64,000 nt of DNA, taken from positions 1-64,000 of the IMG/VR virus record IMGVR_UViG_3300025087_000641; one strand, written 5' to 3'. Under the pieces are notes generated by a model. It searched no databases. It worked only from the letters and a program-made list of their open reading frames with translations, and was not told the origin of the DNA. The stretch comes from a virus. Below, piece after piece: positions 1-64,000 of the stretch (position 1 is its first letter; every line of letters starts with the position of its first letter). The position numbers and the translations under genes were made by a program.

Positions 1-60
1 CAGAAACACAGTATGCGACCATGCCAGAAATGCTATTACGGATACAACTATAATGCCTAG
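1..60 (+). CDS. C-terminal end of a zinc-ribbon-like protein (partial)
   Basis: The frame is open from the window edge and ends at TAG 58-60. The visible tail is about 19 residues and contains a CQKC pair, which suggests the last knuckle of a zinc ribbon. The next gene's ATG (53-55) lies inside this tail, so the two are translationally coupled. Function unknown. Confidence 0.5.
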   Translation, partial: QKHSMRPCQKCYYGYNYNA

Positions 61-274
61 AGGGGTCTATCCGAGAACTAGTGGCTTTTGCCAGAAGATG
101 CAACAGATCGCCACAGAAGCGACAAGCCTCTGGCCTTACAAGAGTTACATCTGTTCTATCTGTGGCGGAGAATTTGAAAGCAAGAGTCATCATATGCCAA
201 ACGTCTGCAAGAATGAGGTCTGCCAGAGAAGTTATTACCGTGACAAGTTGAGAGAGTGGAGGGCAAGGCAGTGA
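53..274 (+). CDS. small zinc-ribbon protein, 73 aa
   Basis: Two cysteine pairs, CSIC near residue 34 and CKNEVC near residue 52, are separated by a His-containing loop, as in treble-clef or zinc-ribbon folds. The C-terminus is basic (REWRARQ). The start overlaps the previous stop and its own stop overlaps the next start (ATGA at 274). Nucleic-acid binding is an inference; the family is not recognised. Confidence 0.6.
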   Translation: MPRGVYPRTSGFCQKMQQIATEATSLWPYKSYICSICGGEFESKSHHMPNVCKNEVCQRSYYRDKLREWRARQ

Positions 275-357
275 TGGACGAGTGGGGATTTACACTTTAC
301 TTGATAAGCATGGTGGGGTACTTGTGTCTTATGGCGTTGGCGCAAAGAAAAAGGTAG
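274..357 (+). CDS. membrane microprotein, 27 aa
   Basis: The ATG at 274 overlaps the preceding TGA. The product is one hydrophobic segment (about residues 5-22) followed by a basic QRKR tail, so a single-pass membrane peptide is likely. The overlapping start argues for translation. No function is assigned. About 58 nt without a convincing gene follow before rtcB. Confidence 0.45.
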   Translation: MDEWGFTLYLISMVGYLCLMALAQRKR

Positions 358-415
358 ACTTGCGAGCAGAATGATAGCAAAATGACATACAAACCGCACA
401 CATGAATGGAGAAAA

Positions 416-1588
416 ATGAAAATCATTGACGAAATTCCAGTTTGGGGAGAACCAGAGGATGGGGCATTGGTACAAATAAAGAATTGTGCCAAAGATGCCT
501 ATGCGGTTGCGCTCATGGCCGATAACCATAAAGGCTACTCCTGTCCAATTGGCGGAGTTGTGGCATACACAGATTCTATTTCTCCAAATTGCGTAGGTTT
601 TGACATCGCGTGTGGCAACAAGGCAGTATTGACAGACATCCCCGCCAGCGAGGTTCGCAAGAACATCAAGACTCTGATGAACGACATCTGGGAGAATCTT
701 GAATTCGGAATCGGAAAGAAGAATCAGGTACGACAAGACCACGAGTTGTTCTATTCTCCGTCTTGGAAATTGGATGCCATTGCGCCACTCAAGGATATGG
801 CGAGAGAACAACTTGGGACTATCGGCTCTGGCAATCACTATGTTGACCTCTTGGAAGATGAGCAAGGCAGAACATGGATTGGAGTCCACTTTGGCTCTCG
901 CGGATTCGGACACAAGACCGCCACATATTTCCTAAAAGCGGGAGGGGCGAAGGACGGGATTGATACAGACCCGCTTGTTATTCCAGTATCCTCAGCACTC
1001 GGAACTGATTATCTTGAGTGCATGACTCTTGCCGGAAGATATGCCTATGCTGGCAGAGATTGGGTGTGCGAAGAGGTTGCCAGAATACTTGGGGCGAACA
1101 TCTTGGATGAAGTCCACAACCATCACAATTTTGCGTGGCGAGAAAAACACAATGGGCAAGACCTATGGGTAGTTCGCAAGGGGGCCACACCAGCATTCCC
1201 CGGACAGCGCGGATTTGTCGGCGGTTCAATGGGCGACATCTCGGTTATCCTTGAGGGCGTGGAATCTGATGAGGCGAAGTATTCACTCTACTCAACTGTT
1301 CACGGGGCGGGGAGAGTCATGAGTCGAACTGCGGCAAGGGGAAAAGTAAATCGCAAGACTGGTGCTGTTATCTCTAAGGGTTCTATATCGCGCGAAATGA
1401 TGATGGGGTGGATTGACAAACTTGGAGTCGAACTGCGAGGAGCGGGAACGGACGAATCGCCACAGGCTTACAAGAGATTGCCAGAAGTCCTTGAACATCA
1501 CAAGTCAACATTCAAGATTCTACACACGTTGACCCCAATGGGTGTTGCAATGGCTTCGGCTAAGGAGTTTGACCCATATCGGGACTAG
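416..1588 (+). CDS. rtcB: RtcB-family RNA-splicing ligase
   Basis: RtcB joins RNA 2',3'-cyclic phosphate or 3'-phosphate ends to 5'-OH ends through a guanylylated histidine, using GTP and Mn2+. The 390-residue length is near the usual ~400. Family motifs appear in order: DNHKG at 36-40, FDIACG at 62-67 with the metal-binding Cys66, GSGNHYVD at 137-144, HFGSRGFGH at 158-166, HNHHNFAW at 234-241, RKGATPA at 254-260, GSMGD at 270-274 and HGAGRVMSR at 296-304, where the His is the expected GMP acceptor. The start is preceded by GGAGAAAA. All metal and nucleotide ligands seem present, so it should be active. In a phage it plausibly repairs tRNAs cut by host defence nucleases; a tRNA gene and a second ligase-like gene (25789) fit that role. 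Confidence 0.93.
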   Translation: MKIIDEIPVWGEPEDGALVQIKNCAKDAYAVALMADNHKGYSCPIGGVVAYTDSISPNCVGFDIACGNKAVLTDIPASEVRKNIKTLMNDIWENLEFGIGKKNQVRQDHELFYSPSWKLDAIAPLKDMAREQLGTIGSGNHYVDLLEDEQGRTWIGVHFGSRGFGHKTATYFLKAGGAKDGIDTDPLVIPVSSALGTDYLECMTLAGRYAYAGRDWVCEEVARILGANILDEVHNHHNFAWREKHNGQDLWVVRKGATPAFPGQRGFVGGSMGDISVILEGVESDEAKYSLYSTVHGAGRVMSRTAARGKVNRKTGAVISKGSISREMMMGWIDKLGVELRGAGTDESPQAYKRLPEVLEHHKSTFKILHTLTPMGVAMASAKEFDPYRD

Positions 1589-1591
1589 CGA

Positions 1592-2728
1592 ATGAAGAAA
1601 CCTATAGTTGTCCTGTCGGCAATCGCTATCCGACTCTTCCTCATATTCAACACGGGCGGGGGATACGACCTACAAATCTATCGCTACTTCGGAAACATTG
1701 TGGCACATAGCGGAAATCCATACCTCGCGCCTGTGAATGGCATAATCAGTCCGATATATGCTGATATGTCGCCACTAAACATGATTCTGTTCGCTGGTAT
1801 CCTGCTAGTCCACAATTCGGACATCGCCATTCGATTATTCCTCACACTTGCCGATATATTAGTTGTCGTCTCTCTTTTATTTTTCCCAAACCGTGACAAG
1901 TTATGGAGGGAATCTGTTGCATTATTCTATGCCCTCAGTCCAATTGTACTTTATGGATTTACAATTGTGGCGGAGGATAAATCTCTCATATTCCTCTTGC
2001 TTGTGCTAGTGTTCGCCATGATAGAGTCTGGACATCCGACTCTTGCCGTACTCGCCACAACTGCGCTGGCAATCTATAAATGGATGGGTATATTTTTTAT
2101 CATTCCCCTCATATTCCATGTATCAAAGAGTCGGCGTGACATCATTCTGTATGGACTCTTGTTCGCCACACTGTTTGTTGCCTCGCACGTCCCGTACTTC
2201 CCGGACAATCTTGTTGCCTACAAGTATCGTGAAGCACGAACACTGTTTGATCCACCCATCCACTCAAGCATCACTATCCTGCTATCCAGCATCGGACTCT
2301 ATACGCCTGCCATCGTGAAGTTATTCATCCCATCGTCACTCATTGTGATGTATGCGCTGTATGCCTTCAAGAGAATCAACATCGCCACCTGCATTGCGCT
2401 ATCAATTTTCTTCGCCTATTTGCCTGCCCCAGAGATGGGATTTGACAGAATAGTTCTTATCTCTTTGCCGTTGCTGTTTATTGTAAAACTATCTCCTGCA
2501 AGGTTTGTGAAGATTTGGACACTCACCACTGTCTCTGTCATTGGATTCTTGTTCACGCAATACAGTTCGCCATTGAATGTGGCGGTATCTTACCTTATGC
2601 CTATTGCGCTACTGGGAATGTTCTTGTACGATAATTTCAGCGGGCGGGTAGCTCAATGGTTAGAGCGCCACTCTTATAAGGTGTCGGCTATTGGTTCAAA
2701 TCCAATCCCGCCCACCACGAAAGGATAG
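1592..2728 (+). CDS. GT-C-type membrane glycosyltransferase, C-terminus overlapping a tRNA
   Basis: This is a polytopic membrane protein with about 9-11 hydrophobic segments. Early on, a short loop at residues 22-34 carries YDLQIYRYFG, resembling the acidic first periplasmic loop of GT-C polyprenyl-phosphate-dependent mannosyltransferases (GT87/DUF2029-like). Such enzymes add sugars from lipid-linked donors on the outer face of the membrane. It starts 3 nt after rtcB. The last ~28 codons are read through the tRNA-Ile gene at 2642-2717 (GRVAQWLERHS is a typical spurious tRNA translation), so the native C-terminus has been replaced by tRNA-derived sequence. Substrate unknown. Confidence 0.7.
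   Translation: MKKPIVVLSAIAIRLFLIFNTGGGYDLQIYRYFGNIVAHSGNPYLAPVNGIISPIYADMSPLNMILFAGILLVHNSDIAIRLFLTLADILVVVSLLFFPNRDKLWRESVALFYALSPIVLYGFTIVAEDKSLIFLLLVLVFAMIESGHPTLAVLATTALAIYKWMGIFFIIPLIFHVSKSRRDIILYGLLFATLFVASHVPYFPDNLVAYKYREARTLFDPPIHSSITILLSSIGLYTPAIVKLFIPSSLIVMYALYAFKRINIATCIALSIFFAYLPAPEMGFDRIVLISLPLLFIVKLSPARFVKIWTLTTVSVIGFLFTQYSSPLNVAVSYLMPIALLGMFLYDNFSGRVAQWLERHSYKVSAIGSNPIPPTTKG
2642..2717 (+). tRNA. tRNA-Ile (anticodon UAU), CCA encoded
   Basis: A full cloverleaf can be drawn. The acceptor GGGCGGG (2642-2648) pairs with CCCGCCC (2707-2713); the D stem is GCTC/GAGC; the anticodon arm is CCACT/GGTGT with loop CTTATAA (anticodon TAT); the T arm is ATTGG/CCAAT with loop TTCAAAT; ACCA is encoded at the end. 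The anticodon stem has one C-T mismatch at its base. It would read the AUA codon, which is rare in many GC-rich hosts. The gene lies inside the 3' end of the preceding ORF. Confidence 0.9.
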
Positions 2729-2733
2729 CCACA

Positions 2734-3036
2734 ATGAGAGACAGTGTATTTTTCTGGAATGACGAAGAGGAAGAGGAAGAAGAGGAGCGGGCACGGGCAA
2801 CAAGATATTTCAAGTTGAAGCCAAACGAGGTGTTTGCCAACGGCTTCTATGTCAACGCATTATCACCAGAAGAATGGATTGAGGCTGGGAGTCCAGAATA
2901 CAAAAGTCAAGAAGGCGTTGAGGCATTATTACACTTTCGATGGGACAGTTGGCATATCATTGGTGTAAATGACAAAGAACCGCATACGCCAGAATATTGT
3001 AGTTACTGTGATAGACATTCCAGTGTCGAAGCCTAA
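2734..3036 (+). CDS. hypothetical acidic-N-terminus protein, 100 aa
   Basis: Residues 8-17 are almost all Asp/Glu, followed by a basic ARATRYFKLKP segment and an alpha/beta-looking remainder ending in a CSYC pair. The start follows the tRNA by 16 nt with a weak AAGGATAG leader. Its 3' end overlaps the next ORF. No family recognised. Confidence 0.55.
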   Translation: MRDSVFFWNDEEEEEEEERARATRYFKLKPNEVFANGFYVNALSPEEWIEAGSPEYKSQEGVEALLHFRWDSWHIIGVNDKEPHTPEYCSYCDRHSSVEA

Positions 3037-3304
3037 CCCTCGCTATCCGCTAAACGAATATGAACTCATAGCCCTCTCTAAATGGCTACCGAGATGCACA
3101 TTCCTTCCGGGTAGTCCAGAAAAGAGATTCGTGAGGCAGAACAAGAACGCCACAGCACTCACCGAGAAACAGCGCGAGTGGTTGAGGAAGATTACTTACC
3201 ACTATCGCAAACAGATAGGATTGTCAGACGATAAAGCCGAGGCGTGGTTCAAACAAATGGAAGCGCCAGTAGAGGCACTATTTATAACGGGACAGTTGTT
3301 ATGA
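2969..3304 (+). CDS. hypothetical protein with LTEKQREWL motif
   Basis: Residues 25-90 look conserved in style: a WLPRCTFLPGS segment, then KRFVRQN, then LTEKQREWLRKITYHYRKQIG, which reads as a helical, basic surface like those of small phage replication-associated proteins. The ATG at 2969 overlaps the previous gene by 68 nt; an in-frame GTG at 3023 would cut that to 14 nt and is perhaps the real start, but neither has a clear ribosome site. Function unknown. Confidence 0.6.
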   Translation: MTKNRIRQNIVVTVIDIPVSKPNPRYPLNEYELIALSKWLPRCTFLPGSPEKRFVRQNKNATALTEKQREWLRKITYHYRKQIGLSDDKAEAWFKQMEAPVEALFITGQLL

Positions 3305-3546
3305 AAACGGACTACAAATATATCCACTTTGACAAGAAATTCAACCTCGCTAAAACAACTTGCTGGAGTTGCATCAACAACAGTGGCGAATATGAACTTG
3401 GAGAAGTCAAATGGAGTGCTGGATGGAGACAGTATTGCTATTTCCCGCTACCAACATATAACCAAATTGTCTACAGTTCTGGTTGCCTCAAAGACATAGC
3501 AGACTTCATTGAACAACTCATGGTAGATAGAAAGGCACAGCAATGA
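3301..3546 (+). CDS. hypothetical protein, 81 aa
   Basis: I chose the ATG at 3301 because it overlaps the previous TGA (ATGA), the dominant arrangement in this genome; the frame is open 57 nt further upstream. The protein has a CWSC pair near residue 21 and aromatic-rich beta-strand segments. No family recognised. Confidence 0.6.
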   Translation: MKTDYKYIHFDKKFNLAKTTCWSCINNSGEYELGEVKWSAGWRQYCYFPLPTYNQIVYSSGCLKDIADFIEQLMVDRKAQQ

Positions 3547-3734
3547 ACATCCCAAAGATAATTGACGTTCTGACTCGCGCCAAACACGAACACTACTCAG
3601 AATACGAGGGACTTCATAGTTGCTGGACATTCACTGGTGGAGAATATGACTGTGGCGCAGACGAAATCAACGCCAAGATTGATGCGCTAATTCTTGAACT
3701 GCAACAAGAACTAGACATCGCCACAAAAGCATAG
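3543..3734 (+). CDS. hypothetical protein, 63 aa
   Basis: The ATG overlaps the preceding stop (ATGA at 3543). The short polypeptide has a C-terminal amphipathic helix rich in Leu, Asp and Glu (about residues 42-60). It is the last gene of this + strand unit and is followed by an operator-like motif and a terminator. Confidence 0.55.
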   Translation: MNIPKIIDVLTRAKHEHYSEYEGLHSCWTFTGGEYDCGADEINAKIDALILELQQELDIATKA

Positions 3735-3737
3735 CAA

Positions 3738-3753
3738 TAGTCAAATTTGCACA
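3738..3753 (+). promoter_or_regulatory. copy of motif TAGTCAARTTTGYACA
   Basis: The sequence TAGTCAAATTTGCACA lies between the last + strand gene and the terminator at 3758. It matches the 16-bp motif found in many intergenic gaps of this window (see the finding on the dispersed motif). Confidence 0.5.
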
Positions 3754-3757
3754 AAAG

Positions 3758-3788
3758 AAAAGCCCCTCAATCCACGAGGGGCTTTTTG
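3758..3788. terminator. bidirectional rho-independent terminator
   Basis: AGCCCCTC (3761-3768) pairs with GAGGGGCT (3776-3783) around a 7-nt loop. An A tract precedes it and a T tract follows (TTTTT at 3783-3787), so it can work on both strands. It sits exactly between the convergent + operon and the minus-strand methyltransferase genes. Confidence 0.85.
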
Positions 3789-3820
3789 ATTAGCAGAAAT
3801 GTTCGCCACAGGCATATTGC

Positions 3821-3913
3821 TCAAAGACGTGGCGATACCCCACAATCCTCCAGAGCAACACGGTACTTTTTGCCTGTGTGCTTACACCACACATCAAAGC
3901 GAAATTTGCTCAT
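3821..3913 (-). CDS. small basic Cys-containing peptide, 30 aa
   Basis: The ATG (complement of 3911-3913) overlaps the end of the adjacent methyltransferase gene and the frame stops at 3821. The product is basic with Cys10 and Cys24 (WCKHTGKKYR). The overlap and protein-like composition favour a real coupled gene, but it is short. Confidence 0.35.
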   Translation of the reverse strand: MSKFRFDVWCKHTGKKYRVALEDCGVSPRL

Positions 3914-4436
3914 AAGGCGGCTTCTGTTCTGCTGTACAAAGGGTATCATTGTGTCCCATTCCGTGTGCGACAATTAGAATCTCGACAATCTCATAATGCC
4001 TCTTTCTACCCATGCCGTTTGTGTTCCATCCGAATGATAGACAGTAACCGTTGGGTTTCAAGATTTTATCAATCAGATTCCGTTCCGCCTGCCAATTTGT
4101 TCGCATCGCATCCTGCGCCTTCATTTTTAGCCCAATAGAATCGTAGCATTCCTTGATTTGTCTCGGAGAATAGGGAGGATCAAAAATGGCAACATCGGCA
4201 CGGACTCCAAACCTTACCATTTCCCCGAGAAATTCCAATACATCCATGTGATATTCAGCAGCAGTATTTGGATTTAGGTCGTTGGTGTACGTCGCCCACC
4301 CCTTGTTCCTTGCAAATGGGTCTATACTGACAGCGCAACTTGATACGGGAAGATACCTCCTAACGAAATCTCGTATAGGTGGAACATCAAATGTGTTTGC
4401 GCTTGGCATTGCCCACAAACGAGAAATTTTCACCAC
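3894..4436 (-). CDS. phage N6-adenine-type DNA methyltransferase
   Basis: This SAM-dependent DNA methyltransferase-like protein has the catalytic motif IV DPPY at 86-89, preceded by VAIF, and an SAM-site-like IDPFARN segment at 38-44. At 180 residues it is a compact solitary phage enzyme without a restriction partner. The frame begins with GTG at 4436. A TATAAT box (complement of 4440-4445) is so close that transcription would start near 4433, so ATG 4409 (residue 10) may be the true start. It probably protects phage DNA from host restriction. Target unknown. Confidence 0.75.
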   Translation of the reverse strand: MVKISRLWAMPSANTFDVPPIRDFVRRYLPVSSCAVSIDPFARNKGWATYTNDLNPNTAAEYHMDVLEFLGEMVRFGVRADVAIFDPPYSPRQIKECYDSIGLKMKAQDAMRTNWQAERNLIDKILKPNGYCLSFGWNTNGMGRKRHYEIVEILIVAHGMGHNDTLCTAEQKPPYEQISL

Positions 4437-4439
4437 ACA

Positions 4440-4467
4440 ATTATACCAGAATATCCCACGTTCTGAA
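4440..4467 (-). promoter_or_regulatory. putative sigma70-like promoter for methyltransferase
   Basis: On the minus strand TTCAGA (4467-4462) and TATAAT (4445-4440) are 16 nt apart. The predicted start near 4433 leaves almost no leader, so the transcript would be leaderless or start at the internal ATG 4409. Confidence 0.45.
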
Positions 4468-4522
4468 TAGTACTCTAGTAATTTGAATTAGCCTATATGC
4501 TTATGCAAGACGTTGACATAAA

Positions 4523-5371
4523 TCAGAGAAGTTTTTCCTGTGCATTCATTGTCCAGATACGTTCACGACTCCACGAAATATACTTGGGATTCTGGTCAAT
4601 CCCAATGAATTTTCTTCCAAGTTCTATACTTGCGATTCCAGTTGCACCCAATCCGCAGAATGGGTCAAGCACAATGGAGTCTTTTGCGTGAGTGAACAAC
4701 CCAATAAGACGACGCGGAATCTCAACGGGGAAAATAGCAGGGTGATTCTTGTGACTCTCTGGCCTTACAAACCAAGTATCTTTGGTAAAATCTGAAAATG
4801 GGACAGCCTCCCGTCCGCGCATACCAGTTCCGCCACGATGAAACCACTGTCCCTTTGATCCCAACAAAATAAACTCGTTAGTCGGGCGCATATATGGATT
4901 GTTGTCACTGCCCATAGAGAATGTAGTGCTTATTGCCTCTCCGTCCTCGTGTCCCTTGACCCAAGTAATTGGTTCGCGCATATGCCTATCGCGCCGATAC
5001 ATCATATCAAAAATTCGGAATCCGACAGGCTCGATTCTCCCACATCCCTTAGACCTTATCCCATTACGATGTGTCAGATATTCTGGGTCAAAGTCCCCCC
5101 ACGACTCTTTGTATCTGTGCTCTGATTGCCACCTCACAACTCCCGGAACATTGATGGCAATTACTCCCCCTCGCACTAATACCCGATAGCACTCATCAAT
5201 AACCTTCCCCATCCAAGCATAGTAATCTGGCCATGGCATTTGGTCGTCAAATTCACCATATTCCTTCCGACAGTTGTATGGCGGACTTGTAACTATTAGG
5301 TCTATGCTACCAGACTCTATCTCTGGCAAAACATCTATGCAATTTCCACAATGCAATTCATATTCAGCCAT
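4523..5371 (-). CDS. beta-class DNA methyltransferase (N4-cytosine/N6-adenine)
   Basis: Motif IV TSPPYN occurs at 28-33 and motif I DPFCGLGATG near 236-245. This IV-to-I order, with the target-recognition region between, is typical of beta-class amino-methyltransferases. TSPPY favours N4-cytosine, but N6-adenine cannot be excluded. The 282-residue length is normal for a complete enzyme. No endonuclease gene is adjacent. A TATACT box (complement of 5378-5383) sits about 7 nt before the ATG, implying a leaderless message. With the neighbour at 3894 it forms a two-gene minus-strand modification unit divergent from the gene cluster starting at 6054. Confidence 0.88.
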   Translation of the reverse strand: MAEYELHCGNCIDVLPEIESGSIDLIVTSPPYNCRKEYGEFDDQMPWPDYYAWMGKVIDECYRVLVRGGVIAINVPGVVRWQSEHRYKESWGDFDPEYLTHRNGIRSKGCGRIEPVGFRIFDMMYRRDRHMREPITWVKGHEDGEAISTTFSMGSDNNPYMRPTNEFILLGSKGQWFHRGGTGMRGREAVPFSDFTKDTWFVRPESHKNHPAIFPVEIPRRLIGLFTHAKDSIVLDPFCGLGATGIASIELGRKFIGIDQNPKYISWSRERIWTMNAQEKLL

Positions 5372-5436
5372 TCATCAAGTATAACACGGACTATAATCTC
5401 AGGCATGGATAATTGGTACTGGTAAAATACACATGA

Positions 5437-5523
5437 TTAGTCAAATTTGGATATTGACTCATATTTTTGTCTGGCATACTCACCGATAAATTTTATGTAA
5501 AGTTGCTCGCAGGGGGTGGTCAT
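5437..5523 (-). CDS. possible small ORF, 28 aa
   Basis: An ATG-initiated minus frame gives a protein-like, Tyr/Lys-rich sequence (YIKFIGEYARQKYES). A longer upstream extension reads like noise. No ribosome site is visible. It could be a small host-takeover peptide or chance. Confidence 0.25.
   Translation of the reverse strand: MTTPCEQLYIKFIGEYARQKYESISKFD
5438..5453 (+). promoter_or_regulatory. copy of motif TAGTCAARTTTGYACA
   Basis: TAGTCAAATTTGGATA matches the dispersed motif in its first 12 bases. It lies in the divergent region just beyond the methyltransferase promoter, a natural operator position. Confidence 0.4.
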
Positions 5524-5989
5524 TCTTATGTCAAGTCTGACGTGTGCGCCTCTATTCGTGGTGTGGTGGGTGGGGGAGTGGGGTGCCTCGCGCAGCGTGA
5601 TGATCGAGGCAAACGAATTAGGTAATATAATAGTTCTTATACGATACGATTCACGCTCAAAATCGGCACAATACAATCATTCGTGTATGGCGCATGGGCC
5701 GGTATCATGTCACACAGCCCTGCCTGTGGCGTAGTGCTGGCCGACCATGCTACCATCCTCGCGCAACAGGTCATAGCACAGGCACAATAGCACACTGCGC
5801 CAGTACACTCGCAATAGGGGCACGCTGGCGAGGACTACCAACAGATACACCACAATGACAGATAAAACGTGTGGCGGCACTCTCTTGCTCGATTAACTGG
5901 CAACGTAGAACGAGTGTACCATGCTGGCGCATGAGGCGAGTCATTATGGCAATGGTACTAAGACTACCCGAAAGTACCATGATATACGC

Positions 5990-6018
5990 TTGACTAATGC
6001 TCGGTAAAAGTCTATTAT
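5990..6018 (+). promoter_or_regulatory. promoter of the 6-kb gene cluster
   Basis: TTGACT (5990-5995) and TATTAT (6013-6018) are separated by 17 nt. The predicted start is near 6025, followed by the ribosome site GAGAGAGG and the ATG at 6054. This is the best sigma70-like promoter in the left half and opens the long + strand run of small genes. Confidence 0.65.
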
Positions 6019-6053
6019 GATGCAATAGGACAGACAGAGAGAGGACATCAGCA

Positions 6054-6212
6054 ATGCGTAACTACCAGAGCAACTATTCAGCCAAGGAAGCACAAGCATC
6101 ACTGTACCGCAAGCAGAATGCATCGGTGCTGGGTGCATTGGTCGGGCTAGTCGCCTTCTCCGCTATCGTGCTGGCGATTGTGGTACTGGCCTCCACGATG
6201 GGGTTGTTCTAG
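6054..6212 (+). CDS. single-pass membrane protein, 52 aa
   Basis: The ATG follows GAGAGAGG by 10 nt. The N-terminal 24 residues are polar, then residues 25-50 form one long hydrophobic helix (LVGLVAFSAIVLAIVVLA). As first gene behind the promoter at 5990 it should be strongly expressed. Membrane microproteins in this position are common in phage early regions; function unknown. Confidence 0.65.
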   Translation: MRNYQSNYSAKEAQASLYRKQNASVLGALVGLVAFSAIVLAIVVLASTMGLF

Positions 6213-6221
6213 GCGAGGACA

Positions 6222-6281
6222 ATGGCAGGACAGAAACGCGACAATCGAGACAAAACCGCGACAATTCAGAATCTAGCATAG
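6222..6281 (+). CDS. possible basic peptide, 19 aa
   Basis: A very short ATG frame behind GGCGAGGAC encodes a polar, basic peptide (QKRDNRDKT). The ribosome-site-like leader is the only support; it could be a leader peptide for the gene at 6301 or noise. Confidence 0.25.
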   Translation: MAGQKRDNRDKTATIQNLA

Positions 6282-6300
6282 CACAGATTGAGTAAACGCA

Positions 6301-6555
6301 ATGTCGCCCAACGATAGATACCAAGTATGCGGTCAAGTGTCAGGTCTGATATGCACTGCCTCAACTAAAGCAGAGGCGTTTAGGATAGGGGCAAAGCACG
6401 CTACATCAGAGGACAAAGACGGGTTTGACATTGGCGCTCACGATTGCCCCGTCGAGGTATTTGATTGCCTTGCTCACAACGGACAGCCAGAATTGTGGCG
6501 TTATGACGACGATAGCAATACATGGAAAGTCGTCAGGATCAGGATAGTACAATGA
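6301..6555 (+). CDS. hypothetical protein, 84 aa
   Basis: The fold looks alpha/beta, with two or three cysteines and a WRYDDDSNTWK segment near the C-terminus. It is coupled to the next gene by an ATGA overlap at 6552. No family recognised. Confidence 0.6.
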   Translation: MSPNDRYQVCGQVSGLICTASTKAEAFRIGAKHATSEDKDGFDIGAHDCPVEVFDCLAHNGQPELWRYDDDSNTWKVVRIRIVQ

Positions 6556-7199
6556 GTACAATCCACCTCCACGCAAACGAGACAATGGAAGCGCTCGCAA
6601 AACAGGCATTCGGGTACACTGGGCGCAAGTTCCAAGTTGAGGCGAGGGAACGAGTACATATCGTCTCATATTGGGATGGCGGCACGCGGTCATACTGGGC
6701 AGTGCTAACGATGAGACTAGCGAGGGGCGAGTCCGCACCGGATCGCCACAATACCATCATGGTGCGTGGAATGCCAGAATTGCGCGTGGTGGGAGAATGC
6801 GGCGGGATGGGACAACCTGCCGGGATTGATGTGGAGATTGACGCTAATACCATTGTGGCAGAGCATGTCATCTTTTGCGGTAAAGATTTGGGAATTCGCT
6901 TCTATGTGAATCCCGCCCGCTTGCCACAGTACCTTCCGGCCTCGGCCAATGAACTAACCCGCGAACAAAGAATCGTCCTTGTCGCCACGAGGTCATACAA
7001 GTCCTCGTATGCTGGCGTTGGCAACTATCGGTATATTGAGGCAGGGCGTGAGACCGGCATTAGCCTAGCCGACTGGGAACGAAGCAAGGCAGAATGCCAG
7101 CAAATGGGATTGCTTGACAAACGAGGGGCTATCACAGTAGACGGGCGGAATGCTATCGGAAATGCGGATTTATGGCAATTCAGAAATGGACAGGGATAG
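6552..7199 (+). CDS. hypothetical protein, 215 aa
   Basis: I chose ATG 6552 because it overlaps the previous stop; the open frame begins 30 nt earlier. Residues 1-125 are beta-rich with RVHIVSYWDGGTRSYW; residues 128-205 are helical and include TREQRIVLVATRSYKSSYAG, where an arginine-rich surface suggests nucleic-acid contact. No catalytic motif is recognised. Confidence 0.65.
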   Translation: MSTIHLHANETMEALAKQAFGYTGRKFQVEARERVHIVSYWDGGTRSYWAVLTMRLARGESAPDRHNTIMVRGMPELRVVGECGGMGQPAGIDVEIDANTIVAEHVIFCGKDLGIRFYVNPARLPQYLPASANELTREQRIVLVATRSYKSSYAGVGNYRYIEAGRETGISLADWERSKAECQQMGLLDKRGAITVDGRNAIGNADLWQFRNGQG

Positions 7200-7248
7200 T
7201 ACAAAGGTACAGTATACTTATGCCGTGCTTTTGTGAGACAATACATCT

Positions 7249-7404
7249 ATGCCATACACTGATTGCCGATACTGGGTACGCTATGAAAAACAGGGGAGAA
7301 TCTGGACACACGCGGCATTGACGTTCGAGCAGTATCATTCGCTTGTGGCTAGGCTGGTAGCAGAGCATATCAGTTACACCACGGGAGAGGAGAAAGCGCA
7401 ATGA
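7249..7404 (+). CDS. small protein, 51 aa, paralogue of the 8213 product
   Basis: An aromatic N-terminal strand (CRYWVRYE) is followed by LTFEQYHSLVARL and a Tyr-Thr-rich end. The 8213 product has the same layout with LTYAQFYALTQAL, so the two look like diverged paralogues. Its stop overlaps the next ATG at 7401. Function unknown. Confidence 0.55.
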   Translation: MPYTDCRYWVRYEKQGRIWTHAALTFEQYHSLVARLVAEHISYTTGEEKAQ

Positions 7405-7607
7405 GCAGGATAACACTTGACTTATACACGGATAACATGAATCTTACAGAGATTGCGCTCGCTTATATCCTCGCGGATAAACTGTTCTACAATGGCGCGG
7501 ACGTGCTAGAGAAGCGAGTAAAACTGTTCCAGGCCGGAATCGCCAATGCTGGCGATGACGAGTTTTGGGCAGAGGTGGGGCGGATTATGGATGGGGTAGC
7601 GAAATGA
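7401..7607 (+). CDS. small helical acidic protein, 68 aa
   Basis: Coupled to both neighbours (ATGA at 7401; its stop lies next to ATG 7604). The sequence is mostly predicted helix with hydrophobic heptads between residues 15 and 45. No family recognised. Confidence 0.6.
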   Translation: MSRITLDLYTDNMNLTEIALAYILADKLFYNGADVLEKRVKLFQAGIANAGDDEFWAEVGRIMDGVAK

Positions 7608-7801
7608 CATACCAACAGATTACTCTCCGCGCAACGTCAGAATGGCAAGCACTCCCCGAACCAAACCCGCGAGGCATTGGCTATTTCCTCGCATCTGGAC
7701 AAGTGCAATTTGCTACTCGTGTCGGGTATGTCGGAGGCTCACATTTCCAAGCACGTATCAGCAAGGCGAATGCAAAGCGCGCCACAAAGAGAGGCAACTA
7801 A
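7604..7801 (+). CDS. small basic protein, 65 aa
   Basis: ATG 7604 overlaps the previous TGA, which fixes the start. The C-terminus is strongly basic (SKANAKRATKRGN), suggesting nucleic-acid binding. Function unknown. Confidence 0.55.
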   Translation: MTYQQITLRATSEWQALPEPNPRGIGYFLASGQVQFATRVGYVGGSHFQARISKANAKRATKRGN

Positions 7802-7802
7802 C

Positions 7803-8165
7803 ATGCTACACAAACTTGACTTGTCGAGGGTAAATTCGGCTTATGTGGCGGATGAATTAGCAATCGTATGGGGAGAGGGCGACAAACGCATTATCACAAA
7901 CTGCGAATTTATACACTGGGTTGGTCAGCCTAATGATACTGACGACATCCGAGTCAACCAGCGGAATCAGCATCCTCCCCAGTACCACGAATTCACCACC
8001 GAGGAATTGAGACTGGCAACAGGCGAGTCGGTGAATATCCCGAAGTGGGGACACTACTTTGGAATTAAGGCACGGATGGCGAGTAACTACGCAACGCTAC
8101 TCGACTCTATGCGCGAAATTGGCGCGGATGTATCAGACATGCCAAAGTGGCAAGACAAGCACTAA
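7803..8165 (+). CDS. hypothetical protein, 120 aa
   Basis: It starts 1 nt after the previous stop. Beta-rich first half, helical second half, with no cysteine pairs or catalytic motif recognised. A motif copy at 8176 separates it from the next gene. Confidence 0.6.
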   Translation: MLHKLDLSRVNSAYVADELAIVWGEGDKRIITNCEFIHWVGQPNDTDDIRVNQRNQHPPQYHEFTTEELRLATGESVNIPKWGHYFGIKARMASNYATLLDSMREIGADVSDMPKWQDKH

Positions 8166-8175
8166 ACCGCTTGAT

Positions 8176-8191
8176 TAGTCAGGTTTGTACA
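8176..8191 (+). promoter_or_regulatory. copy of motif TAGTCAARTTTGYACA
   Basis: TAGTCAGGTTTGTACA lies 22 nt before ATG 8213 and is directly followed by the ribosome site AAAGAGAGAGGA. The same motif-then-ribosome-site order recurs at 10043, 14314, 15478 and 21323. Confidence 0.6.
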
Positions 8192-8212
8192 AAGAGAGAG
8201 GATATACCACAG

Positions 8213-8371
8213 ATGACTACCACTCGCCATGATGTCAAGTTTTACAATTGGCTGGGAGATGAAAAGGAAACCGTAAGGGGACTAACGTATGCACAATTCT
8301 ATGCACTTACACAAGCACTAGAAAGAATCGGAATTGTGTATACGTTCAAAACGTTTGAGCAGTACGATTGA
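8213..8371 (+). CDS. small protein, 52 aa, paralogue of the 7249 product
   Basis: ATG 8213 follows GAGAGAGGA. The LTYAQFYALTQAL core and Tyr-Thr-Phe end mirror the 7249 product. First gene behind a motif copy. Function unknown. Confidence 0.6.
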   Translation: MTTTRHDVKFYNWLGDEKETVRGLTYAQFYALTQALERIGIVYTFKTFEQYD

Positions 8372-8395
8372 GACAGAAAAGAGAGGATACACCAC

Positions 8396-8608
8396 ATGAA
8401 AACACAAGCCGATAGACTTTTAGATGCTGCATATCTAAACCATGTCAAGCACGGCGGGCATAGAGGCATGAACTATGTAGCCTGTGCAAAATGCGACAAG
8501 CACTATACCGCGCATTTTGGGCGGGATTGTCTGTATCTCCGCAATGATCGAAATACCGTGCTTGATAGTGTGCCGCTTGTGGCGTTAGACGACAAGCGGC
8601 TAAAGTAA
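8396..8608 (+). CDS. small zinc-finger-like protein, 70 aa
   Basis: A CAKC pair near residue 30 and later His/Cys residues (HYTAHFGRDC) could make a zinc site. Preceded by GAGAGGA. Family not recognised. Confidence 0.6.
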   Translation: MKTQADRLLDAAYLNHVKHGGHRGMNYVACAKCDKHYTAHFGRDCLYLRNDRNTVLDSVPLVALDDKRLK

Positions 8609-8634
8609 GGCAGACAAAGAGAGGAAACCAGACA

Positions 8635-8829
8635 ATGAATCCGCAAACGTTAGCAATTGGCGTCATGTCACTCATCGGGATTGTGCTACTCGCCGTCATG
8701 CTGGCGGGCACTCACAAGCTCGGCAAAGTTGAGACGATTAGCGAGAGGCAGTATGCCCGGAATGCGCGTATGCTGGCGAATCTCAAGCATGAGGGGGTTT
8801 GGCAGGAACCGATTATCAATAATCGGTAG
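8635..8829 (+). CDS. single-pass membrane protein, 64 aa
   Basis: Residues 5-25 form a hydrophobic helix (IGVMSLIGIVLLAVMLAG), followed by a basic cytosolic tail with a probable helix (RQYARNARMLANLK). Preceded by GAGAGGAAACC. Function unknown. Confidence 0.65.
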   Translation: MNPQTLAIGVMSLIGIVLLAVMLAGTHKLGKVETISERQYARNARMLANLKHEGVWQEPIINNR

Positions 8830-8836
8830 AACACTG

Positions 8837-8925
8837 GGAGGCTAGTCCTCCCTCACTTGCCCCAATGGACTAATCCGCCACAGATGAGCGGAGGTGAGTA
8901 GAGTTATTGGGGCAAATGAGAGGGG
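8837..8925 (+). ncRNA. tandem-hairpin intergenic RNA element
   Basis: Two hairpins fill the gap between genes. The first is GGAGG-CTAGT-CCTCC (8837-8851). The second pairs TTGCCCCAAT (8857-8866) perfectly with ATTGGGGCAA (8906-8915), is extended by CTC/GAG across a 2x2 loop, and encloses an inner hairpin TCCGC/GCGGA (8874-8892). There is no T run, so it is not a plain terminator. It could be a processed small RNA, an mRNA-stabilising element or a regulatory leader of the gene at 8950. Confidence 0.55.
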
Positions 8926-8949
8926 ATTAGCAGACTGGAGGATCATCAC

Positions 8950-9150
8950 ATGACAAAATACAATGTCTTTATTCGGCGGTGGTGGAAAGATAACCCGACA
9001 TGGCCGAAAGGCCTTGAGCCTCAGATGGGCAGAAAAACATACTTACAGCGCAATGTTGATTATGATACTGCGCGAAGCATTGCCAGAGAGTATAACACCA
9101 CGCACAAGCCGGGGCGTTATTCCCTCAAGGCGGAATTTGAGGAGGCCTAG
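8950..9150 (+). CDS. small basic protein, 66 aa
   Basis: Tryptophan-rich and basic N-terminus (FIRRWWKDNPTWPKG), then a helix (DTARSIAREYN). Preceded by GGAGGATCATC, a good ribosome site. It directly follows the structured element at 8837. Function unknown. Confidence 0.6.
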   Translation: MTKYNVFIRRWWKDNPTWPKGLEPQMGRKTYLQRNVDYDTARSIAREYNTTHKPGRYSLKAEFEEA

Positions 9151-9152
9151 AC

Positions 9153-9338
9153 ATGAGCAAACTGCTAATCTCTGAATTAGTGGCGGGGAGTACCCTGCTA
9201 GTCGCTATGCTGGCAGTGTATGCCTCACCACAGTATCACCCATTCGTCAAGGCTGTCTTGCTACCTAAACTGGCGTATGCTGGGGCAGCGGTGATGGCAG
9301 TTATCGCCGTTTGTGCTTTCGTGGTGAGCGGAGGGTAA
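9153..9338 (+). CDS. two-helix membrane protein, 61 aa
   Basis: Two hydrophobic segments, about residues 5-24 and 38-59, are joined by a short polar turn. Starts 2 nt after the previous stop with GGAGG upstream. Holin-like in size, but without a lysis-gene context; function unknown. Confidence 0.6.
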   Translation: MSKLLISELVAGSTLLVAMLAVYASPQYHPFVKAVLLPKLAYAGAAVMAVIAVCAFVVSGG

Positions 9339-9342
9339 GACA

Positions 9343-9528
9343 ATGGACAATCTACGCCAATTCTCGCGGATGCTGCACAATCAGGCAGAGGTACACCACG
9401 CAGAGCATAAGGCGAGGGAAGTACAATCGTCAATGCTTTACTATCGCTTTGTGATGCGACTCATCGTGGTGCTTGTTTGTGGCGGAGTGATTTTAGCCTC
9501 TGCCATTATCCCGCAGTTCTGGAAGTAA
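9343..9528 (+). CDS. single-pass membrane protein with polar N-domain, 61 aa
   Basis: Residues 1-33 are helical, His-rich and charged (HNQAEVHHAEHKARE), followed by a membrane helix at about 36-57. Adjacent to another small membrane gene at 9153; the pair may act together. Function unknown. Confidence 0.6.
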   Translation: MDNLRQFSRMLHNQAEVHHAEHKAREVQSSMLYYRFVMRLIVVLVCGGVILASAIIPQFWK

Positions 9529-9534
9529 TACGGA

Positions 9535-9714
9535 ATGTCTGAAAGACTCTACACCACAAAGCGCGATAGACTGCTATCCCGCCTCCGCAAGTTAGGGCTA
9601 CCCTATCCTGCCCGCGTATGGCCTCGCCTCTATCGGCGCATTGCCCAGTATCGGCCAGTGCAGTTAGCCGACATGAGGCGGGCGGTAAAACAGATGAAAG
9701 CACAGGGAGCCTAG
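9535..9714 (+). CDS. small very basic protein, 59 aa
   Basis: Rich in Arg and Leu (KRDRLLSRLRKLG, RLYRRIAQYR), strongly positive overall, likely a helical nucleic-acid-binding protein. It starts 6 nt after the preceding stop, and its stop abuts the next ATG at 9715. Family unknown. Confidence 0.55.
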   Translation: MSERLYTTKRDRLLSRLRKLGLPYPARVWPRLYRRIAQYRPVQLADMRRAVKQMKAQGA

Positions 9715-10023
9715 ATGCAAACAGAATGCACTCTTACAATCAATAAATCCCCTAGCGGATGGGCTGTTGAGTCTGTTGTCAAATATCCCGACTGGCCTAA
9801 TCCAGTCTACACCTCGTCGGGTAACAGGACATTGGCAATTGCATTGTGGGATACCATCGGGCATTATATGAGACTCCCCGATAACCCGCGATTAGTGGCA
9901 ATTACCGTAAAGGGCAAGCCAATGACTCTATCCGAGGCTTTTCGCATTATTGAAAAAGACTTACGGGGAAGTGCGTTAGATTATGCCATTCCAGGTTATC
10001 ACAAATTCCTAGAGGAAGCCTAA
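9715..10023 (+). CDS. hypothetical protein, 102 aa
   Basis: Beta-rich first half with DWPNPVYTSSG, helical second half (LSEAFRIIEKDLRG). The start abuts the previous TAG behind the recurrent leader GGGAGCCTAG. No family recognised. Confidence 0.6.
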   Translation: MQTECTLTINKSPSGWAVESVVKYPDWPNPVYTSSGNRTLAIALWDTIGHYMRLPDNPRLVAITVKGKPMTLSEAFRIIEKDLRGSALDYAIPGYHKFLEEA

Positions 10024-10042
10024 CCCGACTAACTCACCGCTT

Positions 10043-10058
10043 TAGTCAAGTTTGTACA
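10043..10058 (+). promoter_or_regulatory. copy of motif TAGTCAARTTTGYACA
   Basis: TAGTCAAGTTTGTACA is an exact consensus copy, placed 14 nt before ATG 10072 with the ribosome site GAGGAG between. Confidence 0.6.
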
Positions 10059-10071
10059 CGAGGAGCCGAAA

Positions 10072-10305
10072 ATGAAAACTGGTGACAAAGTTCTATGCCG
10101 CTTTTACAATACTCCAGAGGGAAAATTTTATGGTGAATATTGGGAGGGAGAGGTAATCGCTGTGCTGAGTGGTGATAAACCCTTCCTCGTGAGCCAGAAA
10201 GCACGAAACCCACTACTCCCAGACATTCGACTCCACCGCAAAGAGATTAAGCGTACCTTGAGTCGCAATACTGACGCGGAGCCAAATTCTCGTTCTATTA
10301 CCTAA
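10072..10305 (+). CDS. hypothetical protein, 77 aa
   Basis: The first ~55 residues resemble a small SH3-like or Tudor-like beta barrel (GDKVLCRFYN, YWEGEVIAVL). The C-terminus is basic and polar. First gene after a motif copy. The fold is inferred from pattern only. Confidence 0.55.
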   Translation: MKTGDKVLCRFYNTPEGKFYGEYWEGEVIAVLSGDKPFLVSQKARNPLLPDIRLHRKEIKRTLSRNTDAEPNSRSIT

Positions 10306-10365
10306 GTCCTATATACATTTACACGGCATTAGTATGTAGTGAGAGTCAAGAGAGGATAACAGACA

Positions 10366-11319
10366 ATGCACGCCAGCTACAATATCACTGACGACAAAAT
10401 AAGACTCGACCCTGAGGGGGTACGCCTCACAGATGAGCAGTACAAACAGGCCAAAGCGTGTAATTTCGCGTGGTGGCCGGGGCGTAAAATCTTTGTCGCC
10501 AAGTGGAGTGTATCGGCTGAGGACTTTGTATTATCTCTCGTCTCCGAAATTGAGGAGAATGACACGCTTGACGACGTGGAGTCAAGAGTCGAGCGTTACC
10601 AGAAGCACGCCACAGAAGCAGAGTCAAACGCCGAGAGGTCGGCGGAATATAGTCAAGAGGCTACCACCGCCCGCAGGCGAGAATTATCACAACAGCGGGC
10701 AGAGAATGAGGCGGAGAAGGCGCTATACTGGACTCGGCGCATTTCTGGCGCAATTGAACGGGCGGCATACCGAGAACAACCCGGAGTCATTGCGCGCAGA
10801 ATCAAAGGACTCGAATCGGATGAGCGGAAATACATCAAAGAGTCAAGTGATGAGGGATGTTTAGAAGTATCCCTCTATAATGCTCGCGTGGACTTGCCTC
10901 TTGAGGGTGACATACCAGAGGGCATTGTGGGAGTGAAGACTTATAGCGTAAAATTCAACGGAGTTGAGCAATACCAGACTCGGAGCGGATACGACAGAGC
11001 CAAACTTGAGGCGGGCAAAGAACGACACAAGACTCTGTATACTCGAATGCTTGCCCATGTCCGGCAACGACTCGAATACGAGCGGGCATTACTCGCGGCA
11101 GCAGGTGGACTCCCAACAGATGGTAAGACTTGGGAGGTCGGAGGAGCGGTTTTGATGGGGAATGAGTGGCAAGAGATAATCAAGGCCAATCGCACCACCT
11201 TTAACGCCAAGTCCCGCTATGGAAGCCACATCAAATATCAAAAAACGATGGCTAAGGGACTTATGACCGCAGAACAATATCAGGCATATCAGCGCGGGGA
11301 ATATTCCCCAGAGGCGTAA
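10366..11319 (+). CDS. DUF3560-like protein
   Basis: A short N-terminal unit (residues 8-45) reads like a DEAD-helicase accessory or primase-type strand-turn-strand (YKQAKACNFAWWPGRKIF). Residues 65-150 are a long charged helix with Arg/Glu repeats, matching the DUF3560 pattern (ERYQKHATEAESNAERSAEY). A mixed domain follows. DUF3560 proteins are common in plasmids and phages beside methylases; their biochemical role is not settled. The next gene is a methyltransferase 2 nt downstream, which suggests a joint DNA-processing role. Preceded by GAGAGGATAAC. Confidence 0.7.
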   Translation: MHASYNITDDKIRLDPEGVRLTDEQYKQAKACNFAWWPGRKIFVAKWSVSAEDFVLSLVSEIEENDTLDDVESRVERYQKHATEAESNAERSAEYSQEATTARRRELSQQRAENEAEKALYWTRRISGAIERAAYREQPGVIARRIKGLESDERKYIKESSDEGCLEVSLYNARVDLPLEGDIPEGIVGVKTYSVKFNGVEQYQTRSGYDRAKLEAGKERHKTLYTRMLAHVRQRLEYERALLAAAGGLPTDGKTWEVGGAVLMGNEWQEIIKANRTTFNAKSRYGSHIKYQKTMAKGLMTAEQYQAYQRGEYSPEA

Positions 11320-11321
11320 CG

Positions 11322-12017
11322 GTGACGGATTATACCGCCCTCGCCAAACGTGCTATAGCAAAGTCGGCAGAGTCAAAGAGCCGACTCGCCACTATCCGCA
11401 GAGAGGCGCAGGAAGATGTAGACCGACTCCGAAAATCAGCCGAGGGGCTAGAGGTGGCGGGCAAACAGCGGGCAGAGGTAACTCGGCTTGTGGAGTACAG
11501 GATTGATGGATTCTTCCCCACTCCGAGAGAATTAGCGACTCGCATGGTCTTACTCGCCAGCATTGAGCCGACTCATCGCGTATTGGAACCATCAGCCGGG
11601 GCAGGCCATATAGCCGACTCTATCCGTGAGGTTTGCCCCAATTGCGCCCTTGTGCTTGTTGAGTGGAATTGGAGTCTGTGCGAGGCACTACGGCGCAGAG
11701 GATACAATCCAGAACAAGCAGATTTTATTGAGTGGCAAGGCGGAGAGTTTGACCGAGTTGTAATGAATCCGCCCTTCGAGCACGATCAGGATATAATCCA
11801 CATCCGCAGAGCATTTGACATGCTGGCAACGGGCGGGCGACTTGTGGCGATTGCCTCAGCCGGTATCCTGTTCGGAAATGGCAGGCGGGCAGAGTTCCGC
11901 CAATGGCTAGACGGGCAGGGAGCCGAAGTTGAAAAATTGCCCGAAGACACATTTAGGCGAAGTGATAGGCCGACGGGTGTACAAACTTGCCTAATTGTGA
12001 TTGACAAGCGAGGCTAA
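11322..12017 (+). CDS. DNA N6-adenine-type methyltransferase (gamma order)
   Basis: It begins with GTG 2 nt after DUF3560. Residues 64-98 hold FFPTPRELATRMV and the SAM motif I LEPSAGAGHIA; the catalytic NPPF is at 149-152. The I-then-IV order and the FPTP segment match phage and plasmid class I N6-adenine methylases that partner DUF3560 proteins. The N-terminal 55 residues are a coiled helix. At 231 residues it lacks a separate recognition domain, so partner-assisted or low-specificity methylation is plausible. A reverse copy of the dispersed motif (TGTACAAACTTGCCTA, 11978-11993) lies within its 3' coding sequence. Confidence 0.82.
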   Translation: MTDYTALAKRAIAKSAESKSRLATIRREAQEDVDRLRKSAEGLEVAGKQRAEVTRLVEYRIDGFFPTPRELATRMVLLASIEPTHRVLEPSAGAGHIADSIREVCPNCALVLVEWNWSLCEALRRRGYNPEQADFIEWQGGEFDRVVMNPPFEHDQDIIHIRRAFDMLATGGRLVAIASAGILFGNGRRAEFRQWLDGQGAEVEKLPEDTFRRSDRPTGVQTCLIVIDKRG

Positions 12018-12018
12018 C

Positions 12019-12234
12019 ATGGTAAAAAGTCAGTGGAGTGAGCCTTATTATGGACTCTCGCACAGGCGAATCGGAACCATACAGTTAACCGTGTGCAATA
12101 GGGGGAATTTCATAGAGGCGTATGCCGTGAACATTGCCAATAAACCATTTACGGTTTCAATCGCAGAGCGAATATTTGACGTTGGCGAACTGACAAAGGC
12201 AAAGAGATACCTAGAGAGAAAGGTTATCGGGTAA
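12019..12234 (+). CDS. hypothetical protein, 71 aa
   Basis: I chose the ATG just after the previous stop; the open frame starts 18 nt earlier. A beta-rich first half and a basic helix at the end (ELTKAKRYLERKV). Function unknown. Confidence 0.55.
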   Translation: MVKSQWSEPYYGLSHRRIGTIQLTVCNRGNFIEAYAVNIANKPFTVSIAERIFDVGELTKAKRYLERKVIG

Positions 12235-12235
12235 C

Positions 12236-12508
12236 ATGGCCGACTGGTATCAGGGATATTCACCCGACACCACAGACAAGGACGCTACCCGACTCTTTGA
12301 ACAGAAATTCGGGTATCTGCCCTTTGCCTTGCGCCGTGACCCATCTAGCGTACAGGTTGGGCCTGTCGGCAAGCGTTCCTATGTGGCGGGTGACAAGATT
12401 ACACGAGGCGGGCAGAGTTATACAGTGGTGGAAGTAGAGAAAACATTAGCGGGCTATACCATCCTCGCCGCTGGGCAGGATGGGGAGCCAGAAGTTTGGG
12501 AGGTCTGA
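12236..12508 (+). CDS. hypothetical protein, 90 aa
   Basis: Residues 45-90 look like a small beta barrel (RSYVAGDKITRGGQSYTVVE), similar in style to the SH3-like folds of small phage proteins. It starts 1 nt after the previous stop. No family recognised. Confidence 0.6.
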   Translation: MADWYQGYSPDTTDKDATRLFEQKFGYLPFALRRDPSSVQVGPVGKRSYVAGDKITRGGQSYTVVEVEKTLAGYTILAAGQDGEPEVWEV

Positions 12509-12510
12509 CA

Positions 12511-12627
12511 ATGATTGTATATAAGCGTTGGCGCGTATTGAAAAGGTTTGGCAAGGCGGATTTGTGCGATGGGTGGTTCTTGTTCGGATTCATTCCCCTC
12601 TATGTCCGCATAATTGAGGCACAATGA
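12511..12627 (+). CDS. small basic hydrophobic protein, 38 aa
   Basis: Starts 2 nt after the previous stop; its stop overlaps ATG 12624. A basic N-terminus (YKRWRVLKRFGK) precedes a hydrophobic stretch (WFLFGFIPLYVRII), so it may be membrane-peripheral. Function unknown. Confidence 0.5.
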   Translation: MIVYKRWRVLKRFGKADLCDGWFLFGFIPLYVRIIEAQ

Positions 12628-12749
12628 AAACTCTCACCCTCTCAACAAACCTCCCCCAGTGGGTTTTAGAGGTCATTGAATTTGTGCTGGTAGTCCTCGC
12701 TCAGTTATTTGATTGCGAGGTACATAGTTCTATCATTCCGCAGAAGTAA
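12624..12749 (+). CDS. small hydrophobic protein, 41 aa
   Basis: The ATG overlaps the preceding TGA. One hydrophobic stretch at residues 12-29 (WVLEVIEFVLVVLAQLF) suggests a membrane or amphipathic helix. Function unknown. Confidence 0.5.
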   Translation: MKTLTLSTNLPQWVLEVIEFVLVVLAQLFDCEVHSSIIPQK

Positions 12750-12771
12750 CACCACGGAGAGCGAGGCAGAC

Positions 12772-13029
12772 ATGGAACGCAAAGAAGGGCGCATTGGAGA
12801 ACCACAAGAGTATGTTGAGTTTGACTTGGGGAAAAAGTCAATTATCGCCCAAGCATCTGGCGAGGATTGGGTTGTATATCTTAACTATCACGGCAAGAAG
12901 GCTCCAGTTAGGACTCTCGCATACTTTAGCCACAAGCAGAGAATGATAGGCGCGCATTCCGTGAAAGATTCCGCCGTATCCGCTGCAGAGGTAGCGGCTA
13001 AGGCGCTTGACGCAGACTCCAGGCTCTGA
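12772..13029 (+). CDS. hypothetical protein, 85 aa
   Basis: I chose ATG 12772, behind GAGAGCGAGG; the longer open frame runs through the upstream small gene. Beta-strand first half and an alanine-rich helix at the end (AVSAAEVAAKAL). No family recognised. Confidence 0.55.
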   Translation: MERKEGRIGEPQEYVEFDLGKKSIIAQASGEDWVVYLNYHGKKAPVRTLAYFSHKQRMIGAHSVKDSAVSAAEVAAKALDADSRL

Positions 13030-13058
13030 CAGTTGGGACATACCACTAGGAGGCCACT

Positions 13059-13460
13059 ATGGGGCCGTATTGCAAATTCTGTGACAACCGTTGCTTTGTA
13101 CACTTCCCAGACAACACGCCCGACTACATTCTGCGTGCTTACGGGACATGCAACATCATCGCCACTTGCCGAGGGGGGCAGAGATTCGAGAAAGAAAAGA
13201 TTGGCTATTGCTATGATGACATCATGGTGGAGATTTCAAAAATGAACAAATTTGTATGCGCCACTTGTGGCACTGAGCACATTGGGGATATTCCAGACTC
13301 TTGGATTACTCGTGGTGAACCACAAAATGAGATTCACTATTGTTCAAGAGCCTGCCTAGAAAAAAGAATATTTGAATCCGACGAGTGGCAAGATGCACTC
13401 CGGGAAGCATTGGCAGACATTGGCGAAACGCTAGACGACGAGGACACAAGTACCGATTGA
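13059..13460 (+). CDS. double zinc-ribbon protein, 133 aa
   Basis: Two zinc modules are visible: CKFC near residue 5 with later cysteines at about 31 and 37, then CATC near 67 with CSRAC near 94. The C-terminus is acidic (DIGETLDDEDTSTD). Met62 between the modules could be a second start. Small multi-zinc proteins like this are frequent in actinobacterial and related phages; a nucleic-acid or protein adaptor role is inferred. Confidence 0.65.
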   Translation: MGPYCKFCDNRCFVHFPDNTPDYILRAYGTCNIIATCRGGQRFEKEKIGYCYDDIMVEISKMNKFVCATCGTEHIGDIPDSWITRGEPQNEIHYCSRACLEKRIFESDEWQDALREALADIGETLDDEDTSTD

Positions 13461-13505
13461 CATTTACTCAGTATTAGTTACCATCAGAGATGAGAGGAGC
13501 CTAAA

Positions 13506-13916
13506 ATGGGAACAAGAGCAGATTTCTACATTGGCAAGGGCAAGAAAGCAGAGTGGCTTGGGAGTATTGCTTGGGATGGATACCCAAAAGGCATTCCGAA
13601 AAAAGTCCTCGAGGCCAACACCGCAAAAGATTTCCGAAAACTTGTTGCGGAACTTCTAAAGAGTCGGGATGATGGTACGACTCCCGAAATGGGTTGGCCG
13701 TGGCCGTGGGATAACAGTTGCACAACAGATTATGCCTATGCTTTTGAGCATGGCAAGGTGACTGCATCCTGCTATGGGAGTAAATGGTTTGGCCCGCTAA
13801 AGAAATTGCCAGAGAATTTGCCAGAAACAGCCGTCTTTCCAAATATGAAGGGTGTCCAGAAAGTTGCCTTTGGGCAGCGTAGCGGGCTTATCATTATCTC
13901 CGCGAGTAGAGAATGA
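13506..13916 (+). CDS. conserved phage-type hypothetical protein, 136 aa
   Basis: The N-terminus MGTRADFYIGKGKKAEWLG, followed by SIAWDGYP, is a pattern I recognise from small hypothetical proteins of phages and mobile elements, without a known function. Two Trp-Pro repeats (GWPWPWDN) sit mid-protein. Preceded by GAGGAGCCTAAA, the recurrent ribosome-site leader. Its stop overlaps the next start. Confidence 0.65.
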   Translation: MGTRADFYIGKGKKAEWLGSIAWDGYPKGIPKKVLEANTAKDFRKLVAELLKSRDDGTTPEMGWPWPWDNSCTTDYAYAFEHGKVTASCYGSKWFGPLKKLPENLPETAVFPNMKGVQKVAFGQRSGLIIISASRE

Positions 13917-14098
13917 AAAAAGGAAAGAACAAATACACCACTGCCGAGGGGCGCAAGAATTCACACTCGCGGGATTGCGTGGAGCCTAAATGTCAAGGCA
14001 CTCCACCGTATGACGGGACAAACGAATCTGTGTGTTCTGCGTGTGGCGAGTTTATGCCATGCGAGGGACACAAATGCAAAGAGAGGCAAATAAAATGA
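13913..14098 (+). CDS. small zinc-ribbon protein, 61 aa
   Basis: Cys/His spacing (CVEPKC, then CSACGEFMPCEGHKC) supports one or two zinc sites; the N-terminus is very basic. Coupled on both sides by ATGA overlaps. Probably nucleic-acid binding. Confidence 0.6.
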   Translation: MKKGKNKYTTAEGRKNSHSRDCVEPKCQGTPPYDGTNESVCSACGEFMPCEGHKCKERQIK

Positions 14099-14310
14099 CA
14101 AAAGACATCATTACCCAACCCGAATATGTTACACAGGAGCATCTTGAATTCTTGGATGAGTTGCGCGAGTCGGGCGTAACAAATATGTATGGCGCAACAT
14201 CCTATCTTGTGGATGAATTTGATATTGAGGAAAAGATTGCCCGCCAAGTTTTGACATATTGGATGAAAACATTCGGAGTTCGTCATCCAGTTCAAGGGAC
14301 TAAAGCATAG
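14095..14310 (+). CDS. small helical protein, 71 aa
   Basis: The start is fixed by the ATGA overlap at 14095. Mostly helix: EHLEFLDELRESG, then VDEFDIEEKIARQVLTYWMKTFG. The pattern is reminiscent of a winged-helix or UBA-like helix bundle, without firm assignment. Confidence 0.6.
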   Translation: MTKDIITQPEYVTQEHLEFLDELRESGVTNMYGATSYLVDEFDIEEKIARQVLTYWMKTFGVRHPVQGTKA

Positions 14311-14313
14311 CAT

Positions 14314-14329
14314 TAGCCAAACTTGTACA
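14314..14329 (+). promoter_or_regulatory. copy of motif TAGTCAARTTTGYACA
   Basis: TAGCCAAACTTGTACA, directly followed by AAAGAGAGGA and ATG 14347. Confidence 0.55.
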
Positions 14330-14346
14330 AAAGAGAGGACTCTGAA

Positions 14347-14565
14347 ATGAGAATCTATCACCACAAAGCAACTGGAGTAGGCGGGAACGATTCGGAAGCA
14401 TGGACTCTAATTCTGCTTGCCGAGGAATACAAAACCATCTTTCCGCCCCTGGCCTTCAAAGAAGTATACAACCCACATTATACAGAGGTTCGATTCTTCT
14501 GCGAGAACGGGCAGGAGGCGGAGTCGTTTGCCCGCAATCACGGGATTCAAATTCTGGAGGCATAA
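14347..14565 (+). CDS. hypothetical protein, 72 aa
   Basis: ATG 14347 follows GAGAGGACTCTGAA. Alpha/beta pattern with a C-terminal helix (EAESFARNHGIQILEA). First gene behind a motif copy; stop and next start overlap at 14565. Confidence 0.6.
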   Translation: MRIYHHKATGVGGNDSEAWTLILLAEEYKTIFPPLAFKEVYNPHYTEVRFFCENGQEAESFARNHGIQILEA

Positions 14566-14891
14566 TGAACACCTGCAATTGCCTTGCCTGCAAGCCCGCT
14601 AATGCGCCACAATTGCCAGTTGAGAAATGGAATGCTGGACAGCGAGTCAAGTATGTCTGGCACAGAGATTCAGACAAAGAGCCTATCACGCGGTATGGAG
14701 TCATTGTGGACTCACCCGAGGATTGGTTCAAGTATCCGATAGAGGACGGCGTATACGTCCTTTCGGACGGCAGACCATACACGCTCAGTAATGGATACGC
14801 GGGATTCATGCGGTGGTGGAATTGGGACATCACTGGGGAAATCTCCATCAAGTATGGCGGGGGGAACTATTCGCCATTGATGGAGGCGTAG
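14565..14891 (+). CDS. small protein with N-terminal Cys triplet, 108 aa
   Basis: The start overlaps the previous TAA. CNCLAC at residues 4-9 may bind metal; the remainder is beta-rich (WNAGQRVKYVWHRDSD, YGVIVDSPEDWF) and SH3-like in feel. Function unknown. Confidence 0.6.
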   Translation: MNTCNCLACKPANAPQLPVEKWNAGQRVKYVWHRDSDKEPITRYGVIVDSPEDWFKYPIEDGVYVLSDGRPYTLSNGYAGFMRWWNWDITGEISIKYGGGNYSPLMEA

Positions 14892-14893
14892 CC

Positions 14894-15223
14894 GTGAACT
14901 TTACATGGCAACAGGCCTGGGACTTTGCGAAGTCTCAACCATATGAACTCCAGACTGGGACAATTTACAGACTCAATGTTGAGATTTACGAATTCTTGGC
15001 GTTTGCCTCGGATGACGTACAACTTGAGGTGCTCAAGTTCGCGCCGGATTACATCATTGACCTATTCAAAGACAAGAGACGCAAGTACGTCAAGATAGTT
15101 GACGGCAAAGAGCATATCGGGTATCTTCCGATCATAAAGCCTGATGTGCTTGCACAACTTGACAGGGGAAAGGTAGCAGAGAGCCACAAACCAAAACGAA
15201 AGGGATGCCACGGCAAAAAATGA
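14894..15223 (+). CDS. hypothetical protein, 109 aa
   Basis: A GTG start 2 nt after the previous stop is the most economical choice. It has a helical N-terminal half with FTWQQAWDFAKSQ and a basic tail (SHKPKRKGCHGKK). Coupled to the next gene by ATGA at 15220. Confidence 0.55.
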   Translation: MNFTWQQAWDFAKSQPYELQTGTIYRLNVEIYEFLAFASDDVQLEVLKFAPDYIIDLFKDKRRKYVKIVDGKEHIGYLPIIKPDVLAQLDRGKVAESHKPKRKGCHGKK

Positions 15224-15468
15224 CTAAACGAATGGGCGCACCTCTAAAGCGAGACTCTAAACTACTCACCACCGGAATTACTCAAGCACTTGAGGAAAGG
15301 TATGAGACTTTTGCAAAGGCAGGATTCACCACCAAGACAAACCTCAAGCGCCTCGCCCTAGAATATGTGATTGAAGAAATTGACGCTGGCAGACTCGCGG
15401 TTAGGCGTAGTGGCGGAGAAGCACATATTACTGCCGTACCATTGCCAGAACATCAAGAATCGGCATAG
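15220..15468 (+). CDS. putative small DNA-binding protein, 82 aa
   Basis: I chose ATG 15220 because it overlaps the previous TGA; an ATG 15 nt upstream is also in frame. The sequence resembles a ribbon-helix-helix or CopG-like protein: a basic strand region, then ALEERYETFAKAGFTTKTN and KRLALEYVIEEI. It could be the regulator of the dispersed motif, but nothing directly shows that. Confidence 0.55.
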   Translation: MTKRMGAPLKRDSKLLTTGITQALEERYETFAKAGFTTKTNLKRLALEYVIEEIDAGRLAVRRSGGEAHITAVPLPEHQESA

Positions 15469-15477
15469 ACTGTGCAT

Positions 15478-15493
15478 TAGTCAAGTTTGTATA
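15478..15493 (+). promoter_or_regulatory. copy of motif TAGTCAARTTTGYACA
   Basis: TAGTCAAGTTTGTATA, followed by GGAGGG and ATG 15505. Confidence 0.55.
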
Positions 15494-15504
15494 TGGAGGG
15501 TATA

Positions 15505-15612
15505 ATGACCACCGTAGTTATCATTACCGCTGGCGTTACAATCGTGGTGTTTTCTAGCCTTGTGGTGACATGCCTCTGTGTATTTAGTTCGCAAATATCA
15601 AATCGCAAATGA
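15505..15612 (+). CDS. membrane microprotein, 35 aa
   Basis: One hydrophobic helix covers residues 3-27 (VVIITAGVTIVVFSSLVVTCL). GGAGGG precedes the ATG and the stop overlaps the next start at 15609. Confidence 0.5.
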   Translation: MTTVVIITAGVTIVVFSSLVVTCLCVFSSQISNRK

Positions 15613-15764
15613 AAAGTATCTCTGTATACTCTCTTGGAAATGGACAACTTGCCGTAGTGGTGGAGGGTGAGGAGTATAAGGTGTTTGATACACCACGAGA
15701 GGCAAGGGAGTATATTGATTCTGTGAACAAGGGGCGTCCAGTAAGAGAAGAAGAGGAAAAATGA
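15609..15764 (+). CDS. small protein, 51 aa
   Basis: Coupled by ATGA to the microprotein upstream. Beta-strand N-terminus (SISVYSLGNGQLAVVVEGEE), then a charged tail of Arg and Glu. The gene at 15765 begins right after its stop. Confidence 0.5.
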   Translation: MKSISVYSLGNGQLAVVVEGEEYKVFDTPREAREYIDSVNKGRPVREEEEK

Positions 15765-16001
15765 ATGGCTGCGATTGATAAAATTTACGGCACAAATAAA
15801 CAGTACGATGAATTCAGGCGGTGGTGTTCAAGGTATAAGCCAGAAGCACTGGTATATTTCTACGAGTGGTATGGCGAGTACGGGGACAATGAAAGTCATG
15901 CCATAACAAACTTCCCAGAACGAATTGACCGCTGGATGTTGAAGAATTGCAAGATTGATTGGGTTGTGGCGTATATCAAAGACCAATACGGAGAATCGTA
16001 A
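15765..16001 (+). CDS. hypothetical protein, 78 aa
   Basis: Aromatic- and charge-rich helical protein (YDEFRRWCSRYKPEALVYFYEWYG) ending in VVAYIKDQYG. No family recognised. Confidence 0.6.
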   Translation: MAAIDKIYGTNKQYDEFRRWCSRYKPEALVYFYEWYGEYGDNESHAITNFPERIDRWMLKNCKIDWVVAYIKDQYGES

Positions 16002-16002
16002 A

Positions 16003-16131
16003 ATGCCAGATATAAAATCATGCCCATTCTGTACACCACAGAAACAGAGGGAGCCTAAAATACCTGATGAAATGGAAAACAAGCACATCACAGAATGCCT
16101 ATTGGACGATGGGAACAATCACCACATATGA
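16003..16131 (+). CDS. small CPFC-containing protein, 42 aa
   Basis: The ATG follows the previous stop by 1 nt. SCPFC near residue 6 and later His/Cys could form a zinc site. It overlaps the next ORF by 65 nt. Inside it lies the recurrent leader GGGAGCCTAAA, here followed by ATA, not ATG, hinting that an original start codon was lost. Confidence 0.4.
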   Translation: MPDIKSCPFCTPQKQREPKIPDEMENKHITECLLDDGNNHHI

Positions 16132-16282
16132 TTTCAGCAGCGGTGATCGCAATGCATACAGCAAGCCGGAATACGGCAATTTGAAACTGGTGTATCTCGG
16201 ATGTGGCGTTCTCTATTCACTTGACGGAAAACGCCAGAACTCTACATACAAAATGCACTTCTTCCGAAAGATTGGTTTCTGA
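16067..16282 (+). CDS. hypothetical protein, 71 aa
   Basis: The ATG follows GAGGGAGCC by about 10 nt. Beta-rich, basic product. An internal ATG at 16109 would reduce overlap with the previous ORF. One of the two overlapping frames may be decayed. Confidence 0.45.
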   Translation: MKWKTSTSQNAYWTMGTITTYDFSSGDRNAYSKPEYGNLKLVYLGCGVLYSLDGKRQNSTYKMHFFRKIGF

Positions 16283-16298
16283 CACTAACACATTGGAA

Positions 16299-16314
16299 TA
16301 GTCAAATTTGCACA
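16299..16314 (+). promoter_or_regulatory. copy of motif TAGTCAARTTTGYACA
   Basis: TAGTCAAATTTGCACA, identical to the 3738 copy. It lies 5' of the structured leader at 16378 rather than directly before a ribosome site. Confidence 0.5.
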
Positions 16315-16377
16315 AAAGACCGCCCTTGACAGAATCAAGAAATGTCATACAATCTACGCCACAAATGGCTTGCCGGA

Positions 16378-16493
16378 GCCGAGACTGGGTACTAAAAGAA
16401 AATCACTCTCCGCATGGGAAGTGGTTGTTTAGAATCAAGTACCCAGATTCGACAACATCGGCCCATTTTCCATGCGAGGAGTGATTTTGTTTT
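16378..16493 (+). ncRNA. candidate riboswitch/attenuator leader with interleaved helices
   Basis: Four arms occur in the order A-B-A'-B'. A is CTGGGTACT (16385-16393), pairing perfectly with A' (16438-16446). B is 16399-16417, pairing with B' (16470-16488) as AAAATCACTC/GAGTGATTTT plus CGCATGG/CCATGCG across a 2-nt internal loop. An outer GCCGA/TCGGC (16378-16382/16458-16462) encloses A. B' contains the only ribosome site (GAGGAG, 16476-16481) and runs into TTTTGTTTT just before ATG 16494. B-B' can therefore hide the ribosome site or terminate transcription, while A-A' forms a pseudoknot or alternative. No known riboswitch class is recognised. Confidence 0.6.
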
Positions 16494-16790
16494 ATGAAAG
16501 CATACAAGCCAAACACAATTATGAACGGCCACAAGTCAGATGTACCCGACCTCACCACCAATGAGACTGGCAACAGACTCCGCGCAGAACTATCCCAACT
16601 GCCTCACACAGTCAAAGACAATGAGATATGCCTTGAGACTCCTGTAAAACTCAAGGTGCTATCCTTTTTGATTGACAAAGGCTTTCTGTGGAGTGAGCAC
16701 GTGGTGAGTCGAATCTCGCAGAATTGCCTTATCAACAGTCGAAATGAGGGCAAGGCTTGGTGGACAATTGCCGACTACAAGATTCTGTGA
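16494..16790 (+). CDS. hypothetical protein, 98 aa, behind a structured leader
   Basis: Mixed alpha/beta protein with LKVLSFLIDKGFLWSEHVVS mid-sequence and TIADYKIL at the end. Its ribosome site is inside the hairpin at 16470-16488, so expression is probably conditional. The function is unknown, so the ligand cannot be guessed from it. Confidence 0.6.
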   Translation: MKAYKPNTIMNGHKSDVPDLTTNETGNRLRAELSQLPHTVKDNEICLETPVKLKVLSFLIDKGFLWSEHVVSRISQNCLINSRNEGKAWWTIADYKIL

Positions 16791-16820
16791 CACCACAAAC
16801 GCCCTCTACATTATCCCGTA

Positions 16821-16982
16821 ATGGCACGGCAAGGCAGGGCCAGGCGTGGCTCGGCTGGGCCGGGCAGGGTACGGCATGGCGAGGCGGGGCAAGGGAAAGA
16901 CTTGAAAGAGTACATTGATGACACCACAGACAAAGCGCCAGCGCAGATTCGCATACCTCACAGAACAAACAATGCTGCGTGA
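16821..16982 (+). CDS. ORF through the GGCNN array, 53 aa
   Basis: An ATG frame reads through the pentamer array into an Arg/Gly/Ala-rich N-terminus, then an ordinary-looking tail (DLKEYIDDTTDKAPAQ). No ribosome site is visible. Because 5-nt units shift the reading frame, length changes in the array would switch frames. Translation is doubtful. Confidence 0.3.
   Translation: MARQGRARRGSAGPGRVRHGEAGQGKDLKEYIDDTTDKAPAQIRIPHRTNNAA
16823..16895 (+). repeat. degenerate GGCNN pentanucleotide array, 14 units
   Basis: Fourteen consecutive 5-nt units begin GGC (one GGT at 16868), with the last two bases nearly random: AC, AA, AG, CA, GT, TC, TG, CG, AG, AC, AT, GA, GG, AA. The local GC content is far above the surroundings. 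Preservation of GGC with free NN indicates selection or a templating process, not simple slippage. Confidence 0.85.
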
Positions 16983-17097
16983 GTGCATTGAGTCTGAACG
17001 TCTCTTGTCTGTGGCGTCTGACAACACCCTGCCAGAGGACGACGGAGACTGGAACAACTCGGATGGCGACGAGAAGGACGACGATGGAGATTGCTAA
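16918..17097 (+). CDS. small protein with acidic tail, 59 aa
   Basis: ATG 16918, close to GAAAGA. A basic start (TKRQRRFAYL) and a strongly acidic end (EDDGDWNNSDGDEKDDDGD) resemble DNA-mimic or chaperone-like tails. It overlaps the array-derived ORF in another frame. Confidence 0.5.
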   Translation: MTPQTKRQRRFAYLTEQTMLRECIESERLLSVASDNTLPEDDGDWNNSDGDEKDDDGDC

Positions 17098-17099
17098 CA

Positions 17100-17315
17100 A
17101 TGTTCACCTATTCAAATCGGCCAGAACCATGTGGGGGATGTGGCGCATTACCGGAATGGTATAAAGGCGAGGAACGATGGTGTTGGAGTTATAATCACGC
17201 ATTTCAATGTATCGTCTTACAGCAAGATTTTGAATCTGCGCGGAAATATGCTGAGAGACTTTTCAAGATTGCAAAGTCCAAACTTAATGGCGATGAACAA
17301 GACAGCCCGATTTGA
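17100..17315 (+). CDS. small zinc-binding-like protein, 71 aa
   Basis: CGGCG near residue 12 with Cys29 and Cys37 could bind zinc; a helix (DFESARKYAERLFKIAKSK) ends the protein. Starts 2 nt after the previous stop. Function unknown. Confidence 0.55.
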   Translation: MFTYSNRPEPCGGCGALPEWYKGEERWCWSYNHAFQCIVLQQDFESARKYAERLFKIAKSKLNGDEQDSPI

Positions 17316-17339
17316 TTGTTTTGTGCGAATTTTGCCATA

Positions 17340-17662
17340 CTAAATTCCATTCCGAACTCAATCGTTCAATACGCATGTACTCCGGCATATAACGAATATC
17401 TAGCCCGACTCTACTCCTGAAAACCGGCAGGATAAGAGGGTCATATCCGAAAACCCATTTCCAGGGATTGAGCCGAACAAGGCTGGAATAATGGGACTTA
17501 GGCGAACAGTCAGCGCCGATTCACTTAATGGATCGGAAGTGCGGAACTCGTTGCTGAAACATTTATAACAAAACCCCTGCCCCTCTGCCGTAAGGCAGAC
17601 TACCCAACTAGCAACCGGAGGTGGTAGGCAGGTCGCAGACTGGCTCACTGCATAATTTTTTT
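17340..17662 (+). ncRNA. candidate large structured noncoding RNA
   Basis: About 320 nt lack a plausible gene but are rich in complementary arms. They include CCCATT/AATGGG enclosing TCCA/TGGA and GCC/GGC (from 17447), GGCG/CGCC near 17493-17509, and two interleaved pairs that would form pseudoknots (GGAT, GGGT, ATCC, ACCC; and CCGAT, CACTT, ATCGG, AAGTG). A three-helix junction CCTGCC/GGCAGG encloses CTGCC-GTAA-GGCAG. The segment ends at a T run (17656-17662) after GCAG/CTGC. A TTGATT-18-CATACT promoter-like pair lies just upstream. No known RNA family is recognised. Confidence 0.5.
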
Positions 17663-17774
17663 GTGGCGGACAGCATTAGAGGGAGAAGTTGCGTCTACTC
17701 GCAAGACTGGCGCAGAATGTTCAACACAGACATTCTCTCTCACTGTGGCGTCACCACTGATAAAAGAGGGCGAT

Positions 17775-18008
17775 ATGCCAGACAGAGACGTAACAGACCT
17801 CATAAAACGAGGCTATGTAGACGACGAGTGTATGCCGATAGAGAAATGCGTCTGCGGAGCCGAATTCAAGTCGTGGACTTTCATTATCAGCATTTACAAA
17901 GATCATGCTTATGAATGTCCAAAGTGTGGTAGAAAGTTGTATTTTACAATGAGGGTGCGCGTGTTTGAAGTGGTGGATACGCCACTGGAAAGCGGGACAG
18001 ACTCTTGA
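17775..18008 (+). CDS. zinc-ribbon protein, 77 aa
   Basis: I chose ATG 17775 behind GAGGGCGAT; the upstream extension of the frame is unlike protein. CVCG near residue 24 and CPKC near 47 form a classic two-knuckle ribbon around a beta hairpin. Probably a nucleic-acid-binding phage protein. Confidence 0.65.
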   Translation: MPDRDVTDLIKRGYVDDECMPIEKCVCGAEFKSWTFIISIYKDHAYECPKCGRKLYFTMRVRVFEVVDTPLESGTDS

Positions 18009-18045
18009 CGGACTCGCCAGTCCCTTTCACTGTGGCGTAACCTCT

Positions 18046-18153
18046 ATGAAAGAGACTAGCACGCCTCGAAAGACAAACGACTTTTACCGCTATCCGAGAA
18101 CGCCACGACGAAAGAATAAGCAAGTTGTTCAGACACACGCCGAGAGAAATTGA
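18046..18153 (+). CDS. possible small basic protein, 35 aa
   Basis: Extremely basic (PRKTNDFYRYPRTPRRKNK). No clear ribosome site. Followed by the recurrent GAGGGAGCCTAAAATG leader of the next short ORF. Confidence 0.3.
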   Translation: MKETSTPRKTNDFYRYPRTPRRKNKQVVQTHAERN

Positions 18154-18164
18154 GGGAGCCTAAA

Positions 18165-18245
18165 ATGACAAATCCACAGTATTATACAAATTTGCATACA
18201 GAGAGCCGAATTTGTCATAGTACCAAAAGACTATACAAACGATAG
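18165..18245 (+). CDS. possible leader peptide, 26 aa
   Basis: The ATG has a strong ribosome site (GAGGGAGCC), but the coding span overlaps the operator-like copy at 18183 and precedes the promoter at 18256. It may be a leader peptide or a decayed gene. Confidence 0.3.
   Translation: MTNPQYYTNLHTESRICHSTKRLYKR
18183..18198 (+). promoter_or_regulatory. copy of motif TATACAARTTTGYATA variant
   Basis: TATACAAATTTGCATA is the more palindromic variant of the dispersed motif, about 60 nt upstream of a TATAAT box. Confidence 0.5.
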
Positions 18246-18255
18246 ATAGTGGTGG

Positions 18256-18261
18256 TATAAT
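18256..18261 (+). promoter_or_regulatory. -10 box TATAAT before the gene at 18276
   Basis: TATAAT at 18256-18261 predicts a start near 18268, 8 nt before ATG 18276, so the message would be nearly leaderless. No good -35 is seen; the motif copy at 18183 could recruit an activator or repressor. Confidence 0.45.
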
Positions 18262-18275
18262 GTCAGCATAGAAAT

Positions 18276-18605
18276 ATGCTACGAATGAAACGCGGGAGTG
18301 CCATTTCAACGATGAATAAAATCATGGCAGATTTGGATGCCGAGGAAGGCATTACCAAAGAGATGCTTGATTTTGTTGATTTGGACATTGAATTTAGTCC
18401 AGTCTTAGCATTTCGTGGCGAGAGTCTCGGTCAAGAAGTTGAAGTTGTGCCAACGCAGGGCGCGAGATATATTATTCGCCATCCAGCGATTTCCTCATCT
18501 ATTGGAAAAGAAGAACTAAAGAGGATGCGACTTAGATACCTGCTGAAATATAAGGCATGGCAGAGACAGAACTTCGCGCCACTTATTGAAAAACTACACC
18601 AATGA
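18276..18605 (+). CDS. hypothetical protein, 109 aa
   Basis: Starts 15 nt after the TATAAT box. An internal ATG at 18312 (Met13) is an alternative start. The C-terminal third is basic and helical (KEELKRMRLRYLLKYKAWQR). Coupled to the next gene (ATGA at 18602). Confidence 0.55.
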   Translation: MLRMKRGSAISTMNKIMADLDAEEGITKEMLDFVDLDIEFSPVLAFRGESLGQEVEVVPTQGARYIIRHPAISSSIGKEELKRMRLRYLLKYKAWQRQNFAPLIEKLHQ

Positions 18606-18796
18606 AACGCAACCGAATCAATCCAGAGGCACTAAAACTCGCACAGCAATGGGCAGAACAGACATATCCAACCGAACGGTGGTGTCCTCGTTGTGGGATA
18701 TACCAGCAAGTCAAGCAAAAGGAATGCGACGAGGTGTGTCTGTATGTTTGCGTGGTGTGCGAGAATCCAATAGACGAAAGCGCAAGTCCGTTTTAG
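18602..18796 (+). CDS. zinc-ribbon protein, 64 aa
   Basis: CPRC near residue 28 and CVVC near 51 flank a short strand region, a two-knuckle zinc ribbon. The start overlaps the previous TGA. Function unknown. Confidence 0.6.
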   Translation: MKRNRINPEALKLAQQWAEQTYPTERWCPRCGIYQQVKQKECDEVCLYVCVVCENPIDESASPF

Positions 18797-18808
18797 AGGA
18801 GAGACACA

Positions 18809-19156
18809 ATGAAAGACAATAGCAGAACAGAACGCGCATTTATCTGGTCAAGCCGTGCCTGGTATGCGGACGCCGTGCGCGATGGCGAAGAAATAATGTT
18901 TGGTATGTACGCAAAAGAGGGTGGAACGACTGGTGAGATGGGGATGCGGTGGAAAGACCTCGGCGGAAAAAAGAGGGTGCCTCAATTGCAAGTTTTTGAT
19001 GATGCATGGGAAACTCTTGCAATGTTTCCAGACCTCATCAAAGCATTGGGCGAACACGACAACAAAAATATAACACCACAGGAATTTGTTGACATTCTTG
19101 TGGTGTGTGGATTCGCAGATTTCACAGAATATGAGAGAGGCGTGGCGCGAGGATGA
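18809..19156 (+). CDS. hypothetical protein, 115 aa
   Basis: Preceded by GAGGAGAG. Alpha/beta pattern with WSSRAWYADAVRDGEEIMFG and a helical C-terminus. No family recognised. Its stop overlaps the next start (19153). Confidence 0.6.
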   Translation: MKDNSRTERAFIWSSRAWYADAVRDGEEIMFGMYAKEGGTTGEMGMRWKDLGGKKRVPQLQVFDDAWETLAMFPDLIKALGEHDNKNITPQEFVDILVVCGFADFTEYERGVARG

Positions 19157-19368
19157 ACAAGAAAATCGCAAAAGCCAAAGAGAGAATCAACGGCACTAAG
19201 CCAGAGTTTTTCAAGCAGGGTGACTTTACCATCTGCGTTATCTTCAACGGCAAGAAACTCCTCGTGGGCGCAACAAAGCGCAATGTCAGAACGGATGCGC
19301 CGAATCCGGAACGTGGAAAGACAATTGCATATGAACGCGCATTGAAGGGCGAAAGTGTGCGACTGTGA
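19153..19368 (+). CDS. small basic protein, 71 aa
   Basis: Lys/Arg-rich (KKIAKAKERINGTKP) with a beta pair FTICVIFNGKKLLVGATKR. Coupled on both sides. Possibly nucleic-acid binding. Confidence 0.6.
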   Translation: MNKKIAKAKERINGTKPEFFKQGDFTICVIFNGKKLLVGATKRNVRTDAPNPERGKTIAYERALKGESVRL

Positions 19369-19583
19369 AAACATACTATATCGTTCAACATGCTATGCAT
19401 GACAACCACCAACCATTTTGGATGGCACATAGCAATGGTTTCGCGGCGCGGTTGGGACAATTCGGCCATTTCAATAGCATTAGTGATACCATAAGTTTCA
19501 AAAGCGCAGATGTTTGCGAGGAAAAACTGCGGAATATTCTCTCCGCAGAGAATCCGAGAGTTGTTAGAGTTGTGCATATCTAG
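19365..19583 (+). CDS. hypothetical protein, 72 aa
   Basis: A GTG start overlapping the previous TGA. Aromatic/His-rich N-terminal half (IVQHAMHDNHQPFWMAHSN), then a helix. No family recognised. Confidence 0.55.
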   Translation: MKTYYIVQHAMHDNHQPFWMAHSNGFAARLGQFGHFNSISDTISFKSADVCEEKLRNILSAENPRVVRVVHI

Positions 19584-19598
19584 TTGGAGAATAAACCA

Positions 19599-19850
19599 AT
19601 GAAGAAAGAACTGTGGGCAGCAGCAGTCAACCTTGTTGGATGTGACGATGGGCCAATAAGAGTCAAATTTGATAAAGAAACTAACTTGTATTGCGACTCT
19701 AGTGGCGAATTCGGGTTTCTCAAAGACGAGAAGATTTCTCGGGGAAGAGTGGTATTTTCCTCCGAAATAAAGAGCGAGGTTGTAGCATTCATCGCTGGCG
19801 CTAATGCAGTTTATCACATTCTGGATATGATTTCTGGGAATAGTGAGTGA
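19599..19850 (+). CDS. hypothetical protein, 83 aa
   Basis: I chose ATG 19599 behind TTGGAGAATAAACC. Beta-rich protein with a short C-terminal helix. Function unknown. Confidence 0.55.
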   Translation: MKKELWAAAVNLVGCDDGPIRVKFDKETNLYCDSSGEFGFLKDEKISRGRVVFSSEIKSEVVAFIAGANAVYHILDMISGNSE

Positions 19851-19858
19851 GCGAGACT

Positions 19859-19981
19859 ATGAAACTCGGACGCTATGACAGGTATCTTGGACACATGCCA
19901 TATAGACTCCCGATATGGTTGAGTACAAGTATCTGTTTGCGAAAGGCTAGGAATAATAATGTCTACACCACCCATGCCTGA
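19859..19981 (+). CDS. possible small protein, 40 aa
   Basis: An ATG frame after GAGCGAGAC overlaps the start of the annealing-protein gene by 23 nt. Basic, Tyr-rich. Weakly supported. Confidence 0.3.
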   Translation: MKLGRYDRYLGHMPYRLPIWLSTSICLRKARNNNVYTTHA

Positions 19982-21308
19982 TGAATACCCGACTGATGAG
20001 GAACAAGCAAATAAGCAACTTGTAAAAGTTGAGCCAGTAGTTGAATATCCATTGGCAAGGACATCGGATGACTTAGAGATTCTAAATGGAGATTCCGAGG
20101 AGAATCTATATGCCGGAATATCAACTGCCATTGTTACGCAAGAACAAGAACTGATTCTACGAAAGCCAGTTGACGTTTCCATTGTTGAAATAAATCCGAT
20201 GGGTGAGGTCTATGTGCCTCATTCTGAGTATCGCAAGACGCTTTGCGATGCTTTTCATTCTGGCGGATGGGGAATCCGGCCAGTTAGTAAGCCGACTCTC
20301 TATGGAAATTGGCTTATGCAATGGTATTCTCTATATGTTGGTGGAAAATTTATTTCTACGGTTCCATCCGAGGCCCAATATTTTCCAGACAATCCAAGAA
20401 TGGTTTACGCCACTGCGCTAGAGTCGCTTCGTAGCGTGGCATTACGCCGTCTTTGCAAAGACCTCGGTATGTTCTTGGAATGTTGGGATAAGGCATTCAT
20501 TTTCAAGTTCAAATCCGAAAACTGTATTCAGGTTGAATATCTTGACAACAAGGGCAAGGTTAGCAAGGGGTGGCGAAAAAAAGATTCACCGCCAATGGAT
20601 GGCGAGGTTGAATATGCACAAGTTGTAGCAAGGCGCAATGCCCAAGTAAAAAGGTCAACAGAGGTTCCTGAAAAGTCGGAGAAACGGACACAGCCTACAG
20701 CGGCGGCAACTGTCTCAATTCCGAGTGGCGAATCCGAGAAGAAAGAGAGTCCGAAAACTGTTGTAGAGTCTGTCAAGCCTGCCGAGATGATTGTGGTGGA
20801 CAGCAAGGGAACTGAAAAGCCTCGCCGCGAAACGATTGGCGTCAAGGTGGCTAGCAGCGATTGGTTCAAGTCTCACATCCTCGGGCACAAGCATTTCCTT
20901 GACAAGAGTAATCATCCTGTCCAGAAACACTTTACGGCTTACATCCTGAAATACTTTGGAATCAATTCCGCTGTCAATCTGACTTGGGAAATGTTTGTTG
21001 CCATGCGAAATAATCTTGACGGCAAGGGTGATGATCCGAAGTATTACAAGCCAGAAGCGAAAGAAATAGAGCCGACAGAGCCGAAATCCATTGAGGACAG
21101 AATCAAAGATGCTGGCTTGTCAAAACTTGTGGCGGAATGGAAGGCAAGTTATCATATTCGGCCAGACTCAGACCACAGGGATTTTATTGAGATGGTTGAA
21201 ATCATACTGGAGGGGATTGGGAATGGACATTTCAGCACCTCAACACCAGAGGGACTAAAAGAGATTGACGAACAGTTCAGGGTAGCATTCAAGGAAGTGC
21301 CGTTCTAA
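19959..21308 (+). CDS. Mgm101/Rad52-like single-strand annealing protein
   Basis: Residues 95-181 closely follow the Mgm101-type annealing core: AFHSGGWGIRP, then YSLYVGGKFISTV, then YFPDNPRMVYATALES, and ALRRLCKDLGM ending in ECWDKAFI. Such proteins bind single-stranded DNA and promote annealing in phage recombination. Residues 1-60 are acidic and low-complexity; 215-290 are Lys/Glu/Ser-rich and probably disordered. A C-terminal helical domain (about 295-345, DWFKSHILGHKHFL) may contact partners. At 449 residues it is longer than the ~250-residue yeast protein because of these tails. No exonuclease or ssDNA-binding protein is recognised next to it. A motif copy follows its stop. Confidence 0.82.
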   Translation: MSTPPMPDEYPTDEEQANKQLVKVEPVVEYPLARTSDDLEILNGDSEENLYAGISTAIVTQEQELILRKPVDVSIVEINPMGEVYVPHSEYRKTLCDAFHSGGWGIRPVSKPTLYGNWLMQWYSLYVGGKFISTVPSEAQYFPDNPRMVYATALESLRSVALRRLCKDLGMFLECWDKAFIFKFKSENCIQVEYLDNKGKVSKGWRKKDSPPMDGEVEYAQVVARRNAQVKRSTEVPEKSEKRTQPTAAATVSIPSGESEKKESPKTVVESVKPAEMIVVDSKGTEKPRRETIGVKVASSDWFKSHILGHKHFLDKSNHPVQKHFTAYILKYFGINSAVNLTWEMFVAMRNNLDGKGDDPKYYKPEAKEIEPTEPKSIEDRIKDAGLSKLVAEWKASYHIRPDSDHRDFIEMVEIILEGIGNGHFSTSTPEGLKEIDEQFRVAFKEVPF

Positions 21309-21322
21309 CTAAAACACTGGAT

Positions 21323-21338
21323 TATACAAGTTTGTACA
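21323..21338 (+). promoter_or_regulatory. copy of motif, palindromic variant TATACAAGTTTGTACA
   Basis: TATACAAGTTTGTACA has half-sites TRTACAA/TTGTACA around GT, lying 17 nt before ATG 21355. Confidence 0.55.
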
Positions 21339-21354
21339 CGAAAGGGTTGTGAAA

Positions 21355-21663
21355 ATGAAAGGTCTCGGATGGTTGGCTTACACACTTGTTGTCATTGTTG
21401 GCGGTAGCATTGTCAGTGGATGGGCGCTTTCTGTGATGTGGGGATGGTTCATTGTGCCATTGTTCAATGTGCCAGCGTTCGGAATTGCACAGGCAGTTGG
21501 ACTCATGTGTGTCATTGGAATGATTGTGCCACATCCGAGCGTAAATTCTGATGGCAAGAAGCATGATACGATTGATGTCATTGTGATGACATTTGTGGAG
21601 GCTTTCGTTAGGCCACTTCTCAGCATCGGCATTGGTTGGATTGTATACCAATTTATCAGATAG
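21355..21663 (+). CDS. membrane protein, 102 aa
   Basis: Three hydrophobic segments (about 5-25, 30-60 and 76-100) with a short polar loop (HPSVNSDGKKHDT). ATG 21355 or GTG 21349 are both possible starts. Holin-like topology, but no lysis neighbour; function unknown. Confidence 0.65.
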   Translation: MKGLGWLAYTLVVIVGGSIVSGWALSVMWGWFIVPLFNVPAFGIAQAVGLMCVIGMIVPHPSVNSDGKKHDTIDVIVMTFVEAFVRPLLSIGIGWIVYQFIR

Positions 21664-21672
21664 GAGTCTGCA

Positions 21673-21882
21673 ATGAGTGACGATACGCCACATCAAGTCT
21701 TGAGAAATTTGCATGGGCCATTGTGCAAAATGTTCACGGCTATCAACCACGGATTTCTTGAAAAAGACATCAATGAATGGATAATGTCTCACCCAAACAT
21801 CTATCTTGAACAACAGGAAACAGACTTGTTGCCTGGATTGTTTGTTGTGACTCTCTGGTACACAGAAGACTCCGCCGAATGA
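21673..21882 (+). CDS. hypothetical protein, 69 aa
   Basis: Helical first half, then a strand pair (GLFVVTLWYTED). Its stop overlaps the next ATG (21879). Function unknown. Confidence 0.6.
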   Translation: MSDDTPHQVLRNLHGPLCKMFTAINHGFLEKDINEWIMSHPNIYLEQQETDLLPGLFVVTLWYTEDSAE

Positions 21883-22601
21883 GTACTGCCCTCGTCAAGA
21901 CCTCGCCGGAGTCATGGCTGGAAGATATAAAGGCGGCCATCACAGACCCGAAGACGCTACAGTATGCCAGTGGCGTAGTTCCGGGTAGCAATGTCATCCC
22001 AGTTGAGTTATCGGACGCATTCAACACATTCCACATCAGGGCAATAAGTCACGCCACAACGAGGGGGGAACACGAGGCGCTGATGTATCTCTCGTTCTAC
22101 GTCATCCACCGTTACAAACTGTTTGTGGCGCACGGGGATGGCACATGGGAATCGTACTGCGATGAGATTGACTCCTCGCCAGTGGGTGTTAGCAAGTCAA
22201 GCATAAAAAGCAAGGTCAAGGATATTCAGGACTTGCTTGACAGAAAAGTATCCATAGAGAACATTGTCCAACTGCTTGCCATTGCGCCGATGTCTGCAAG
22301 AACTCTACCAGATGTGCCACACGATAAGTTGCCAAGTGGCGGAGTCAATGAGGCGGCAGAGAACATTATTGAACTTGGGCCTGATGAGGGGATGCGCTAT
22401 GTTGCAGACCTCGAAGGCAGACCGACAGTAAAGTGTATTGGACACGACTACAATAAGGCCAAAGAGAAACTGTTGCTAAAGTTGCGAACCAATGATAGAG
22501 AGTCTGGGAAGACTTACGACTCTGATTTGGTGGTGTCCAACGTTGGAGAGATTGAGGCGGAGTGGATGATAGCCAAGATGGGGAGGCGGAGAGTCACATG
22601 A
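21879..22601 (+). CDS. hypothetical protein, 240 aa, possibly DNA-binding
   Basis: Mostly helical. Residues 60-130 (HALMYLSFYVIHR-like region, then VGVSKSSIKSKVKDIQDLLDRKVS and IVQLLA) have a helix-turn-helix flavour reminiscent of ParB-type or replication proteins. No catalytic motif. The last gene before the first island glycosyltransferase, which starts inside its 3' end (ATGA at 22598). Confidence 0.6.
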   Translation: MSTALVKTSPESWLEDIKAAITDPKTLQYASGVVPGSNVIPVELSDAFNTFHIRAISHATTRGEHEALMYLSFYVIHRYKLFVAHGDGTWESYCDEIDSSPVGVSKSSIKSKVKDIQDLLDRKVSIENIVQLLAIAPMSARTLPDVPHDKLPSGGVNEAAENIIELGPDEGMRYVADLEGRPTVKCIGHDYNKAKEKLLLKLRTNDRESGKTYDSDLVVSNVGEIEAEWMIAKMGRRRVT

Positions 22602-23887
22602 CATATCGCGTGATGATATTGTCGGATCACGCATGGCGAGATGTTCCTGCCTGTGCCATAATCAAGGTGGAACTAGAAAAACTCCTGCCCGACTCCGAGA
22701 TTTTGATTGTTGACATCCATCTCCTCGGCATAATAACGGAGAGATTCCATCCTCATCTGGTTGTAGTCAATCACCTCCACGATCCGCGCCGTAACAAAAT
22801 CTTTGATTCTGTCAAGAGGCGTGGTGGGTTGATTGTGGTGAACGAGCCGGAGGGAAGAAGCAACACATGGGGTTCTATCAAGTGGGCAACAGAGGATTAC
22901 CCACACGAACTTTGTGACCTCTATCTGTGTTGGGGGACTGGCATTGCGGAACACATGCCAGAAGATGTGAAGTATGAGATTGTCGGGGGGCCGCGTTGGG
23001 ATTTTTATTATCCTCCATACAATCAACTTATCCAATCCAAAGAAATCTTGCTGGCGAGATATGGTTTAGACGCCACAAGACCGATAGTTACAGTCGCCTC
23101 ATCGTTCCCACAGGGCAAGTTTGCGAAGTCGTCTACAGACTTCCTGTTGAGAGATTGGAAGAATCTGAAACGTGACCAAGTGAAGGGTGGCGAGAATCCA
23201 GCCGAACATGCCAAGTCTGAGTTGGAGGCATTCAACAGATTCCAGTCGTGGCTAAGGACTCTGCGGTATGAATTTCCAGAATACCAGTTACTCATCAAGC
23301 CCCACCCGGCAGAGAATGTGGCAATGTGGACTAAATTCGCAGACGAGATTGGCGCAAGCCTCATGCCAATGGACTACGTTTTTAGTTTACTGGCATTGAG
23401 TGATTGTCATGTGGCGAGAGCCGAATGTATGACTATTCCAGAGGCATGGATAGCGGGCAAGCCAACAGTTCAGTGTTTGTTGGGAAATACCGGGAATGAG
23501 GGGCCAGGAATGGATGCGGCCAATCTTGTTGATTTCTTTCCTCCCGTTACGGATGTAACAGGATTCTTGGGACAAATTGAAACAGCAACAAGCATGATCT
23601 CCGGCACATCGCAATATCAGACAGAATATCTTGAAAAGTGGCTAGGCCCAATGCCTGGTTCTGCTACGAGAATTGCCAAGTCCATCCAGGACTTACTTGA
23701 CAGCAAACAACCAAAGACATGGAAAGAGCCGAGTTATCAGGATTGGGTGGAGATACACGGAGTCCTGGTTCAGCATTCACGCGATCATGCCAAACCAGAG
23801 GCAGACCTTATCGGACAGTGGAGTAAGCATGTCCGATATGAAGTAACACAGGATTGGGTAGGTCGCGCACGACGAGTGTCAGCATGA
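22598..23887 (+). CDS. GT-B surface-carbohydrate glycosyltransferase-like protein
   Basis: 429 residues with two Rossmann-like halves. The N-terminal half has RVMILSDHAWRDVP and VVVNHLHDPRR; the C-terminal half has LLIKPHPAEN (an HP-x-E motif as in CDP-glycerol transferases and surface-carbohydrate synthesis proteins) and ECMTIPEAWIAGKPTV, a typical donor-site pattern. It likely adds a sugar or polyol-phosphate to a surface glycan. The start is fixed by the overlap with the previous stop. Donor and acceptor cannot be read from sequence. Confidence 0.72.
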   Translation: MTYRVMILSDHAWRDVPACAIIKVELEKLLPDSEILIVDIHLLGIITERFHPHLVVVNHLHDPRRNKIFDSVKRRGGLIVVNEPEGRSNTWGSIKWATEDYPHELCDLYLCWGTGIAEHMPEDVKYEIVGGPRWDFYYPPYNQLIQSKEILLARYGLDATRPIVTVASSFPQGKFAKSSTDFLLRDWKNLKRDQVKGGENPAEHAKSELEAFNRFQSWLRTLRYEFPEYQLLIKPHPAENVAMWTKFADEIGASLMPMDYVFSLLALSDCHVARAECMTIPEAWIAGKPTVQCLLGNTGNEGPGMDAANLVDFFPPVTDVTGFLGQIETATSMISGTSQYQTEYLEKWLGPMPGSATRIAKSIQDLLDSKQPKTWKEPSYQDWVEIHGVLVQHSRDHAKPEADLIGQWSKHVRYEVTQDWVGRARRVSA

Positions 23888-24474
23888 TGACTCTCATTCT
23901 TGTTACATCCCTCTCACAACTATTCGTCCGCACCATCATCAAAGAACTGATGCATAGTTCTGATACTCTTGTGGTGGACACGAATCCACAAATCCATGTT
24001 GAACTAAAGAAGTTGAATATCAGTGCTATTCATCTAAACCCGACAAGAAATGTCCGAATAGATTGGGGAAATAGGGACTCCAATTTTAAGGGGCTTTTCA
24101 TGGATGGCGACCAATTAAAATGCAATTTTCCAGACACCACGCTACCGGTCTGGAAGGTTGTAGCGTTGGACAGATTTAGTTTCTGGTTCACAGATAAAGA
24201 ATCTGCCGAGTTATATGATATGATATGCGCTTTGGAATGGGACAAGTGTATTGCATCAGCAGATCTCAACAGCGACTTGGCGTGGACACTGGCGAGGTAT
24301 AGTGGCAAGCCAGTGTGGGGAATGAAGACATCTGGATTTAGGACTCGCGAGTGGTATGACCTCGGAATGACTGGCAATGTTCCGTTTGCGGGATTGTACG
24401 TTGGGAGTGAGTCTGACAAGTCGTTTTTATCCGAATTTGTACAACAAATACCAATTGAGACTGTAAACATATAG
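23884..24474 (+). CDS. hypothetical protein, 196 aa, glycan-island associated
   Basis: The first 60 residues look like a Rossmann-type beta-alpha-beta unit (LILVTSLSQLFVRTIIKEL, then TLVVDTNPQ), and later segments resemble the N-half of GT-B enzymes, but no donor-site motif follows. Possibly a truncated or accessory glycosyltransferase. Coupled to the previous gene by overlap. Confidence 0.5.
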   Translation: MMTLILVTSLSQLFVRTIIKELMHSSDTLVVDTNPQIHVELKKLNISAIHLNPTRNVRIDWGNRDSNFKGLFMDGDQLKCNFPDTTLPVWKVVALDRFSFWFTDKESAELYDMICALEWDKCIASADLNSDLAWTLARYSGKPVWGMKTSGFRTREWYDLGMTGNVPFAGLYVGSESDKSFLSEFVQQIPIETVNI

Positions 24475-24512
24475 GCAGGGGATTGTAAACACAGTTCTGG
24501 AAATTGTAAACA
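24462..24512 (+). repeat. three TGTAAACA repeats at 21-22 bp spacing
   Basis: TGTAAACA occurs at 24462-24469, 24484-24491 and 24505-24512, i.e. on one face of the helix about two turns apart. The first copy overlaps the end of the previous gene. The layout is iteron- or operator-like. Confidence 0.6.
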
Positions 24513-24527
24513 TAGGACATATTCAAT

Positions 24528-24743
24528 ATGTGGCAACGGTGAGCAGAAGATGTCTGGATTCTCATTATCGCAATTGCGGCGGCGTGGGAACTTGTGGGAT
24601 TGCTTTTCAAGAGCGTCCCGACTCTATCCGAGTTGGTCACTGCGCTGTTGAATAATGTTGGGCCTTATGGCAGATTGGCATTTGTCATACTGTGGGCATG
24701 GTTGGCATGGCATTTCTTGACGGGAAGGATATTGGCAAAATGA
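24528..24743 (+). pseudogene. small two-helix membrane protein interrupted by TGA at codon 5
   Basis: Frame ATG 24528 reads MWQR, then TGA (24540-24542), then an uninterrupted 66-residue membrane protein (DVWILIIAIAAAWELVG and a second helix LAFVILWAWLAWHFL) ending at 24743. One C-to-T change (CGA to TGA) would explain the stop. No ATG, GTG or TTG lies downstream before the first helix, so the copy looks disrupted unless recoded. The stop overlaps the next start normally. Confidence 0.65.
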
Positions 24744-24964
24744 AACTCTACATAGCATTGTGCCAAGACAGACACGAGGATGCTTTGATAAAAGTGTTCA
24801 AGAGACAAGATTCTGCAATTGAATTCTGCAAGAAATTTATGGAGGACAACCGTTCAAAGAATTCAGAGATTAAATACTTTGATATTGATGGATGGCTATT
24901 CCATGCAACATATGCCGCCGAAGGGGATAGTGTCACGGTCATGGAAACAGAGTTGCAGAAATGA
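24740..24964 (+). CDS. hypothetical protein, 74 aa
   Basis: ATG 24740 overlaps the stop of the disrupted membrane gene. An alpha/beta pattern resembling small phage proteins of the form YIALCQDRH...AIEFCKKF. Function unknown. Confidence 0.6.
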   Translation: MKLYIALCQDRHEDALIKVFKRQDSAIEFCKKFMEDNRSKNSEIKYFDIDGWLFHATYAAEGDSVTVMETELQK

Positions 24965-25143
24965 TAGAATTCAAGAAGGTGTCTCCGTGGTTTATGTGGT
25001 TCATCGGCTTTGTGTCTGGATTCTCTTCTACCTATGAACCATTCACGAGTCATCCGTGGATATGGTTCGTTTTTTCAATGGTTATTTTTTCAATATCATA
25101 TCTTGTTTGGCGAATTTACTACGGTTCAAAGATTGTAAAATGA
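24961..25143 (+). CDS. two-helix membrane protein, 60 aa
   Basis: Trp/Phe-rich hydrophobic segments at about 9-24 and 33-52. Coupled by ATGA overlaps on both sides. Function unknown; one of many membrane microproteins between island genes. Confidence 0.6.
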   Translation: MIEFKKVSPWFMWFIGFVSGFSSTYEPFTSHPWIWFVFSMVIFSISYLVWRIYYGSKIVK

Positions 25144-25505
25144 CAGACAAACCAACTTCCAAAGACTCGCTCCGAGACGGATTGAAATTGACGCCACAAG
25201 CAAAAGTAGCATTTGTCGTTTGGGAATCTCAGACAGAACAGATGTGGCGCAAGTCTTTTCCAGAGATATTCAAGCATTATGATTATCTGTTAGTGTTTCC
25301 ATATGGGTATCACGCCGATAGGCACTTTAGAATCTATGGCGGTGCGAACAATGAACATATCTTAGTGGTGGACAGTCTTGACATGCGACAGGCCGCAGAC
25401 GAGGTATTGATGTTCAGAGTTATTGAGGACTTAATTTCAGAGAAGCCTCCCGTGAGGATCGTAGACCCCGCTAATCGTTGGCTGAGTAAGGAACTCTCAC
25501 AATGA
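25140..25505 (+). CDS. hypothetical protein, 121 aa
   Basis: The start is fixed by overlap with the previous stop. Alpha/beta protein (VAFVVWESQTEQMWR, YDYLLVFPYGYHADRHF) of unknown family. Confidence 0.6.
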   Translation: MTDKPTSKDSLRDGLKLTPQAKVAFVVWESQTEQMWRKSFPEIFKHYDYLLVFPYGYHADRHFRIYGGANNEHILVVDSLDMRQAADEVLMFRVIEDLISEKPPVRIVDPANRWLSKELSQ

Positions 25506-25792
25506 ACACCAATCCCCAGACTCGTTATCAATCCGTGTGGCGTGTCATGGCAGATGGACAATGGCATACTCTCCGAGAGATTTCCGAGAAGTCTGGATTT
25601 AGCGAGGCATCAGTATCGGCACAGTTGAGGGACTATCGTAAGACCAAGTACGGTGGGCATACGGTTGCCATGCGTTCTGCGAAAGTCCAAACACACGAAA
25701 GAGAAGTGTTCGCAAAGGAATACAAACTTGTCCCCAATCGTGTGGCGTATGACGATGACAAAGAACAATTTGTGTATAGGGAGTCGGCATGA
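25502..25792 (+). CDS. winged-helix DNA-binding protein, 96 aa
   Basis: Residues 10-60 form a compact winged helix: VWRVMADGQWHTLREISEKS, recognition helix EASVSAQLRDYRK and a wing with YGGHTV. This layout is common in small phage transcription regulators. It is a candidate regulator for the island genes around it. Confidence 0.72.
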   Translation: MNTNPQTRYQSVWRVMADGQWHTLREISEKSGFSEASVSAQLRDYRKTKYGGHTVAMRSAKVQTHEREVFAKEYKLVPNRVAYDDDKEQFVYRESA

Positions 25793-26370
25793 AAAAGATT
25801 ATCTCGCTATTCCAAAGAAACTATGAAGGAGACAGACTCGTAAGGAATGAGATTGTTCCTAATGCTGAGTGGGTATTGTCGGGCGATGGGATTGCGACTC
25901 GCAAGTGGGATGGAACTGCCTGCATGGTAAGTAACGGCAATCTATACAAAAGATACGACGCCAAGAATGGCAAGATACCTCCCGCGGGATTCATTCCAGC
26001 ACAAGACCCAGACCCAGAAACGGGACATTGGCCGGGGTGGTTATTGGTTATGAATGACAAGTCTGACAAGTGGCATATTGAGGCACGGAACAACTGTGCT
26101 ACTTGGCCGTTGCCAAACTGGACATACGAATTGATTGGGCCGAAGATTCAGGGGAACGCAGAAGGATTGACGTTCAGTATGTTGATGCCTCACGGAAAAC
26201 AGTATCTTCCAGATTGTCCCAGAGATTATGACGGCATCGGGGAATATCTAAAAACACACGATATAGAGGGGATTGTTTGGTGGCGAGACATCAACAATAT
26301 AGATTGTGATAAAGTCAAGATAAAGACTAAAGACTTTGGCCTAAGGCGTGGAGTATCCAATGTCTTTTGA
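25789..26370 (+). CDS. ATP-dependent RNA ligase-like nucleotidyltransferase
   Basis: Motif I KWDG at 39-42 (Lys39 the AMP acceptor), then LYKRYDAKNGK, a motif III-like YELIGPKIQGN near 113, motif IV EGIVWW near 158 and motif V KVKIKTKDF near 175-183, in the correct order for a covalent nucleotidyltransferase. At 193 residues it is just the minimal catalytic domain without an OB fold, resembling small phage RNA ligases (DUF5565-like). It would seal 3'-OH/5'-P RNA nicks, complementing RtcB (416), which uses the opposite end chemistry. Located between glycosyltransferase genes but not obviously linked to them. Confidence 0.75.
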   Translation: MKKIISLFQRNYEGDRLVRNEIVPNAEWVLSGDGIATRKWDGTACMVSNGNLYKRYDAKNGKIPPAGFIPAQDPDPETGHWPGWLLVMNDKSDKWHIEARNNCATWPLPNWTYELIGPKIQGNAEGLTFSMLMPHGKQYLPDCPRDYDGIGEYLKTHDIEGIVWWRDINNIDCDKVKIKTKDFGLRRGVSNVF

Positions 26371-27598
26371 TGGAAAGACAATCATTACTTTTGCTGGCCG
26401 AATTCATCACTGGCAACGTCTATCGCCAGTTGTAGATGAACTGCGAAAGCGAGGATGCACAGCGCCATATTTCATTTCGGACAACGCAATTCAGTTGGAT
26501 GCAAGCGAGGAATTCTTGATTCCCGCTTGCGAGTCATTCATCCACGCCCTCGATTTTCTTGATGTGGAGTCAACGGAACGCACCACAAGAATGACGCATG
26601 ACATCCTCGGAAAGATAGCGAAGCACAACGATAGAGAGTCTGACATTCGCTCATTCGTCTCTCCATTCTGGCTGGCTTATTCTGTTCGTGAGGCATGTGA
26701 GTTTTTGTGTGCTACCGAGAAGGCATTAGACTCTATAAAACCAGACGCCGTAATTGTCTTGCATCAACAAAATTTCTGGACGCGCACGCTTGGATATTTA
26801 GCAGACAGGCGAGGCATTCCAGTTGTCAGTTTTCAGGAGGGGAAGTTGAGAAGGCGCGATCAACAGACTCTAAATAAGCAAGCCACTGCCGCAGACGATT
26901 GCTCAAAACTTCTATGTTGGTCTGAATCTGCAAGGCAGGAGTATCTTGAGGCAGGCATTCCAGACTCTAAACTTGCCGTGACTGGCATTCCCCATCTCGC
27001 AGAGTGGTTTGGCTATATGGCCGAACCAAAGAACTGGCAACTCGGCAAGAAGATACAGAAGCAATCATTGGGATTTGACCCTGAGAGATGGTTAGTATCA
27101 TTCTTCCCGCCACTATTGAGTCGCTATGACGGCAATCCAAAGACGGCATTGGGGGCATTGGCAGACTGGTCGGCAAACAACTTCACGCAACTTGCAATTA
27201 GACTCCATCCGTTTGAGTACGAGGAGAATGTTGAGAAGTTGAAGTTCGGAATCAAAGACCATCCGTATGCGAAAGTGATTGAGAAAGACACCCTGCCATT
27301 GATAGCGTGTTCAGATGTTGTTATCTCACAGCACTCTACTGTGGCGGTTGAGACTCTGGCATTGGATGTTCCTTTGATTGAGATTGACCTAGACAATGTT
27401 GGTGTGCTAGAGAGTCTGGCAGAACAAGAAGTAGCAATTCCAATGGGCGGAGGCGAGTTATCTAAGATCAAGCAGGTATTGAATGGCGAGTTGAAGGTTA
27501 ATCCAGTCAAGTTGCAAGAATGGATAACTCAGAATGTTGGGCCGAGGGACGTAAGGATTGTAGATAGAGTCGTAAACGAGATTGAGAGGTTGCTGTGA
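26360..27598 (+). CDS. GT-B glycosyltransferase-like protein
   Basis: 412 residues with two Rossmann-like domains. The second has AIRLHPFEYEENV, then SDVVISQHSTVAVETLAL, the donor-binding pattern of CDP-glycerol/teichoic acid and capsule transferases. ATG 26360 is preceded by GCGTGGAG and overlaps the previous gene by 11 nt. A role in surface polysaccharide assembly is likely; substrate unknown. Confidence 0.68.
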   Translation: MSFDGKTIITFAGRIHHWQRLSPVVDELRKRGCTAPYFISDNAIQLDASEEFLIPACESFIHALDFLDVESTERTTRMTHDILGKIAKHNDRESDIRSFVSPFWLAYSVREACEFLCATEKALDSIKPDAVIVLHQQNFWTRTLGYLADRRGIPVVSFQEGKLRRRDQQTLNKQATAADDCSKLLCWSESARQEYLEAGIPDSKLAVTGIPHLAEWFGYMAEPKNWQLGKKIQKQSLGFDPERWLVSFFPPLLSRYDGNPKTALGALADWSANNFTQLAIRLHPFEYEENVEKLKFGIKDHPYAKVIEKDTLPLIACSDVVISQHSTVAVETLALDVPLIEIDLDNVGVLESLAEQEVAIPMGGGELSKIKQVLNGELKVNPVKLQEWITQNVGPRDVRIVDRVVNEIERLL

Positions 27599-27792
27599 TA
27601 AATGGCGTTTTTCACGGACTCAATCAATCCCAAAGAGACATTGCCATTTCGTCAAGATTTATTAGGCGTATATTTATCATTGATTATTTCTATCGAATTG
27701 GCAAAATCTCGGCAGAAGAAAAACTCGCATTCCAGGCCCGCGAGATAAACAGAAATTATGAGCACGAAGTCTTGGCGAGGATAAAAAAATAA
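27595..27792 (+). CDS. hypothetical protein, 65 aa
   Basis: A GTG start overlaps the previous TGA. Basic helical protein (FIRRIFIIDYFYRIGKISAEEKLAFQAR has heptad character). Stop overlaps the next start. Function unknown. Confidence 0.5.
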   Translation: MINGVFHGLNQSQRDIAISSRFIRRIFIIDYFYRIGKISAEEKLAFQAREINRNYEHEVLARIKK

Positions 27793-27971
27793 TGTTCTGG
27801 CTTGCCATTCTCGCCACGGTTTTATTCCTTGCATCCTCTGTCTGGATGGTGCGCGATGCTTACCGTGTGGTGAGAGGGACTGGCAGGCCATCGGTATTGT
27901 CTATCATAGCATTTGGAAGTACGGGAGAGGCAATGGCTATTCTGTGGATGATTGTGTGGGGCGGAAAATGA
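27792..27971 (+). CDS. two-helix membrane microprotein, 59 aa
   Basis: Hydrophobic helices at about 2-20 and 38-56 around a basic loop (RDAYRVVRGTGR). TAATG overlap before it, ATGA overlap after it, so translation is coupled. Function unknown. Confidence 0.55.
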   Translation: MFWLAILATVLFLASSVWMVRDAYRVVRGTGRPSVLSIIAFGSTGEAMAILWMIVWGGK

Positions 27972-28108
27972 AGTTTGCCAAAGATGTCATTTTCTGGATT
28001 CTATTTGAATTGCAGTGGTGGTGGATATGGCATTTCCCAAGCCGGATGTTCCCGATACTCCCCATTCGCCACAATCTTTATAGAATTTTCAATTGGTCGC
28101 GCAATTAA
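27968..28108 (+). CDS. small Trp-rich protein, 46 aa
   Basis: ATGA overlap start. A hydrophobic, aromatic-rich peptide (FWILFELQWWWIWHF) with a basic end, probably membrane-associated. Confidence 0.5.
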   Translation: MKFAKDVIFWILFELQWWWIWHFPSRMFPILPIRHNLYRIFNWSRN

Positions 28109-28126
28109 TTTACAGGATGACAGAAA

Positions 28127-28396
28127 ATGAACAAAAGAAGAAGGATTGTAAGAGTCGGAATGACATTTGACTTATTGCTTAACATTATGGAATTGGGCTA
28201 TCGCATAGATAATGGGATAGAATGTGTTGAGGGATTGCCCGGTGATGCAGAATTCGTTGATTCATATGTTGATATTTCAACGCGCATTCTCTATCTTATC
28301 TTTCGACATCCAACATTTGACGAGGTTGAATTGGGTGCAATGATTCCAGAAAAGAGAATTGTGCATAGGATGAATCCGGTATTCAGGAATGAATAA
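28127..28396 (+). CDS. hypothetical protein, 89 aa
   Basis: Preceded by ACAGGATGACAG. Beta-rich with a basic N-terminus. Overlaps the next glycosyltransferase start by 8 nt. No family recognised. Confidence 0.55.
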   Translation: MNKRRRIVRVGMTFDLLLNIMELGYRIDNGIECVEGLPGDAEFVDSYVDISTRILYLIFRHPTFDEVELGAMIPEKRIVHRMNPVFRNE

Positions 28397-29642
28397 AATA
28401 TCACTTGTCATTCCCACATATCAGCGTAAGGGGATTTTGGCGTGGACACTTTCAGAACTTGAGAGGCAATCGCTCTCGCGGGATATGTTTGAAGTTGTGG
28501 TGGTTGACGATTGTAGTACAGACGGCACTTATGAATATCTCCAATCCGCCACATTCCCGTACAACTTCAAGTATGCACAAACCGAAAAGAACTCTGGGCC
28601 TGCTACTGCCAGAAACATCGGTGTATCACTGTCAAGTAATCCAATCATATGCTTTATCGGGGATGACGCGATTCCATCGAAACATCTGCTCTATCGGCAT
28701 ATCCTCGCACACCACAATAAGGGTAATGAGGAGTGTGCCATACAGGGATATGCAGAATGGCATCCAAGTATCCCGCCAGACGACTTCCACAGATTTCTAC
28801 ATGGTGAGACTAAAATTGGCGGAGGCGGAATTCAAGCAAACTGGGCAGGGTTGAAAGACAAGAAAGGCAATTGGGTTGACGAGAATACAAACATTCCGGG
28901 GTGGTTCTTGACTCTCAATTGCAGTATCACAAGGAGTGTATTTGATTTCATCGGGGGTTTTCATCCATCATTCCCGATGGCCGCGTGGGAAGATATAGAA
29001 CTCAGCCTCCGTCTCGCAACTTTCGGATATAAAACTTACTTCTGCCGAGATAGTGTCGTACAGCATTTCCATAAGCAGACTCTTGACAGTTTTATTAGGC
29101 GTCAAATCATGGAGGGAAAATCAAGACTTCATCTCGTTGCCCTCCACCCCCATATGGCCCCTCAACTCTTGGATGTGGAGGGAATGCGGAGGGCCGAACA
29201 AGAACAGCCATACACCACATACGTAGAACTTGCCAGAGAACTCCACTACAATCAAGATGACTTGGTACAGGAAGCAAGACAGCACAGATGGATGCTTGCG
29301 CTAAGACTCGCCTCGCTAGAGGGTATCAGGCAGGGATTAGAAGAACGTGGTAGGGACTGTCACATCTGGTGGGCAGTCAAGCACTTGCACTTGAATGATG
29401 CTATAATGCAAGTCGTCGGATGTGCGGCGGCATGGGAAAAGGATGATTTAGAATACGCCACGGTCTGCTATGAGTGGGCGAACAAGCAAGAGCCAGACTC
29501 GTGGGTTATGCCCGCCATTCGTGGCGAGATACTTTTGAAACAGGGCAAGACTGGCGATGCACTCGCGGCGTTCAGGGAATCAATGTCAAAGAGTGCTGGC
29601 GAGAAGTGGCCGCTAGAAAGAGTTGAGGAGTTGTCTAAATGA
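28389..29642 (+). CDS. family 2 (GT-A) glycosyltransferase with C-terminal TPR-like region
   Basis: Classic GT2 features: LVIPTYQRKG at 6-14, DDCSTDGTYEYL from 40, NSGPATARNIG at 68-78, the metal-binding GDDA at 91-94 and the acceptor-side WEDIEL at 200-205. Residues 355-417 look like one or two TPR units (EYATVCYEWANKQ, GDALAAFRESM). It transfers a sugar from a nucleotide donor, with inversion, in the cytoplasm. The TPR tail suggests assembly with other glycan enzymes. 417 residues is normal for a two-part enzyme. Confidence 0.88.
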   Translation: MNKISLVIPTYQRKGILAWTLSELERQSLSRDMFEVVVVDDCSTDGTYEYLQSATFPYNFKYAQTEKNSGPATARNIGVSLSSNPIICFIGDDAIPSKHLLYRHILAHHNKGNEECAIQGYAEWHPSIPPDDFHRFLHGETKIGGGGIQANWAGLKDKKGNWVDENTNIPGWFLTLNCSITRSVFDFIGGFHPSFPMAAWEDIELSLRLATFGYKTYFCRDSVVQHFHKQTLDSFIRRQIMEGKSRLHLVALHPHMAPQLLDVEGMRRAEQEQPYTTYVELARELHYNQDDLVQEARQHRWMLALRLASLEGIRQGLEERGRDCHIWWAVKHLHLNDAIMQVVGCAAAWEKDDLEYATVCYEWANKQEPDSWVMPAIRGEILLKQGKTGDALAAFRESMSKSAGEKWPLERVEELSK

Positions 29643-29851
29643 TTACACTTATTATTGCGACTTTCATTTGGTTTGCATGTGGTGTTCTCGCCTATGGCAT
29701 AACTATTGCCCATTTTTCTGGGGCATACACATTCACGGAGCCAAAAGACCATATTGGAATTGCCCTTGTTTCATTTTTATATGGCCCAGTAGGATTGTTA
29801 ATGTCATTTATTCTAAGCGATTTTGCGAAATATGGAATTAGATTTAGATAG
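29639..29851 (+). CDS. two-helix membrane protein, 70 aa
   Basis: Hydrophobic segments at 2-22 and 41-60 with a polar loop (TFTEPKDH). ATGA overlap with the GT2 gene. Function unknown. Confidence 0.6.
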   Translation: MITLIIATFIWFACGVLAYGITIAHFSGAYTFTEPKDHIGIALVSFLYGPVGLLMSFILSDFAKYGIRFR

Positions 29852-29862
29852 GCCCTTCTAAA

Positions 29863-30045
29863 ATGAAGCGCAAGATTGTAGGCGGACTGCTAGTTGGATT
29901 ACCCACACTGATATTCTTGGCATTATTGTATTTGACTGGTGCTTGGATTGGTTTGGCGATAGTTCTTGCTGGACTTGGCGTTGTGTTTTTGATGGCATTC
30001 GCTGTTATACGAGGGCTAGAACTTATCTTTGGGGATTTGTTGTGA
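29863..30045 (+). CDS. two-helix membrane microprotein, 60 aa
   Basis: MKRK start, helices at about 5-25 and 29-50 of Leu/Val/Gly. Its TGA overlaps the GTG of the next methyltransferase. Function unknown. Confidence 0.6.
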   Translation: MKRKIVGGLLVGLPTLIFLALLYLTGAWIGLAIVLAGLGVVFLMAFAVIRGLELIFGDLL

Positions 30046-30767
30046 AAGACATCCAACTCTGGCATGGCGATTGCTTGTCGCTTATGGAAAACATTGAATC
30101 GGGATCGGTAGACCTTGTATTGGCCGATGCCCCATACGCTGTATTGCGTAACAAGCAGGGCATAAAACGCCACAAGGCAAAGGAAATTGAGCGGTATCAG
30201 GAATGGGACGATATGACAATCCCGCAATATTATCGGATGTTGTTGGAGTTTTCCAAGAAGTCATATAGAGTCGGAAGAGAAGGGACAACGCTATATTGCT
30301 TTTGTGCCACAGAGAATGCTTTTCTTCTGAGGACGGCACTGGAGCGTGCTGGGTGGAGATGGTTTATGGTGAATTTCTGGAAGAAGACTAATCCAGCACC
30401 AGTTGTTAGGGGAAAGAGGCCTCAGTCATCTGTAGAGGCATTCGGCATGGCGATCAAAGTAAAGAACAATACATTCAATGCGGAGAACTTTGGCAAGATA
30501 CACAACTGGATTGAATGTGATGATGTTATTGAGACTCCAATTCCAAGCGGCATAACAAGAACTCATCCATCCCAAAAGCCATTGAAACTTATGGAGGAAC
30601 TGATGCGACGCTCTAGTAACGAGGGCGATTTAGTTCTTGACCCCTTCATGGGCAGTGGCGTAACAATGAAAGCATGTCACAACCTGGGCAGGCGAGGAAT
30701 TGGGATAGAGATTCGTCAAGACTATTATGATGTGGCGAAAGCGGATTTGGAGGCCTATTTGCTATGA
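30042..30767 (+). CDS. beta-class DNA methyltransferase with DAPY motif
   Basis: I chose GTG 30042, overlapping the previous stop. Motif IV reads DAPY (29-32) where DPPY is usual, and motif I LDPFMGSGVT lies at 199-208, giving the beta-class IV-to-I order. THPSQKP near 185 is typical of this class. 241 residues, solitary. DAPY variants exist among active enzymes, so activity is likely but the base modified is uncertain. The third solitary DNA methyltransferase type in the window; target sites probably differ. Confidence 0.83.
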   Translation: MKDIQLWHGDCLSLMENIESGSVDLVLADAPYAVLRNKQGIKRHKAKEIERYQEWDDMTIPQYYRMLLEFSKKSYRVGREGTTLYCFCATENAFLLRTALERAGWRWFMVNFWKKTNPAPVVRGKRPQSSVEAFGMAIKVKNNTFNAENFGKIHNWIECDDVIETPIPSGITRTHPSQKPLKLMEELMRRSSNEGDLVLDPFMGSGVTMKACHNLGRRGIGIEIRQDYYDVAKADLEAYLL

Positions 30768-31036
30768 CACGCCTCAAGCCTATGCGGATAAACTCGAATC
30801 AGATTGCAAGACTCGTCAGGCAACCCATCGGAAGTGGATTTCTGGCATACCGATTTGACGAGGAGCGTGTAGAGGTTGCGGAATTTATCGTTTCCGAGTC
30901 TGGAGAACTTCTAAAGCCAGATAAGACGCCACTTGAATATGCGTGCAAAAATGGAGATACAATTCGCTATCGTGTGGTGTCAGAGAAAATACGAGAGGAT
31001 GGCAAGAAGAAAGACAACAATCCGAGTCTATTCTGA
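30764..31036 (+). CDS. hypothetical protein, 90 aa
   Basis: ATGA overlap with the methyltransferase. A beta-rich core (GFLAYRFDEERVEVAEF) and a basic tail (KIREDGKKKDNN). Function unknown; perhaps a methyltransferase partner by position only. Confidence 0.55.
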   Translation: MTRLKPMRINSNQIARLVRQPIGSGFLAYRFDEERVEVAEFIVSESGELLKPDKTPLEYACKNGDTIRYRVVSEKIREDGKKKDNNPSLF

Positions 31037-31066
31037 GCATTGGAGCGTACAGGCGTAACTACGGGC

Positions 31067-31141
31067 ATGAGTGCCACGATAGCCTACTTTGGTGAAAATC
31101 CAGACCCAATGCTATTTTATACAAACTTGGACACGACATAA
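31067..31141 (+). CDS. possible small protein, 24 aa
   Basis: Its TAA overlaps the ATG of the next short ORF at 31141 (TAATG). A motif copy lies inside its 3' half. Weak support. Confidence 0.25.
   Translation: MSATIAYFGENPDPMLFYTNLDTT
31118..31133 (+). promoter_or_regulatory. copy of motif, variant TATACAAACTTGGACA
   Basis: Matches the dispersed motif at 12 of 16 positions; 7 nt before ATG 31141. Confidence 0.35.
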
Positions 31142-31209
31142 TGGACACAAACTTCGTGCATCTGGCAAGAGAACTAGCAGGAATTGAGGAACAAGATGCC
31201 GAAGCGTAG
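31141..31209 (+). CDS. possible small acidic peptide, 22 aa
   Basis: ATG overlaps the previous TAA; acidic helix-like peptide (ELAGIEEQDAEA). Overlaps the start of the frameshifted HNH gene. Weak. Confidence 0.25.
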   Translation: MDTNFVHLARELAGIEEQDAEA

Positions 31210-31431
31210 CCTTGCCAAATTGAACAAGAATAGAAACAGTAAACTCCTCGCCATGTTTGTGTGTCCAATTTGCAAGGCGACCCAGTTGACCATGTTGTTC
31301 CATTATCCAAGAATGGCGCGAATTCTATAGACAACATTCAGTGTTTGTGTTATTCATGTAATTGTTCAAAGAGGGACAAGACAATGGACTTTAGGCCAGA
31401 CTGCGGGAAATTTGCGAAGTCTCTAATATGA
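31196..31431 (+). pseudogene. HNH endonuclease split by a frameshift near 31276
   Basis: Frame 2 from ATG 31196 gives a basic N-terminus and the first zinc knuckle CPICK; frame 1 from about 31276 continues with GDPVDHVVPLSKNG, then IDNIQCLCYSCNCSKRDKT, a textbook HNH core with the second knuckle. Joining them at a -1 shift gives a normal-length small HNH protein with the expected Cys-to-DH spacing. There is no recognisable slippery heptamer, so an inactivating indel (or assembly error) is more likely than programmed shifting. The frame-1 stop overlaps the next gene's start (31428). Confidence 0.75.
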
Positions 31432-32558
31432 ATATCGTGCATGTGTTTAGTGATTCGATGTCCGAATTTAACAGCTCGGGGTGGCGTGGGGTTTGGCCTG
31501 CCCGCGCCCTCGCCCGTGCGGGCCACAATGTCTACATGCCTCTAGTAGACCAATGGTTCCGACACACTGACGAGATTCGCGCGTGGTGTGCAAGGGCAGA
31601 CATCATAATAGTCCAAAGAGTCTTAGTGGAGGAAAGCAGAGACAGGGTTGAATACTGGCATGAAAAGAAGAAACCAATAATTTTGGACTTCGATGACAGT
31701 TACGAAAAATTGCGTCCCGAGGACGGCAATCAGGCCTCGAAATTCTGGTATGATGGCGAGGTAGATGTTCGTCATCAAATGGGTGTAACTTACACAAAAA
31801 AATTAGACATTCACCCATTGGAGCAAGTCAAGATGGCGGCGAAGTTCATCAGTGGATTTTCAATGCCGTCAAAAATACTTGCTGAGGACTGGCAGTGGTT
31901 GGCTCCCTGCTACTACATTCCCAATTTCATAGACTCTCCCCGCTATCTCTCTGCGAAGAAAACGAAAGTCTGGAAGAGCACTGGCGACGAACTGGTAATT
32001 GGTTGGGGCGGGAGTCTAAGCCACTTGAACAGTTTTAAGTTTAGTGGTATCCTTGACGCTCTAACCAGAGTGTTCAAACAGCGCAAGAATGTGAAGTTTC
32101 TTCTGGCGGGCGATGAGAGGATTATGCCACTGTTGAAACTTCCAAGAGACAGAATAATTTTTCAACAGTATGTGATGTGGAGTGACTGGCCGAAAGTAAT
32201 GGCGAAGATGGATATTGTGGTTGCGCCACTGTTCAATCGCTATGACCACAGCCGTTCTGGAATCAAGTTGATGGAATCTGCGGTGATGGGTTTGCCAGTG
32301 GTGGCAACTGGGTGTCCGACTTATGAAGATTGGATGAACAAAAATATTGGCCTCTATATAAATGATGGGCCAAAAGAAGAGATGAAAGACAGGTCTGAAT
32401 TGTGGGAACAGAAGTTACTCGATGTGATTGACCACTATTCAGAATACCGAGACGAGATGGCAAGCCACATAGATTACGCCATGAGTTGGGACGTGGATGC
32501 CAATGTAAAGTATATTGAGAGTGTTTACAAGGAGGTCATAGAGAAAAATGACAGATAA
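31428..32558 (+). CDS. GT4-like glycosyltransferase (GT-B)
   Basis: 376 residues. The N-terminal domain has NIVHVFSDSMSEFN and RALARAGHNVYMP; the linker has YYIPNFIDSPRY; the donor domain has LVIGWGGSLSHLNSF, KFLLAGDER and GIKLMESAVMGLPVVAT, the usual E-x7-E region of retaining GT4 enzymes. It adds a sugar to a growing glycan on the cytoplasmic side. ATGA overlap with the HNH remnant. Confidence 0.85.
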   Translation: MNIVHVFSDSMSEFNSSGWRGVWPARALARAGHNVYMPLVDQWFRHTDEIRAWCARADIIIVQRVLVEESRDRVEYWHEKKKPIILDFDDSYEKLRPEDGNQASKFWYDGEVDVRHQMGVTYTKKLDIHPLEQVKMAAKFISGFSMPSKILAEDWQWLAPCYYIPNFIDSPRYLSAKKTKVWKSTGDELVIGWGGSLSHLNSFKFSGILDALTRVFKQRKNVKFLLAGDERIMPLLKLPRDRIIFQQYVMWSDWPKVMAKMDIVVAPLFNRYDHSRSGIKLMESAVMGLPVVATGCPTYEDWMNKNIGLYINDGPKEEMKDRSELWEQKLLDVIDHYSEYRDEMASHIDYAMSWDVDANVKYIESVYKEVIEKNDR

Positions 32559-32793
32559 ATGCAGTCATCCTAATAAGCAATACGTTGACAAGTCTGGATG
32601 GATTGTTGGACATGGATTATGTTTGGAGTGGGCTTGTCCAAACTGCGGGATACACGGATTCAAAGAGATCGAGCCTCGAAACAAGCGCGACCAAGCCATT
32701 TATGATGCCAATGCCAATCTTGCATCTCTAGCATTTGCATCTCTAGCATCGAGCATATCGTTTTTTATGGGGGACGATTATCAAGATGACTGA
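32548..32793 (+). CDS. small zinc-knuckle protein with LASLAFASLAS repeat, 81 aa
   Basis: CPNC near residue 30 and CSH near the start suggest a metal site. Residues 57-70 come from a perfect 15-bp direct duplication (32721-32750), giving NLASLAFASLASS. Overlaps the glycosyltransferase end by 11 nt. Function unknown. Confidence 0.55.
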   Translation: MTDKCSHPNKQYVDKSGWIVGHGLCLEWACPNCGIHGFKEIEPRNKRDQAIYDANANLASLAFASLASSISFFMGDDYQDD

Positions 32794-33025
32794 CGAACCG
32801 AAGAAAGAACTTCCCCCCAGTGACCAACCGTGGGGCGAAGACTTCACCACAGTTCAAGAATACATGGCGAATGTGGCGAGGATTGTGTTTGAGTATTACA
32901 ATGGTCTGTGCGAGGCTGGATTGGACAAGCCAGAGGCTTTAGCAATGGCACAGTTGTTCCAACTCCAATATTGGGCGATAATTCTGAATATCATCTATCA
33001 CGGAAAGAGTAAGACAAGTGACTGA
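32786..33025 (+). CDS. small helical protein, 79 aa
   Basis: Helix-rich (YMANVARIVFEYYNGLCEAGLDKPEALAMAQ pattern) with an acidic, Pro-containing N-terminus. Overlaps both neighbours by 8 nt. This layout is common among small phage tail-less regulatory proteins; no family is assigned. Confidence 0.55.
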   Translation: MTDEPKKELPPSDQPWGEDFTTVQEYMANVARIVFEYYNGLCEAGLDKPEALAMAQLFQLQYWAIILNIIYHGKSKTSD

Positions 33026-33464
33026 TTTGACAGGCGAACAGATTGACGCCATGCCTGCTGGACACGAGATGGATGTACTTGTGGCAGAGCATGTGATGGA
33101 GTGGGAACGTCTTGATTCTTGGATGGGAAGTCCTCTTGCTAAAGGATGGGATGGTTTTTGGGATGGTGAGTGGGTGAAATGGATTATAATGCCAGAATCG
33201 GACGATGAGAACAGGGCTAAATTGTGGTCTCCAAGTACAGATATTGTTGCGGCATGGCAGGTGGTGGAGAAACTTGTCGAAAACTGTGATGGAAGAGACT
33301 TCTTTATAGAATGTTGGGGTGATGGTGAATGGTTTGTTGCGTTCCATCCGATTGGATATAGTTCAAGAAAACCACAGGGTGCGTGCGATGGCAAGAAAAC
33401 CCAGAATCCATCCGCACCCTTGGCGATTTGTCGCGCCGCATTGAATTGGGCAATTGATGACTGA
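33018..33464 (+). CDS. phage ABA-sandwich-domain protein, 148 aa
   Basis: MDVLVAEHVMEW near residue 18, LWSPSTDIVAAWQVVEKL near 70 and APLAICRAALNW at the C-terminus reproduce the phage ABA-sandwich pattern seen in many phages. Its function is unknown. GTG start overlapping the previous gene; the next gene starts inside its end. A useful marker that this island sits in phage DNA. Confidence 0.78.
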   Translation: MTDLTGEQIDAMPAGHEMDVLVAEHVMEWERLDSWMGSPLAKGWDGFWDGEWVKWIIMPESDDENRAKLWSPSTDIVAAWQVVEKLVENCDGRDFFIECWGDGEWFVAFHPIGYSSRKPQGACDGKKTQNPSAPLAICRAALNWAIDD

Positions 33465-34470
33465 TAATCTAGTATCCATGCAAAACATCTTCTGGCGTGG
33501 TGCTTCTGTCGCCATCACTGGCATTACTGGAAGCCTCGGAACTGCGCTATCCAAAGAACTATTGAAACCAGAGTACAATATTTCTCGTCTTGTTGGGATA
33601 AGTCGAAAGTGGCAAGACCAAGACAGACTCCGCAAGGAATTGGGGGATGACGATAAACTCAGATTATTCATTGGCGACATTCGAGACATTGACAGACTTA
33701 GACTTGCACTAGACGGGGTTGAATATCTTGTCCATGCAGCAGCTATAAAATCAGTTCCCGCCTGCTGGTATAATCCCACAGAGGCCGTAAGCATAAACGG
33801 ACAGGGAACTATCAATGTTCTGCAAGCGTCTAGGGATGCTGGGGTCAAACGGGTAATTGTCATCTCTAGTGATAAGGCAGTAGCACCCGCCAGTGGCAAC
33901 CTCTACGGCGCAACAAAAGCAGTATGCGAGTCTGTGGCGGTATCGTATAACAACTATAGCGCCAGTCGTCAGACTCGGTATGCGGTTTGTCGCTATGGAA
34001 ATTGTGTAGCGTCAAGTGGATCAGTTATCCCATTGTTCCTAAGCCAAAAAGAAAGCGGGAAATTGACCATTACTCATCCAAAGATGACAAGATTCTGGAT
34101 TACGCTAGATGAGGCAACACATTTCATCCTGAAAAGTATGGAGTCAATGCTCGGTGGCGAAATCTTTGTACCCCACCTCCCATCCTCTCGGATAACTACG
34201 TTGGCATCTATGATAGCGCCTGAGGCAGAGATTGAGACAATCGGTATTCGTCCCGGCGAGAAGTTGCACGAGGTTATGCTAACACCAGATGAAGCACCAC
34301 GGACTAAAGATTTGGGATGGGCATACAGAGTCGAGCCACAAGAAAGGACATGGGGAGGCTTGCCGTATATTGGGGGTAGTCCAGTTCCGGCAGATTGGAT
34401 TTACAGCAGTGCAAGTGCTACGCGACTTGGCGAGGATGAGTTGCGCGGGATGTTGTCCGAATTTGTATAA
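33457..34470 (+). CDS. pseB: PseB-like UDP-GlcNAc 4,6-dehydratase/5-epimerase
   Basis: PseB makes UDP-2-acetamido-2,6-dideoxy-L-arabino-hexos-4-ulose, the first step of pseudaminic acid synthesis. An extended SDR with NAD site TGITGSLG (21-28), SSDKA (137-141), catalytic Tyr150/Lys154 in LYGATKA, FWITLDEATHFIL, GGEIFVPHLPS and the hallmark RPGEKLHE near residue 260. 337 residues fits. I chose ATG 33457 (TTG 33454 is the alternative). It opens the sugar-nucleotide island; partners are pseC (47774), the PseH-like gene (38564) and the rest of the pathway. Related 4,6-dehydratases with other stereochemistry cannot be excluded. Confidence 0.85.
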   Translation: MTDNLVSMQNIFWRGASVAITGITGSLGTALSKELLKPEYNISRLVGISRKWQDQDRLRKELGDDDKLRLFIGDIRDIDRLRLALDGVEYLVHAAAIKSVPACWYNPTEAVSINGQGTINVLQASRDAGVKRVIVISSDKAVAPASGNLYGATKAVCESVAVSYNNYSASRQTRYAVCRYGNCVASSGSVIPLFLSQKESGKLTITHPKMTRFWITLDEATHFILKSMESMLGGEIFVPHLPSSRITTLASMIAPEAEIETIGIRPGEKLHEVMLTPDEAPRTKDLGWAYRVEPQERTWGGLPYIGGSPVPADWIYSSASATRLGEDELRGMLSEFV

Positions 34471-34494
34471 TCCAATGTAAAAGAGAGGATACAA

Positions 34495-35301
34495 ATGGGA
34501 TATACAACGGGTGTTCAATGGACAAATCGGACTCACAATTTCTGGTATGGGTGCAAAAAGGTATCTGCGGGATGTAAGTTCTGTTATGCAGAACGCGATA
34601 TGGAGCGGTATGGACGCAATTTCAATACTGTGACTAGGGCAAAGGGATTTTATACGCCACTAAATTGGAAAGAGCCAGCACTTGTATTTGTGAATTCATG
34701 GTCAGACTTCTTTATTGAGGAAGCCGACGAATGGCGCAGTGATGCTTGGGATGTTATCTGGAAGACCCCGCATTTGACTTATCAGATACTTACCAAGCGT
34801 CCAGAGAATATCAAAGATAGACTCCCCGCCAATTGGGGATGGGGATGGGATAATGTTTGGTTGGGGGTAAGTGCAGAGAATCAGGCAATGGCAGACAAGC
34901 GCATACCAATTCTATTGTCCATTCCGTCAAGTATTCGTTTTGTAAGTGCAGAGCCGTTACTCGGAAAGATTGATCTTGGACTGTGGTGTATGGATTGCGA
35001 TGATTATATGCGTATTCATCGCGCGGAGGGCGAGCATCTAACCGATGCGGGAGATGGATTACACTGGATAATTGCCGGTGGAGAGAGTGGTCATACTCCG
35101 CGCCCATCTGATATTGATTGGTTTCGTTCTATTCGCGACCAATGCCTCTCCGCAAATATTCCGTTCTTCTTCAAACAGGTGGGCGGAAGCAAGAAAGTCA
35201 ATGGCGCATGGGGTGGGGACTTGCTTGACGGCAAAATATGGCACGAGTTTCCACAGACAAGCAAGCAGACAGAATCACAGCCAGAATTGATTAGGAGTTG
35301 A
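34495..35301 (+). CDS. DUF5131 (phage Gp37/Gp68) radical-SAM-like protein
   Basis: The N-terminus has WTNRTHNFWYGC, then GCKKVSAGCKFCYAER: Cys20, Cys27 and Cys30 form the DUF5131 three-cysteine site thought to hold an iron-sulfur cluster. Later conserved pieces are QILTKRPENI, NVWLGVSAENQ, RFVSAEPLLGKID, WIIAGGESG and FFFKQVGG. 268 residues is full length. The family is common in phages and plasmids but its reaction is unknown; radical chemistry on a base or sugar is inferred. Preceded by GAGAGGA. Confidence 0.88.
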   Translation: MGYTTGVQWTNRTHNFWYGCKKVSAGCKFCYAERDMERYGRNFNTVTRAKGFYTPLNWKEPALVFVNSWSDFFIEEADEWRSDAWDVIWKTPHLTYQILTKRPENIKDRLPANWGWGWDNVWLGVSAENQAMADKRIPILLSIPSSIRFVSAEPLLGKIDLGLWCMDCDDYMRIHRAEGEHLTDAGDGLHWIIAGGESGHTPRPSDIDWFRSIRDQCLSANIPFFFKQVGGSKKVNGAWGGDLLDGKIWHEFPQTSKQTESQPELIRS

Positions 35302-35302
35302 C

Positions 35303-35563
35303 ATGGCCTACTTCTTGGCATTACCCAATGGTGACGAATACACGATAGCATCGGGATCGTTTTCTGTGCGCTCAAATGCGGAGAAGTATGCAAAGAGAAT
35401 GGGATGGACTAAATATTTCATCGCCACTTCCGAACAAAAGGCAATGATAGAGAGCGGTCAACTGGTCTCATTCGGAACTGTTATTCCCATTGAGAATGTT
35501 ACCGCGCTAGTTGAGCCGGAAAAAGAATCCAAGAACAAACGCAAGCGCCATGTCTCCCGCTGA
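35303..35563 (+). CDS. hypothetical protein, 86 aa
   Basis: Starts 1 nt after DUF5131. Alpha/beta core (YFLALPNGDEYTIASG, YAKRMGWTKYF) and a very basic C-terminus (KESKNKRKRHVSR). Function unknown. Confidence 0.55.
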   Translation: MAYFLALPNGDEYTIASGSFSVRSNAEKYAKRMGWTKYFIATSEQKAMIESGQLVSFGTVIPIENVTALVEPEKESKNKRKRHVSR

Positions 35564-36050
35564 ATTCTTTCTCAACCTCTCCGCCAATATAGCAGGGGAG
35601 ATAGCCTTTGCCATACTTGCAGTTGTGGCGGGACTCGTTGCGTTTCGCTATCGCAAGGCCGCCTCTGTATATCGTGCGCTAGTATCTCAAATGTGGGTAG
35701 GAAGAAAGACAACCTCACCAGACGGTAGAAGTACAGCACACGAGGCCAATGGTGAAATATATATTACCGAGAAGTCTGGTAGAATAACAAATCTGACTCA
35801 TCATCCAGCACTAGATATTCGCCCAATGTTTTCTCCCGATGGACGATGGTTGGCATTCCAAAGCAATAGGGATGGTGGGGATTGGAATGTCTATGTGGTG
35901 GATATTGCATCCCAGAAAACGGTTCAGATTACAAAAATCAAAGGAACAGAGAGAGCAATTGGATGGGACATGACGGGGCAGTTGTATGTAGACCTCGGGG
36001 GCAGCCTGCTTGTCGTCAAGTCTATTGAGTTGGAGAACAAATTGAAATGA
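35550..36050 (+). CDS. membrane-anchored PD40/WD40-like repeat protein
   Basis: A signal-anchor helix at about residues 14-31 (GEIAFAILAVVAGLVAF) is followed by TolB/PD40-type beta-propeller blades: NLTHHPALDIRPMFSPDGRW with LAFQSNRDG, WNVYVVDIASQKTVQIT. Only two or three blades fit in 166 residues, so it is either a fragment or must multimerise. Located at the membrane, possibly outside the cytoplasm. Coupled to the next gene (36047). Confidence 0.62.
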   Translation: MSPAEFFLNLSANIAGEIAFAILAVVAGLVAFRYRKAASVYRALVSQMWVGRKTTSPDGRSTAHEANGEIYITEKSGRITNLTHHPALDIRPMFSPDGRWLAFQSNRDGGDWNVYVVDIASQKTVQITKIKGTERAIGWDMTGQLYVDLGGSLLVVKSIELENKLK

Positions 36051-36511
36051 GCAATATTGTATATGAATGGATTATGGACAGAGACGGAAATGTTGTGGTT
36101 GGGGAACACATCTTGTCACAAGAGGAAGTAGTCGCCATATTCAGTGGTGGAAGTAGTACTAACACGACCTCAAATGGTGGAATGTTGACATGGACTATTC
36201 CCAACGCAAACAATAGTAATCAGTCAACTCCCACAGTCAAGGTTGCCCTCTATCGGCGTAGCACCCATGATGGGAAGGGGAACTACAAGCAATTCACGCC
36301 TACGCAAGAACAACTCTGGAAAGACCTTGCAGTAGTTGCGACGATGACGAGTGCACTGGCATGGAAATCTGTAGATGAGATTTTCAGAGACGCCACGGAC
36401 TATCGGAACAGAATGATAGGTGGCAAAAAGGAATACATCTCTAGGGACTTTGTTGAACAGTCATTAGAAATACTTTGCAATAATGGATTGATCGAGAAAA
36501 ACGATGCCTAA
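36047..36511 (+). CDS. hypothetical protein, 154 aa
   Basis: Residues 30-60 are Ser/Thr/Asn-rich and probably flexible; the rest is helical with DAVEQSLEIL-like pattern at the C-terminus (SRDFVEQSLEILCNNGLI). Overlaps the cytidylyltransferase start. Function unknown. Confidence 0.5.
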   Translation: MSNIVYEWIMDRDGNVVVGEHILSQEEVVAIFSGGSSTNTTSNGGMLTWTIPNANNSNQSTPTVKVALYRRSTHDGKGNYKQFTPTQEQLWKDLAVVATMTSALAWKSVDEIFRDATDYRNRMIGGKKEYISRDFVEQSLEILCNNGLIEKNDA

Positions 36512-37214
36512 TTGTGTGGCGGTTATTCCCGTTCGGGGAAACAGCAAGGGTATTCCAAGAAAGAATCTAATTGACTTGGGCGGCAAGCCTCTATTCATGT
36601 GGACAGTTGGGGCGGCAATAGAGTCTGGCGTATTTGACAAGATTGTAGTGAGCACAGAAGATGATGAAATCATAAGTTATTGTGACAACGGGAAAGTGGA
36701 TGTAATTTTTCGCCCGCGCTATCTTTCACAAGATCATGTTCAATTGAGTGAGGTTGTGTTACATGCCTATCGGGTTATGGAGCAAGAGTGGGGATGGAAT
36801 CCAACAACGCTATGCTTGTTACAGGCGACCTCGCCACTAAGGACGGCGGGCCATATCATCAATGCCATGCGACAATATAGGGGGCGAGGGACTCTATTCT
36901 CAGCATACATTGACAAACGGTATCACTGGGCGGTGGAGGATAGAGTCGAACCAATACAGCATAATCCTGCTAGACGACTTGGCAGGCAATGGGAGCCAAG
37001 TCAAATTTATACCGAGAACGGGGCGATTTATTTCTTTCCAGCAAAACGATTTAGCCTAGAATGCACAATTAGACTAGAACCATTTGATGTCTATATTATG
37101 GACGAGGAAGATGGATTTGAAATTGATACCCCTTGGCAACTTGATATAGCAAGGCTTAGACTAGAGAAATATGGTCTGCATTTCCCGGAACTTGCGCCAC
37201 AATTAGGCCCTTGA
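36504..37214 (+). CDS. CMP-nonulosonate cytidylyltransferase (NeuA/PseF family)
   Basis: Activates a nonulosonic acid with CTP to CMP-sugar plus pyrophosphate. IPVRGNSKGIPRKN at 8-21 is the CTP-binding motif, LLQATSPLR at 105-113 and the late IDTPWQLDIA (D-x-W region) are family signatures. 236 residues is normal for a single-domain enzyme. Final cytoplasmic step before transfer. Its last ~40 residues are repeated, diverged, downstream of the adjacent TnpB element (38448-38561), so a second copy once existed. Pseudaminate specificity is inferred from its partners. Confidence 0.88.
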   Translation: MPNCVAVIPVRGNSKGIPRKNLIDLGGKPLFMWTVGAAIESGVFDKIVVSTEDDEIISYCDNGKVDVIFRPRYLSQDHVQLSEVVLHAYRVMEQEWGWNPTTLCLLQATSPLRTAGHIINAMRQYRGRGTLFSAYIDKRYHWAVEDRVEPIQHNPARRLGRQWEPSQIYTENGAIYFFPAKRFSLECTIRLEPFDVYIMDEEDGFEIDTPWQLDIARLRLEKYGLHFPELAPQLGP

Positions 37215-37239
37215 CTTTTACATAAAGATATATTATATT
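37211..37239 (+). promoter_or_regulatory. promoter of tnpB
   Basis: TTGACT (37211-37216), a 17-nt spacer and TATATT (37234-37239). The predicted start falls at about 37246, immediately before ATG 37247, so the transcript would be leaderless. The -35 overlaps the stop of the cytidylyltransferase gene. Confidence 0.6.
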
Positions 37240-37246
37240 GTAAGGC

Positions 37247-38431
37247 ATGATTATCAATAAATCATTTAAGTTCAGAGTTTATCCAACGAGAGAACAGAAA
37301 AAAGAACTCGTCAGGCAATTTGACGCATCACGTTTTGTATATAATTATTTTCTTCGCCAAAGAATTGATTTCTATGTTGCCCACAGGGGGGAGAAAAAAC
37401 AATCCCTGAATTATAATGATACTTCTGCATTGCTTACTCAACTTAAAAAACAGCCTGAATATAATTGGCTTAGGGATACAAATGCCCAATCTCTTCAACA
37501 GTCCTTACGCAATCTTGATATTGCCTATAATAATTTTTTCAATAAACGGACTGAATTTCCGAGATTCAAAAGTAAAAGGGCAAAGCAATCCTTCCATGTC
37601 CCACAATCTTTTTCGGTAAATGTTGAAAATGAACATTTAATTATCCCCAAAATAACACCACTAAAAATTGTTCTGCACCGCCATATTGAGGGGAAAATGA
37701 AGGGCGTTACCATTTCCCGCTCTCCGTCTGGCAATTATTTTGCCTCTATTCTATGTGAAGTTGAAATTAATCCGAGTCCAAAAAGTCTAGGGCACACTAT
37801 TGGATTAGACTTGGGATTGAAACATTTTGCCATTTCATCGGATGGGGCAAAAATAGATTCTCCAAGATATTTTAGGGTATCCGAGCGTAGGCTTTCACGT
37901 TTTCAGCGTAACCTTTCAAGAAAGAAAAACGGAAGTCGGGGACAAGAAAAGGCAAGATTGAAAGTAGCACGTCAGCACGAAAAGATTGTAAATCAACGCA
38001 TTGACTTCCTTCATAAATTAAGTCGTCGCTTAGTAGACGAGAGCCAAGCTATCTATGTTGAGGACTTAAATGTGAAGGGCATGATAAAGAATCGCGCCCT
38101 TGCAAAATCTATCGGCGATTCTGGGTGGGGAGAATTTGTGCGCTGGTTAGAATACAAGGGCAGATGGAATGGTTGTTATATTGGGAAAATTGATAGATTC
38201 TTTCCATCAAGCAAGCGGTGTCACAAATGCGGCTACATCTACCAGGATTTGCGACTCTCGGAACGTGAATGGACTTGCCCAGAATGCGGGAACACAGTAG
38301 ACCGTGATGAGAACGCTGCCCAGAATATTCTTATTTTTGGGGAAGAACGTAGGGCTGGGATGGCCCGAACGCATACGCGAGGGAAGATTCGTCGCCGAAT
38401 CGCTGATCCTCGAAGTCGCATGATTCTATAA
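37247..38431 (+). CDS. tnpB: TnpB RNA-guided endonuclease (IS200/IS605 family)
   Basis: 394 residues, complete. The RuvC-like catalytic residues are in place: Asp188 in GLDLGLKHF, Glu272 in YVEDLNVKGM and Asp352/354 in VDRDENAAQNI. The zinc finger C325-x2-C328 ... C344-x2-C347 is intact. The N-terminal wedge begins KFRVYPTREQ. TnpB cuts DNA guided by an RNA from its own 3' end and favours element retention. The basic tail (THTRGKIRRR) overlaps the presumed guide-RNA region. No tnpA in the window, so movement would need one in trans, or the gene serves as a homing-type nuclease. Confidence 0.92.
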   Translation: MIINKSFKFRVYPTREQKKELVRQFDASRFVYNYFLRQRIDFYVAHRGEKKQSLNYNDTSALLTQLKKQPEYNWLRDTNAQSLQQSLRNLDIAYNNFFNKRTEFPRFKSKRAKQSFHVPQSFSVNVENEHLIIPKITPLKIVLHRHIEGKMKGVTISRSPSGNYFASILCEVEINPSPKSLGHTIGLDLGLKHFAISSDGAKIDSPRYFRVSERRLSRFQRNLSRKKNGSRGQEKARLKVARQHEKIVNQRIDFLHKLSRRLVDESQAIYVEDLNVKGMIKNRALAKSIGDSGWGEFVRWLEYKGRWNGCYIGKIDRFFPSSKRCHKCGYIYQDLRLSEREWTCPECGNTVDRDENAAQNILIFGEERRAGMARTHTRGKIRRRIADPRSRMIL

Positions 38432-38437
38432 TGCGAC
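38415..38437 (+). repeat. right-end hairpin of the TnpB element
   Basis: GTCGCAT (38415-38421) pairs perfectly with ATGCGAC (38431-38437) around a 9-nt loop that contains the tnpB stop codon. Subterminal hairpins of this type mark IS200/IS605 ends, and the guide RNA scaffold normally ends here. Confidence 0.6.
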
Positions 38438-38447
38438 AATTCACATT

Positions 38448-38561
38448 ATGCCAGAAGAGGATGGGCGGGAGATAGACGCTCAATGGGAGCTTGATGTGGC
38501 GAGGTTGAGATTTGAGAAGTACGGGTTACATCATCCAGACACAACGCCCATTTTGGAATAA
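38448..38561 (+). pseudogene. 3' remnant of a second cytidylyltransferase gene
   Basis: The 37 residues (MPEEDGREIDAQWELD and so on) align with the last ~37 of the intact enzyme at 36504: EEDG-x-EID, W-x-LD-x-ARLR-x-EKYGLH are shared. At DNA level they are clearly diverged, so this is an old paralogue or a foreign copy, not a target duplication. The upstream part is missing where the TnpB element ends. It may be translated from ATG 38448, but would lack the active site. Confidence 0.8.
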
Positions 38562-38563
38562 CA

Positions 38564-39046
38564 ATGCTAACACTTTCGCCAATAACGCTAAAAGAAACGG
38601 AGAGGATTTGGCAACTCAGAAACGATGTTGCCACGAGGCGCGAGTTTGGGATACCTGTAATCTCATATGCTCAGTGCCTAGATTGGGTGGCGACTGTCAC
38701 CGACAGAAAGACTCCCGAATATGTGTTCCTCGTCAGAGATGCCAAGATGGGGAATATCGGTCTTATCATTCTGGAGAAACACGGCGCAGAAATTGAGATT
38801 CATGTTACAATAGACCCTGCCCATCGAGTACGCAGGGGATATGGCAAACAGGCGATAAAACTAGCAACCGACTGGGCATTTATGAATGGCGCAGACAGGG
38901 TAGTTGCCAACATCCGAGAAGAAAATTACAAAGGACTCTTTGCATTTGAGTCCTCTGGGTACAAAGAAGTCAGAAACTATCTTGGGCCGAGGAATATATC
39001 ATACTTTGAATACGAGATAAGAAATGACCAGAAGAAGAAATACTAA
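38564..39046 (+). CDS. GNAT N-acetyltransferase, PseH-like
   Basis: 160 residues with the GNAT fold: IWQLRNDVATRREFG near residue 15 (W/LRN motif of sugar N-acetyltransferases), ISYAQCLDWV near 34, and the acetyl-CoA motif HRVRRGYGKQAI at 87-98. PseH acetylates the 4-amino group of UDP-4-amino-4,6-dideoxy-L-AltNAc. Position between the pathway genes supports this. It starts 2 nt after the cytidylyltransferase remnant; Lys-rich C-terminus overlaps the next ORF by 23 nt. Confidence 0.75.
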   Translation: MLTLSPITLKETERIWQLRNDVATRREFGIPVISYAQCLDWVATVTDRKTPEYVFLVRDAKMGNIGLIILEKHGAEIEIHVTIDPAHRVRRGYGKQAIKLATDWAFMNGADRVVANIREENYKGLFAFESSGYKEVRNYLGPRNISYFEYEIRNDQKKKY

Positions 39047-39851
39047 TATAGACAGACATTGGGATGAAATTACATGGTTATATCTAAATAATTTTGAATC
39101 AACTGTATCATTGGGAGAAAAATTTAGCGTACATGCATCAACTATAGAGAGGCGATTGAAACAGAGTGGTATTCCTGTAAGGCCAGGCGGGAATCTTACT
39201 GAAAATCACACAGCCTTTGATGAAATTAATCCAGATATGTTGTATTGGCTTGGCTATTTGGCTGGAGATGGATGTGTTACACACAATGCAAATGGAATAT
39301 TATCAATCATTTCAATAACAAGCATTGATATTGAACATATTGATAAATTTCTACATTTCCTGTCATCGCATTCCAAAATAACACGGCGCGAAAGCGAAAT
39401 AAATGGCAAGAAATATGTTGTTCATGGGGCAAAAATTACATCTGAAAGAATCGCAAATAGACTTGTTTTTCTTGGGGTAACTCCAAGAAAATCAAGAACC
39501 ATTTCAATATGCCAACAATCCATAGTTTCGACGGTTGATTTTCTGCGTGGTATAATAGATTCTGACGGTTCATTAACTATAACGGCTGATGGATTTACCC
39601 CGACGATAAGCATTTACACCAGTAGCGGGAAATTCTCGGAACAACTCTCTCTTGGTTTCAATGAAATGTTTGGAGAGACATGTGGGATATATTATGACAA
39701 AAGGGGGTCTGGAGCATACCAAGTCGCACTACATGGAAAGAGAATATTGCCCATCTTGCATAGATTATATTCGGGAGACGACATATCATTAAACAGAAAA
39801 AGGGATATTGCATTAGATGTTTTGGAAAGGTTTGGATATGCCCAAATTTGA
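39024..39851 (+). CDS. LAGLIDADG homing endonuclease, free-standing
   Basis: Two LAGLIDADG helices: YWLGYLAGDGCV at 74-85 and FLRGIIDSDGSL at 173-184, both with the catalytic acidic residue, so a monomeric two-repeat enzyme of 275 residues. Residues 10-55 form a helix-turn-helix (VSLGEKFSVHASTIERRLKQ), a common fusion. It overlaps both flanking genes (23 and 14 nt) and is not inside an intron. AT-rich codon use (many ATA, TTA, AAT) differs from neighbours, which indicates recent arrival. Confidence 0.88.
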   Translation: MTRRRNTNIDRHWDEITWLYLNNFESTVSLGEKFSVHASTIERRLKQSGIPVRPGGNLTENHTAFDEINPDMLYWLGYLAGDGCVTHNANGILSIISITSIDIEHIDKFLHFLSSHSKITRRESEINGKKYVVHGAKITSERIANRLVFLGVTPRKSRTISICQQSIVSTVDFLRGIIDSDGSLTITADGFTPTISIYTSSGKFSEQLSLGFNEMFGETCGIYYDKRGSGAYQVALHGKRILPILHRLYSGDDISLNRKRDIALDVLERFGYAQI

Positions 39852-40731
39852 TACTAAACAAGATTCTCGCATTAAATCTGCAAATTATAGGCATGTAGAA
39901 TTAATAGCAGAAATAGGAAGCAACGCAAACGGCGATTTTGAACGTGCGCGGCAATTGGTAGAAACGGCGTGTTCCTGTGGTGCTGATATTATCAAGGTGC
40001 AACTCTTCGCCGCCGATACCCTGTGGCGCAAAGACCACCCTCGCCATGCCGAGACCCTGAAAGTTGAGACTAAGCCGGAATGGATTAAGCCACTGAAAGA
40101 AATCATTGAGAAGCACGGCAAAGAGTTTCTGTGTACTCCGTTCTCTCCATTTGCCATTGATGTTCTTGAAGAGGTGGGTATCAAGAGATACAAGATAGCA
40201 TCTGGAGATGTCACCTACCGCCCATTACTACAGGCGGTAGCATTGACTGGCAAGCCGGTTTTACTCAGCGTTGGGTTTTCAACATTTGCTGAAATCCACA
40301 AGGCGATTGAATGGCTTAGGCCGTCCGGGAGTCGGGAGGATATTACGCTCCTGTGGTGTGTGGGTGACTATCCAACGACTCCTGCTAGGGCTAACTACCC
40401 TGCTGTTCTTGACCTCATCCAAGAGTTTGTGATGCAATACAATTGCCAGATTGGATTGTCTAGTCACCTGAAAGAGTGGTGGTTAGACCTAGTCCCAATG
40501 GCTTACAAAATCAGCGTCATTGAAAAGCACTTTGACCTGTTTGATAGTGCGGGCATTGAACATGGTCATTCACTATCGCCACATGACTTTACGCTATTCT
40601 CACAAGCAGTACGGGATGCGGAAAAGTCGCTGACTCGATATGATTTCCCGTCACCAGATGATGACGAGACGCGGACTTTATGCAGGCGTGACCCGCGAGA
40701 TTGGCTTAGGCCAGAAAGACGCGATAAATGA
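39838..40731 (+). CDS. NeuB-family nonulosonic acid synthase (PseI candidate)
   Basis: Condenses a 6-carbon sugar with PEP to give a 9-carbon nonulosonic acid. ELIAEIGSNANGDFERA at 21-37, IIKVQLF, FLCTPFSPFAIDVLEE, YKIASGDVTYRPLL, LSVGFSTFAEI and IGLSSH are in family order, with EKHFDL late. I chose ATG 39838. At 297 residues it lacks the usual ~60-residue C-terminal SAF (antifreeze-like) domain, whose arginine reaches into the partner subunit's active site; the end (RRDPRDWLRPERRDK) may substitute or the enzyme may be altered. First ~20 codons overlap the homing endonuclease gene. Confidence 0.85.
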   Translation: MPKFDTKQDSRIKSANYRHVELIAEIGSNANGDFERARQLVETACSCGADIIKVQLFAADTLWRKDHPRHAETLKVETKPEWIKPLKEIIEKHGKEFLCTPFSPFAIDVLEEVGIKRYKIASGDVTYRPLLQAVALTGKPVLLSVGFSTFAEIHKAIEWLRPSGSREDITLLWCVGDYPTTPARANYPAVLDLIQEFVMQYNCQIGLSSHLKEWWLDLVPMAYKISVIEKHFDLFDSAGIEHGHSLSPHDFTLFSQAVRDAEKSLTRYDFPSPDDDETRTLCRRDPRDWLRPERRDK

Positions 40732-40958
40732 CAGATTATCCCGGTTCAACTGGCGGTGGGCGATACTGCGAAACATGCCATACATGGATTCCGTGGGGGA
40801 CATTCCATTTTCACCCGGAGCCGATACAGGTGCAACCACCTCAATTGCCACCCATGCCACAAATTCAATTTTGCGACAGTAGGATAGTTCCACTTCTTGA
40901 GCGCATTATCGTTGCACTTGAGAAAATTGTCTCCATACAAGAAAGTCAACGTGGATGA
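40728..40958 (+). CDS. small zinc-motif protein, 76 aa
   Basis: CETCHTWIPWGTFHFH (residues 14-29) looks like a C2H2 zinc site, followed by a proline-rich linker and a C-terminal helix (LLERIIVALEKIVSIQE) suited to coiled-coil pairing. ATGA overlaps on both sides. Possibly a scaffold between enzymes; inference only. Confidence 0.6.
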   Translation: MTDYPGSTGGGRYCETCHTWIPWGTFHFHPEPIQVQPPQLPPMPQIQFCDSRIVPLLERIIVALEKIVSIQESQRG

Positions 40959-41533
40959 CATCCCTTTGGTTAATCCGACACGGCAGGACAGCATGGAACG
41001 CTGAAAAAAGAATACAGGGAGACATGAATATACCACTTGACGATATTGGTATAAGTCAGGTGTCTAAACTTGCACAAACACTCCTCGCAGAAAGATTTGA
41101 CGCTATCTACAGTTCACCTCTCCACAGAGCACTCCACACGGCAGGCTCAATTGCATACGGCAGACGACTAGATGTTATTCAGGATGACAGACTGAAAGAA
41201 CGTAGTTATGGACTCTGGACTGGTATGCTAGAGGCGGATGTACGTAAGGAATATCCAGAAACATGGGGTGGCGACTGGCGCATCTGTGGCACTCCGGGTG
41301 GAGAGAGTCAGGCACAACTTGTTATCCGTGCCTCATCGTTCTTAGATGCCATTCTAAATCGGCATCCAGAAGGACATATTGCTGTAGTTAGCCACGAATG
41401 CTTGTTGGGAGCAATGCTCGGCACTATTCTAAAGATGCCCATTGAAATGCATGAGGCCATCAGATTCAAGAATTGCGGGTACGCCAATGTCAAGTTCATA
41501 AATGGAAAGGCAAGGTTGATAACATTACAATGA
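40955..41533 (+). CDS. histidine phosphatase (phosphoglycerate mutase-like)
   Basis: LIRHGRT at 6-12 gives the phosphohistidine, Arg in SSPLHRALHTA, Glu in LKERSYGLWTG and the second His in VVSHE near residue 147: all catalytic residues of the clan are present. 192 residues matches small-molecule phosphatases (CobC/GpmB-like). In this island it may dephosphorylate a sugar phosphate intermediate; substrate unknown. Confidence 0.82.
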   Translation: MTSLWLIRHGRTAWNAEKRIQGDMNIPLDDIGISQVSKLAQTLLAERFDAIYSSPLHRALHTAGSIAYGRRLDVIQDDRLKERSYGLWTGMLEADVRKEYPETWGGDWRICGTPGGESQAQLVIRASSFLDAILNRHPEGHIAVVSHECLLGAMLGTILKMPIEMHEAIRFKNCGYANVKFINGKARLITLQ

Positions 41534-41652
41534 AACGAATAAGAATGGTTTTTAGGGAACCATATGATATTGGCACAGTTCTAATAACTGCCACCTTCCT
41601 GATACTGCTAATTATTGCCGTGGTATTTAACAATTGTTGCTATATTCCATAA
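41530..41652 (+). CDS. membrane microprotein, 40 aa
   Basis: ATGA overlap with the phosphatase gene. A single helix at about residues 15-33 (GTVLITATFLILLIIAVVF) with a basic N-terminus (KRIRMVFRE): type N-in. One of the island's interleaved membrane microproteins. Confidence 0.55.
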   Translation: MKRIRMVFREPYDIGTVLITATFLILLIIAVVFNNCCYIP

Positions 41653-41660
41653 TCTAAGAA

Positions 41661-42407
41661 ATGAAACTCCCAGACCTCTATCTCAATGTAGACACCGTTC
41701 ACGGTCTTGGTCACAAGATGCGAACATGGGCAATTGCCGAGGAGTATCTGAGACAAGGTGGTGCTGTTCATTGGCAATGGGATAAACTGCCAGATGAGAT
41801 GAGTGTAACCATCTTTGATGGATACAACTATACCAACCATGACAGAGAGCGGTGGATGTCTGCGGGACATTTAGTGGTGACGCTGGATGACTTTGCGAGG
41901 GCAGATTTTACAACTCACATTCTAATCAACTACAATTATGGTGCTGAGAAATTGCCGTGTTTCAAGATGTCAGGGATGAAGATTCCGGGCATATCAATTT
42001 TTCTTCTCGGAACTAAATACTTCCCGCTGAGAGAGGATTATAAAAAACTCACAAGCGTTGATGGGGGACATTCATTTGATACAGACTCGGTTGGCAGGCA
42101 AATGCCTCCAGCGCAATTCGCAAAGAATATGGCAGAGGCCTCATATGTGCTATCTTCGGCAGGGGGGACAGTTTATGAAATCATGTATCTGTGCAAACCA
42201 ATGCTTCTGCGGAAGGCGAACAGTACACAAGGGGTAACATACAACAATGTCATCCGTGATGGGTTGGCACTTCCAGATACACAAGAGAACAGAGAGATGA
42301 TGAAAAATCCATATCATCGGGATAGATATGTGTCCTATTTGCAAGGGCTAGTTGACGGGAATGGCGCAAGTCGGATTGTGGAGGAAATAAGCCATGTGGT
42401 CGGGTAA
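41661..42407 (+). CDS. PseG-like UDP-sugar hydrolase / GT-B protein
   Basis: PseG releases UDP from UDP-2,4-diacetamido-2,4,6-trideoxy-L-altrose. VHGLGHKMRTWAIAEEY (13-29) carries the family GxGH-x-x-R motif with His18, and SSAGGTVYEIMYLCKPMLL is the UDP-binding half. 248 residues is short compared with ~280-350, and the middle is less typical, so PseG is a likely but not certain call; another small GT-B enzyme is possible. Overlaps the next gene by 14 nt. Confidence 0.62.
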   Translation: MKLPDLYLNVDTVHGLGHKMRTWAIAEEYLRQGGAVHWQWDKLPDEMSVTIFDGYNYTNHDRERWMSAGHLVVTLDDFARADFTTHILINYNYGAEKLPCFKMSGMKIPGISIFLLGTKYFPLREDYKKLTSVDGGHSFDTDSVGRQMPPAQFAKNMAEASYVLSSAGGTVYEIMYLCKPMLLRKANSTQGVTYNNVIRDGLALPDTQENREMMKNPYHRDRYVSYLQGLVDGNGASRIVEEISHVVG

Positions 42408-43293
42408 AAAGGTCTTGGTTACTGGTGGTGCTGGTGTAATTGGCAGAGTCCTTGTCCAGAAACTAGAGGAGCGTGGTGCTAAAGTTGTCTCTATTGACCG
42501 CGAGCCTGCTAAATTTGAGAAGGCTACCCATTATACAGATAATGTCTTGGGGCACATGCTCACATGCGAGGAACAGCAAATAGTATTCCATCTGGCGGCA
42601 TCATTCGGCAGGACTGAAATAGAGCCACAATTCTTCAATGAGAATTTCTACAACAATGCTGGATTGACGCATACGCTCCTGTCTTGCGAGCATCATTGGG
42701 AGAAGTTCATATTTGCGTCGTCGTATTTAGTCTATGACCCATTACTCTATCTTTGGGACGACACCCATTTCCTTAAAGAGTCTGATAGAATTGCACCACG
42801 AAACATGGTTGGCGCGGCGAAGTATTATACCGAGAACGAGTTAGACTTTGTATGTCAAGATGAGAAGATGTCTGGAGTCTCTGCGCGTATCTTCCGGGTA
42901 TATGGCAGAGGGGCAAAAGATATTATCTCAAGAGTCGTTCAGAAAGCATTGAGGGGTGAGACAATTGAGGTGTATGGCGAGAATGCCAGATTTGACTACA
43001 TCTTTGCTGACGACGTGGCAGAGGGATTGATAAAACTTGCAGAGGTTGATTTCCCAACAACCGCTGTAAATCTCGGAACTGGCAAGGGAAAGAGTCTGTC
43101 GGAAGTCATTGCAGTTATCCGAGAGCATATACCAAATATGAAAGTTGAACATGCCGAGAAATTTGGACACCCCATAGAGAACAGCAGGGCAGATGTATCT
43201 CTTCTGAGAGAGTTGACGGGATGGACTCCGCCAACGCCACTAGAGGTCGGGATACGAAAGGTAATAGAGTATGAAAGAGAGAAAAGCAGTTGA
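42394..43293 (+). CDS. NAD-dependent sugar epimerase/dehydratase with altered active site
   Basis: Extended SDR: TGGAGVIG at 10-17, FHLAASFGR, FASSYLVY, ARIFRVYG, FDYIFADDVAEG and GWTPPTPLEVGI. The catalytic YxxxK would be expected at NMVGAAKYYTE near residue 145, where Val replaces Tyr while Lys is kept. The enzyme may use a shifted Tyr, act as a reductase-dead binding protein, or catalyse a different step. 299 residues, full length. Confidence 0.75.
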   Translation: MWSGKKVLVTGGAGVIGRVLVQKLEERGAKVVSIDREPAKFEKATHYTDNVLGHMLTCEEQQIVFHLAASFGRTEIEPQFFNENFYNNAGLTHTLLSCEHHWEKFIFASSYLVYDPLLYLWDDTHFLKESDRIAPRNMVGAAKYYTENELDFVCQDEKMSGVSARIFRVYGRGAKDIISRVVQKALRGETIEVYGENARFDYIFADDVAEGLIKLAEVDFPTTAVNLGTGKGKSLSEVIAVIREHIPNMKVEHAEKFGHPIENSRADVSLLRELTGWTPPTPLEVGIRKVIEYEREKSS

Positions 43294-43615
43294 CAAAGTT
43301 AATATGGGATTTACTTCTAGACTGGCATGGGGATTATTTTCAAGAATAGAGAGTCCGGGATTTGGCGCATGTGAACGATGTGGAATGTCATGGGCTATAG
43401 TTAATGGACACGCCACTTATGTAGCAGGTGGTTTTGGAATATTCCCGCTATGCTTGGAATGCAAATTGGAATTATCGCCAGAGGAGCGATTGCCATATTA
43501 TCTTGCTCTCTATAAACGTTGGCCTACAATGCAATCACATTATTCCATTGATGAACTTACACAAGCGGTTTTGAATGAGGTTGTAGATGAGCGAGAATTG
43601 GAAAGTTGTTCTTGA
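43271..43615 (+). CDS. zinc-motif protein, 114 aa
   Basis: CERCG near residue 34 and CLEC near 63 form a zinc-ribbon pair. Starts at ATG 43271 or ATG 43304. Overlaps both neighbours. A small island protein of unknown role. Confidence 0.55.
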   Translation: MKERKAVDKVNMGFTSRLAWGLFSRIESPGFGACERCGMSWAIVNGHATYVAGGFGIFPLCLECKLELSPEERLPYYLALYKRWPTMQSHYSIDELTQAVLNEVVDERELESCS

Positions 43616-44510
43616 CCCACTCGGTTATTACCGACTCGACCCGATCCCGCAGGTAGCGGACTATTATCGAAAGGGATACCACGAGGCATCTGGCATGAAT
43701 CGTGCGCCTGATATGCGCCGTGCCATTGACGGTGGTGCGGAATACGATAGAGAGAAGTTCTGGCTGTCCTCGACTCTGTGGAATGACATTTTAGAGATTG
43801 GGATTCTATGCCTCCATCAATGGACAAAGGGGTATCACTTTCTGGATTACGGATGTGGAGTCGGTGATTTGTGCGTATACATGAGAGACTTCGGATGGGA
43901 AGTAGAGGGAGTGGAACCATCTGTGCTCGCATCAGGGATTGCCAAAAAGCACGGGGTGAATATTCACAAAGACCTGTCAACCGTCAAGGGATATGACATC
44001 ATTTCTGCTATCAATGTCTTAGAGCATGTCCCCGATCCTCAAAAGACTATTTTAGAACTTAGGTCACATCTCACCGAAGGAGGTGTACTTGTTATTCAGA
44101 CTCCGAATGACTTCTCGCCACTCCAGTCTGTTGTCAAAACAAAGGCAATGGGAAAGGATTATTGGGTTGCTTATCCAGACCATATCAACTACTTCAACTT
44201 CGACTCTCTAACAAAGTTACTTGAGCATTGTGGTATGAGAGTCGTCTATCGGATGGCGACATTTCCTATGGAGTGGTTCGTACTCCTGGGTGACAATTAC
44301 GTTCTCAATCGGGAGTTTGGCCCACGATGCCATAACAAGAGAATTGAGTTTGATTTATCCCTGCCAACTGAATACAGGCGCTCGCTCTATACTAAACTGG
44401 CAGAGATAGGATGGGGAAGGTCTTGCATATTGTTTGCAATAGACGCTAGTTACACAATGCCACAGATGAGACACGCTTTTGAGTGGATGAGAACAGAGGT
44501 CAAAGCGTGA
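43587..44510 (+). CDS. class I SAM methyltransferase (sugar/lipid type)
   Basis: FLDYGCGVGDL at 85-95 is motif I, EGVEPSVLA the acidic loop, AINVLEHVPDP motif IV-like and GGVLVIQTPN motif VI: the Methyltransf_23 pattern. An N-terminal ~75-residue extension (YYRKGYHEASG) is common in methyltransferases of surface-glycan clusters. Overlaps the upstream gene by 29 nt. It probably O- or N-methylates the sugar. Confidence 0.82.
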   Translation: MSENWKVVLDPLGYYRLDPIPQVADYYRKGYHEASGMNRAPDMRRAIDGGAEYDREKFWLSSTLWNDILEIGILCLHQWTKGYHFLDYGCGVGDLCVYMRDFGWEVEGVEPSVLASGIAKKHGVNIHKDLSTVKGYDIISAINVLEHVPDPQKTILELRSHLTEGGVLVIQTPNDFSPLQSVVKTKAMGKDYWVAYPDHINYFNFDSLTKLLEHCGMRVVYRMATFPMEWFVLLGDNYVLNREFGPRCHNKRIEFDLSLPTEYRRSLYTKLAEIGWGRSCILFAIDASYTMPQMRHAFEWMRTEVKA

Positions 44511-45076
44511 AGGTCTTGTTTTTGGGCAACCCCAACTCGCCACTTGTGGAGTATCTTATTGGGACTGGTGAGAAAGTCATAGTCACATGGGACAAGATTG
44601 ACCCACAGACCATTGAAACCTATAAGCCAGATTTTCTTGTGAGTTATGGGTATCGCCACATCCTCCGCGAAAATGTGTTGAATATGTTGCCCGACAGGGC
44701 AGTGAATCTACATATCGCATTCCTCCCCTGGAATCGGGGTGCAGACCCGAACTTTTGGAGTTTCGCGGAGCATACGCCAAAGGGTGTTACAATTCATTAT
44801 CTTGACAAGGGTGTTGATACTGGTGACATCATAGCGCAGAGATGTGTTATGCCATTCCCCCATGACACATTCAAGACGAGTTACTATAGACTCCAATATG
44901 AAATACAAAAGTTATTCAAAGAGAACTGGGCAGAAATCAGAATTGGGGCATGTAATAGGAGCAAGCAGGGCAGACTTTGCACATTCCACCATTCAAAGGA
45001 CAAGAATAGATTGATGCATATGCTGACAGATGGATGGGATACTCCTATATCTGTGTTTGACGGGTATGAAGAATGA
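44507..45076 (+). CDS. formyltransferase-family protein
   Basis: NLHIAFLPWNRGADPNFW (67-84) carries the Asn67/His69 pair, and YLDKGVDTGDII (98-109) the catalytic Asp104 of N10-formyl-tetrahydrofolate-dependent transferases. A GTG start overlaps the previous TGA; 189 residues is the catalytic domain alone. It would N-formylate an amino sugar, as seen on some nonulosonic acids and quinovosamine derivatives. Confidence 0.8.
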   Translation: MKVLFLGNPNSPLVEYLIGTGEKVIVTWDKIDPQTIETYKPDFLVSYGYRHILRENVLNMLPDRAVNLHIAFLPWNRGADPNFWSFAEHTPKGVTIHYLDKGVDTGDIIAQRCVMPFPHDTFKTSYYRLQYEIQKLFKENWAEIRIGACNRSKQGRLCTFHHSKDKNRLMHMLTDGWDTPISVFDGYEE

Positions 45077-46068
45077 ACGCGCTAAACATTCTTATAACCA
45101 GTGCCTCGCGCAAGGTGTCTCTTGTCAAGTCGTTTCAGCAGGCATTGAAGGAAGAGGGACTCGGCGGATTTGTTGTGGCGGCAGATTCCTCGCCAGACAG
45201 CGCCTCAATGCAGCTCGCGGATATGGGTGCAATTGTCCCGACACTTCCCAACAATGGAACAGATTACGAGTTCTTCAAAAGCATTGCTGAAATATGTATC
45301 CAGATGGGGATAGGCCTCGTTGTTCCAACTAGGGATGGAGAATTGCCGTTCTTTTCTGAACACAAAGAATTCTTTGCCGAACAGGGTATATTTGTCGCCA
45401 TACCAGACTCCGAGTGTGTAAGATTATGCCAAGATAAATTGGCATTCTGTGATTTCTGCGTTTCAAATAACTTCTCTGTGCCGCAGAAGATTGATGACGT
45501 AACGCGATTGCCAGTCTTTGTAAAAGCGCGAAATGGGCATGGTGGCAACTCTGCGGCGAGGGCTGATACACTGCCGGAATTATTTGCACTCAGGCGAAGA
45601 TATGGGGAGTCCATAACCCAAGAGAATATCAATGCACCAGAGTACACTATTGATGTGTTCTCAGATTCTAACTCAAAGGTATTGAGTGTTGTGCCTCGCC
45701 AGCGCATCAAGATCATGGGTGGAGAGTCTTGGGTAGGCAGGACAGAGAAGAATGCCGACATCATGCGAGAGAGTCAAAGACTAGCAGAGGCATTGAAACT
45801 AAAGTATCACAGTGTTATCCAGTGCTTCTATGACAATGGGATTGTCAAATTCATTGAGGTCAATCCTCGCTTTGGAGGGGCAAGTAATTGCAGTTTTGTG
45901 GCGGGTGCTAATAGTCCTCGCTGGCTAGTTCAATTGGCAACTGGCAGAGATGTAACAGCGCCCCCAATTGGGGACTTTCTGGACAATTTGACGATGTTAA
46001 GGTATAGTCAAGATACATTTGTTTATCCAGAGACGAACGATGAAACAAGACCCGAAAGGCCCGTTTGA
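45073..46068 (+). CDS. ATP-grasp ligase (CarB-like)
   Basis: The N-terminal domain has ILITSASRKVSLVKSF and VVPTRDGELPFF; the ATP-grasp core has VFVKARNGHGGNSA and the metal-binding FIEVNPRFGGASN. 331 residues. Such stand-alone proteins ligate an amine to a carboxylate and occur in polysaccharide clusters. It may amidate or attach an amino acid to the sugar acid. Coupled to the formyltransferase by ATGA. Confidence 0.8.
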   Translation: MNALNILITSASRKVSLVKSFQQALKEEGLGGFVVAADSSPDSASMQLADMGAIVPTLPNNGTDYEFFKSIAEICIQMGIGLVVPTRDGELPFFSEHKEFFAEQGIFVAIPDSECVRLCQDKLAFCDFCVSNNFSVPQKIDDVTRLPVFVKARNGHGGNSAARADTLPELFALRRRYGESITQENINAPEYTIDVFSDSNSKVLSVVPRQRIKIMGGESWVGRTEKNADIMRESQRLAEALKLKYHSVIQCFYDNGIVKFIEVNPRFGGASNCSFVAGANSPRWLVQLATGRDVTAPPIGDFLDNLTMLRYSQDTFVYPETNDETRPERPV

Positions 46069-46174
46069 TAAATTGGAAGACGACATCAGGCTATCAATCA
46101 TTGCGTATATCGCCAGACTCATTCTGCTTCTTATAGGTTTTTCAATCTTTGTGAGGTTGTTCCCGCCAAAATGA
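46040..46174 (+). CDS. membrane microprotein, 44 aa
   Basis: Polar N-terminus (KQDPKGPFDKLEDDIR), then one helix at about 19-38 and a basic end. It overlaps both neighbours (28 nt and ATGA). Translation coupling with the sugar isomerase downstream suggests equal expression. Confidence 0.55.
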   Translation: MKQDPKGPFDKLEDDIRLSIIAYIARLILLLIGFSIFVRLFPPK

Positions 46175-46740
46175 AACGTCAAAATATAATAGAGTCGTCG
46201 CTAAAAGACTCTGCAACAGCGATGCTCTCTCTAATTCCCATAGTTCCATTTTTAGACAAATTTGCACAATCGGTTATAGAGACGTTTGACTCCGGAAACA
46301 AGATTATCGTCATTGGCAATGGCGGGAGTGCGGCGGACGCGCAACATTTTGCAACAGAGATGGTGGTGAGATATAAAAAAACTGGAATTGCGCTTCCCGC
46401 GATTGCACTGACGACTGATACAAGCATTCTGACAGCGACAGGAAACGACATCAACTTTGACCAGATATTTGCGAGGCAAGTTGAGGCGCTTGGCAGACGA
46501 GGCGATATGCTGTTAGCGATAAGCACAAGCGGAAACTCGCGTAACATTCTGAGGGCAGTTGAGGTTGCAAAGAATCTGAGTCTGTTCTGTGTGGCATTGA
46601 CTGGCAAAACTGGGGGGCGGTTATCGCAACTCTGCCACATGGTAATCAAAGTACCGCAGAATGCCACAAGTCGTATTCAAGAGGCGCATATTGCCATCTT
46701 ACATGCGGTATGCGAGGTGGTAGAAAGCCAGAAAAGATGA
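46171..46740 (+). CDS. gmhA: SIS-domain phosphoheptose isomerase (GmhA-like)
   Basis: NGGSAADAQHFATE at 50-63 and STSGNSRNILRA from 118 are the sugar-phosphate-binding signatures of sedoheptulose-7-phosphate isomerase. A helical N-terminus and 189 residues match GmhA. It may feed a heptose or supply a keto-aldose step for the second nonulosonate branch. No heptose kinase is recognised in the window. Confidence 0.88.
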   Translation: MKRQNIIESSLKDSATAMLSLIPIVPFLDKFAQSVIETFDSGNKIIVIGNGGSAADAQHFATEMVVRYKKTGIALPAIALTTDTSILTATGNDINFDQIFARQVEALGRRGDMLLAISTSGNSRNILRAVEVAKNLSLFCVALTGKTGGRLSQLCHMVIKVPQNATSRIQEAHIAILHAVCEVVESQKR

Positions 46741-46853
46741 GACGGATGCTGATTGAACTCATCATTTGGTTGATATTGGCGATTATCATAATTGTTGGCA
46801 TTGGACTCTTTGGTTGGGACACATGCGGCGGTCTGGTTTGGTGGTGCATATGA
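46737..46853 (+). CDS. membrane microprotein, 38 aa
   Basis: ATGA overlaps on both sides. A helix of Ile/Leu (LIIWLILAIIIIVGIGLF) with basic N-terminus MRRM. Coupled to gmhA and the TIM-barrel gene. Confidence 0.55.
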   Translation: MRRMLIELIIWLILAIIIIVGIGLFGWDTCGGLVWWCI

Positions 46854-47671
46854 GTCTCGGAATAATGCAGGGACGCCTTGTCCCACCAATAGATGGCAAA
46901 CTACAGGCATTCCCCACAAATGGGTGGAACAAAGAACTAGAGATATGTCGAGGATTGGACGTTGCATATATTGAGTGGATTTATGATGGCGAGGACTTAT
47001 ACTTTTTGCCAAATCCAATCTCAACATTTGAGGGTGCAAATGCGCTGAGTGGGATACAGTCTCCTCGTATCGCGTCTCTGTGTGCTGATTACTTTGTGAA
47101 AGCGCCACTGCTGAGAGTGCCAGGGAATATTCTAGAACAGAGAATAGCAAAACTCAGATGGCTGGTTTTTCAATGCAGTCTTGCAAATATTCCCACTCTT
47201 GTTCTCCCATTTGTGGACGATAACGCGATTCGCACACACGGCGAAATTGATGATGTCATTTGTATTCTCTATGAACTTTCTGGATTAATTGACGCCTGTA
47301 ATGTCAGGATTGCGCTAGAAACAAATCTTGACGAATGTGATATGCAGACTCTTTCGCGTGAATTGGTAGATGTGTTTGTTGGAATAAATTACGACTCTGG
47401 AAATAGTGCATCGCTTGGTTATGATGTTGAAAAAGAATGGAATATGTATGGACATCGCATTGTCAATGTCCACATCAAAGATAGAGTCCTAAAGGGTAGC
47501 AGTGTGCCACTTGGCGAGGGCAGTACCAATTTTGATACACTGGCAAAGATGCTGTCTAAATTCAATTATCGCGGCAATGTAGTCTTACAGGTGGCGCGGG
47601 GAGAGTCGGGCAAAGAAGTTGAGTGGTATCACAAGAACAGGAACTTCCTGCTTGACAAGGGCATCGGATGA
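46850..47671 (+). CDS. TIM-barrel sugar-phosphate isomerase/epimerase
   Basis: Start fixed by overlap at 46850. SLGIMQGRLVPP is the N-terminal strand of xylose isomerase-like AP-endonuclease-2 proteins; later IALETNL, GINYDSGNS, VNVHIKDR and GEGSTNFDTLAKML supply the metal-binding His/Glu/Asp pattern. 273 residues, complete. Likely interconverts keto sugar phosphates for the pathway. Confidence 0.8.
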   Translation: MSLGIMQGRLVPPIDGKLQAFPTNGWNKELEICRGLDVAYIEWIYDGEDLYFLPNPISTFEGANALSGIQSPRIASLCADYFVKAPLLRVPGNILEQRIAKLRWLVFQCSLANIPTLVLPFVDDNAIRTHGEIDDVICILYELSGLIDACNVRIALETNLDECDMQTLSRELVDVFVGINYDSGNSASLGYDVEKEWNMYGHRIVNVHIKDRVLKGSSVPLGEGSTNFDTLAKMLSKFNYRGNVVLQVARGESGKEVEWYHKNRNFLLDKGIG

Positions 47672-47796
47672 ATACATTTGGGGCAGACTTCATCATCGTC
47701 TTTGTAGCATTAGTGCTGGCATGTTCAATCGGCGCATTTGTGAAACTTGTCCATGATGTTGTAAAAGGCAATAATGATTCCGCAAAGTCGTCATAG
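47668..47796 (+). CDS. membrane microprotein, 42 aa
   Basis: ATGA overlap with the isomerase and 23-nt overlap with pseC. One helix at residues 7-28 (DFIIVFVALVLACSIGAFV). Part of the recurring microprotein-enzyme alternation. Confidence 0.55.
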   Translation: MNTFGADFIIVFVALVLACSIGAFVKLVHDVVKGNNDSAKSS

Positions 47797-48856
47797 CATC
47801 ACCCGCGAGGACATCAAATTTGTTGGCAAGGCTCTTGCTGGCGACTTTCTGACTCGCGGGCCATTGACACTTGAGTTTGAGGCAAAGATAGCCGAATTGT
47901 GTGGCAAGAAGTATTGTGTCACAATGGCAAATGGGACAGTCGCCCTCCATGCCGCGCTATTGGCCTGCAATGCGAAGCATGTAGTCTCTCCAACTCTGAC
48001 ATTCTCTGCTATCGCCAACGCTACACACTTCGCTGGTGCTAAACTCTATCTCACAGATGTAGACTCATATAAACTCCATGCCACAACGTACAGCCAACCC
48101 CTTCCCGCGAAAGGGCTTGTTTTCGTTCCGATGGACTACGCTGGTCTGCCTTATAATCTGGACTCTTCTGGATTGGGGGCTGGCTATACTACTGTCATCC
48201 GTGATGCGTGCCACTCATTTGGGGCAACGATTAATGGAGAGTCGCATGTCAAGCGCGATGATATGGCCGTCTTTAGTTTTCATGCTATAAAGACAATATC
48301 ATCTGGAGAGGGGGGATGTGTCGTAACCGATGGCGAAGAATACGCCACAGAACTTCGGAGAATACGGAACAACGGACTAGAGAATCATCAACAGCATCGG
48401 TTTGGATTGAACTACCACATGAGCGAAATTGAGGTAGCACTTGGATTATCGCAGTTGAAACGACTTGACAAGATATTGGAGAGACGAAGAGAACTGGCAA
48501 GTAAGTATATTGAGCATTGGGCAGGACAATACGACAGAATTACTTTGCCCGCCGACGATAATGGTCATGCCTATCATCTATTCGTTATCCGCCTTGCCGA
48601 CTCTGTAAAAATAAAACGAGACACATTCCGAAGAGAACTTGCCGATATGGGCATTGGAACACAAGTCAACTATCGCCCCCTCCACAGACAACCCATTGTG
48701 GCGTCAGTAATTGACTCTGCGCTCACTGAGTTTCCGAACGCTGATTGGGCATGGGAACGAATGCTGAGTATCCCACTATACTATGGATTGACAGACAATG
48801 AACAGAAGGTGGTCATGAAAGCCATAGATAGACTGTTGGATAAACATGCCAAATAA
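47774..48856 (+). CDS. pseC: PseC-like PLP aminotransferase (DegT/DnrJ/EryC1)
   Basis: PseC converts the 4-keto sugar from PseB to UDP-4-amino-4,6-dideoxy-L-AltNAc. The N-terminus IPQSRHSITREDI, DFLTRGPLTLEFE, ANGTVALHAALLA, RDACHSFGA (PLP contact) and MAVFSFHAIKTISSGEGG with the Schiff-base Lys173 match PseC/ArnB-type enzymes. 360 residues is close to the usual 370-390. Together with PseB this fixes the pathway direction. Overlaps the SDR gene downstream by 11 nt. Confidence 0.87.
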   Translation: MIPQSRHSITREDIKFVGKALAGDFLTRGPLTLEFEAKIAELCGKKYCVTMANGTVALHAALLACNAKHVVSPTLTFSAIANATHFAGAKLYLTDVDSYKLHATTYSQPLPAKGLVFVPMDYAGLPYNLDSSGLGAGYTTVIRDACHSFGATINGESHVKRDDMAVFSFHAIKTISSGEGGCVVTDGEEYATELRRIRNNGLENHQQHRFGLNYHMSEIEVALGLSQLKRLDKILERRRELASKYIEHWAGQYDRITLPADDNGHAYHLFVIRLADSVKIKRDTFRRELADMGIGTQVNYRPLHRQPIVASVIDSALTEFPNADWAWERMLSIPLYYGLTDNEQKVVMKAIDRLLDKHAK

Positions 48857-49646
48857 TCTATTTGACCTCACTGGCAAGGTGGCGATCATAACTGGCGGGG
48901 CAGGATTGCTTGGGCAACAGCACGCCGAGGCAATTGCGGCATTCGGCGGATGTCCGGTGATTCTGGACATTGATTATGATGCGGCCAGAAACATTATCAA
49001 GGAAATCGGCGTGGGGTTTGCGTTTGAATGTAATGTGACGCGCCCCCAAGATATTTATGATACGTTGAATGAAACACTTACGCTACGCGGGCATGTGGAT
49101 ATTCTCATCAACAATCTCTCTTGTAATGCCAATGTTGAATCTTTGGGACAATATTCACGCCTTGAATTCTATCCATATTCACAATGGGCAAAGGACTTGG
49201 AACTCGGATTGGGAAGTGCATTCCTATGTAGTAAAATAATTGGCAGTCACATGGCAGACAAAGGCAAGGGGGTGATTGTCAACATCGCCTCAGACCTCTC
49301 CGTGATAGCGCCAGATCAGAGGCTCTATCACAAAGAAGGACTTGCTGATGAGGAGCAGCCCAAAAAACCAATTTCTTATTCTGCAATAAAGCATGGTATT
49401 ATTGGGTTAACTCGCTACCTTGCGACATATTGGGCGGGTAGAGTTAGGGTAAATGCCATAAGTCCTGGTGGAATATTTAATAATCAGCCAGATGATTTTG
49501 TGCGACATATTAGCGACAGAATCCCAATGGGGCGCATGGCACGGGCAAATGAAATACAGGGAACATTGGTCTTTCTATGTTCTGATGCGTCATCATATAT
49601 GACTGGGCAAAATATTATTGTGGATGGCGGAAGGAGTATTTGGTAA
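48846..49646 (+). CDS. classical short-chain dehydrogenase (copy 1)
   Basis: TGGAGLLG at 16-23, DILINNLSCNA (NNAG-equivalent), NIASD and active-site Tyr178/Lys182 in YSAIKHG; GQNIIVDGGRSIW is the typical end. 266 residues. It reduces a keto or oxidises a hydroxyl group on a sugar. Composition becomes AT-richer past ~49,370, towards the HNH gene. A related SDR follows after the homing endonuclease. Confidence 0.85.
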   Translation: MPNNLFDLTGKVAIITGGAGLLGQQHAEAIAAFGGCPVILDIDYDAARNIIKEIGVGFAFECNVTRPQDIYDTLNETLTLRGHVDILINNLSCNANVESLGQYSRLEFYPYSQWAKDLELGLGSAFLCSKIIGSHMADKGKGVIVNIASDLSVIAPDQRLYHKEGLADEEQPKKPISYSAIKHGIIGLTRYLATYWAGRVRVNAISPGGIFNNQPDDFVRHISDRIPMGRMARANEIQGTLVFLCSDASSYMTGQNIIVDGGRSIW

Positions 49647-50146
49647 TGAGGAAAATAGAATTATCAAGAGGATATACTTCTGACATTGATGATGAGGATT
49701 ATGAATGGGTATCCCAATACAAATGGAATGTTTCACTGTGTAACCATACCCAATATGCTTATAGATATTCTTACAAGCCGAATGGGACTGGGGCGAAGAA
49801 ATACATGCACCGCGAGATAATGGAAAGATATAACGGGGCATTAGGGAGTGGTATGCAGATAGACCATATAAATCACGATGGACTGAACAACAGGAAAACA
49901 AATCTTAGGATATGTACCCAGTCCCAAAACAATTGGAACGGGAGGGGGATTTTGGAGGGAACCTCAAAATACAAGGGAGTATACTTTTACAAAAGTCGCG
50001 GGAAATGGGTTGCACAAATGTGCCTTTTCGGGAAGCGCATTTTCATTGGTAGATTCGACAGCGAAATTGATGCGGCAAGAGCATATGACAGAGTAGCAAA
50101 AGAAAAGTATGGAGAATTTGCGAAACTGAACTTCCCGGAGGAATAA
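49646..50146 (+). CDS. HNH homing endonuclease with AP2 domain
   Basis: Residues 54-97 are an HNH core (MHREIMERYNG, then IDHINHDGLNNRKTNLR with the His-Asn motif), and 109-150 an AP2/ERF-type DNA-binding fold (YKGVYFYKSRGKWVAQM, then IGRFDSEIDAARAYD). The ATG overlaps the SDR stop and its stop abuts the next SDR start, so it replaced the junction exactly. Free-standing homing type; recently acquired by its AT-rich codons. Confidence 0.9.
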   Translation: MRKIELSRGYTSDIDDEDYEWVSQYKWNVSLCNHTQYAYRYSYKPNGTGAKKYMHREIMERYNGALGSGMQIDHINHDGLNNRKTNLRICTQSQNNWNGRGILEGTSKYKGVYFYKSRGKWVAQMCLFGKRIFIGRFDSEIDAARAYDRVAKEKYGEFAKLNFPEE

Positions 50147-50943
50147 TGACGATGGATTTATTGGCTTCTAATTTATTCTCCGTGGCGGGGAAGACAGCCC
50201 TTGTCACTGGGGCAAATGGTTATTTAGGACAAGTGGTGGCAGGAGTCCTTAAACAGAATGGTGCAAGTGTTATTGGGACTTATGCAACAAAAATCCCAAC
50301 AGATGGATTCTGTGATGAGTGGTATCTGATTGATTCAAATTCGCCATATCCAGACTTGGAAGAAAGATTGCGCGAAATTGAATCTAATAACCAAATAGAT
50401 GTCCTTATCAACAACGCGCATCCCATGAAACGCGAGGCTGGATTCAATGTTGAGACAGACCAAATAGAACACTATTCACGGGCAGAATGGCAACAGAACA
50501 TCAATGGCGCTATTGGACTCCCGGCACTCACAACATCAATCATTGGGGCGGGGATGAAAGATAGAGGGCATGGTAGTATTATCAACATCAGTAGCATGTA
50601 CGCCCTCGTTGCCCCCCATCCAAATTTGTACAAAGATACGCTATACATGAATCCGCCCGGATATGGGGCAAGCAAGGCGGCTCTACTTGAGTTTACTCGC
50701 TATGTGGCGGCATTCTGGGGACAGTATGGAGTGCGGTGTAATGCCCTGTGTCTTGGCCCATTCCCGAAATCAATTACACCAGAGATGCAAGAGTTCATCA
50801 CGCGGTTGAACTCGCGCACTTGTCTTAATAGAACTGGCAGGGCAGGGGAGATAGCTGGAGCAATTCTATTTCTGGCGAGTGAGGCATCGTCATACATGAC
50901 GGGCCATGCCCTAGTCCTCGATGCTGGATGGTGTGCCACATGA
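50146..50943 (+). CDS. classical short-chain dehydrogenase (copy 2)
   Basis: TGANGYLG at 21-28, DVLINNAHP, NISSMYA and active-site Tyr173/Lys177 in GYGASKAAL; ends GHALVLDAGW. Same fold and architecture as copy 1, separated from it only by the HNH gene. 265 residues. Likely acts at a different carbon of the same sugar. Confidence 0.85.
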   Translation: MTMDLLASNLFSVAGKTALVTGANGYLGQVVAGVLKQNGASVIGTYATKIPTDGFCDEWYLIDSNSPYPDLEERLREIESNNQIDVLINNAHPMKREAGFNVETDQIEHYSRAEWQQNINGAIGLPALTTSIIGAGMKDRGHGSIINISSMYALVAPHPNLYKDTLYMNPPGYGASKAALLEFTRYVAAFWGQYGVRCNALCLGPFPKSITPEMQEFITRLNSRTCLNRTGRAGEIAGAILFLASEASSYMTGHALVLDAGWCAT

Positions 50944-51113
50944 CTTTTCCGAAGTCCCCCAATGTGCCATTTGTCCAATCGGTTATCTTTGTCATGTCTC
51001 ATGTTGGCTATCCATATTGGGATGATGTGGTTTTGAATCCAACCAGTGCTAAGGCGCTTGGTCTAAAACTTATTGAATACGCAGGCGAATGGATAGAGGA
51101 AAAGCGTGACTAA
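50940..51113 (+). CDS. small protein, 57 aa
   Basis: ATG 50940 overlaps the SDR stop. Aromatic strand (GYPYWDDVVLNPTSAK) and C-terminal helix. Overlaps the TylF-like gene by 8 nt. Function unknown. Confidence 0.5.
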   Translation: MTFPKSPNVPFVQSVIFVMSHVGYPYWDDVVLNPTSAKALGLKLIEYAGEWIEEKRD

Positions 51114-51963
51114 TCCCTGTGTCCATTGCAACGAGAATGAGTCAGACTTTGACACATACCTCTGCAAGAAATGTGCCGAGGACTTTCAGGTTACACCACA
51201 AACAACGAGGGATTTCTATGGCTTTCTGGCTAGAACGGGAAGGTCGTATCTAACATCGTATTTGTCAAGGCCAGACCAAGAACAGGGGAAGCCTCACGAT
51301 TATATCTTTGCCGCGCCTGCCGCAAGTTTTCACCACGCTAGACGATTCAATTTCTTTACTCGCATGGCAGAACTTGTGCGAGGTGTTCCGGGGGACATTG
51401 TGGAGTGTGGCGTAGAACATGGGCAGACATTACTATATTGGCTATCCATTGCATTTGACGAATTGACGCCACGAAATGTATGGGGATTTGACTCTTTCGC
51501 CGGGCCAGAAACAGTTGGAGAGAAAGATAAGAATTCTAATGGCGACATATATCCGCCCCTTCCGAATGTCTATGCTAGGGCAACCGAGGGATTTATCAAT
51601 CTCCTGAATGCCTATGGACTTCCTCGTATTTGGACGAACTCACATTTAGTCGTCATACCCGGCTTTTTCTCTGAGACTCTGAAAGATTATAGGGGCGAGA
51701 AGATAGCGATTCTTCACCTTGACGCGAACTACTACGACAGTTACAAAACTTGTATGGAGATGCTGTGGCCGAAAGTGGCCCGTGGTGGAGTTGTAATTTT
51801 TGATGAATACCAAAATCAAAATGATACTCTACACTTTGCTGGTGCAAAACGCGCAATAGACGAATATATGGAAACACTCAAGGATGACGGAACGACAATC
51901 ACGAGGGACAAAATGTATGGCAAATTCTATTGCATCAAGGGAGGCATTCAATGGCGGATTTAG
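51106..51963 (+). CDS. TylF-like O-methyltransferase with N-terminal zinc ribbon
   Basis: An N-terminal zinc-ribbon-like segment (CVHC at 5-8, CKKC near 20) precedes a macrocin-O-methyltransferase-type catalytic domain: GDIVECGVEHGQTL (SAM site), VWGFDSFAGPE, LHLDANYYDSYKTC (metal-binding Asp) and GGVVIFDEY. 285 residues. TylF enzymes methylate sugar hydroxyls. The zinc-ribbon fusion is unusual and may tether it to a partner. GTG start. Confidence 0.83.
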   Translation: MTNPCVHCNENESDFDTYLCKKCAEDFQVTPQTTRDFYGFLARTGRSYLTSYLSRPDQEQGKPHDYIFAAPAASFHHARRFNFFTRMAELVRGVPGDIVECGVEHGQTLLYWLSIAFDELTPRNVWGFDSFAGPETVGEKDKNSNGDIYPPLPNVYARATEGFINLLNAYGLPRIWTNSHLVVIPGFFSETLKDYRGEKIAILHLDANYYDSYKTCMEMLWPKVARGGVVIFDEYQNQNDTLHFAGAKRAIDEYMETLKDDGTTITRDKMYGKFYCIKGGIQWRI

Positions 51964-52835
51964 TTATCGGCGGTAGCCCAATTGGGGACGGACACCCAGT
52001 AATTTGTATAGGAGAGGAGGGTATAAATCATCAGGGCAATATAGATATTGCCAAGAAACTTGTTGATGTTTGTATTGAGGCAGGTTGCAATGCTGTCAAG
52101 ATGCAATCTCGTACAGTTGATGTAGTTTATTCGGAAGAGGAACTTTCCAGGCCGAGAGAGTCGCCCTTTGGAACAACAAATGGAGACTTGAAACGCGGTC
52201 TTGAATTGGGGAGGAAAGAATATGACGAATTTGATGCTTACTGCAAATCAAAGAGTATGACATGGCTTTCCTCATGTTGGGATGAAGCGTCTGTTGATTT
52301 TATTGCACAATACAACCCACCATGTTTCAAGATTGCCTCTGCCTGTATCACGGATGATAACCTGCTAAGACATCATCTACAATATCATAAGCCACTCATT
52401 ATCAGTACGGGGATGACAACTTTGCGCCAAATTGACCATGCCATTGAAATTGTCGGGACTGACAATGTTGCCCTAATGCATTGCATTGGAGTTTATCCGG
52501 CTGATCCGAGGACTCTAAACCTTCGTGTTATCCAAACACTGAAAGAGCGGTATAATGTTCCCGTTGGATGGAGCGGACATGAAGTAGGACTCGCTACAAC
52601 CGTTGCGGCTGTGGCGATGGGTGCAAATCTTGTTGAGAGGCATGTCACATTGGATAGGGCAATGTTCGGCTCAGATCAGTCGGCCTCGGTAGAACCCCAG
52701 GGATTGAAAAGACTTGTCAGGGATATTCGGGTTGTTGAAGATGCAATGGGGGATGGCGTAAAACGAGTATTGCCTGCCGAGTCTGTTGTGGCAAATAAGT
52801 TGCGCCGTGTTGACACTCTGAAACAGGAGGGGTGA
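51951..52835 (+). CDS. second NeuB-family synthase
   Basis: VICIGEEGINHQGNIDIA at 17-34, AVKMQSRTVDVVYS, WLSSCWDEASVDFI, FKIASACITDDNLL, ISTGMTTLRQID, VGWSGHEVGL and VERHVTLDR are in family order, but the sequence is well diverged from the first copy (39838). At 294 residues it also lacks the C-terminal SAF domain. Next to a KdsC-like phosphatase (53274), it may use a 6-phosphate substrate and make a 9-phosphate acid. I chose ATG 51951, overlapping the previous stop. Confidence 0.83.
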   Translation: MADLVIGGSPIGDGHPVICIGEEGINHQGNIDIAKKLVDVCIEAGCNAVKMQSRTVDVVYSEEELSRPRESPFGTTNGDLKRGLELGRKEYDEFDAYCKSKSMTWLSSCWDEASVDFIAQYNPPCFKIASACITDDNLLRHHLQYHKPLIISTGMTTLRQIDHAIEIVGTDNVALMHCIGVYPADPRTLNLRVIQTLKERYNVPVGWSGHEVGLATTVAAVAMGANLVERHVTLDRAMFGSDQSASVEPQGLKRLVRDIRVVEDAMGDGVKRVLPAESVVANKLRRVDTLKQEG

Positions 52836-53269
52836 TGACTGGGCGACCAGATCTGACGTTTCAGATTTCCGAGAGTGACAATGAGGTTTATGATGTCATG
52901 CGGGATTTGGCACAACGACTTGGCCTGACCGAGTTACGGACGAGTCCCATGACGATGGTGAGTTGGACTGCGCCCGCGCCAATTGTAGAAACTCCTCCAC
53001 CATCCAATCCTCAACCATCTCGAAATGCCCCATACAAGTTGGCAACACGAGTGCCAACACGCATTCAGTTTGTTGGAGAAGTCAATTGCTGGGTTGCGCC
53101 AGACCCAAATTCGCGCAAGTTGACTTTTACTGACAATCGGGAGGTGGACATCTTCGAGGAGAGAGATACCGAGTTGTTTGGAAAGTGGTGGTGCGTACTC
53201 CATAAAACATTGCCGAGTGGTGAACTGTTTGAATTATGGATTCCGGCTGCGTATTTTGTTCTGTTCTGA
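52832..53269 (+). CDS. hypothetical protein with Pro-rich linker and SH3-like end
   Basis: Residues 1-45 are helical, 47-65 a proline-rich linker (PAPIVETPPPSNPQPS), and 70-145 resemble a bacterial SH3-like beta barrel (NCWVAPDPNSRKL, VDIFEERDTELFGKWWCV). Possibly a peptide- or glycan-binding adaptor. GTG 52832 or ATG 52835 start. Confidence 0.55.
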   Translation: MMTGRPDLTFQISESDNEVYDVMRDLAQRLGLTELRTSPMTMVSWTAPAPIVETPPPSNPQPSRNAPYKLATRVPTRIQFVGEVNCWVAPDPNSRKLTFTDNREVDIFEERDTELFGKWWCVLHKTLPSGELFELWIPAAYFVLF

Positions 53270-53273
53270 AAAG

Positions 53274-53798
53274 ATGATTAAGGTCGCAATATTCGATACC
53301 GATGGAGTTATGTCCGATGGCGCAGTAATCTACCTCGATGGTGGGGTGCGAGGCAGAGTCTTCAATGTCAGAGATGGACAAGGGATTACCAATCTAAAGC
53401 ACGCCGAGGTATCTGTCTGGCTAGTCAGTGGCGAACAAGACTCTCATCTGTTTGACCGTTCCGAGAAGTTGGGCGTAGACCAATTGTTTGGATTGCCAGA
53501 CAAACGCAGAGTCCTAGAGGAACTTCCGCTTGACATAAACAACGACGAAATAGCATTCATGGGTGATGACATTGGGGACATTCCGCTGCTGATGATGGTG
53601 GGTATGCCTGCGTGCCCACAGGACGCTCACCGTGACGTTGTGAACTGCGTTGTTAGTCTACGTGGGTTTGTCGCCACAAAAAATGGCGGCAAGGGGGCAG
53701 TACGAGAGTTCTGCGACTATATATTGACAAGAAACAGACTCGATACTGCCCCAGAGTATATGCGAGAGATTGGAGAGTTGAAAAACGCATTGGAATAG
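53274..53798 (+). CDS. KdsC-like HAD phosphatase
   Basis: DTDGV at 8-12 (nucleophile Asp8), VRDGQGITNLKHAEV, WLVSGEQ (Ser/Thr motif II), GLPDKRRVLEEL and GDDIGD at 97-102 (motif IV) match cap-less C0 HAD phosphatases such as KdsC; the C-terminal GGKGAVREFCDYIL tail is also typical. KdsC-type enzymes remove phosphate from Kdo-8-P or nonulosonate-9-P. 174 residues. Its stop codon lies within the palindrome at 53794, the end of the + strand block. Confidence 0.87.
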   Translation: MIKVAIFDTDGVMSDGAVIYLDGGVRGRVFNVRDGQGITNLKHAEVSVWLVSGEQDSHLFDRSEKLGVDQLFGLPDKRRVLEELPLDINNDEIAFMGDDIGDIPLLMMVGMPACPQDAHRDVVNCVVSLRGFVATKNGGKGAVREFCDYILTRNRLDTAPEYMREIGELKNALE

Positions 53799-53813
53799 TC
53801 AAGTTTGACTATT
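53794..53813. promoter_or_regulatory. perfect palindrome version of the dispersed motif
   Basis: Arms AATAGTCAA (53794-53802) and TTGACTATT (53805-53813) flank GT. It is the fully symmetric form of the motif seen elsewhere and lies at the junction of the convergent + and - transcription blocks. There is no long T tract, so an operator fits better than a terminator. Confidence 0.6.
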
Positions 53814-53821
53814 ACTGTGTC

Positions 53822-54430
53822 TTATTGTCCCCAAGTGGAGTAGTTGCAAGAGAAAAATATTTGACCAGTAGTATTTCTGCGCTCCATCCTTAAACTTGCA
53901 AAACAAGTACCGTGAATGCCGAGATCAAACATGGGCATTGTTTCACTTGTTGATGAAAATATGAAGTTTGCGATGGATGTTCCGCCATTTAGAAACACGG
54001 CGGATGCTCCCCCATTAACCTGTGTTCCAGCAACAAAAATCTTGTATAGAAGCCCCGAGGAAACTGTTACGGTTTCTGTAGATGCTCCGCCCATTGCACA
54101 AGTGACAGTTGACATTGCTGAGACATAGGCATGTCCTCTATCATCACCCCTCTGCGCCATTGCGTTGTTAGTCCCCATCGAGGATGCATTTGTGGTGAAT
54201 GAAAAGACATTCATCACTCCAACTGGGGCATTGGTGACTGGACTTCCGGCCACATGGGTTCCGACCTGTAATGCTGCATGGATTTTTGAGGTCGCTCCAA
54301 TTGTAGATGCGCCGATTCCGGCAAACAGGGCAAAGTCGGACTGCGAACTTGATATATTTATAGGGGCAAGCATTTTCGCCCCTCCAGCATCCTTCGGTGA
54401 AATATCCGCCGTAGAATAATTTGTAGTCAT
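53822..54430 (-). CDS. virion-associated beta-rich protein, 202 aa
   Basis: Low in charge and rich in Ser/Thr/Ala/Gly with strand-like repeats (FALFAGIGASTIGATSKIHAALQVG, TVTVSSGLLYKIFVAGTQV), typical of phage fibre, decoration or tail-tip proteins. It is the last gene of the minus-strand virion block. Exact role unknown. Confidence 0.6.
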   Translation of the reverse strand: MTTNYSTADISPKDAGGAKMLAPINISSSQSDFALFAGIGASTIGATSKIHAALQVGTHVAGSPVTNAPVGVMNVFSFTTNASSMGTNNAMAQRGDDRGHAYVSAMSTVTCAMGGASTETVTVSSGLLYKIFVAGTQVNGGASAVFLNGGTSIANFIFSSTSETMPMFDLGIHGTCFASLRMERRNTTGQIFFSCNYSTWGQ

Positions 54431-54502
54431 GCGATTCTCCTTGACACAATTGTTCTAATGTGGTACAAATGTACTGTCTAGACGGTTGCTAGTCGGGTGT
54501 GA

Positions 54503-54573
54503 TATAATGAATCGAGAAGTCTTGTGCAAGGCAATCGTCTAGACAACAATTGCCACCCGCACAAGGCTTTTTG
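54503..54573 (+). terminator. promoter-proximal leader terminator before HNH gene
   Basis: TATAAT (54503-54508) is followed by a long hairpin: CTTGTGC (54521-54527) with GCACAAG (54559-54565), extended outward by AAG/CTT across a wobble pair, and inner GGCAAT/ATTGCC (54530-54535/54549-54554), ending in a T run (54568-54572). The ribosome site AAGGAG and ATG 54589 come only after it. The hairpin should stop most transcripts, acting as an attenuator. Confidence 0.7.
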
Positions 54574-54588
54574 TTTAAGGAGTCCAAA

Positions 54589-55110
54589 ATGGAAGAAGAA
54601 ATATGGAAGGATATTCCAAATTTCCCGCACTATCAGATTAGCAATCTTGGGCGCGTTCGTTCGTTTTTCGTCAGGGGGCAAAAACAGAAACCATGTGATA
54701 CTCCGAGAATACTTGTTCCTGTTCATCGTGGCAAGGGATATTATGCGGTAAATCTTCATCGTGGAGATGATATGATTATGGTTAATATCCACCAAGCTGT
54801 TCTTACTGCATTTGTCGGCCAATGTCCAGATGGACTTGAGGCGTGCCACAATAACAGTGTTCGCAATGACAACAGGCTTGAGAATCTTAGATGGGATACC
54901 CGTTCCAGCAACTTTCTTGACAAACGCGCAAATGGAACATCTCGCTGTGGCGAGGAAAATAATAGGGCCAAACTTAATACTGCCCAAGTTCTCGAAATAC
55001 GAGAGAGGGCATTTCAGGGAGAATCGTTTGGGGTTCTCTCCGGGGATTATGGGATAAGTAATATCCATGTAAAGAGAATTGTAGAACGGGTTGTGTGGCA
55101 ACATATCTAG
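54589..55110 (+). CDS. NUMOD4-HNH homing endonuclease
   Basis: Residues 6-52 are a NUMOD4 motif (WKDIPNFPHYQISNLGRVRS), 67-102 an HNH core (IHQAVLTAFVG, ACHNNSVRNDNRLENLRW), and the end a helix-turn-helix-like NUMOD segment (KLNTAQVLEIRERA). 173 residues, complete. The only + strand gene in the virion block, so a free-standing homing gene inserted between two minus-strand tail genes. Ribosome site AAGGAG. Confidence 0.9.
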   Translation: MEEEIWKDIPNFPHYQISNLGRVRSFFVRGQKQKPCDTPRILVPVHRGKGYYAVNLHRGDDMIMVNIHQAVLTAFVGQCPDGLEACHNNSVRNDNRLENLRWDTRSSNFLDKRANGTSRCGEENNRAKLNTAQVLEIRERAFQGESFGVLSGDYGISNIHVKRIVERVVWQHI

Positions 55111-55112
55111 CC

Positions 55113-55346
55113 CTATTTCTCCTTACTCAATGCTTGCGTCTCATCGTCCAGCCTCGCAAGATACTTTTCGCATTTTTCTAGGTCTGCTTGGATAGCATCA
55201 AGCACTGATTTGTCCGTCCCAATGCTCTTGCTCACCCGGTAGCGCATTTGAAGTTGCCAGCGAGTGTTGATATACATACTGACTTCTTGTGAGAGAAGCA
55301 CCAGTTTGGTTTGGTTATCAGGCTCTAAATCAAGAATGTTCGACAC
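55113..55346 (-). CDS. small coiled-coil tail-region protein, 77 aa
   Basis: Helical throughout, with LDAIQADLEKCEKYLARLDDE forming a coiled coil. Overlaps the end of the fibre gene (17 nt), so co-translated; perhaps a fibre chaperone or trimerisation helper. Confidence 0.6.
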   Translation of the reverse strand: MSNILDLEPDNQTKLVLLSQEVSMYINTRWQLQMRYRVSKSIGTDKSVLDAIQADLEKCEKYLARLDDETQALSKEK

Positions 55347-57510
55347 TTTCGAGACTCCTAATTCTTTTGTGAAGTTCGATTAGATGGGTAAAAATTTCTT
55401 CTATCTTCTCTAATGCAATATCGGCTCGATCAAAAATGCCAGACGGCTCATCTGTTATTCTCGGAAGTCGCATGTTCTCTTTGATGTATGATTCTATCTC
55501 ATCCAGCGATAGGCGCTGATAGCCTTCCGCCCCACGGTTTGTGGCGTATCTATTAATGTGATCGGTTAGCCAATATTCAAGTGCATAGTCTGGATTCCCA
55601 TATGCAGAATTATTTAAGTAAATATTTGTCGCCACATTGATAGTGCCACTACCCTTATCTCCGCCAGTAGGTGCGCCCATCTGTAGCCCAGCACCAGTAA
55701 TGACATTGGAGTTGCTTGTGGAAATGTACATGGCATAATTTGTACTCCCACCCGGATGCGTGCCGATTAGCAATCCGACATTGGCTGTAGCAATCGTTGC
55801 CTCAGCCATCACCAACGCGGCATAAGTGGAAATTGTCCCAGAACCACTTACACTTGGCACGCCAATATTGATACCCGCTACCGCCAATCCAGTAAATGCA
55901 CCTTTGGCGTAGGTGACATTCAACTGCAATCCACGTAAGGCATCACTGTTTGCAATGGCGGTCAATATCGTGCTTTCGTACAATCCTAGCGCCTGCCCGC
56001 CCGCGGCTGTCACACTCTGCGCCAATTCAATGCCGACAGGTGCGACCGTAGCCGCAGTCCCCAATAGTACCCGTCCGGCTTGTATCCACAGCGCCAACGG
56101 ATTTGTGATAGTGGCATTTGTCCCTGCCACCGGAGCGCCAGTAATTGCTACTGTTGCCGCCGTTGTAATTGTACTCGTTCCAGTAAAAGCATAGGTTGGG
56201 GGTTCAAATATTACTGCTCTCTGTGTGGTCACATCCCCAGAGAGCCATTGAACAGTTCTACTTAGTGCGAAATAAATATCTGTCGCCTCTCCATTTGCCG
56301 TCAGGCTGGTATGTGCCCCGCCCAAAACATAAATCAAATTTTGATGTGTCCCGGAAATTGCTGGTTGCGAGATGTATACGAATCTCGAACTAACCATTGG
56401 GACTCCGATTCCGAATGTACTTCCGTTGAATTGAAATGTCGAGTTTCCTGTTATTGCGGACGATGCACTCCAATAGGCAACATGATTTGCCGTTCCCGTG
56501 CCTGTTACAGTACCCGTGCCAGCCGTATTTCCGGGAATCCACCTGCCACTTGAAAATATAAGCACTTGGTCTGTAACAGCCCCAGTTGTGTCTACATCTG
56601 CCAATCCATTTAGAGTGTTATCGCCACTATCAGATGCAGAGGCAGACCCCACCATCATCAGGTCTGGCGGATTACCAGACAGACCCTCTAGTTGTTTGAT
56701 TCTGTCCAACAAATGTAATGCGGGAGGACTTGGAAACAGCCTCGCGTCTCTCATATTGTCCACCACAGAAGACCAATCAACAACGGTAGTGGTGGATGCA
56801 AGTTTTACATAGCCAAGTGGTATCTCGTTCCCTGCCGGTGCTGGTACTGGCGTGAATAGGTCGTAGATAATCTCTTGTGTTCCTGTGGCATATGGGACTC
56901 CGGGACGATAAACAAGAATATCTGCCTCTGGGTCTAGCCCAATGAGAACATATCGAATCTGTCCACTCGATGGCTTGAATTGAGTCAAGTCATCGGTTTG
57001 CGTGAATGGGAATCTCTGCCATGTGTCCCAGAAGTAAATGAATGACCTCACATTGGCAATCATTGACGATGGATAGGTTGGATAGACCAATCCCGGAAGG
57101 AATTGGAGAGGGTCTATGAATACCTCGTCGCCCCCATGCCATTCATGTTGCTGGTGGTGTGGGCCTACTATTGGGATAGTGCTTGCTGGAATATCTCCAA
57201 GTCCAGCATAGTGCATACTGATAATCTGTTCTTCTTGGTCAGACTCCCCGGGTTCGGGGAAGCCAATAAGAACTGGAAGATTATGAGATGGTTGAACAAC
57301 ACCACGATTTAGAATCTGGAAATATCGAGTGCTACTTACATCATCTCTGGCAAAAACGTAATTGTCACGATTGGGAACAAAGAGATTAGACGTGGCAGTA
57401 CCGCGCCCGTCACCGAGTACAGCAGAGCGTATCTGTTGAACTTGTTGGTATTGGGAGATGGTCTCTCTCCATCTCCGCCTAGCCTCAGCAAGAGTTGTCA
57501 CGATGACCAA
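55330..57510 (-). CDS. phage tail fibre/receptor-binding protein, 726 aa
   Basis: The N-terminal ~240 residues (baseplate-attachment-like, with WDTWQRFPFT and FQPSSGQIRYVLIGLDP-style strands) are followed by a long Gly/Ser/Thr/Ala-rich beta region (residues 290-640; GTGTVTGTGTANHVAYW resembles a fibre repeat). A C-terminal coiled-coil (LEKIEEIFTHLIELHKRIRSLE) follows a YQRLSLDEIESYI segment, similar to the chaperone-like ends of trimeric fibres. Immediately downstream of the large distal tail protein. Host-range determinant by position. Confidence 0.7.
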   Translation of the reverse strand: MVIVTTLAEARRRWRETISQYQQVQQIRSAVLGDGRGTATSNLFVPNRDNYVFARDDVSSTRYFQILNRGVVQPSHNLPVLIGFPEPGESDQEEQIISMHYAGLGDIPASTIPIVGPHHQQHEWHGGDEVFIDPLQFLPGLVYPTYPSSMIANVRSFIYFWDTWQRFPFTQTDDLTQFKPSSGQIRYVLIGLDPEADILVYRPGVPYATGTQEIIYDLFTPVPAPAGNEIPLGYVKLASTTTVVDWSSVVDNMRDARLFPSPPALHLLDRIKQLEGLSGNPPDLMMVGSASASDSGDNTLNGLADVDTTGAVTDQVLIFSSGRWIPGNTAGTGTVTGTGTANHVAYWSASSAITGNSTFQFNGSTFGIGVPMVSSRFVYISQPAISGTHQNLIYVLGGAHTSLTANGEATDIYFALSRTVQWLSGDVTTQRAVIFEPPTYAFTGTSTITTAATVAITGAPVAGTNATITNPLALWIQAGRVLLGTAATVAPVGIELAQSVTAAGGQALGLYESTILTAIANSDALRGLQLNVTYAKGAFTGLAVAGINIGVPSVSGSGTISTYAALVMAEATIATANVGLLIGTHPGGSTNYAMYISTSNSNVITGAGLQMGAPTGGDKGSGTINVATNIYLNNSAYGNPDYALEYWLTDHINRYATNRGAEGYQRLSLDEIESYIKENMRLPRITDEPSGIFDRADIALEKIEEIFTHLIELHKRIRSLESVEHS

Positions 57511-60467
57511 TCCACTTCCATGCGTTTGAGAGCATAGTCATTAACTGTCCCGCCAATATTCCCAAACACATTCTCAAAGTCTCCAGTCTTGTTCTGGAAT
57601 GTACTTCCGCCATCAGACGAATATCGTGGCGAGTCTGTCCCATAAACAATATAGAGTCTGTTGTAATTGTTTATCCACGTTTTGACATGGTATCCAAGAG
57701 TCAATCCGGGATTGACAAGCACCCAAGTTGCGCCACCGTCAATGGTCTTGAACACGCTTTTCTCGTCAGATACATAGATAGTATTACCGTCTCCAGTTAT
57801 ATCCTTTCTGTTACTTCCGGGCGGTGAACTCTTGCTATATCTACTTGGCGTAATATTGCTCCAACTCGCCCCCTGATTTTCGGTTTTGAATACGCCTGTG
57901 GTTGTAGATACATAGATGATTTGGTCGTTGTCATTCCCGGAATAGGGTAGATATAGACTCACTGCATATCCAGAGGCGGCAGGGAAAGACAGGGAACTCC
58001 AAGAACCTCCCCCATTAGAACTCATGTAGACATATGCGGTAGTGGCTGTTGACGAATTGCTACCCAAGAAGAAGAGATTGGATATACTGTGGTTGCTGTA
58101 AACAACCTCGCCCTGACTATTGTAACTAACTGCAATAGTCGCCCAACTCCAAGTAGAACCATTGTTGGAAGTTACACCTATTTGTGGCGCGGCGGCGTTG
58201 TCCTGAACAAGAAGTGCCCAATATCCGCTTGACGCAATACTTGGCGAAAGAATCGGGATGGTTGGACTGGCAAGCGTTCCGCCAAATCCTGCCTCAATTT
58301 GTGCGCCAGTCAATACCCTCGTCCATATCGGTGTTGTCTGATTCAGACTCGTTGTTTTCCAAATGTTGCCCTTTGTGGTTGCTATCCATGAGACAGTGCT
58401 TAGATTGTATGGGTCAAACACCAAGTCCGTAAATGCTTCAGAACTAAAGGTGATGTTGTTTGTAATGTTCTTCCACGATGGATTACTTGCCAAGAAGTTA
58501 GTAGTTCTTGCAACAATATCATTTGACCCAGATGGTGCTTGTGCGATAAGTGCCGCAATCTTTCCAGCAGCCCCACCGGGATTAGGCTCTCCAGGGGTTG
58601 GAGGTGTAATCAGTGGGGGGAAGTCAACCGAAGACCCGCCATGCCCATCAACAACCGACTCTGCGGTTATGTCAATCTCTGGCAATGCAGAGATTGGATT
58701 GTATGAAACCCTCATCTCGTATGGGACAAGACTCTGGTTGTTCCAATTTAGGCCACGCATATTTGTTGCACCAGTTGGAGAGAGTGACATTGTAATGCGA
58801 CTCTGCGGAACTGGGTCTAGGCGTAGATTCCCGGAAAGAGGAATGTTGACTCTCTTGTATGGATTGTTCCTCTTGGCTCTTAGATTCCCGGCCCATGTGA
58901 TTGCCGTGTCTGTATCTGGCGCTGTGGCATTACGGGATATTTCCTGCCTGCCTCCAAAGTGTCCCGCCCGATGACTTGGAGAGACACCACCGATTGGTGT
59001 ATAGACTCCGGCGCGAATAGCATAGATGGTCTGTTGGGAATTCTCGTCAAAGTGCGGATGTTCAAGTACAACTGCGCCTCGTCTATCCCCAGCACCAATG
59101 TCTGCAATAATCGGCAGTGAGGCGCTTGCCCCAGTAACGTGACTGTCCAGACTTGCATAAATTGAGGATTGCATGTCTGATGCCAGAAGCCCAAGAACAC
59201 CCTCATAGTTATAGCGCAATTGTTCCCACAAGTTCCCCTGTGGCAATGAACGAAATGCAAGTTCGAGAGATGATGCCGAATCTCCCGCAAAGTTGAAGTC
59301 GGTAACATTCCCAATGGTAGACCGATATTTGACGAGGGTTAGTGCCGCCTTGTCTATTGTCAATTGGGATGCCATAGTCCACGCTGATGCTGCAGACCCA
59401 CCCTCCAAGAATATGTCATAGGCGTCTGTCATTGCCAAGACTCTATCTATCGTTGCGACTCTGAATGACACATTTCCGGTGAATGGTTCTATGCGAGTGG
59501 AATCGTCAACAATCCACCCGACAAAGACAATGTTGTTCCTCCCAAATGAGTTTCCGCCAAGAGACGATGCAATCCCATTGTAAGATGCTTTCTCAAATAT
59601 GACTATCTGCGCACCTTCCGGGAAATTGTCGGAAGTAGCCCCGCTATAGGCTTGTATCCTGCCATCATATCCACCACTATTGAGTCCGCCAGCGATTTCC
59701 TCAATCATTACTCGCTGGGGTTGTGCGTTACTTGAATTGAATGCGAATGTCAGACGTTGCCCGATATGACTTGCACCGTTGGAATCCGTGACGGTGAGTG
59801 TGTGGTATCTCCCGCCTGACGATGCATTGGTATAAGTAATGACAATCGGATTCTGGGACGAACCAAGTTGGCTTGAAACAGTCTGTCCATTGGGGAAACT
59901 CCACGACTGAGACGTAATGGATACTGCCCCAGTAAACGAATAACTCCTATCCCCAACATAACTTGCCGTACCGACTCCGCTGTCAAGCCATACCACGGCA
60001 GGCGGGCCGAGTAATGCTAATGGCCCAAAATTCCTTGTTTGTGCTGTGTATGGGTCTAGGTCTACCCACCACGCAGATGTAGCAGTATCATATGAGGGAT
60101 GAACAGACCAAGGTGCATACTCCTCAACTATTGTTGCAATAGCACCATTCCATCTCGTGATGCCACTACCGTATTCTCCAACATGGAGTAGACTTGCAGA
60201 TGTTGGGGTTGCCCTAATCCTCATTTTCCCCTTGTCATATTGCCCAACATTTGTTCCGATTCTAACTGTCATTCCTTTTCGAGCATCAGAGAGATTGCCC
60301 TGCAAAGTATTGCTTGCAGTAATGGCACTCGCGGGAAAGTTGTCGGGAATGGCATTGACAGACCCCGCCCAAATTATGCGCGGTTGGGCGACGGCACAGT
60401 AATATTCACTGCGCTGTGGATGCGCCCTAAAAATAGCCTTTTCGTTAGTCGTCAGTGCTATTCTCAT
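57498..60467 (-). CDS. distal tail/baseplate protein with PKD-like and Asp-box propeller domains
   Basis: 989 residues. The first ~150 are a baseplate-type beta domain. Residues 165-250 look like a PKD/Ig fold (SITSQSWSFPNGQTV, RYHTLTVTDSNG). A large middle domain and a Pro/Gly linker (PPLITPPTPGEPNPGG) lead to a C-terminal propeller with five Asp-box motifs (SNNGSTW, SSNGGGSW, TENQGASW, TIDGGATW, SSDGGSTF). Asp boxes occur in sialidases and sortilin-like propellers; no FRIP or catalytic triad is obvious, so binding, not cleavage, is the safer guess. It may recognise a surface glycan. Confidence 0.72.
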   Translation of the reverse strand: MRIALTTNEKAIFRAHPQRSEYYCAVAQPRIIWAGSVNAIPDNFPASAITASNTLQGNLSDARKGMTVRIGTNVGQYDKGKMRIRATPTSASLLHVGEYGSGITRWNGAIATIVEEYAPWSVHPSYDTATSAWWVDLDPYTAQTRNFGPLALLGPPAVVWLDSGVGTASYVGDRSYSFTGAVSITSQSWSFPNGQTVSSQLGSSQNPIVITYTNASSGGRYHTLTVTDSNGASHIGQRLTFAFNSSNAQPQRVMIEEIAGGLNSGGYDGRIQAYSGATSDNFPEGAQIVIFEKASYNGIASSLGGNSFGRNNIVFVGWIVDDSTRIEPFTGNVSFRVATIDRVLAMTDAYDIFLEGGSAASAWTMASQLTIDKAALTLVKYRSTIGNVTDFNFAGDSASSLELAFRSLPQGNLWEQLRYNYEGVLGLLASDMQSSIYASLDSHVTGASASLPIIADIGAGDRRGAVVLEHPHFDENSQQTIYAIRAGVYTPIGGVSPSHRAGHFGGRQEISRNATAPDTDTAITWAGNLRAKRNNPYKRVNIPLSGNLRLDPVPQSRITMSLSPTGATNMRGLNWNNQSLVPYEMRVSYNPISALPEIDITAESVVDGHGGSSVDFPPLITPPTPGEPNPGGAAGKIAALIAQAPSGSNDIVARTTNFLASNPSWKNITNNITFSSEAFTDLVFDPYNLSTVSWIATTKGNIWKTTSLNQTTPIWTRVLTGAQIEAGFGGTLASPTIPILSPSIASSGYWALLVQDNAAAPQIGVTSNNGSTWSWATIAVSYNSQGEVVYSNHSISNLFFLGSNSSTATTAYVYMSSNGGGSWSSLSFPAASGYAVSLYLPYSGNDNDQIIYVSTTTGVFKTENQGASWSNITPSRYSKSSPPGSNRKDITGDGNTIYVSDEKSVFKTIDGGATWVLVNPGLTLGYHVKTWINNYNRLYIVYGTDSPRYSSDGGSTFQNKTGDFENVFGNIGGTVNDYALKRMEVDWSS

Positions 60468-60606
60468 ATAACCCTATCGCCAAAATCTCATGTATGGGCC
60501 GAATCCCATCTCTCCGAATCAATCCCTATTCTTCGGAAAATTCTCTACGATACATATGGATACAACTTCTCAGACATGGATGACTACGACTTGTCAAGGC
60601 TTCGCC
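60468..60606. other. gap between tail genes with a + strand protein-like frame
   Basis: The minus strand holds only very short ORFs here. On the + strand the frame ending at 60614 reads like real protein (ILRKILYDTYGYNFSDMDDYD), but has no start codon in this gap and would run back through the tail gene. It may be a fragment of an inserted gene. Confidence 0.3.
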
Positions 60607-60942
60607 CTAAGTAACTGCAATGCCATTGATTAGAGCAGACCACCTGCCAACATATCCAGCCTCGAATGTTGGTCTGCCAATTTGCAAGAAGATTCCAGCG
60701 TTAGAATACGAAACGAAAGAGCCAGTATCTAGTGATAGCAATTGAATAGATGTCAGACTCGCACCATTGAATGCCGCCCATTGTTGATATGAGGCATAAG
60801 TACAAGCATCAAATTCAAGTCTTGCTGACTTCGTGGCGGCATAGACTGGCCTACCCGTGTGGTCAGTCCCGAGAACAATGTCCTGCCACGACTGTTGATA
60901 TGGTGCAAGGCTGGCTGTTTGACCATTGATGGTGTATGGCAC
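60607..60942 (-). CDS. tail protein, 111 aa
   Basis: Beta-rich, low-charge protein (YTINGQTASLAPYQQSW, GSFVSYSNAGIFLQIG) lying directly downstream of the tape measure, the usual place for a distal tail or tail-tip component. Family not recognised. Confidence 0.6.
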   Translation of the reverse strand: MPYTINGQTASLAPYQQSWQDIVLGTDHTGRPVYAATKSARLEFDACTYASYQQWAAFNGASLTSIQLLSLDTGSFVSYSNAGIFLQIGRPTFEAGYVGRWSALINGIAVT

Positions 60943-60950
60943 AGTATCTC

Positions 60951-63515
60951 CTATATCGCAATCACATCCACAACAGCATTCAGGGCTGCGTTCCGAACGG
61001 CAGAGGCAAGTATGCCATCCCCCTGAACGTTTAGAGTTACCATGATATTAGACCCAGTTCCACCAGCCATTAGCATTGGCTCTTGACCACCACCAGGGCC
61101 AGGGGCGGGATATGGGTTGTCCCCCAAGTCTGGAATTGGGGCGGGCGGGCCAGGTTCTTCGCCATATGGAATGGGGGGTGGATTCCCGCTAGGAGTACCG
61201 CCCCCTCCAGATTCAAGGTCGCCATAATATTGATTGATACCCATTCTTTCTTGCCAATACCGAATTAGATTTGTAATGCGTTGCTGATATTCAAGACTCT
61301 CTCTGCCTGAAACATTTGTTAGGAACAATTCAATATTTGCTTCTTCTTGGCGACGATACGCCTCTTGTTCGCCAATCTGTTCCTGTAACGCCTGTTGCAA
61401 ATCCCGCTTTCGTCTTTCGTCTGCCCGCCGTGCGTCCTCTACCTCGCGGTCATATTGTCTCTGGATTTCGCGGCGTCTATTATCATACTCGTCGGCAATA
61501 TCCTTGAGCCTGTCCTGCTTCTGGCGCTCGGCATCTTCCTCTTTCTGCTTGCGGTCTGCCTCGGCGTCTTTAAGTTCCTCGTTGCGGGCTAGTTCGGCCT
61601 CAAACAATGCGCGGGCATCAAGGTCAATAAGCGCCTGAATTCTTGAGCGGGCATATTTGTCAAGTATCTTTTGAATACGTCTCTGGTATGCGGACTCGGC
61701 ATCCTCTGAGTCCTTGTGTCTCTTCTCCTCGGCATCAGAGATTGCTTTATCCCGATCCTTCTGCGATTTCTCCTCAAGATCAGCCAAATCCCTGTCGCGC
61801 TTTGTGGCAGCATCAATCATGTCATCGGCCAACTCGCGCTCAGAGTCGAGGACATCCTGTTTGTATTTGTCCCTAAGTTCTTGAATTTTCTTGTCAACTT
61901 TTTCCCAAAGTTCAAGAGTCTTCTGTGCGGCCTGTTCAAATGCTACAGGCTTGAAAGCATCCTGAAGTTCTTTGAGTGTGATAATGCCATCTTTGCCCGC
62001 CACTTCTAGGGCGTCTCTGAATTTGAATATTGCCTCATCTGCTAATCCGAAAGCAACCCTAAGTTTATCCAGTGCCTCTGGGGTTAGAGTCCCAGCCTTC
62101 TCGTTGAACTCTATAGCCTTCTTTGCGGCCTCTTCAAATCCAAAATCTAGTGTTTTCCCAGATATGTCGTTAAGTTTTTCAAGCGCCTCGGTTATTGCGT
62201 TCTCGCGTTGTTCTTGAAATGCCAGTTGTTCATTGAGGGCTTCAATTGCCTCGCGTCTGTCATCTGTAGCCCTTATTCCGTTATATTCAGATTCGGAAAG
62301 AAGATAATTTGACTGAACTAATGTCTCTATAGTATCAGTCCCGTCAGACATTACACTTACAAGATCGCCACTACTGTTTACGGCCAAGTTTTGTGATTTT
62401 GCAACCCGCTCCAATTCTGCGCGATATTCTCCATAGGTCTTGGAACTTTTAGACATCTCGCTGGCATGTGTTTTTATTGCCGCATTGATGTCTATGTATC
62501 CAAATAGAAGAATGTCAAGGGACTTTATGAGTGGCGAAACAGCATCACCAATATGTGTCTTTATCGCATTTGTAGCATCTGTAATATGTGTCTCAAATCG
62601 CTCATAGGCATTTGCGGCATCGTCAACCAATCCGCCAGTATCTTTCAGGAGTTTATTCCCATCCTCAATAATGGCGTTTGTTAGTGCCTGTCGCTTCTCT
62701 GCCTCGGTTAGATCATCTGCCACTTTGCCAATTGACTTCCCATAATTGGCGTAGGCGGTTTCTCCATCAATGACAATACCAATATCGTCAAGGACGCGGG
62801 TAGACAGACGCCCAATACCGAGGATGATACGTTCAAATGCGGCTTCTGTGTCAAGTCCGGCAGCACGTCCACGAATGGCGGCAATCTCAAGCAACTTCGC
62901 CATTGTGTCGGTATCTCTCGCCACTCCGAGGAGCATAGATCGGTTTGCCTGTGTAATGGCTTCGTTGGCAGAGATAGCACCGTGCGAGGCGGTTTTCATC
63001 TTCGCCACCGCCTCTTCCATATCAACGCCGTAACTCTGTGCTAATTTAGTGCCTGTCTCCCGCAGGCGGTCAATGGCCGCGCCCTCTTTTCCGAAGTCGT
63101 ATGCGGATTTTATGGCAACAGCAAACGCGGTAAGAATTCCAGTCGCAATTAGAGCGTCTTGGGCAAGAGCGGCAAATGATTTGCCAAATTCCTCATTCTG
63201 CTTGATCGCCCCCTCCATGCCTCCTTTTGCCCCAATCGTGGAGAGACGCCCGAGGAATGTTCGTTGTATATCGTTGAACTTCTGTTGTTGGTCTGCTAAT
63301 TCCTTTTGGAGGAGTATCTGCTGCTTGATGTTGGCTTGTGAATTCTTGAAAGCCTCTGTTTCAGAAGACCGAAGTAAGGCATTTCTATTACGGAGAGACT
63401 CGTATTGGGCGCGATTCAGGGCCTCAACTGAGGCTTTCGCCTCATCAAGCACTTTTTTCCCCGCGAACATCGCGTTAATTAGAATCTTGATTTCGTCGGA
63501 TGCGCCTGTTGGCAT
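60951..63515 (-). CDS. tail tape measure protein, 854 aa
   Basis: Helical throughout. An N-terminal helical rod (to ~100) is followed by a hydrophobic stretch at about 115-137 (ALIATGILTAFAVAIKSAY), a helical middle, then a long charged coiled coil from ~545 to ~760 (repeats such as DAEEKRHKDSEDAESAYQRR). The C-terminus is Pro/Gly-rich with NIMVTLNVQGDG. This length predicts a tail of roughly 130 nm by the usual 0.15 nm per residue rule, i.e. a siphovirus- or myovirus-like particle. It follows the frameshifted chaperone gene as expected. Confidence 0.88.
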   Translation of the reverse strand: MPTGASDEIKILINAMFAGKKVLDEAKASVEALNRAQYESLRNRNALLRSSETEAFKNSQANIKQQILLQKELADQQQKFNDIQRTFLGRLSTIGAKGGMEGAIKQNEEFGKSFAALAQDALIATGILTAFAVAIKSAYDFGKEGAAIDRLRETGTKLAQSYGVDMEEAVAKMKTASHGAISANEAITQANRSMLLGVARDTDTMAKLLEIAAIRGRAAGLDTEAAFERIILGIGRLSTRVLDDIGIVIDGETAYANYGKSIGKVADDLTEAEKRQALTNAIIEDGNKLLKDTGGLVDDAANAYERFETHITDATNAIKTHIGDAVSPLIKSLDILLFGYIDINAAIKTHASEMSKSSKTYGEYRAELERVAKSQNLAVNSSGDLVSVMSDGTDTIETLVQSNYLLSESEYNGIRATDDRREAIEALNEQLAFQEQRENAITEALEKLNDISGKTLDFGFEEAAKKAIEFNEKAGTLTPEALDKLRVAFGLADEAIFKFRDALEVAGKDGIITLKELQDAFKPVAFEQAAQKTLELWEKVDKKIQELRDKYKQDVLDSERELADDMIDAATKRDRDLADLEEKSQKDRDKAISDAEEKRHKDSEDAESAYQRRIQKILDKYARSRIQALIDLDARALFEAELARNEELKDAEADRKQKEEDAERQKQDRLKDIADEYDNRRREIQRQYDREVEDARRADERRKRDLQQALQEQIGEQEAYRRQEEANIELFLTNVSGRESLEYQQRITNLIRYWQERMGINQYYGDLESGGGGTPSGNPPPIPYGEEPGPPAPIPDLGDNPYPAPGPGGGQEPMLMAGGTGSNIMVTLNVQGDGILASAVRNAALNAVVDVIAI

Positions 63516-63516
63516 A

Positions 63517-63839
63517 TTACTCTTTTGGCCTTTGCGGTAACTGGACTCTTACTTCAAGCGGATTGTTAGTCTTTGTTTCCCCGCCTTTTGCCCACCGCAA
63601 TAGACTTACCCCATTAGGATTGTTCTTTTCCCAATCACGCTTATTCTTGGCGTCGTGTTTGCCCTTTGCTGTATGATATACATTAAGGCATGTCCGAATA
63701 TCCCTGACAACTCGTGGGTCTTGTGTGTCAAATCCAAGTTCGGATGGTGACATTCTAAGATGTTCGCAAATCAATCCGGCCTCAAGCAGTCGTGGCGGGG
63801 GGCAACGACTCGGACTATCCACATAGTCTATTACCCCCC
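63517..63839 (-). CDS. tail assembly chaperone, frameshifted C-terminal part (T)
   Basis: This frame has no independent good start; the GTG at 63822 lies past the stop of the upstream frame. A -1 slip at the six-G run (63834-63839) joins the upstream chaperone in frame, giving GVIDYVDSPSRCPPPRLLEAG at the junction. The product resembles the T part of GT-type chaperones that coat the tape measure: SELGFDTQDPRVVRDIRTC and a basic C-terminal region. Confidence 0.75.
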
Positions 63840-64000
63840 TTGCGAGTTTGGGTCAGAGGCGTTGGTCTTTTCGTAGAGGTCGGTGATGCACTCCACAAGC
63901 CACGCCACAAGTTTTGGTGACGCCGGGAAAGTCTCGTAAGTCACGGGATTCGGAAGTCCAGAAATATCCCACAGTTTTACAAGCGGAATAGCAGCAGGCA
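63831..64000 (-). CDS. tail assembly chaperone G (partial, window edge)
   Basis: The frame is open from the window edge and ends at TAA 63831-63833. The visible part (LVKLWDISGLPNP, SPKLVAWLVECITDLYE) has the helical character of tail chaperones and precedes the tape measure by one gene. Its last codons are the six-G slip site. Confidence 0.65.
   Translation of the reverse strand, partial: PAAIPLVKLWDISGLPNPVTYETFPASPKLVAWLVECITDLYEKTNASDPNSQGG

What the first reader, a model, noticed from the sequence alone, without database searches (positions are those of the whole stretch)
36504..38561. TnpB element fused to a truncated second cytidylyltransferase
An intact NeuA/PseF gene is followed by a solo TnpB, and right after the element's terminal hairpin the last 37 residues of a diverged NeuA-like protein reappear. 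Either the element landed in a second tandem copy and its 5' part was lost, or it was carried in by recombination between cytidylyltransferase genes. The event may have changed which sugar acid the cluster activates.
Basis: seen in the sequence. Interest (0 to 1): 0.75.

Follow-up and report, generated by a model that had tools for sequence, protein, structure and literature searches.

The report
Phage TnpB carrying spare gene end
A phage RNA-guided DNA-cutting element (TnpB) sits between a complete sugar-activating gene and the cast-off end of a related version of that gene; related phages suggest that such elements bring their own altered gene end, so they can spread into a gene without destroying it, much like an engineered "home-and-rescue" gene drive.

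Summary
Observation confirmed. In a 105-kb phage record, full-length neuA/pseF (36504-37214) is followed by a solo TnpB gene (37247-38431), a terminal hairpin and, exactly at the predicted right end (38444|38445), the last 38 codons of a diverged NeuA (about 61% identical to the intact copy).
The arrangement recurs. Four other viral TnpB loci (L004, L006, L175, L198) have an intact gene on the left-end side and a displaced piece of the same gene starting at the right end, where the guide is encoded. L198 equals its TnpB-free relative L226 plus an insertion that brought TnpB and an altered gene start; the same cassette lies in another phage (L232). Relatives' sites differ from the L198 guide at 1-3 of 20 positions, L198's own intact copy at six. 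L238 is a TnpB-free relative of L004.
Best reading: an RNA-guided homing cassette carrying a cleavage-resistant replacement gene end, as yeast WHO elements and engineered HomeR drives do. For the window itself no TnpB-free relative was found, so this is inferred; cleavage and homing were not tested. A change of sugar specificity is not supported.

The parts
36047..36511 (+). 154-aa ORF of unknown function; overlaps the neuA start (ATGCCTAA)
36504..37214 (+). full-length neuA/pseF; proposed hybrid gene with the native 5' part
   Evidence: CTP_transf_3; 1eyr E 1.8e-25; PseF model E 9.8e-29, below its cut-off
37095..37214 (+). 3' end of intact neuA homologous to the remnant; proposed replacement end. 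It may start further upstream (best GC3 change point 37026, not significant)
   Evidence: permutation p 0.077; guide mismatches 7, 8, 9, 12, 15; preceded by TCTAT
37217..37221 (+). TTTAC, predicted boundary of the element's left end
   Evidence: by resemblance to relatives only, no TnpB-free site for the window
37211..37239 (+). promoter-like TTGACT-17 nt-TATATT spanning the neuA stop and the left end
   Evidence: read by eye; not tested
37247..38431 (+). TnpB, 394 aa, putative catalytic residues D188, E272, D354 and zinc-finger cysteines kept
   Evidence: only copy in the record
38300..38444 (+). predicted omegaRNA scaffold / right end; terminal 7-bp hairpin 38415-38437 followed by AATTCAC
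38445..38464 (+). predicted 20-nt guide segment, first bases of the displaced neuA end
38445..38561 (+). displaced 3' end (38 codons plus stop) of a diverged neuA; its stop lies 2 nt before the next ATG
38564..39046 (+). GNAT acetyltransferase gene that the displaced neuA end runs into

Best explanation
The native operon was ORF154-neuA'-GNAT. A solo TnpB element, together with a replacement 3' end of neuA, now sits in it at a TTTAY-type site within the Val-Tyr|Ile-Met codons of neuA'. The native 5' part continues into the incoming end, which restores a complete enzyme whose sequence no longer matches the guide. The native 3' end is displaced to the far side of the element, where it flanks the right end and so templates the omegaRNA guide. 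In mixed infection TnpB would cut phages that carry the uninterrupted neuA', and repair from the element-bearing genome would copy in the replacement end plus TnpB: an RNA-guided homing cassette with built-in rescue. Shown: the anatomy here; recurrence in other viral loci; TnpB-free relative and shared cassette at L198/L226/L232; TnpB-free relative at L004/L238. Inferred: that the window arose this way, that TnpB is active, and that it homes.
For: Window: homology abuts the right end at 38444|38445. The guide mismatches the intact copy at 7, 8, 9, 12, 15, and the bases before it are TCTAT. The remnant keeps the tight junction with the next gene and intact neuA keeps the overlap with the previous one. 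The displaced segment holds the metal-binding positions (E206, D208 aligned to Asp209, Asp211), so a bare insertion should kill the enzyme. Recurrence: L004, L006, L175, L198. L198 against TnpB-free L226: the right-end flank aligns up to the last base before the element, and the intact gene is 251/259 identical after nt 61 but 18/27 and 19/34 before. Seven relatives (L226, L227, L229-L233; L232 itself carries the cassette) differ from the L198 guide at 1-3 of 20 nt, L198's intact copy at 6. L232 shares the cassette: 1,674 bp at 93.9% starting at the right end, first 27 gene nt identical to L198's. L004 has a TnpB-free syntenic relative, L238.
Against: No TnpB-free or intermediate relative was found for the window's neuA (37% at best in viral contigs). 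The GC3 shift that would mark a foreign 3' end is not significant (p 0.077). Most TnpB loci lack the pattern: of 96 testable loci 6 exceeded the control maxima, of which I accept 4 by inspection, the window included, plus L004, which that scan missed. None of 9 isolate phages and none of 21 bacterial loci showed it. In the unanchored protein tests L004 and L006 (65-67) do not exceed the best mismatched control. L198 and L232 are inserted at two different sites of the gene, which a fixed guide does not explain. The L004 tnpB has no standard start codon at the aligned start.
Confidence: 0.7

Rival explanations
1. Tandem-copy deletion: the phage had two neuA copies, TnpB transposed into the second, and a deletion later removed the second copy's 5' part up to the left end.
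For: Fits the window's anatomy. Two viral TnpB loci lie between complete, similar-length genes that look like tandem paralogs (L192, L210).
Against: Needs the same precise deletion in several unrelated loci. TnpB-free relatives L226 and L238 have a single gene copy at the site. In L198 the identity break in the intact copy falls at the target site, which a deletion does not predict.
Confidence: 0.15
2. One-off repair: TnpB inserted by ordinary transposition and broke neuA'; a chance recombination with another neuA restored the gene. No homing is involved.
For: Gives the same anatomy, and TnpB need not be active. Such an event could explain how a cassette first forms.
Against: The L198/L232 cassette (TnpB plus altered gene start) occurs in two phages with different crossover points. 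Guide-side sequence matches uninterrupted relatives while the linked copy does not.
Confidence: 0.12
3. Artefact, or an unrelated small gene after TnpB.
For: 38448-38561 can be read as a 37-aa ORF.
Against: 61% identity with NeuA over about 40 residues, E 6.7e-13 in the record; far from identical, so not an assembly duplication.
Confidence: 0.02

Closest known systems
Yeast WHO homing elements at FBA1 (PMC7282813; passages read)
   Same: Nuclease gene between a full-length chimeric, cleavage-resistant host gene and the displaced former 3' end of that gene; the functional unit is nuclease plus resistant gene end.
   Different: Protein-guided HO/intein-type endonuclease in yeast. Here an RNA-guided TnpB in phages, where the displaced end itself templates the guide. 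Their cleavage was shown, ours was not.
Engineered HomeR home-and-rescue drive (PMC7968924; passages read)
   Same: Guide targets the coding end of a gene; the cassette carries a re-coded end (22 or 27 aa there, about 38 aa here) and foreign 3' sequence.
   Different: Synthetic, split Cas9 drive in Drosophila; ours is natural, with a single-gene TnpB.
IS200/IS605 TnpB elements and their gene drive in plasmids (PMC11870625 abstract and discussion; PMC8612924 passages)
   Same: TnpB with guide encoded past the right end, cutting uninserted sites.
   Different: As far as read, those insertions carry no replacement gene end.
Tremella mitochondrial introns with host-gene fragments (PMC7315562; abstract and sections 12, 14)
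   Same: Mobile element brings a foreign part of the host gene and separates the old part.
   Different: Mitochondrial introns with protein homing endonucleases; no RNA guide.

Membership tests
IS200/IS605-type solo TnpB element | TnpB with RuvC residues and zinc finger | tested here: met
   D188, E272, D354 and the Cys positions invariant in 8 aligned proteins (their catalytic role is by family knowledge)
IS200/IS605-type solo TnpB element | Right end with terminal hairpin and conserved last bases, followed by guide | tested here: met
   7-bp hairpin then AATTCAC; many relatives end in TTCAC (the scan itself required a TCA-type motif)
IS200/IS605-type solo TnpB element | TnpB RNP cuts TAM plus target | not testable with these tools
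   needs biochemistry
WHO-type homing element (by mode of action) | Nuclease gene between intact host gene and displaced fragment of the same gene | tested here: met
WHO-type homing element (by mode of action) | Intact copy altered at the cut site | tested here: met
   mismatches at 7, 8, 9, 12, 15 of the guide; cleavage itself untested
WHO-type homing element (by mode of action) | Intact copy is a chimera | tested here: inconclusive
   window: GC3 change point p 0.077; seen at L198
WHO-type homing element (by mode of action) | Uninterrupted alleles exist | tested here: inconclusive
   none found for the window; found for L198 and L004
WHO-type homing element (as a protein family) | HO/intein-like endonuclease with zinc finger | tested here: not met
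   the nuclease is TnpB
IStron (TnpB element with group I intron) | Self-splicing intron around the element | tested here: not met
   no intron family matched in 36400-40800 at a permissive threshold

The most novel reading that the evidence does not exclude
Phages carry natural RNA-guided home-and-rescue drives: TnpB cassettes that travel with a diverged end of their target gene, so that each insertion re-makes a working gene that the guide cannot cut, while the displaced native end becomes the guide template for attacking uninterrupted relatives. They work on the 3' end (window, L004, L006, L175) or the 5' end (L198, L232) of genes.
Probability: 0.6. Interest if true: 0.9.

Novelty: new variant of a known kind. 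Interest (0 to 1): 0.78.

Why it matters
It suggests how TnpB elements can persist inside useful phage genes: they bring a spare, guide-proof end. It would be a natural counterpart of an engineered gene-drive design, would make TnpB a cause of gene-end swapping between phages, and gives exact sequences (guide, target, resistant copy) for direct tests of TnpB homing in phages. Nine searches of the paper library on this subject (one search was on the NeuA enzyme) listed no paper that describes it for TnpB by title or abstract start; most subscription papers and bioRxiv papers outside PMC are not held there.

Tried and rejected
Sister phages: no viral or phage record with a close NeuA or NeuB was found (NeuA at most 37% in viral contigs apart from partial matches at up to 42%), one bacterial contig had a partial 42% match, and megablast of window 22000-46000 against phages gave nothing. 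Single-gene scans use few exact peptides and can miss relatives. The L004 and L192 genes had no match in isolate phages.

Look-alikes rejected on inspection: L145, L187, L218, L219 and isolate phage L144 have a second copy of a right end upstream, not a gene end. L012 is low-complexity AT sequence and L200 is not at the right end. L192 and L210 have complete, similar-length genes on both sides and are left as ambiguous. L205/L206 matched only a coiled-coil-like stretch with a doubtful right end.

Rows dropped: of 45 loci I gave 42 to, 40 to; of 80 I gave 66 (the rest repeat other loci or are cut by contig ends). In one search, 95 were tested. In one search, 106 loci were given, 98 right ends found, 96 testable (88 distinct tnpB sequences). 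The scan placed the L004 right end wrongly; I placed it by eye. Of the 12 loci, L225 is L198's own contig, L228 repeats L227, and L234-L236 (49% identity) lack the motif used to find the site, so they are not in the guide counts. The chromosomal control is weak: 12 of 21 loci come from one genome, and its protein scores reach 111 from GC-rich low-complexity stretches and were not anchored, so I rely on DNA scores (maximum 34).

Rfam found no intron or omegaRNA family. A GC3 test for a foreign neuA end was only suggestive. No structure prediction was run.

Full report
1. What is in the window. The window is the first 64,000 bases of a 105,404-base virus record. One gene matches a phage tail tape measure family. 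The neighbourhood is a sialic/pseudaminic-acid-type cluster: PseB-like 33454-34470, NeuA/PseF-like 36504-37214, GNAT 38564-39046, NeuB/PseI-like 39817-40731, PseG-like 41661-42407; all are below the curated NCBIfam cut-offs. Between neuA and the GNAT gene lies a solo TnpB (37247-38431), the only one in the record; no TnpA-like gene was recognised among the neighbours scanned.

2. The last 38 codons of a diverged neuA follow TnpB. The best DNA alignment starts at 38445. A separate scan for the element's right end (stem of at least 6 bp, then a TCA-type motif) places it at 38444: hairpin 38415-38437, then AATTCAC. In relatives a hairpin plus TTCAC is common. In ISDra2 the RNA bound by TnpB ends in about 16 nt taken from the DNA flanking the right end (PMC8612924, passages), so the displaced neuA end is the predicted guide, ATTATGCCAGAAGAGGATGG. 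Its only perfect match in the record is itself; the intact neuA at the same place has five mismatches and TCTAT in front. The ancestral codons would read Val-Tyr|Ile-Met, which permits TTTAY before the target; this is inference.

3. Recurrence. I compared the flanks of viral TnpB loci, with mismatched pairs (flank of one locus against flank of another) as controls. In the anchored test of 96 loci (600 control pairs, maxima DNA 35, protein 48) six exceeded the controls: window (protein 140), L198 (DNA 61, protein 96), L192 (protein 66), L006, L175 (DNA 51), L012. I reject L012 (low complexity) and leave L192 open (complete genes on both sides). L004 was missed by that scan but is clear: 32 of 36 bases identical, starting right after TTCAC. 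In the unanchored protein tests L004 and L006 (65-67) are not above the best control. Nine isolate phages and 21 bacterial loci (weak control) showed none. In each accepted case the intact copy differs from the guide within its first nine positions: window 7, 8, 9; L004 5; L006 5, 6, 9; L175 4; L198 7, 8.

4. The L198 case shows what happened there. Its target gene (109 aa) has relatives. L226 has no TnpB motif near the gene. On the right-end side L198 matches L226 up to the base before the element (260 positions, 92.7%); on the left-end side the gene matches from nt 62 on (251 of 259) but only 18 of 27 and 19 of 34 before that. So relative to L226, L198 gained TnpB plus an altered gene start, and the native start was pushed to the guide side. 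Sites in seven relatives (L226, L227, L229-L233) follow CTTTAT and differ from the L198 guide at 1-3 of 20 positions; the L198 intact copy differs at 7, 8, 11, 14, 18, 20. L232, one of those seven, from a different 203-kb contig, carries the same TnpB cassette (93.9% over 1,674 bp, starting at the right end). Its first 27 gene nt equal L198's, after which it resembles its other relatives (27-29 of 34). Its own guide side keeps a shorter start of the gene (GAGTATTGTCCAG|), so it sits at another site of the same gene. A fixed guide does not explain this.

5. L004 has a TnpB-free syntenic relative, L238, in which the 70-aa gene's counterpart overlaps the next gene, as the displaced end does in L004.

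6. Mechanism proposed for the window. A cassette of replacement neuA end plus TnpB entered neuA'. The displaced end contains the positions aligned with the metal-binding Asp209 and Asp211 of the N. meningitidis enzyme (E206, D208); D209A abolished and D211A crippled that enzyme (PMC2901514, passages). An insertion without a spare end should thus inactivate NeuA, and the carried end would rescue it. The other residues studied there lie before the insertion point, so a switch of sugar specificity is not indicated. A GC3 shift at codon 174 (0.47 to 0.26; remnant 0.53) is in the expected direction but not significant (p 0.077).

7. Relation to known systems. Yeast WHO elements have the same layout and a matching model, with cleavage shown (PMC7282813, passages). 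HomeR is the engineered equivalent (PMC7968924, passages). TnpB acts as a drive in plasmids (PMC11870625, abstract and discussion). Tremella mitochondrial introns swap host-gene pieces (PMC7315562, abstract and two sections). In a survey of phage homing endonucleases 'TnpB' does not occur (PMC10448857, passages), and a T4 review showed no passage on duplicated or truncated target genes (PMC2988022, term search). What is new here is the combination with an RNA-guided nuclease in phages, where the displaced gene end also encodes the guide.

8. Limits. No TnpB-free relative of the window was found in what I could search. Activity, homing and direction are inferred. How a cassette first forms is open. 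The sample of TnpB loci is biased towards relatives of this TnpB.

Noticed in passing
window 39024-39851: Free-standing LAGLIDADG-type endonuclease gene (Pfam LAGLIDADG_3, PHROG endonuclease) overlapping the end of the GNAT gene and the predicted start of neuB: a second possible homing nuclease in the same sugar cluster.
   Followed up: no
window 33454-42407: Phage-encoded sialic/pseudaminic-acid-type pathway cluster (PseB-, PseF-, GNAT-, NeuB/PseI-, PseG-like genes); all below curated cut-offs.
   Followed up: partly
L192:3105-5502: TnpB and a divergent gene that looks like a TnpA (3463-3873, named by eye) lie between two complete genes of 95 aa each that align from the right end on; either tandem paralogs or a whole-gene version of the cassette.
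   Followed up: partly
L145, L187, L218, L219, L144: A second right-end-like stretch lies upstream of the TnpB gene, suggesting repeated or older insertions at the same place.
   Followed up: no
L232:1064-1160: Same TnpB cassette as L198 but inserted about 48 nt away in the same gene, leaving a very short displaced start; how one cassette reaches two sites is unexplained.
   Followed up: partly
L143, L142 (Klebsiella phages ZCKp20p, RSU-F4K5): TnpB between head-tail genes, with many close relatives lacking it; clean sites to define the ends and TAM of a plain insertion.
   Followed up: no
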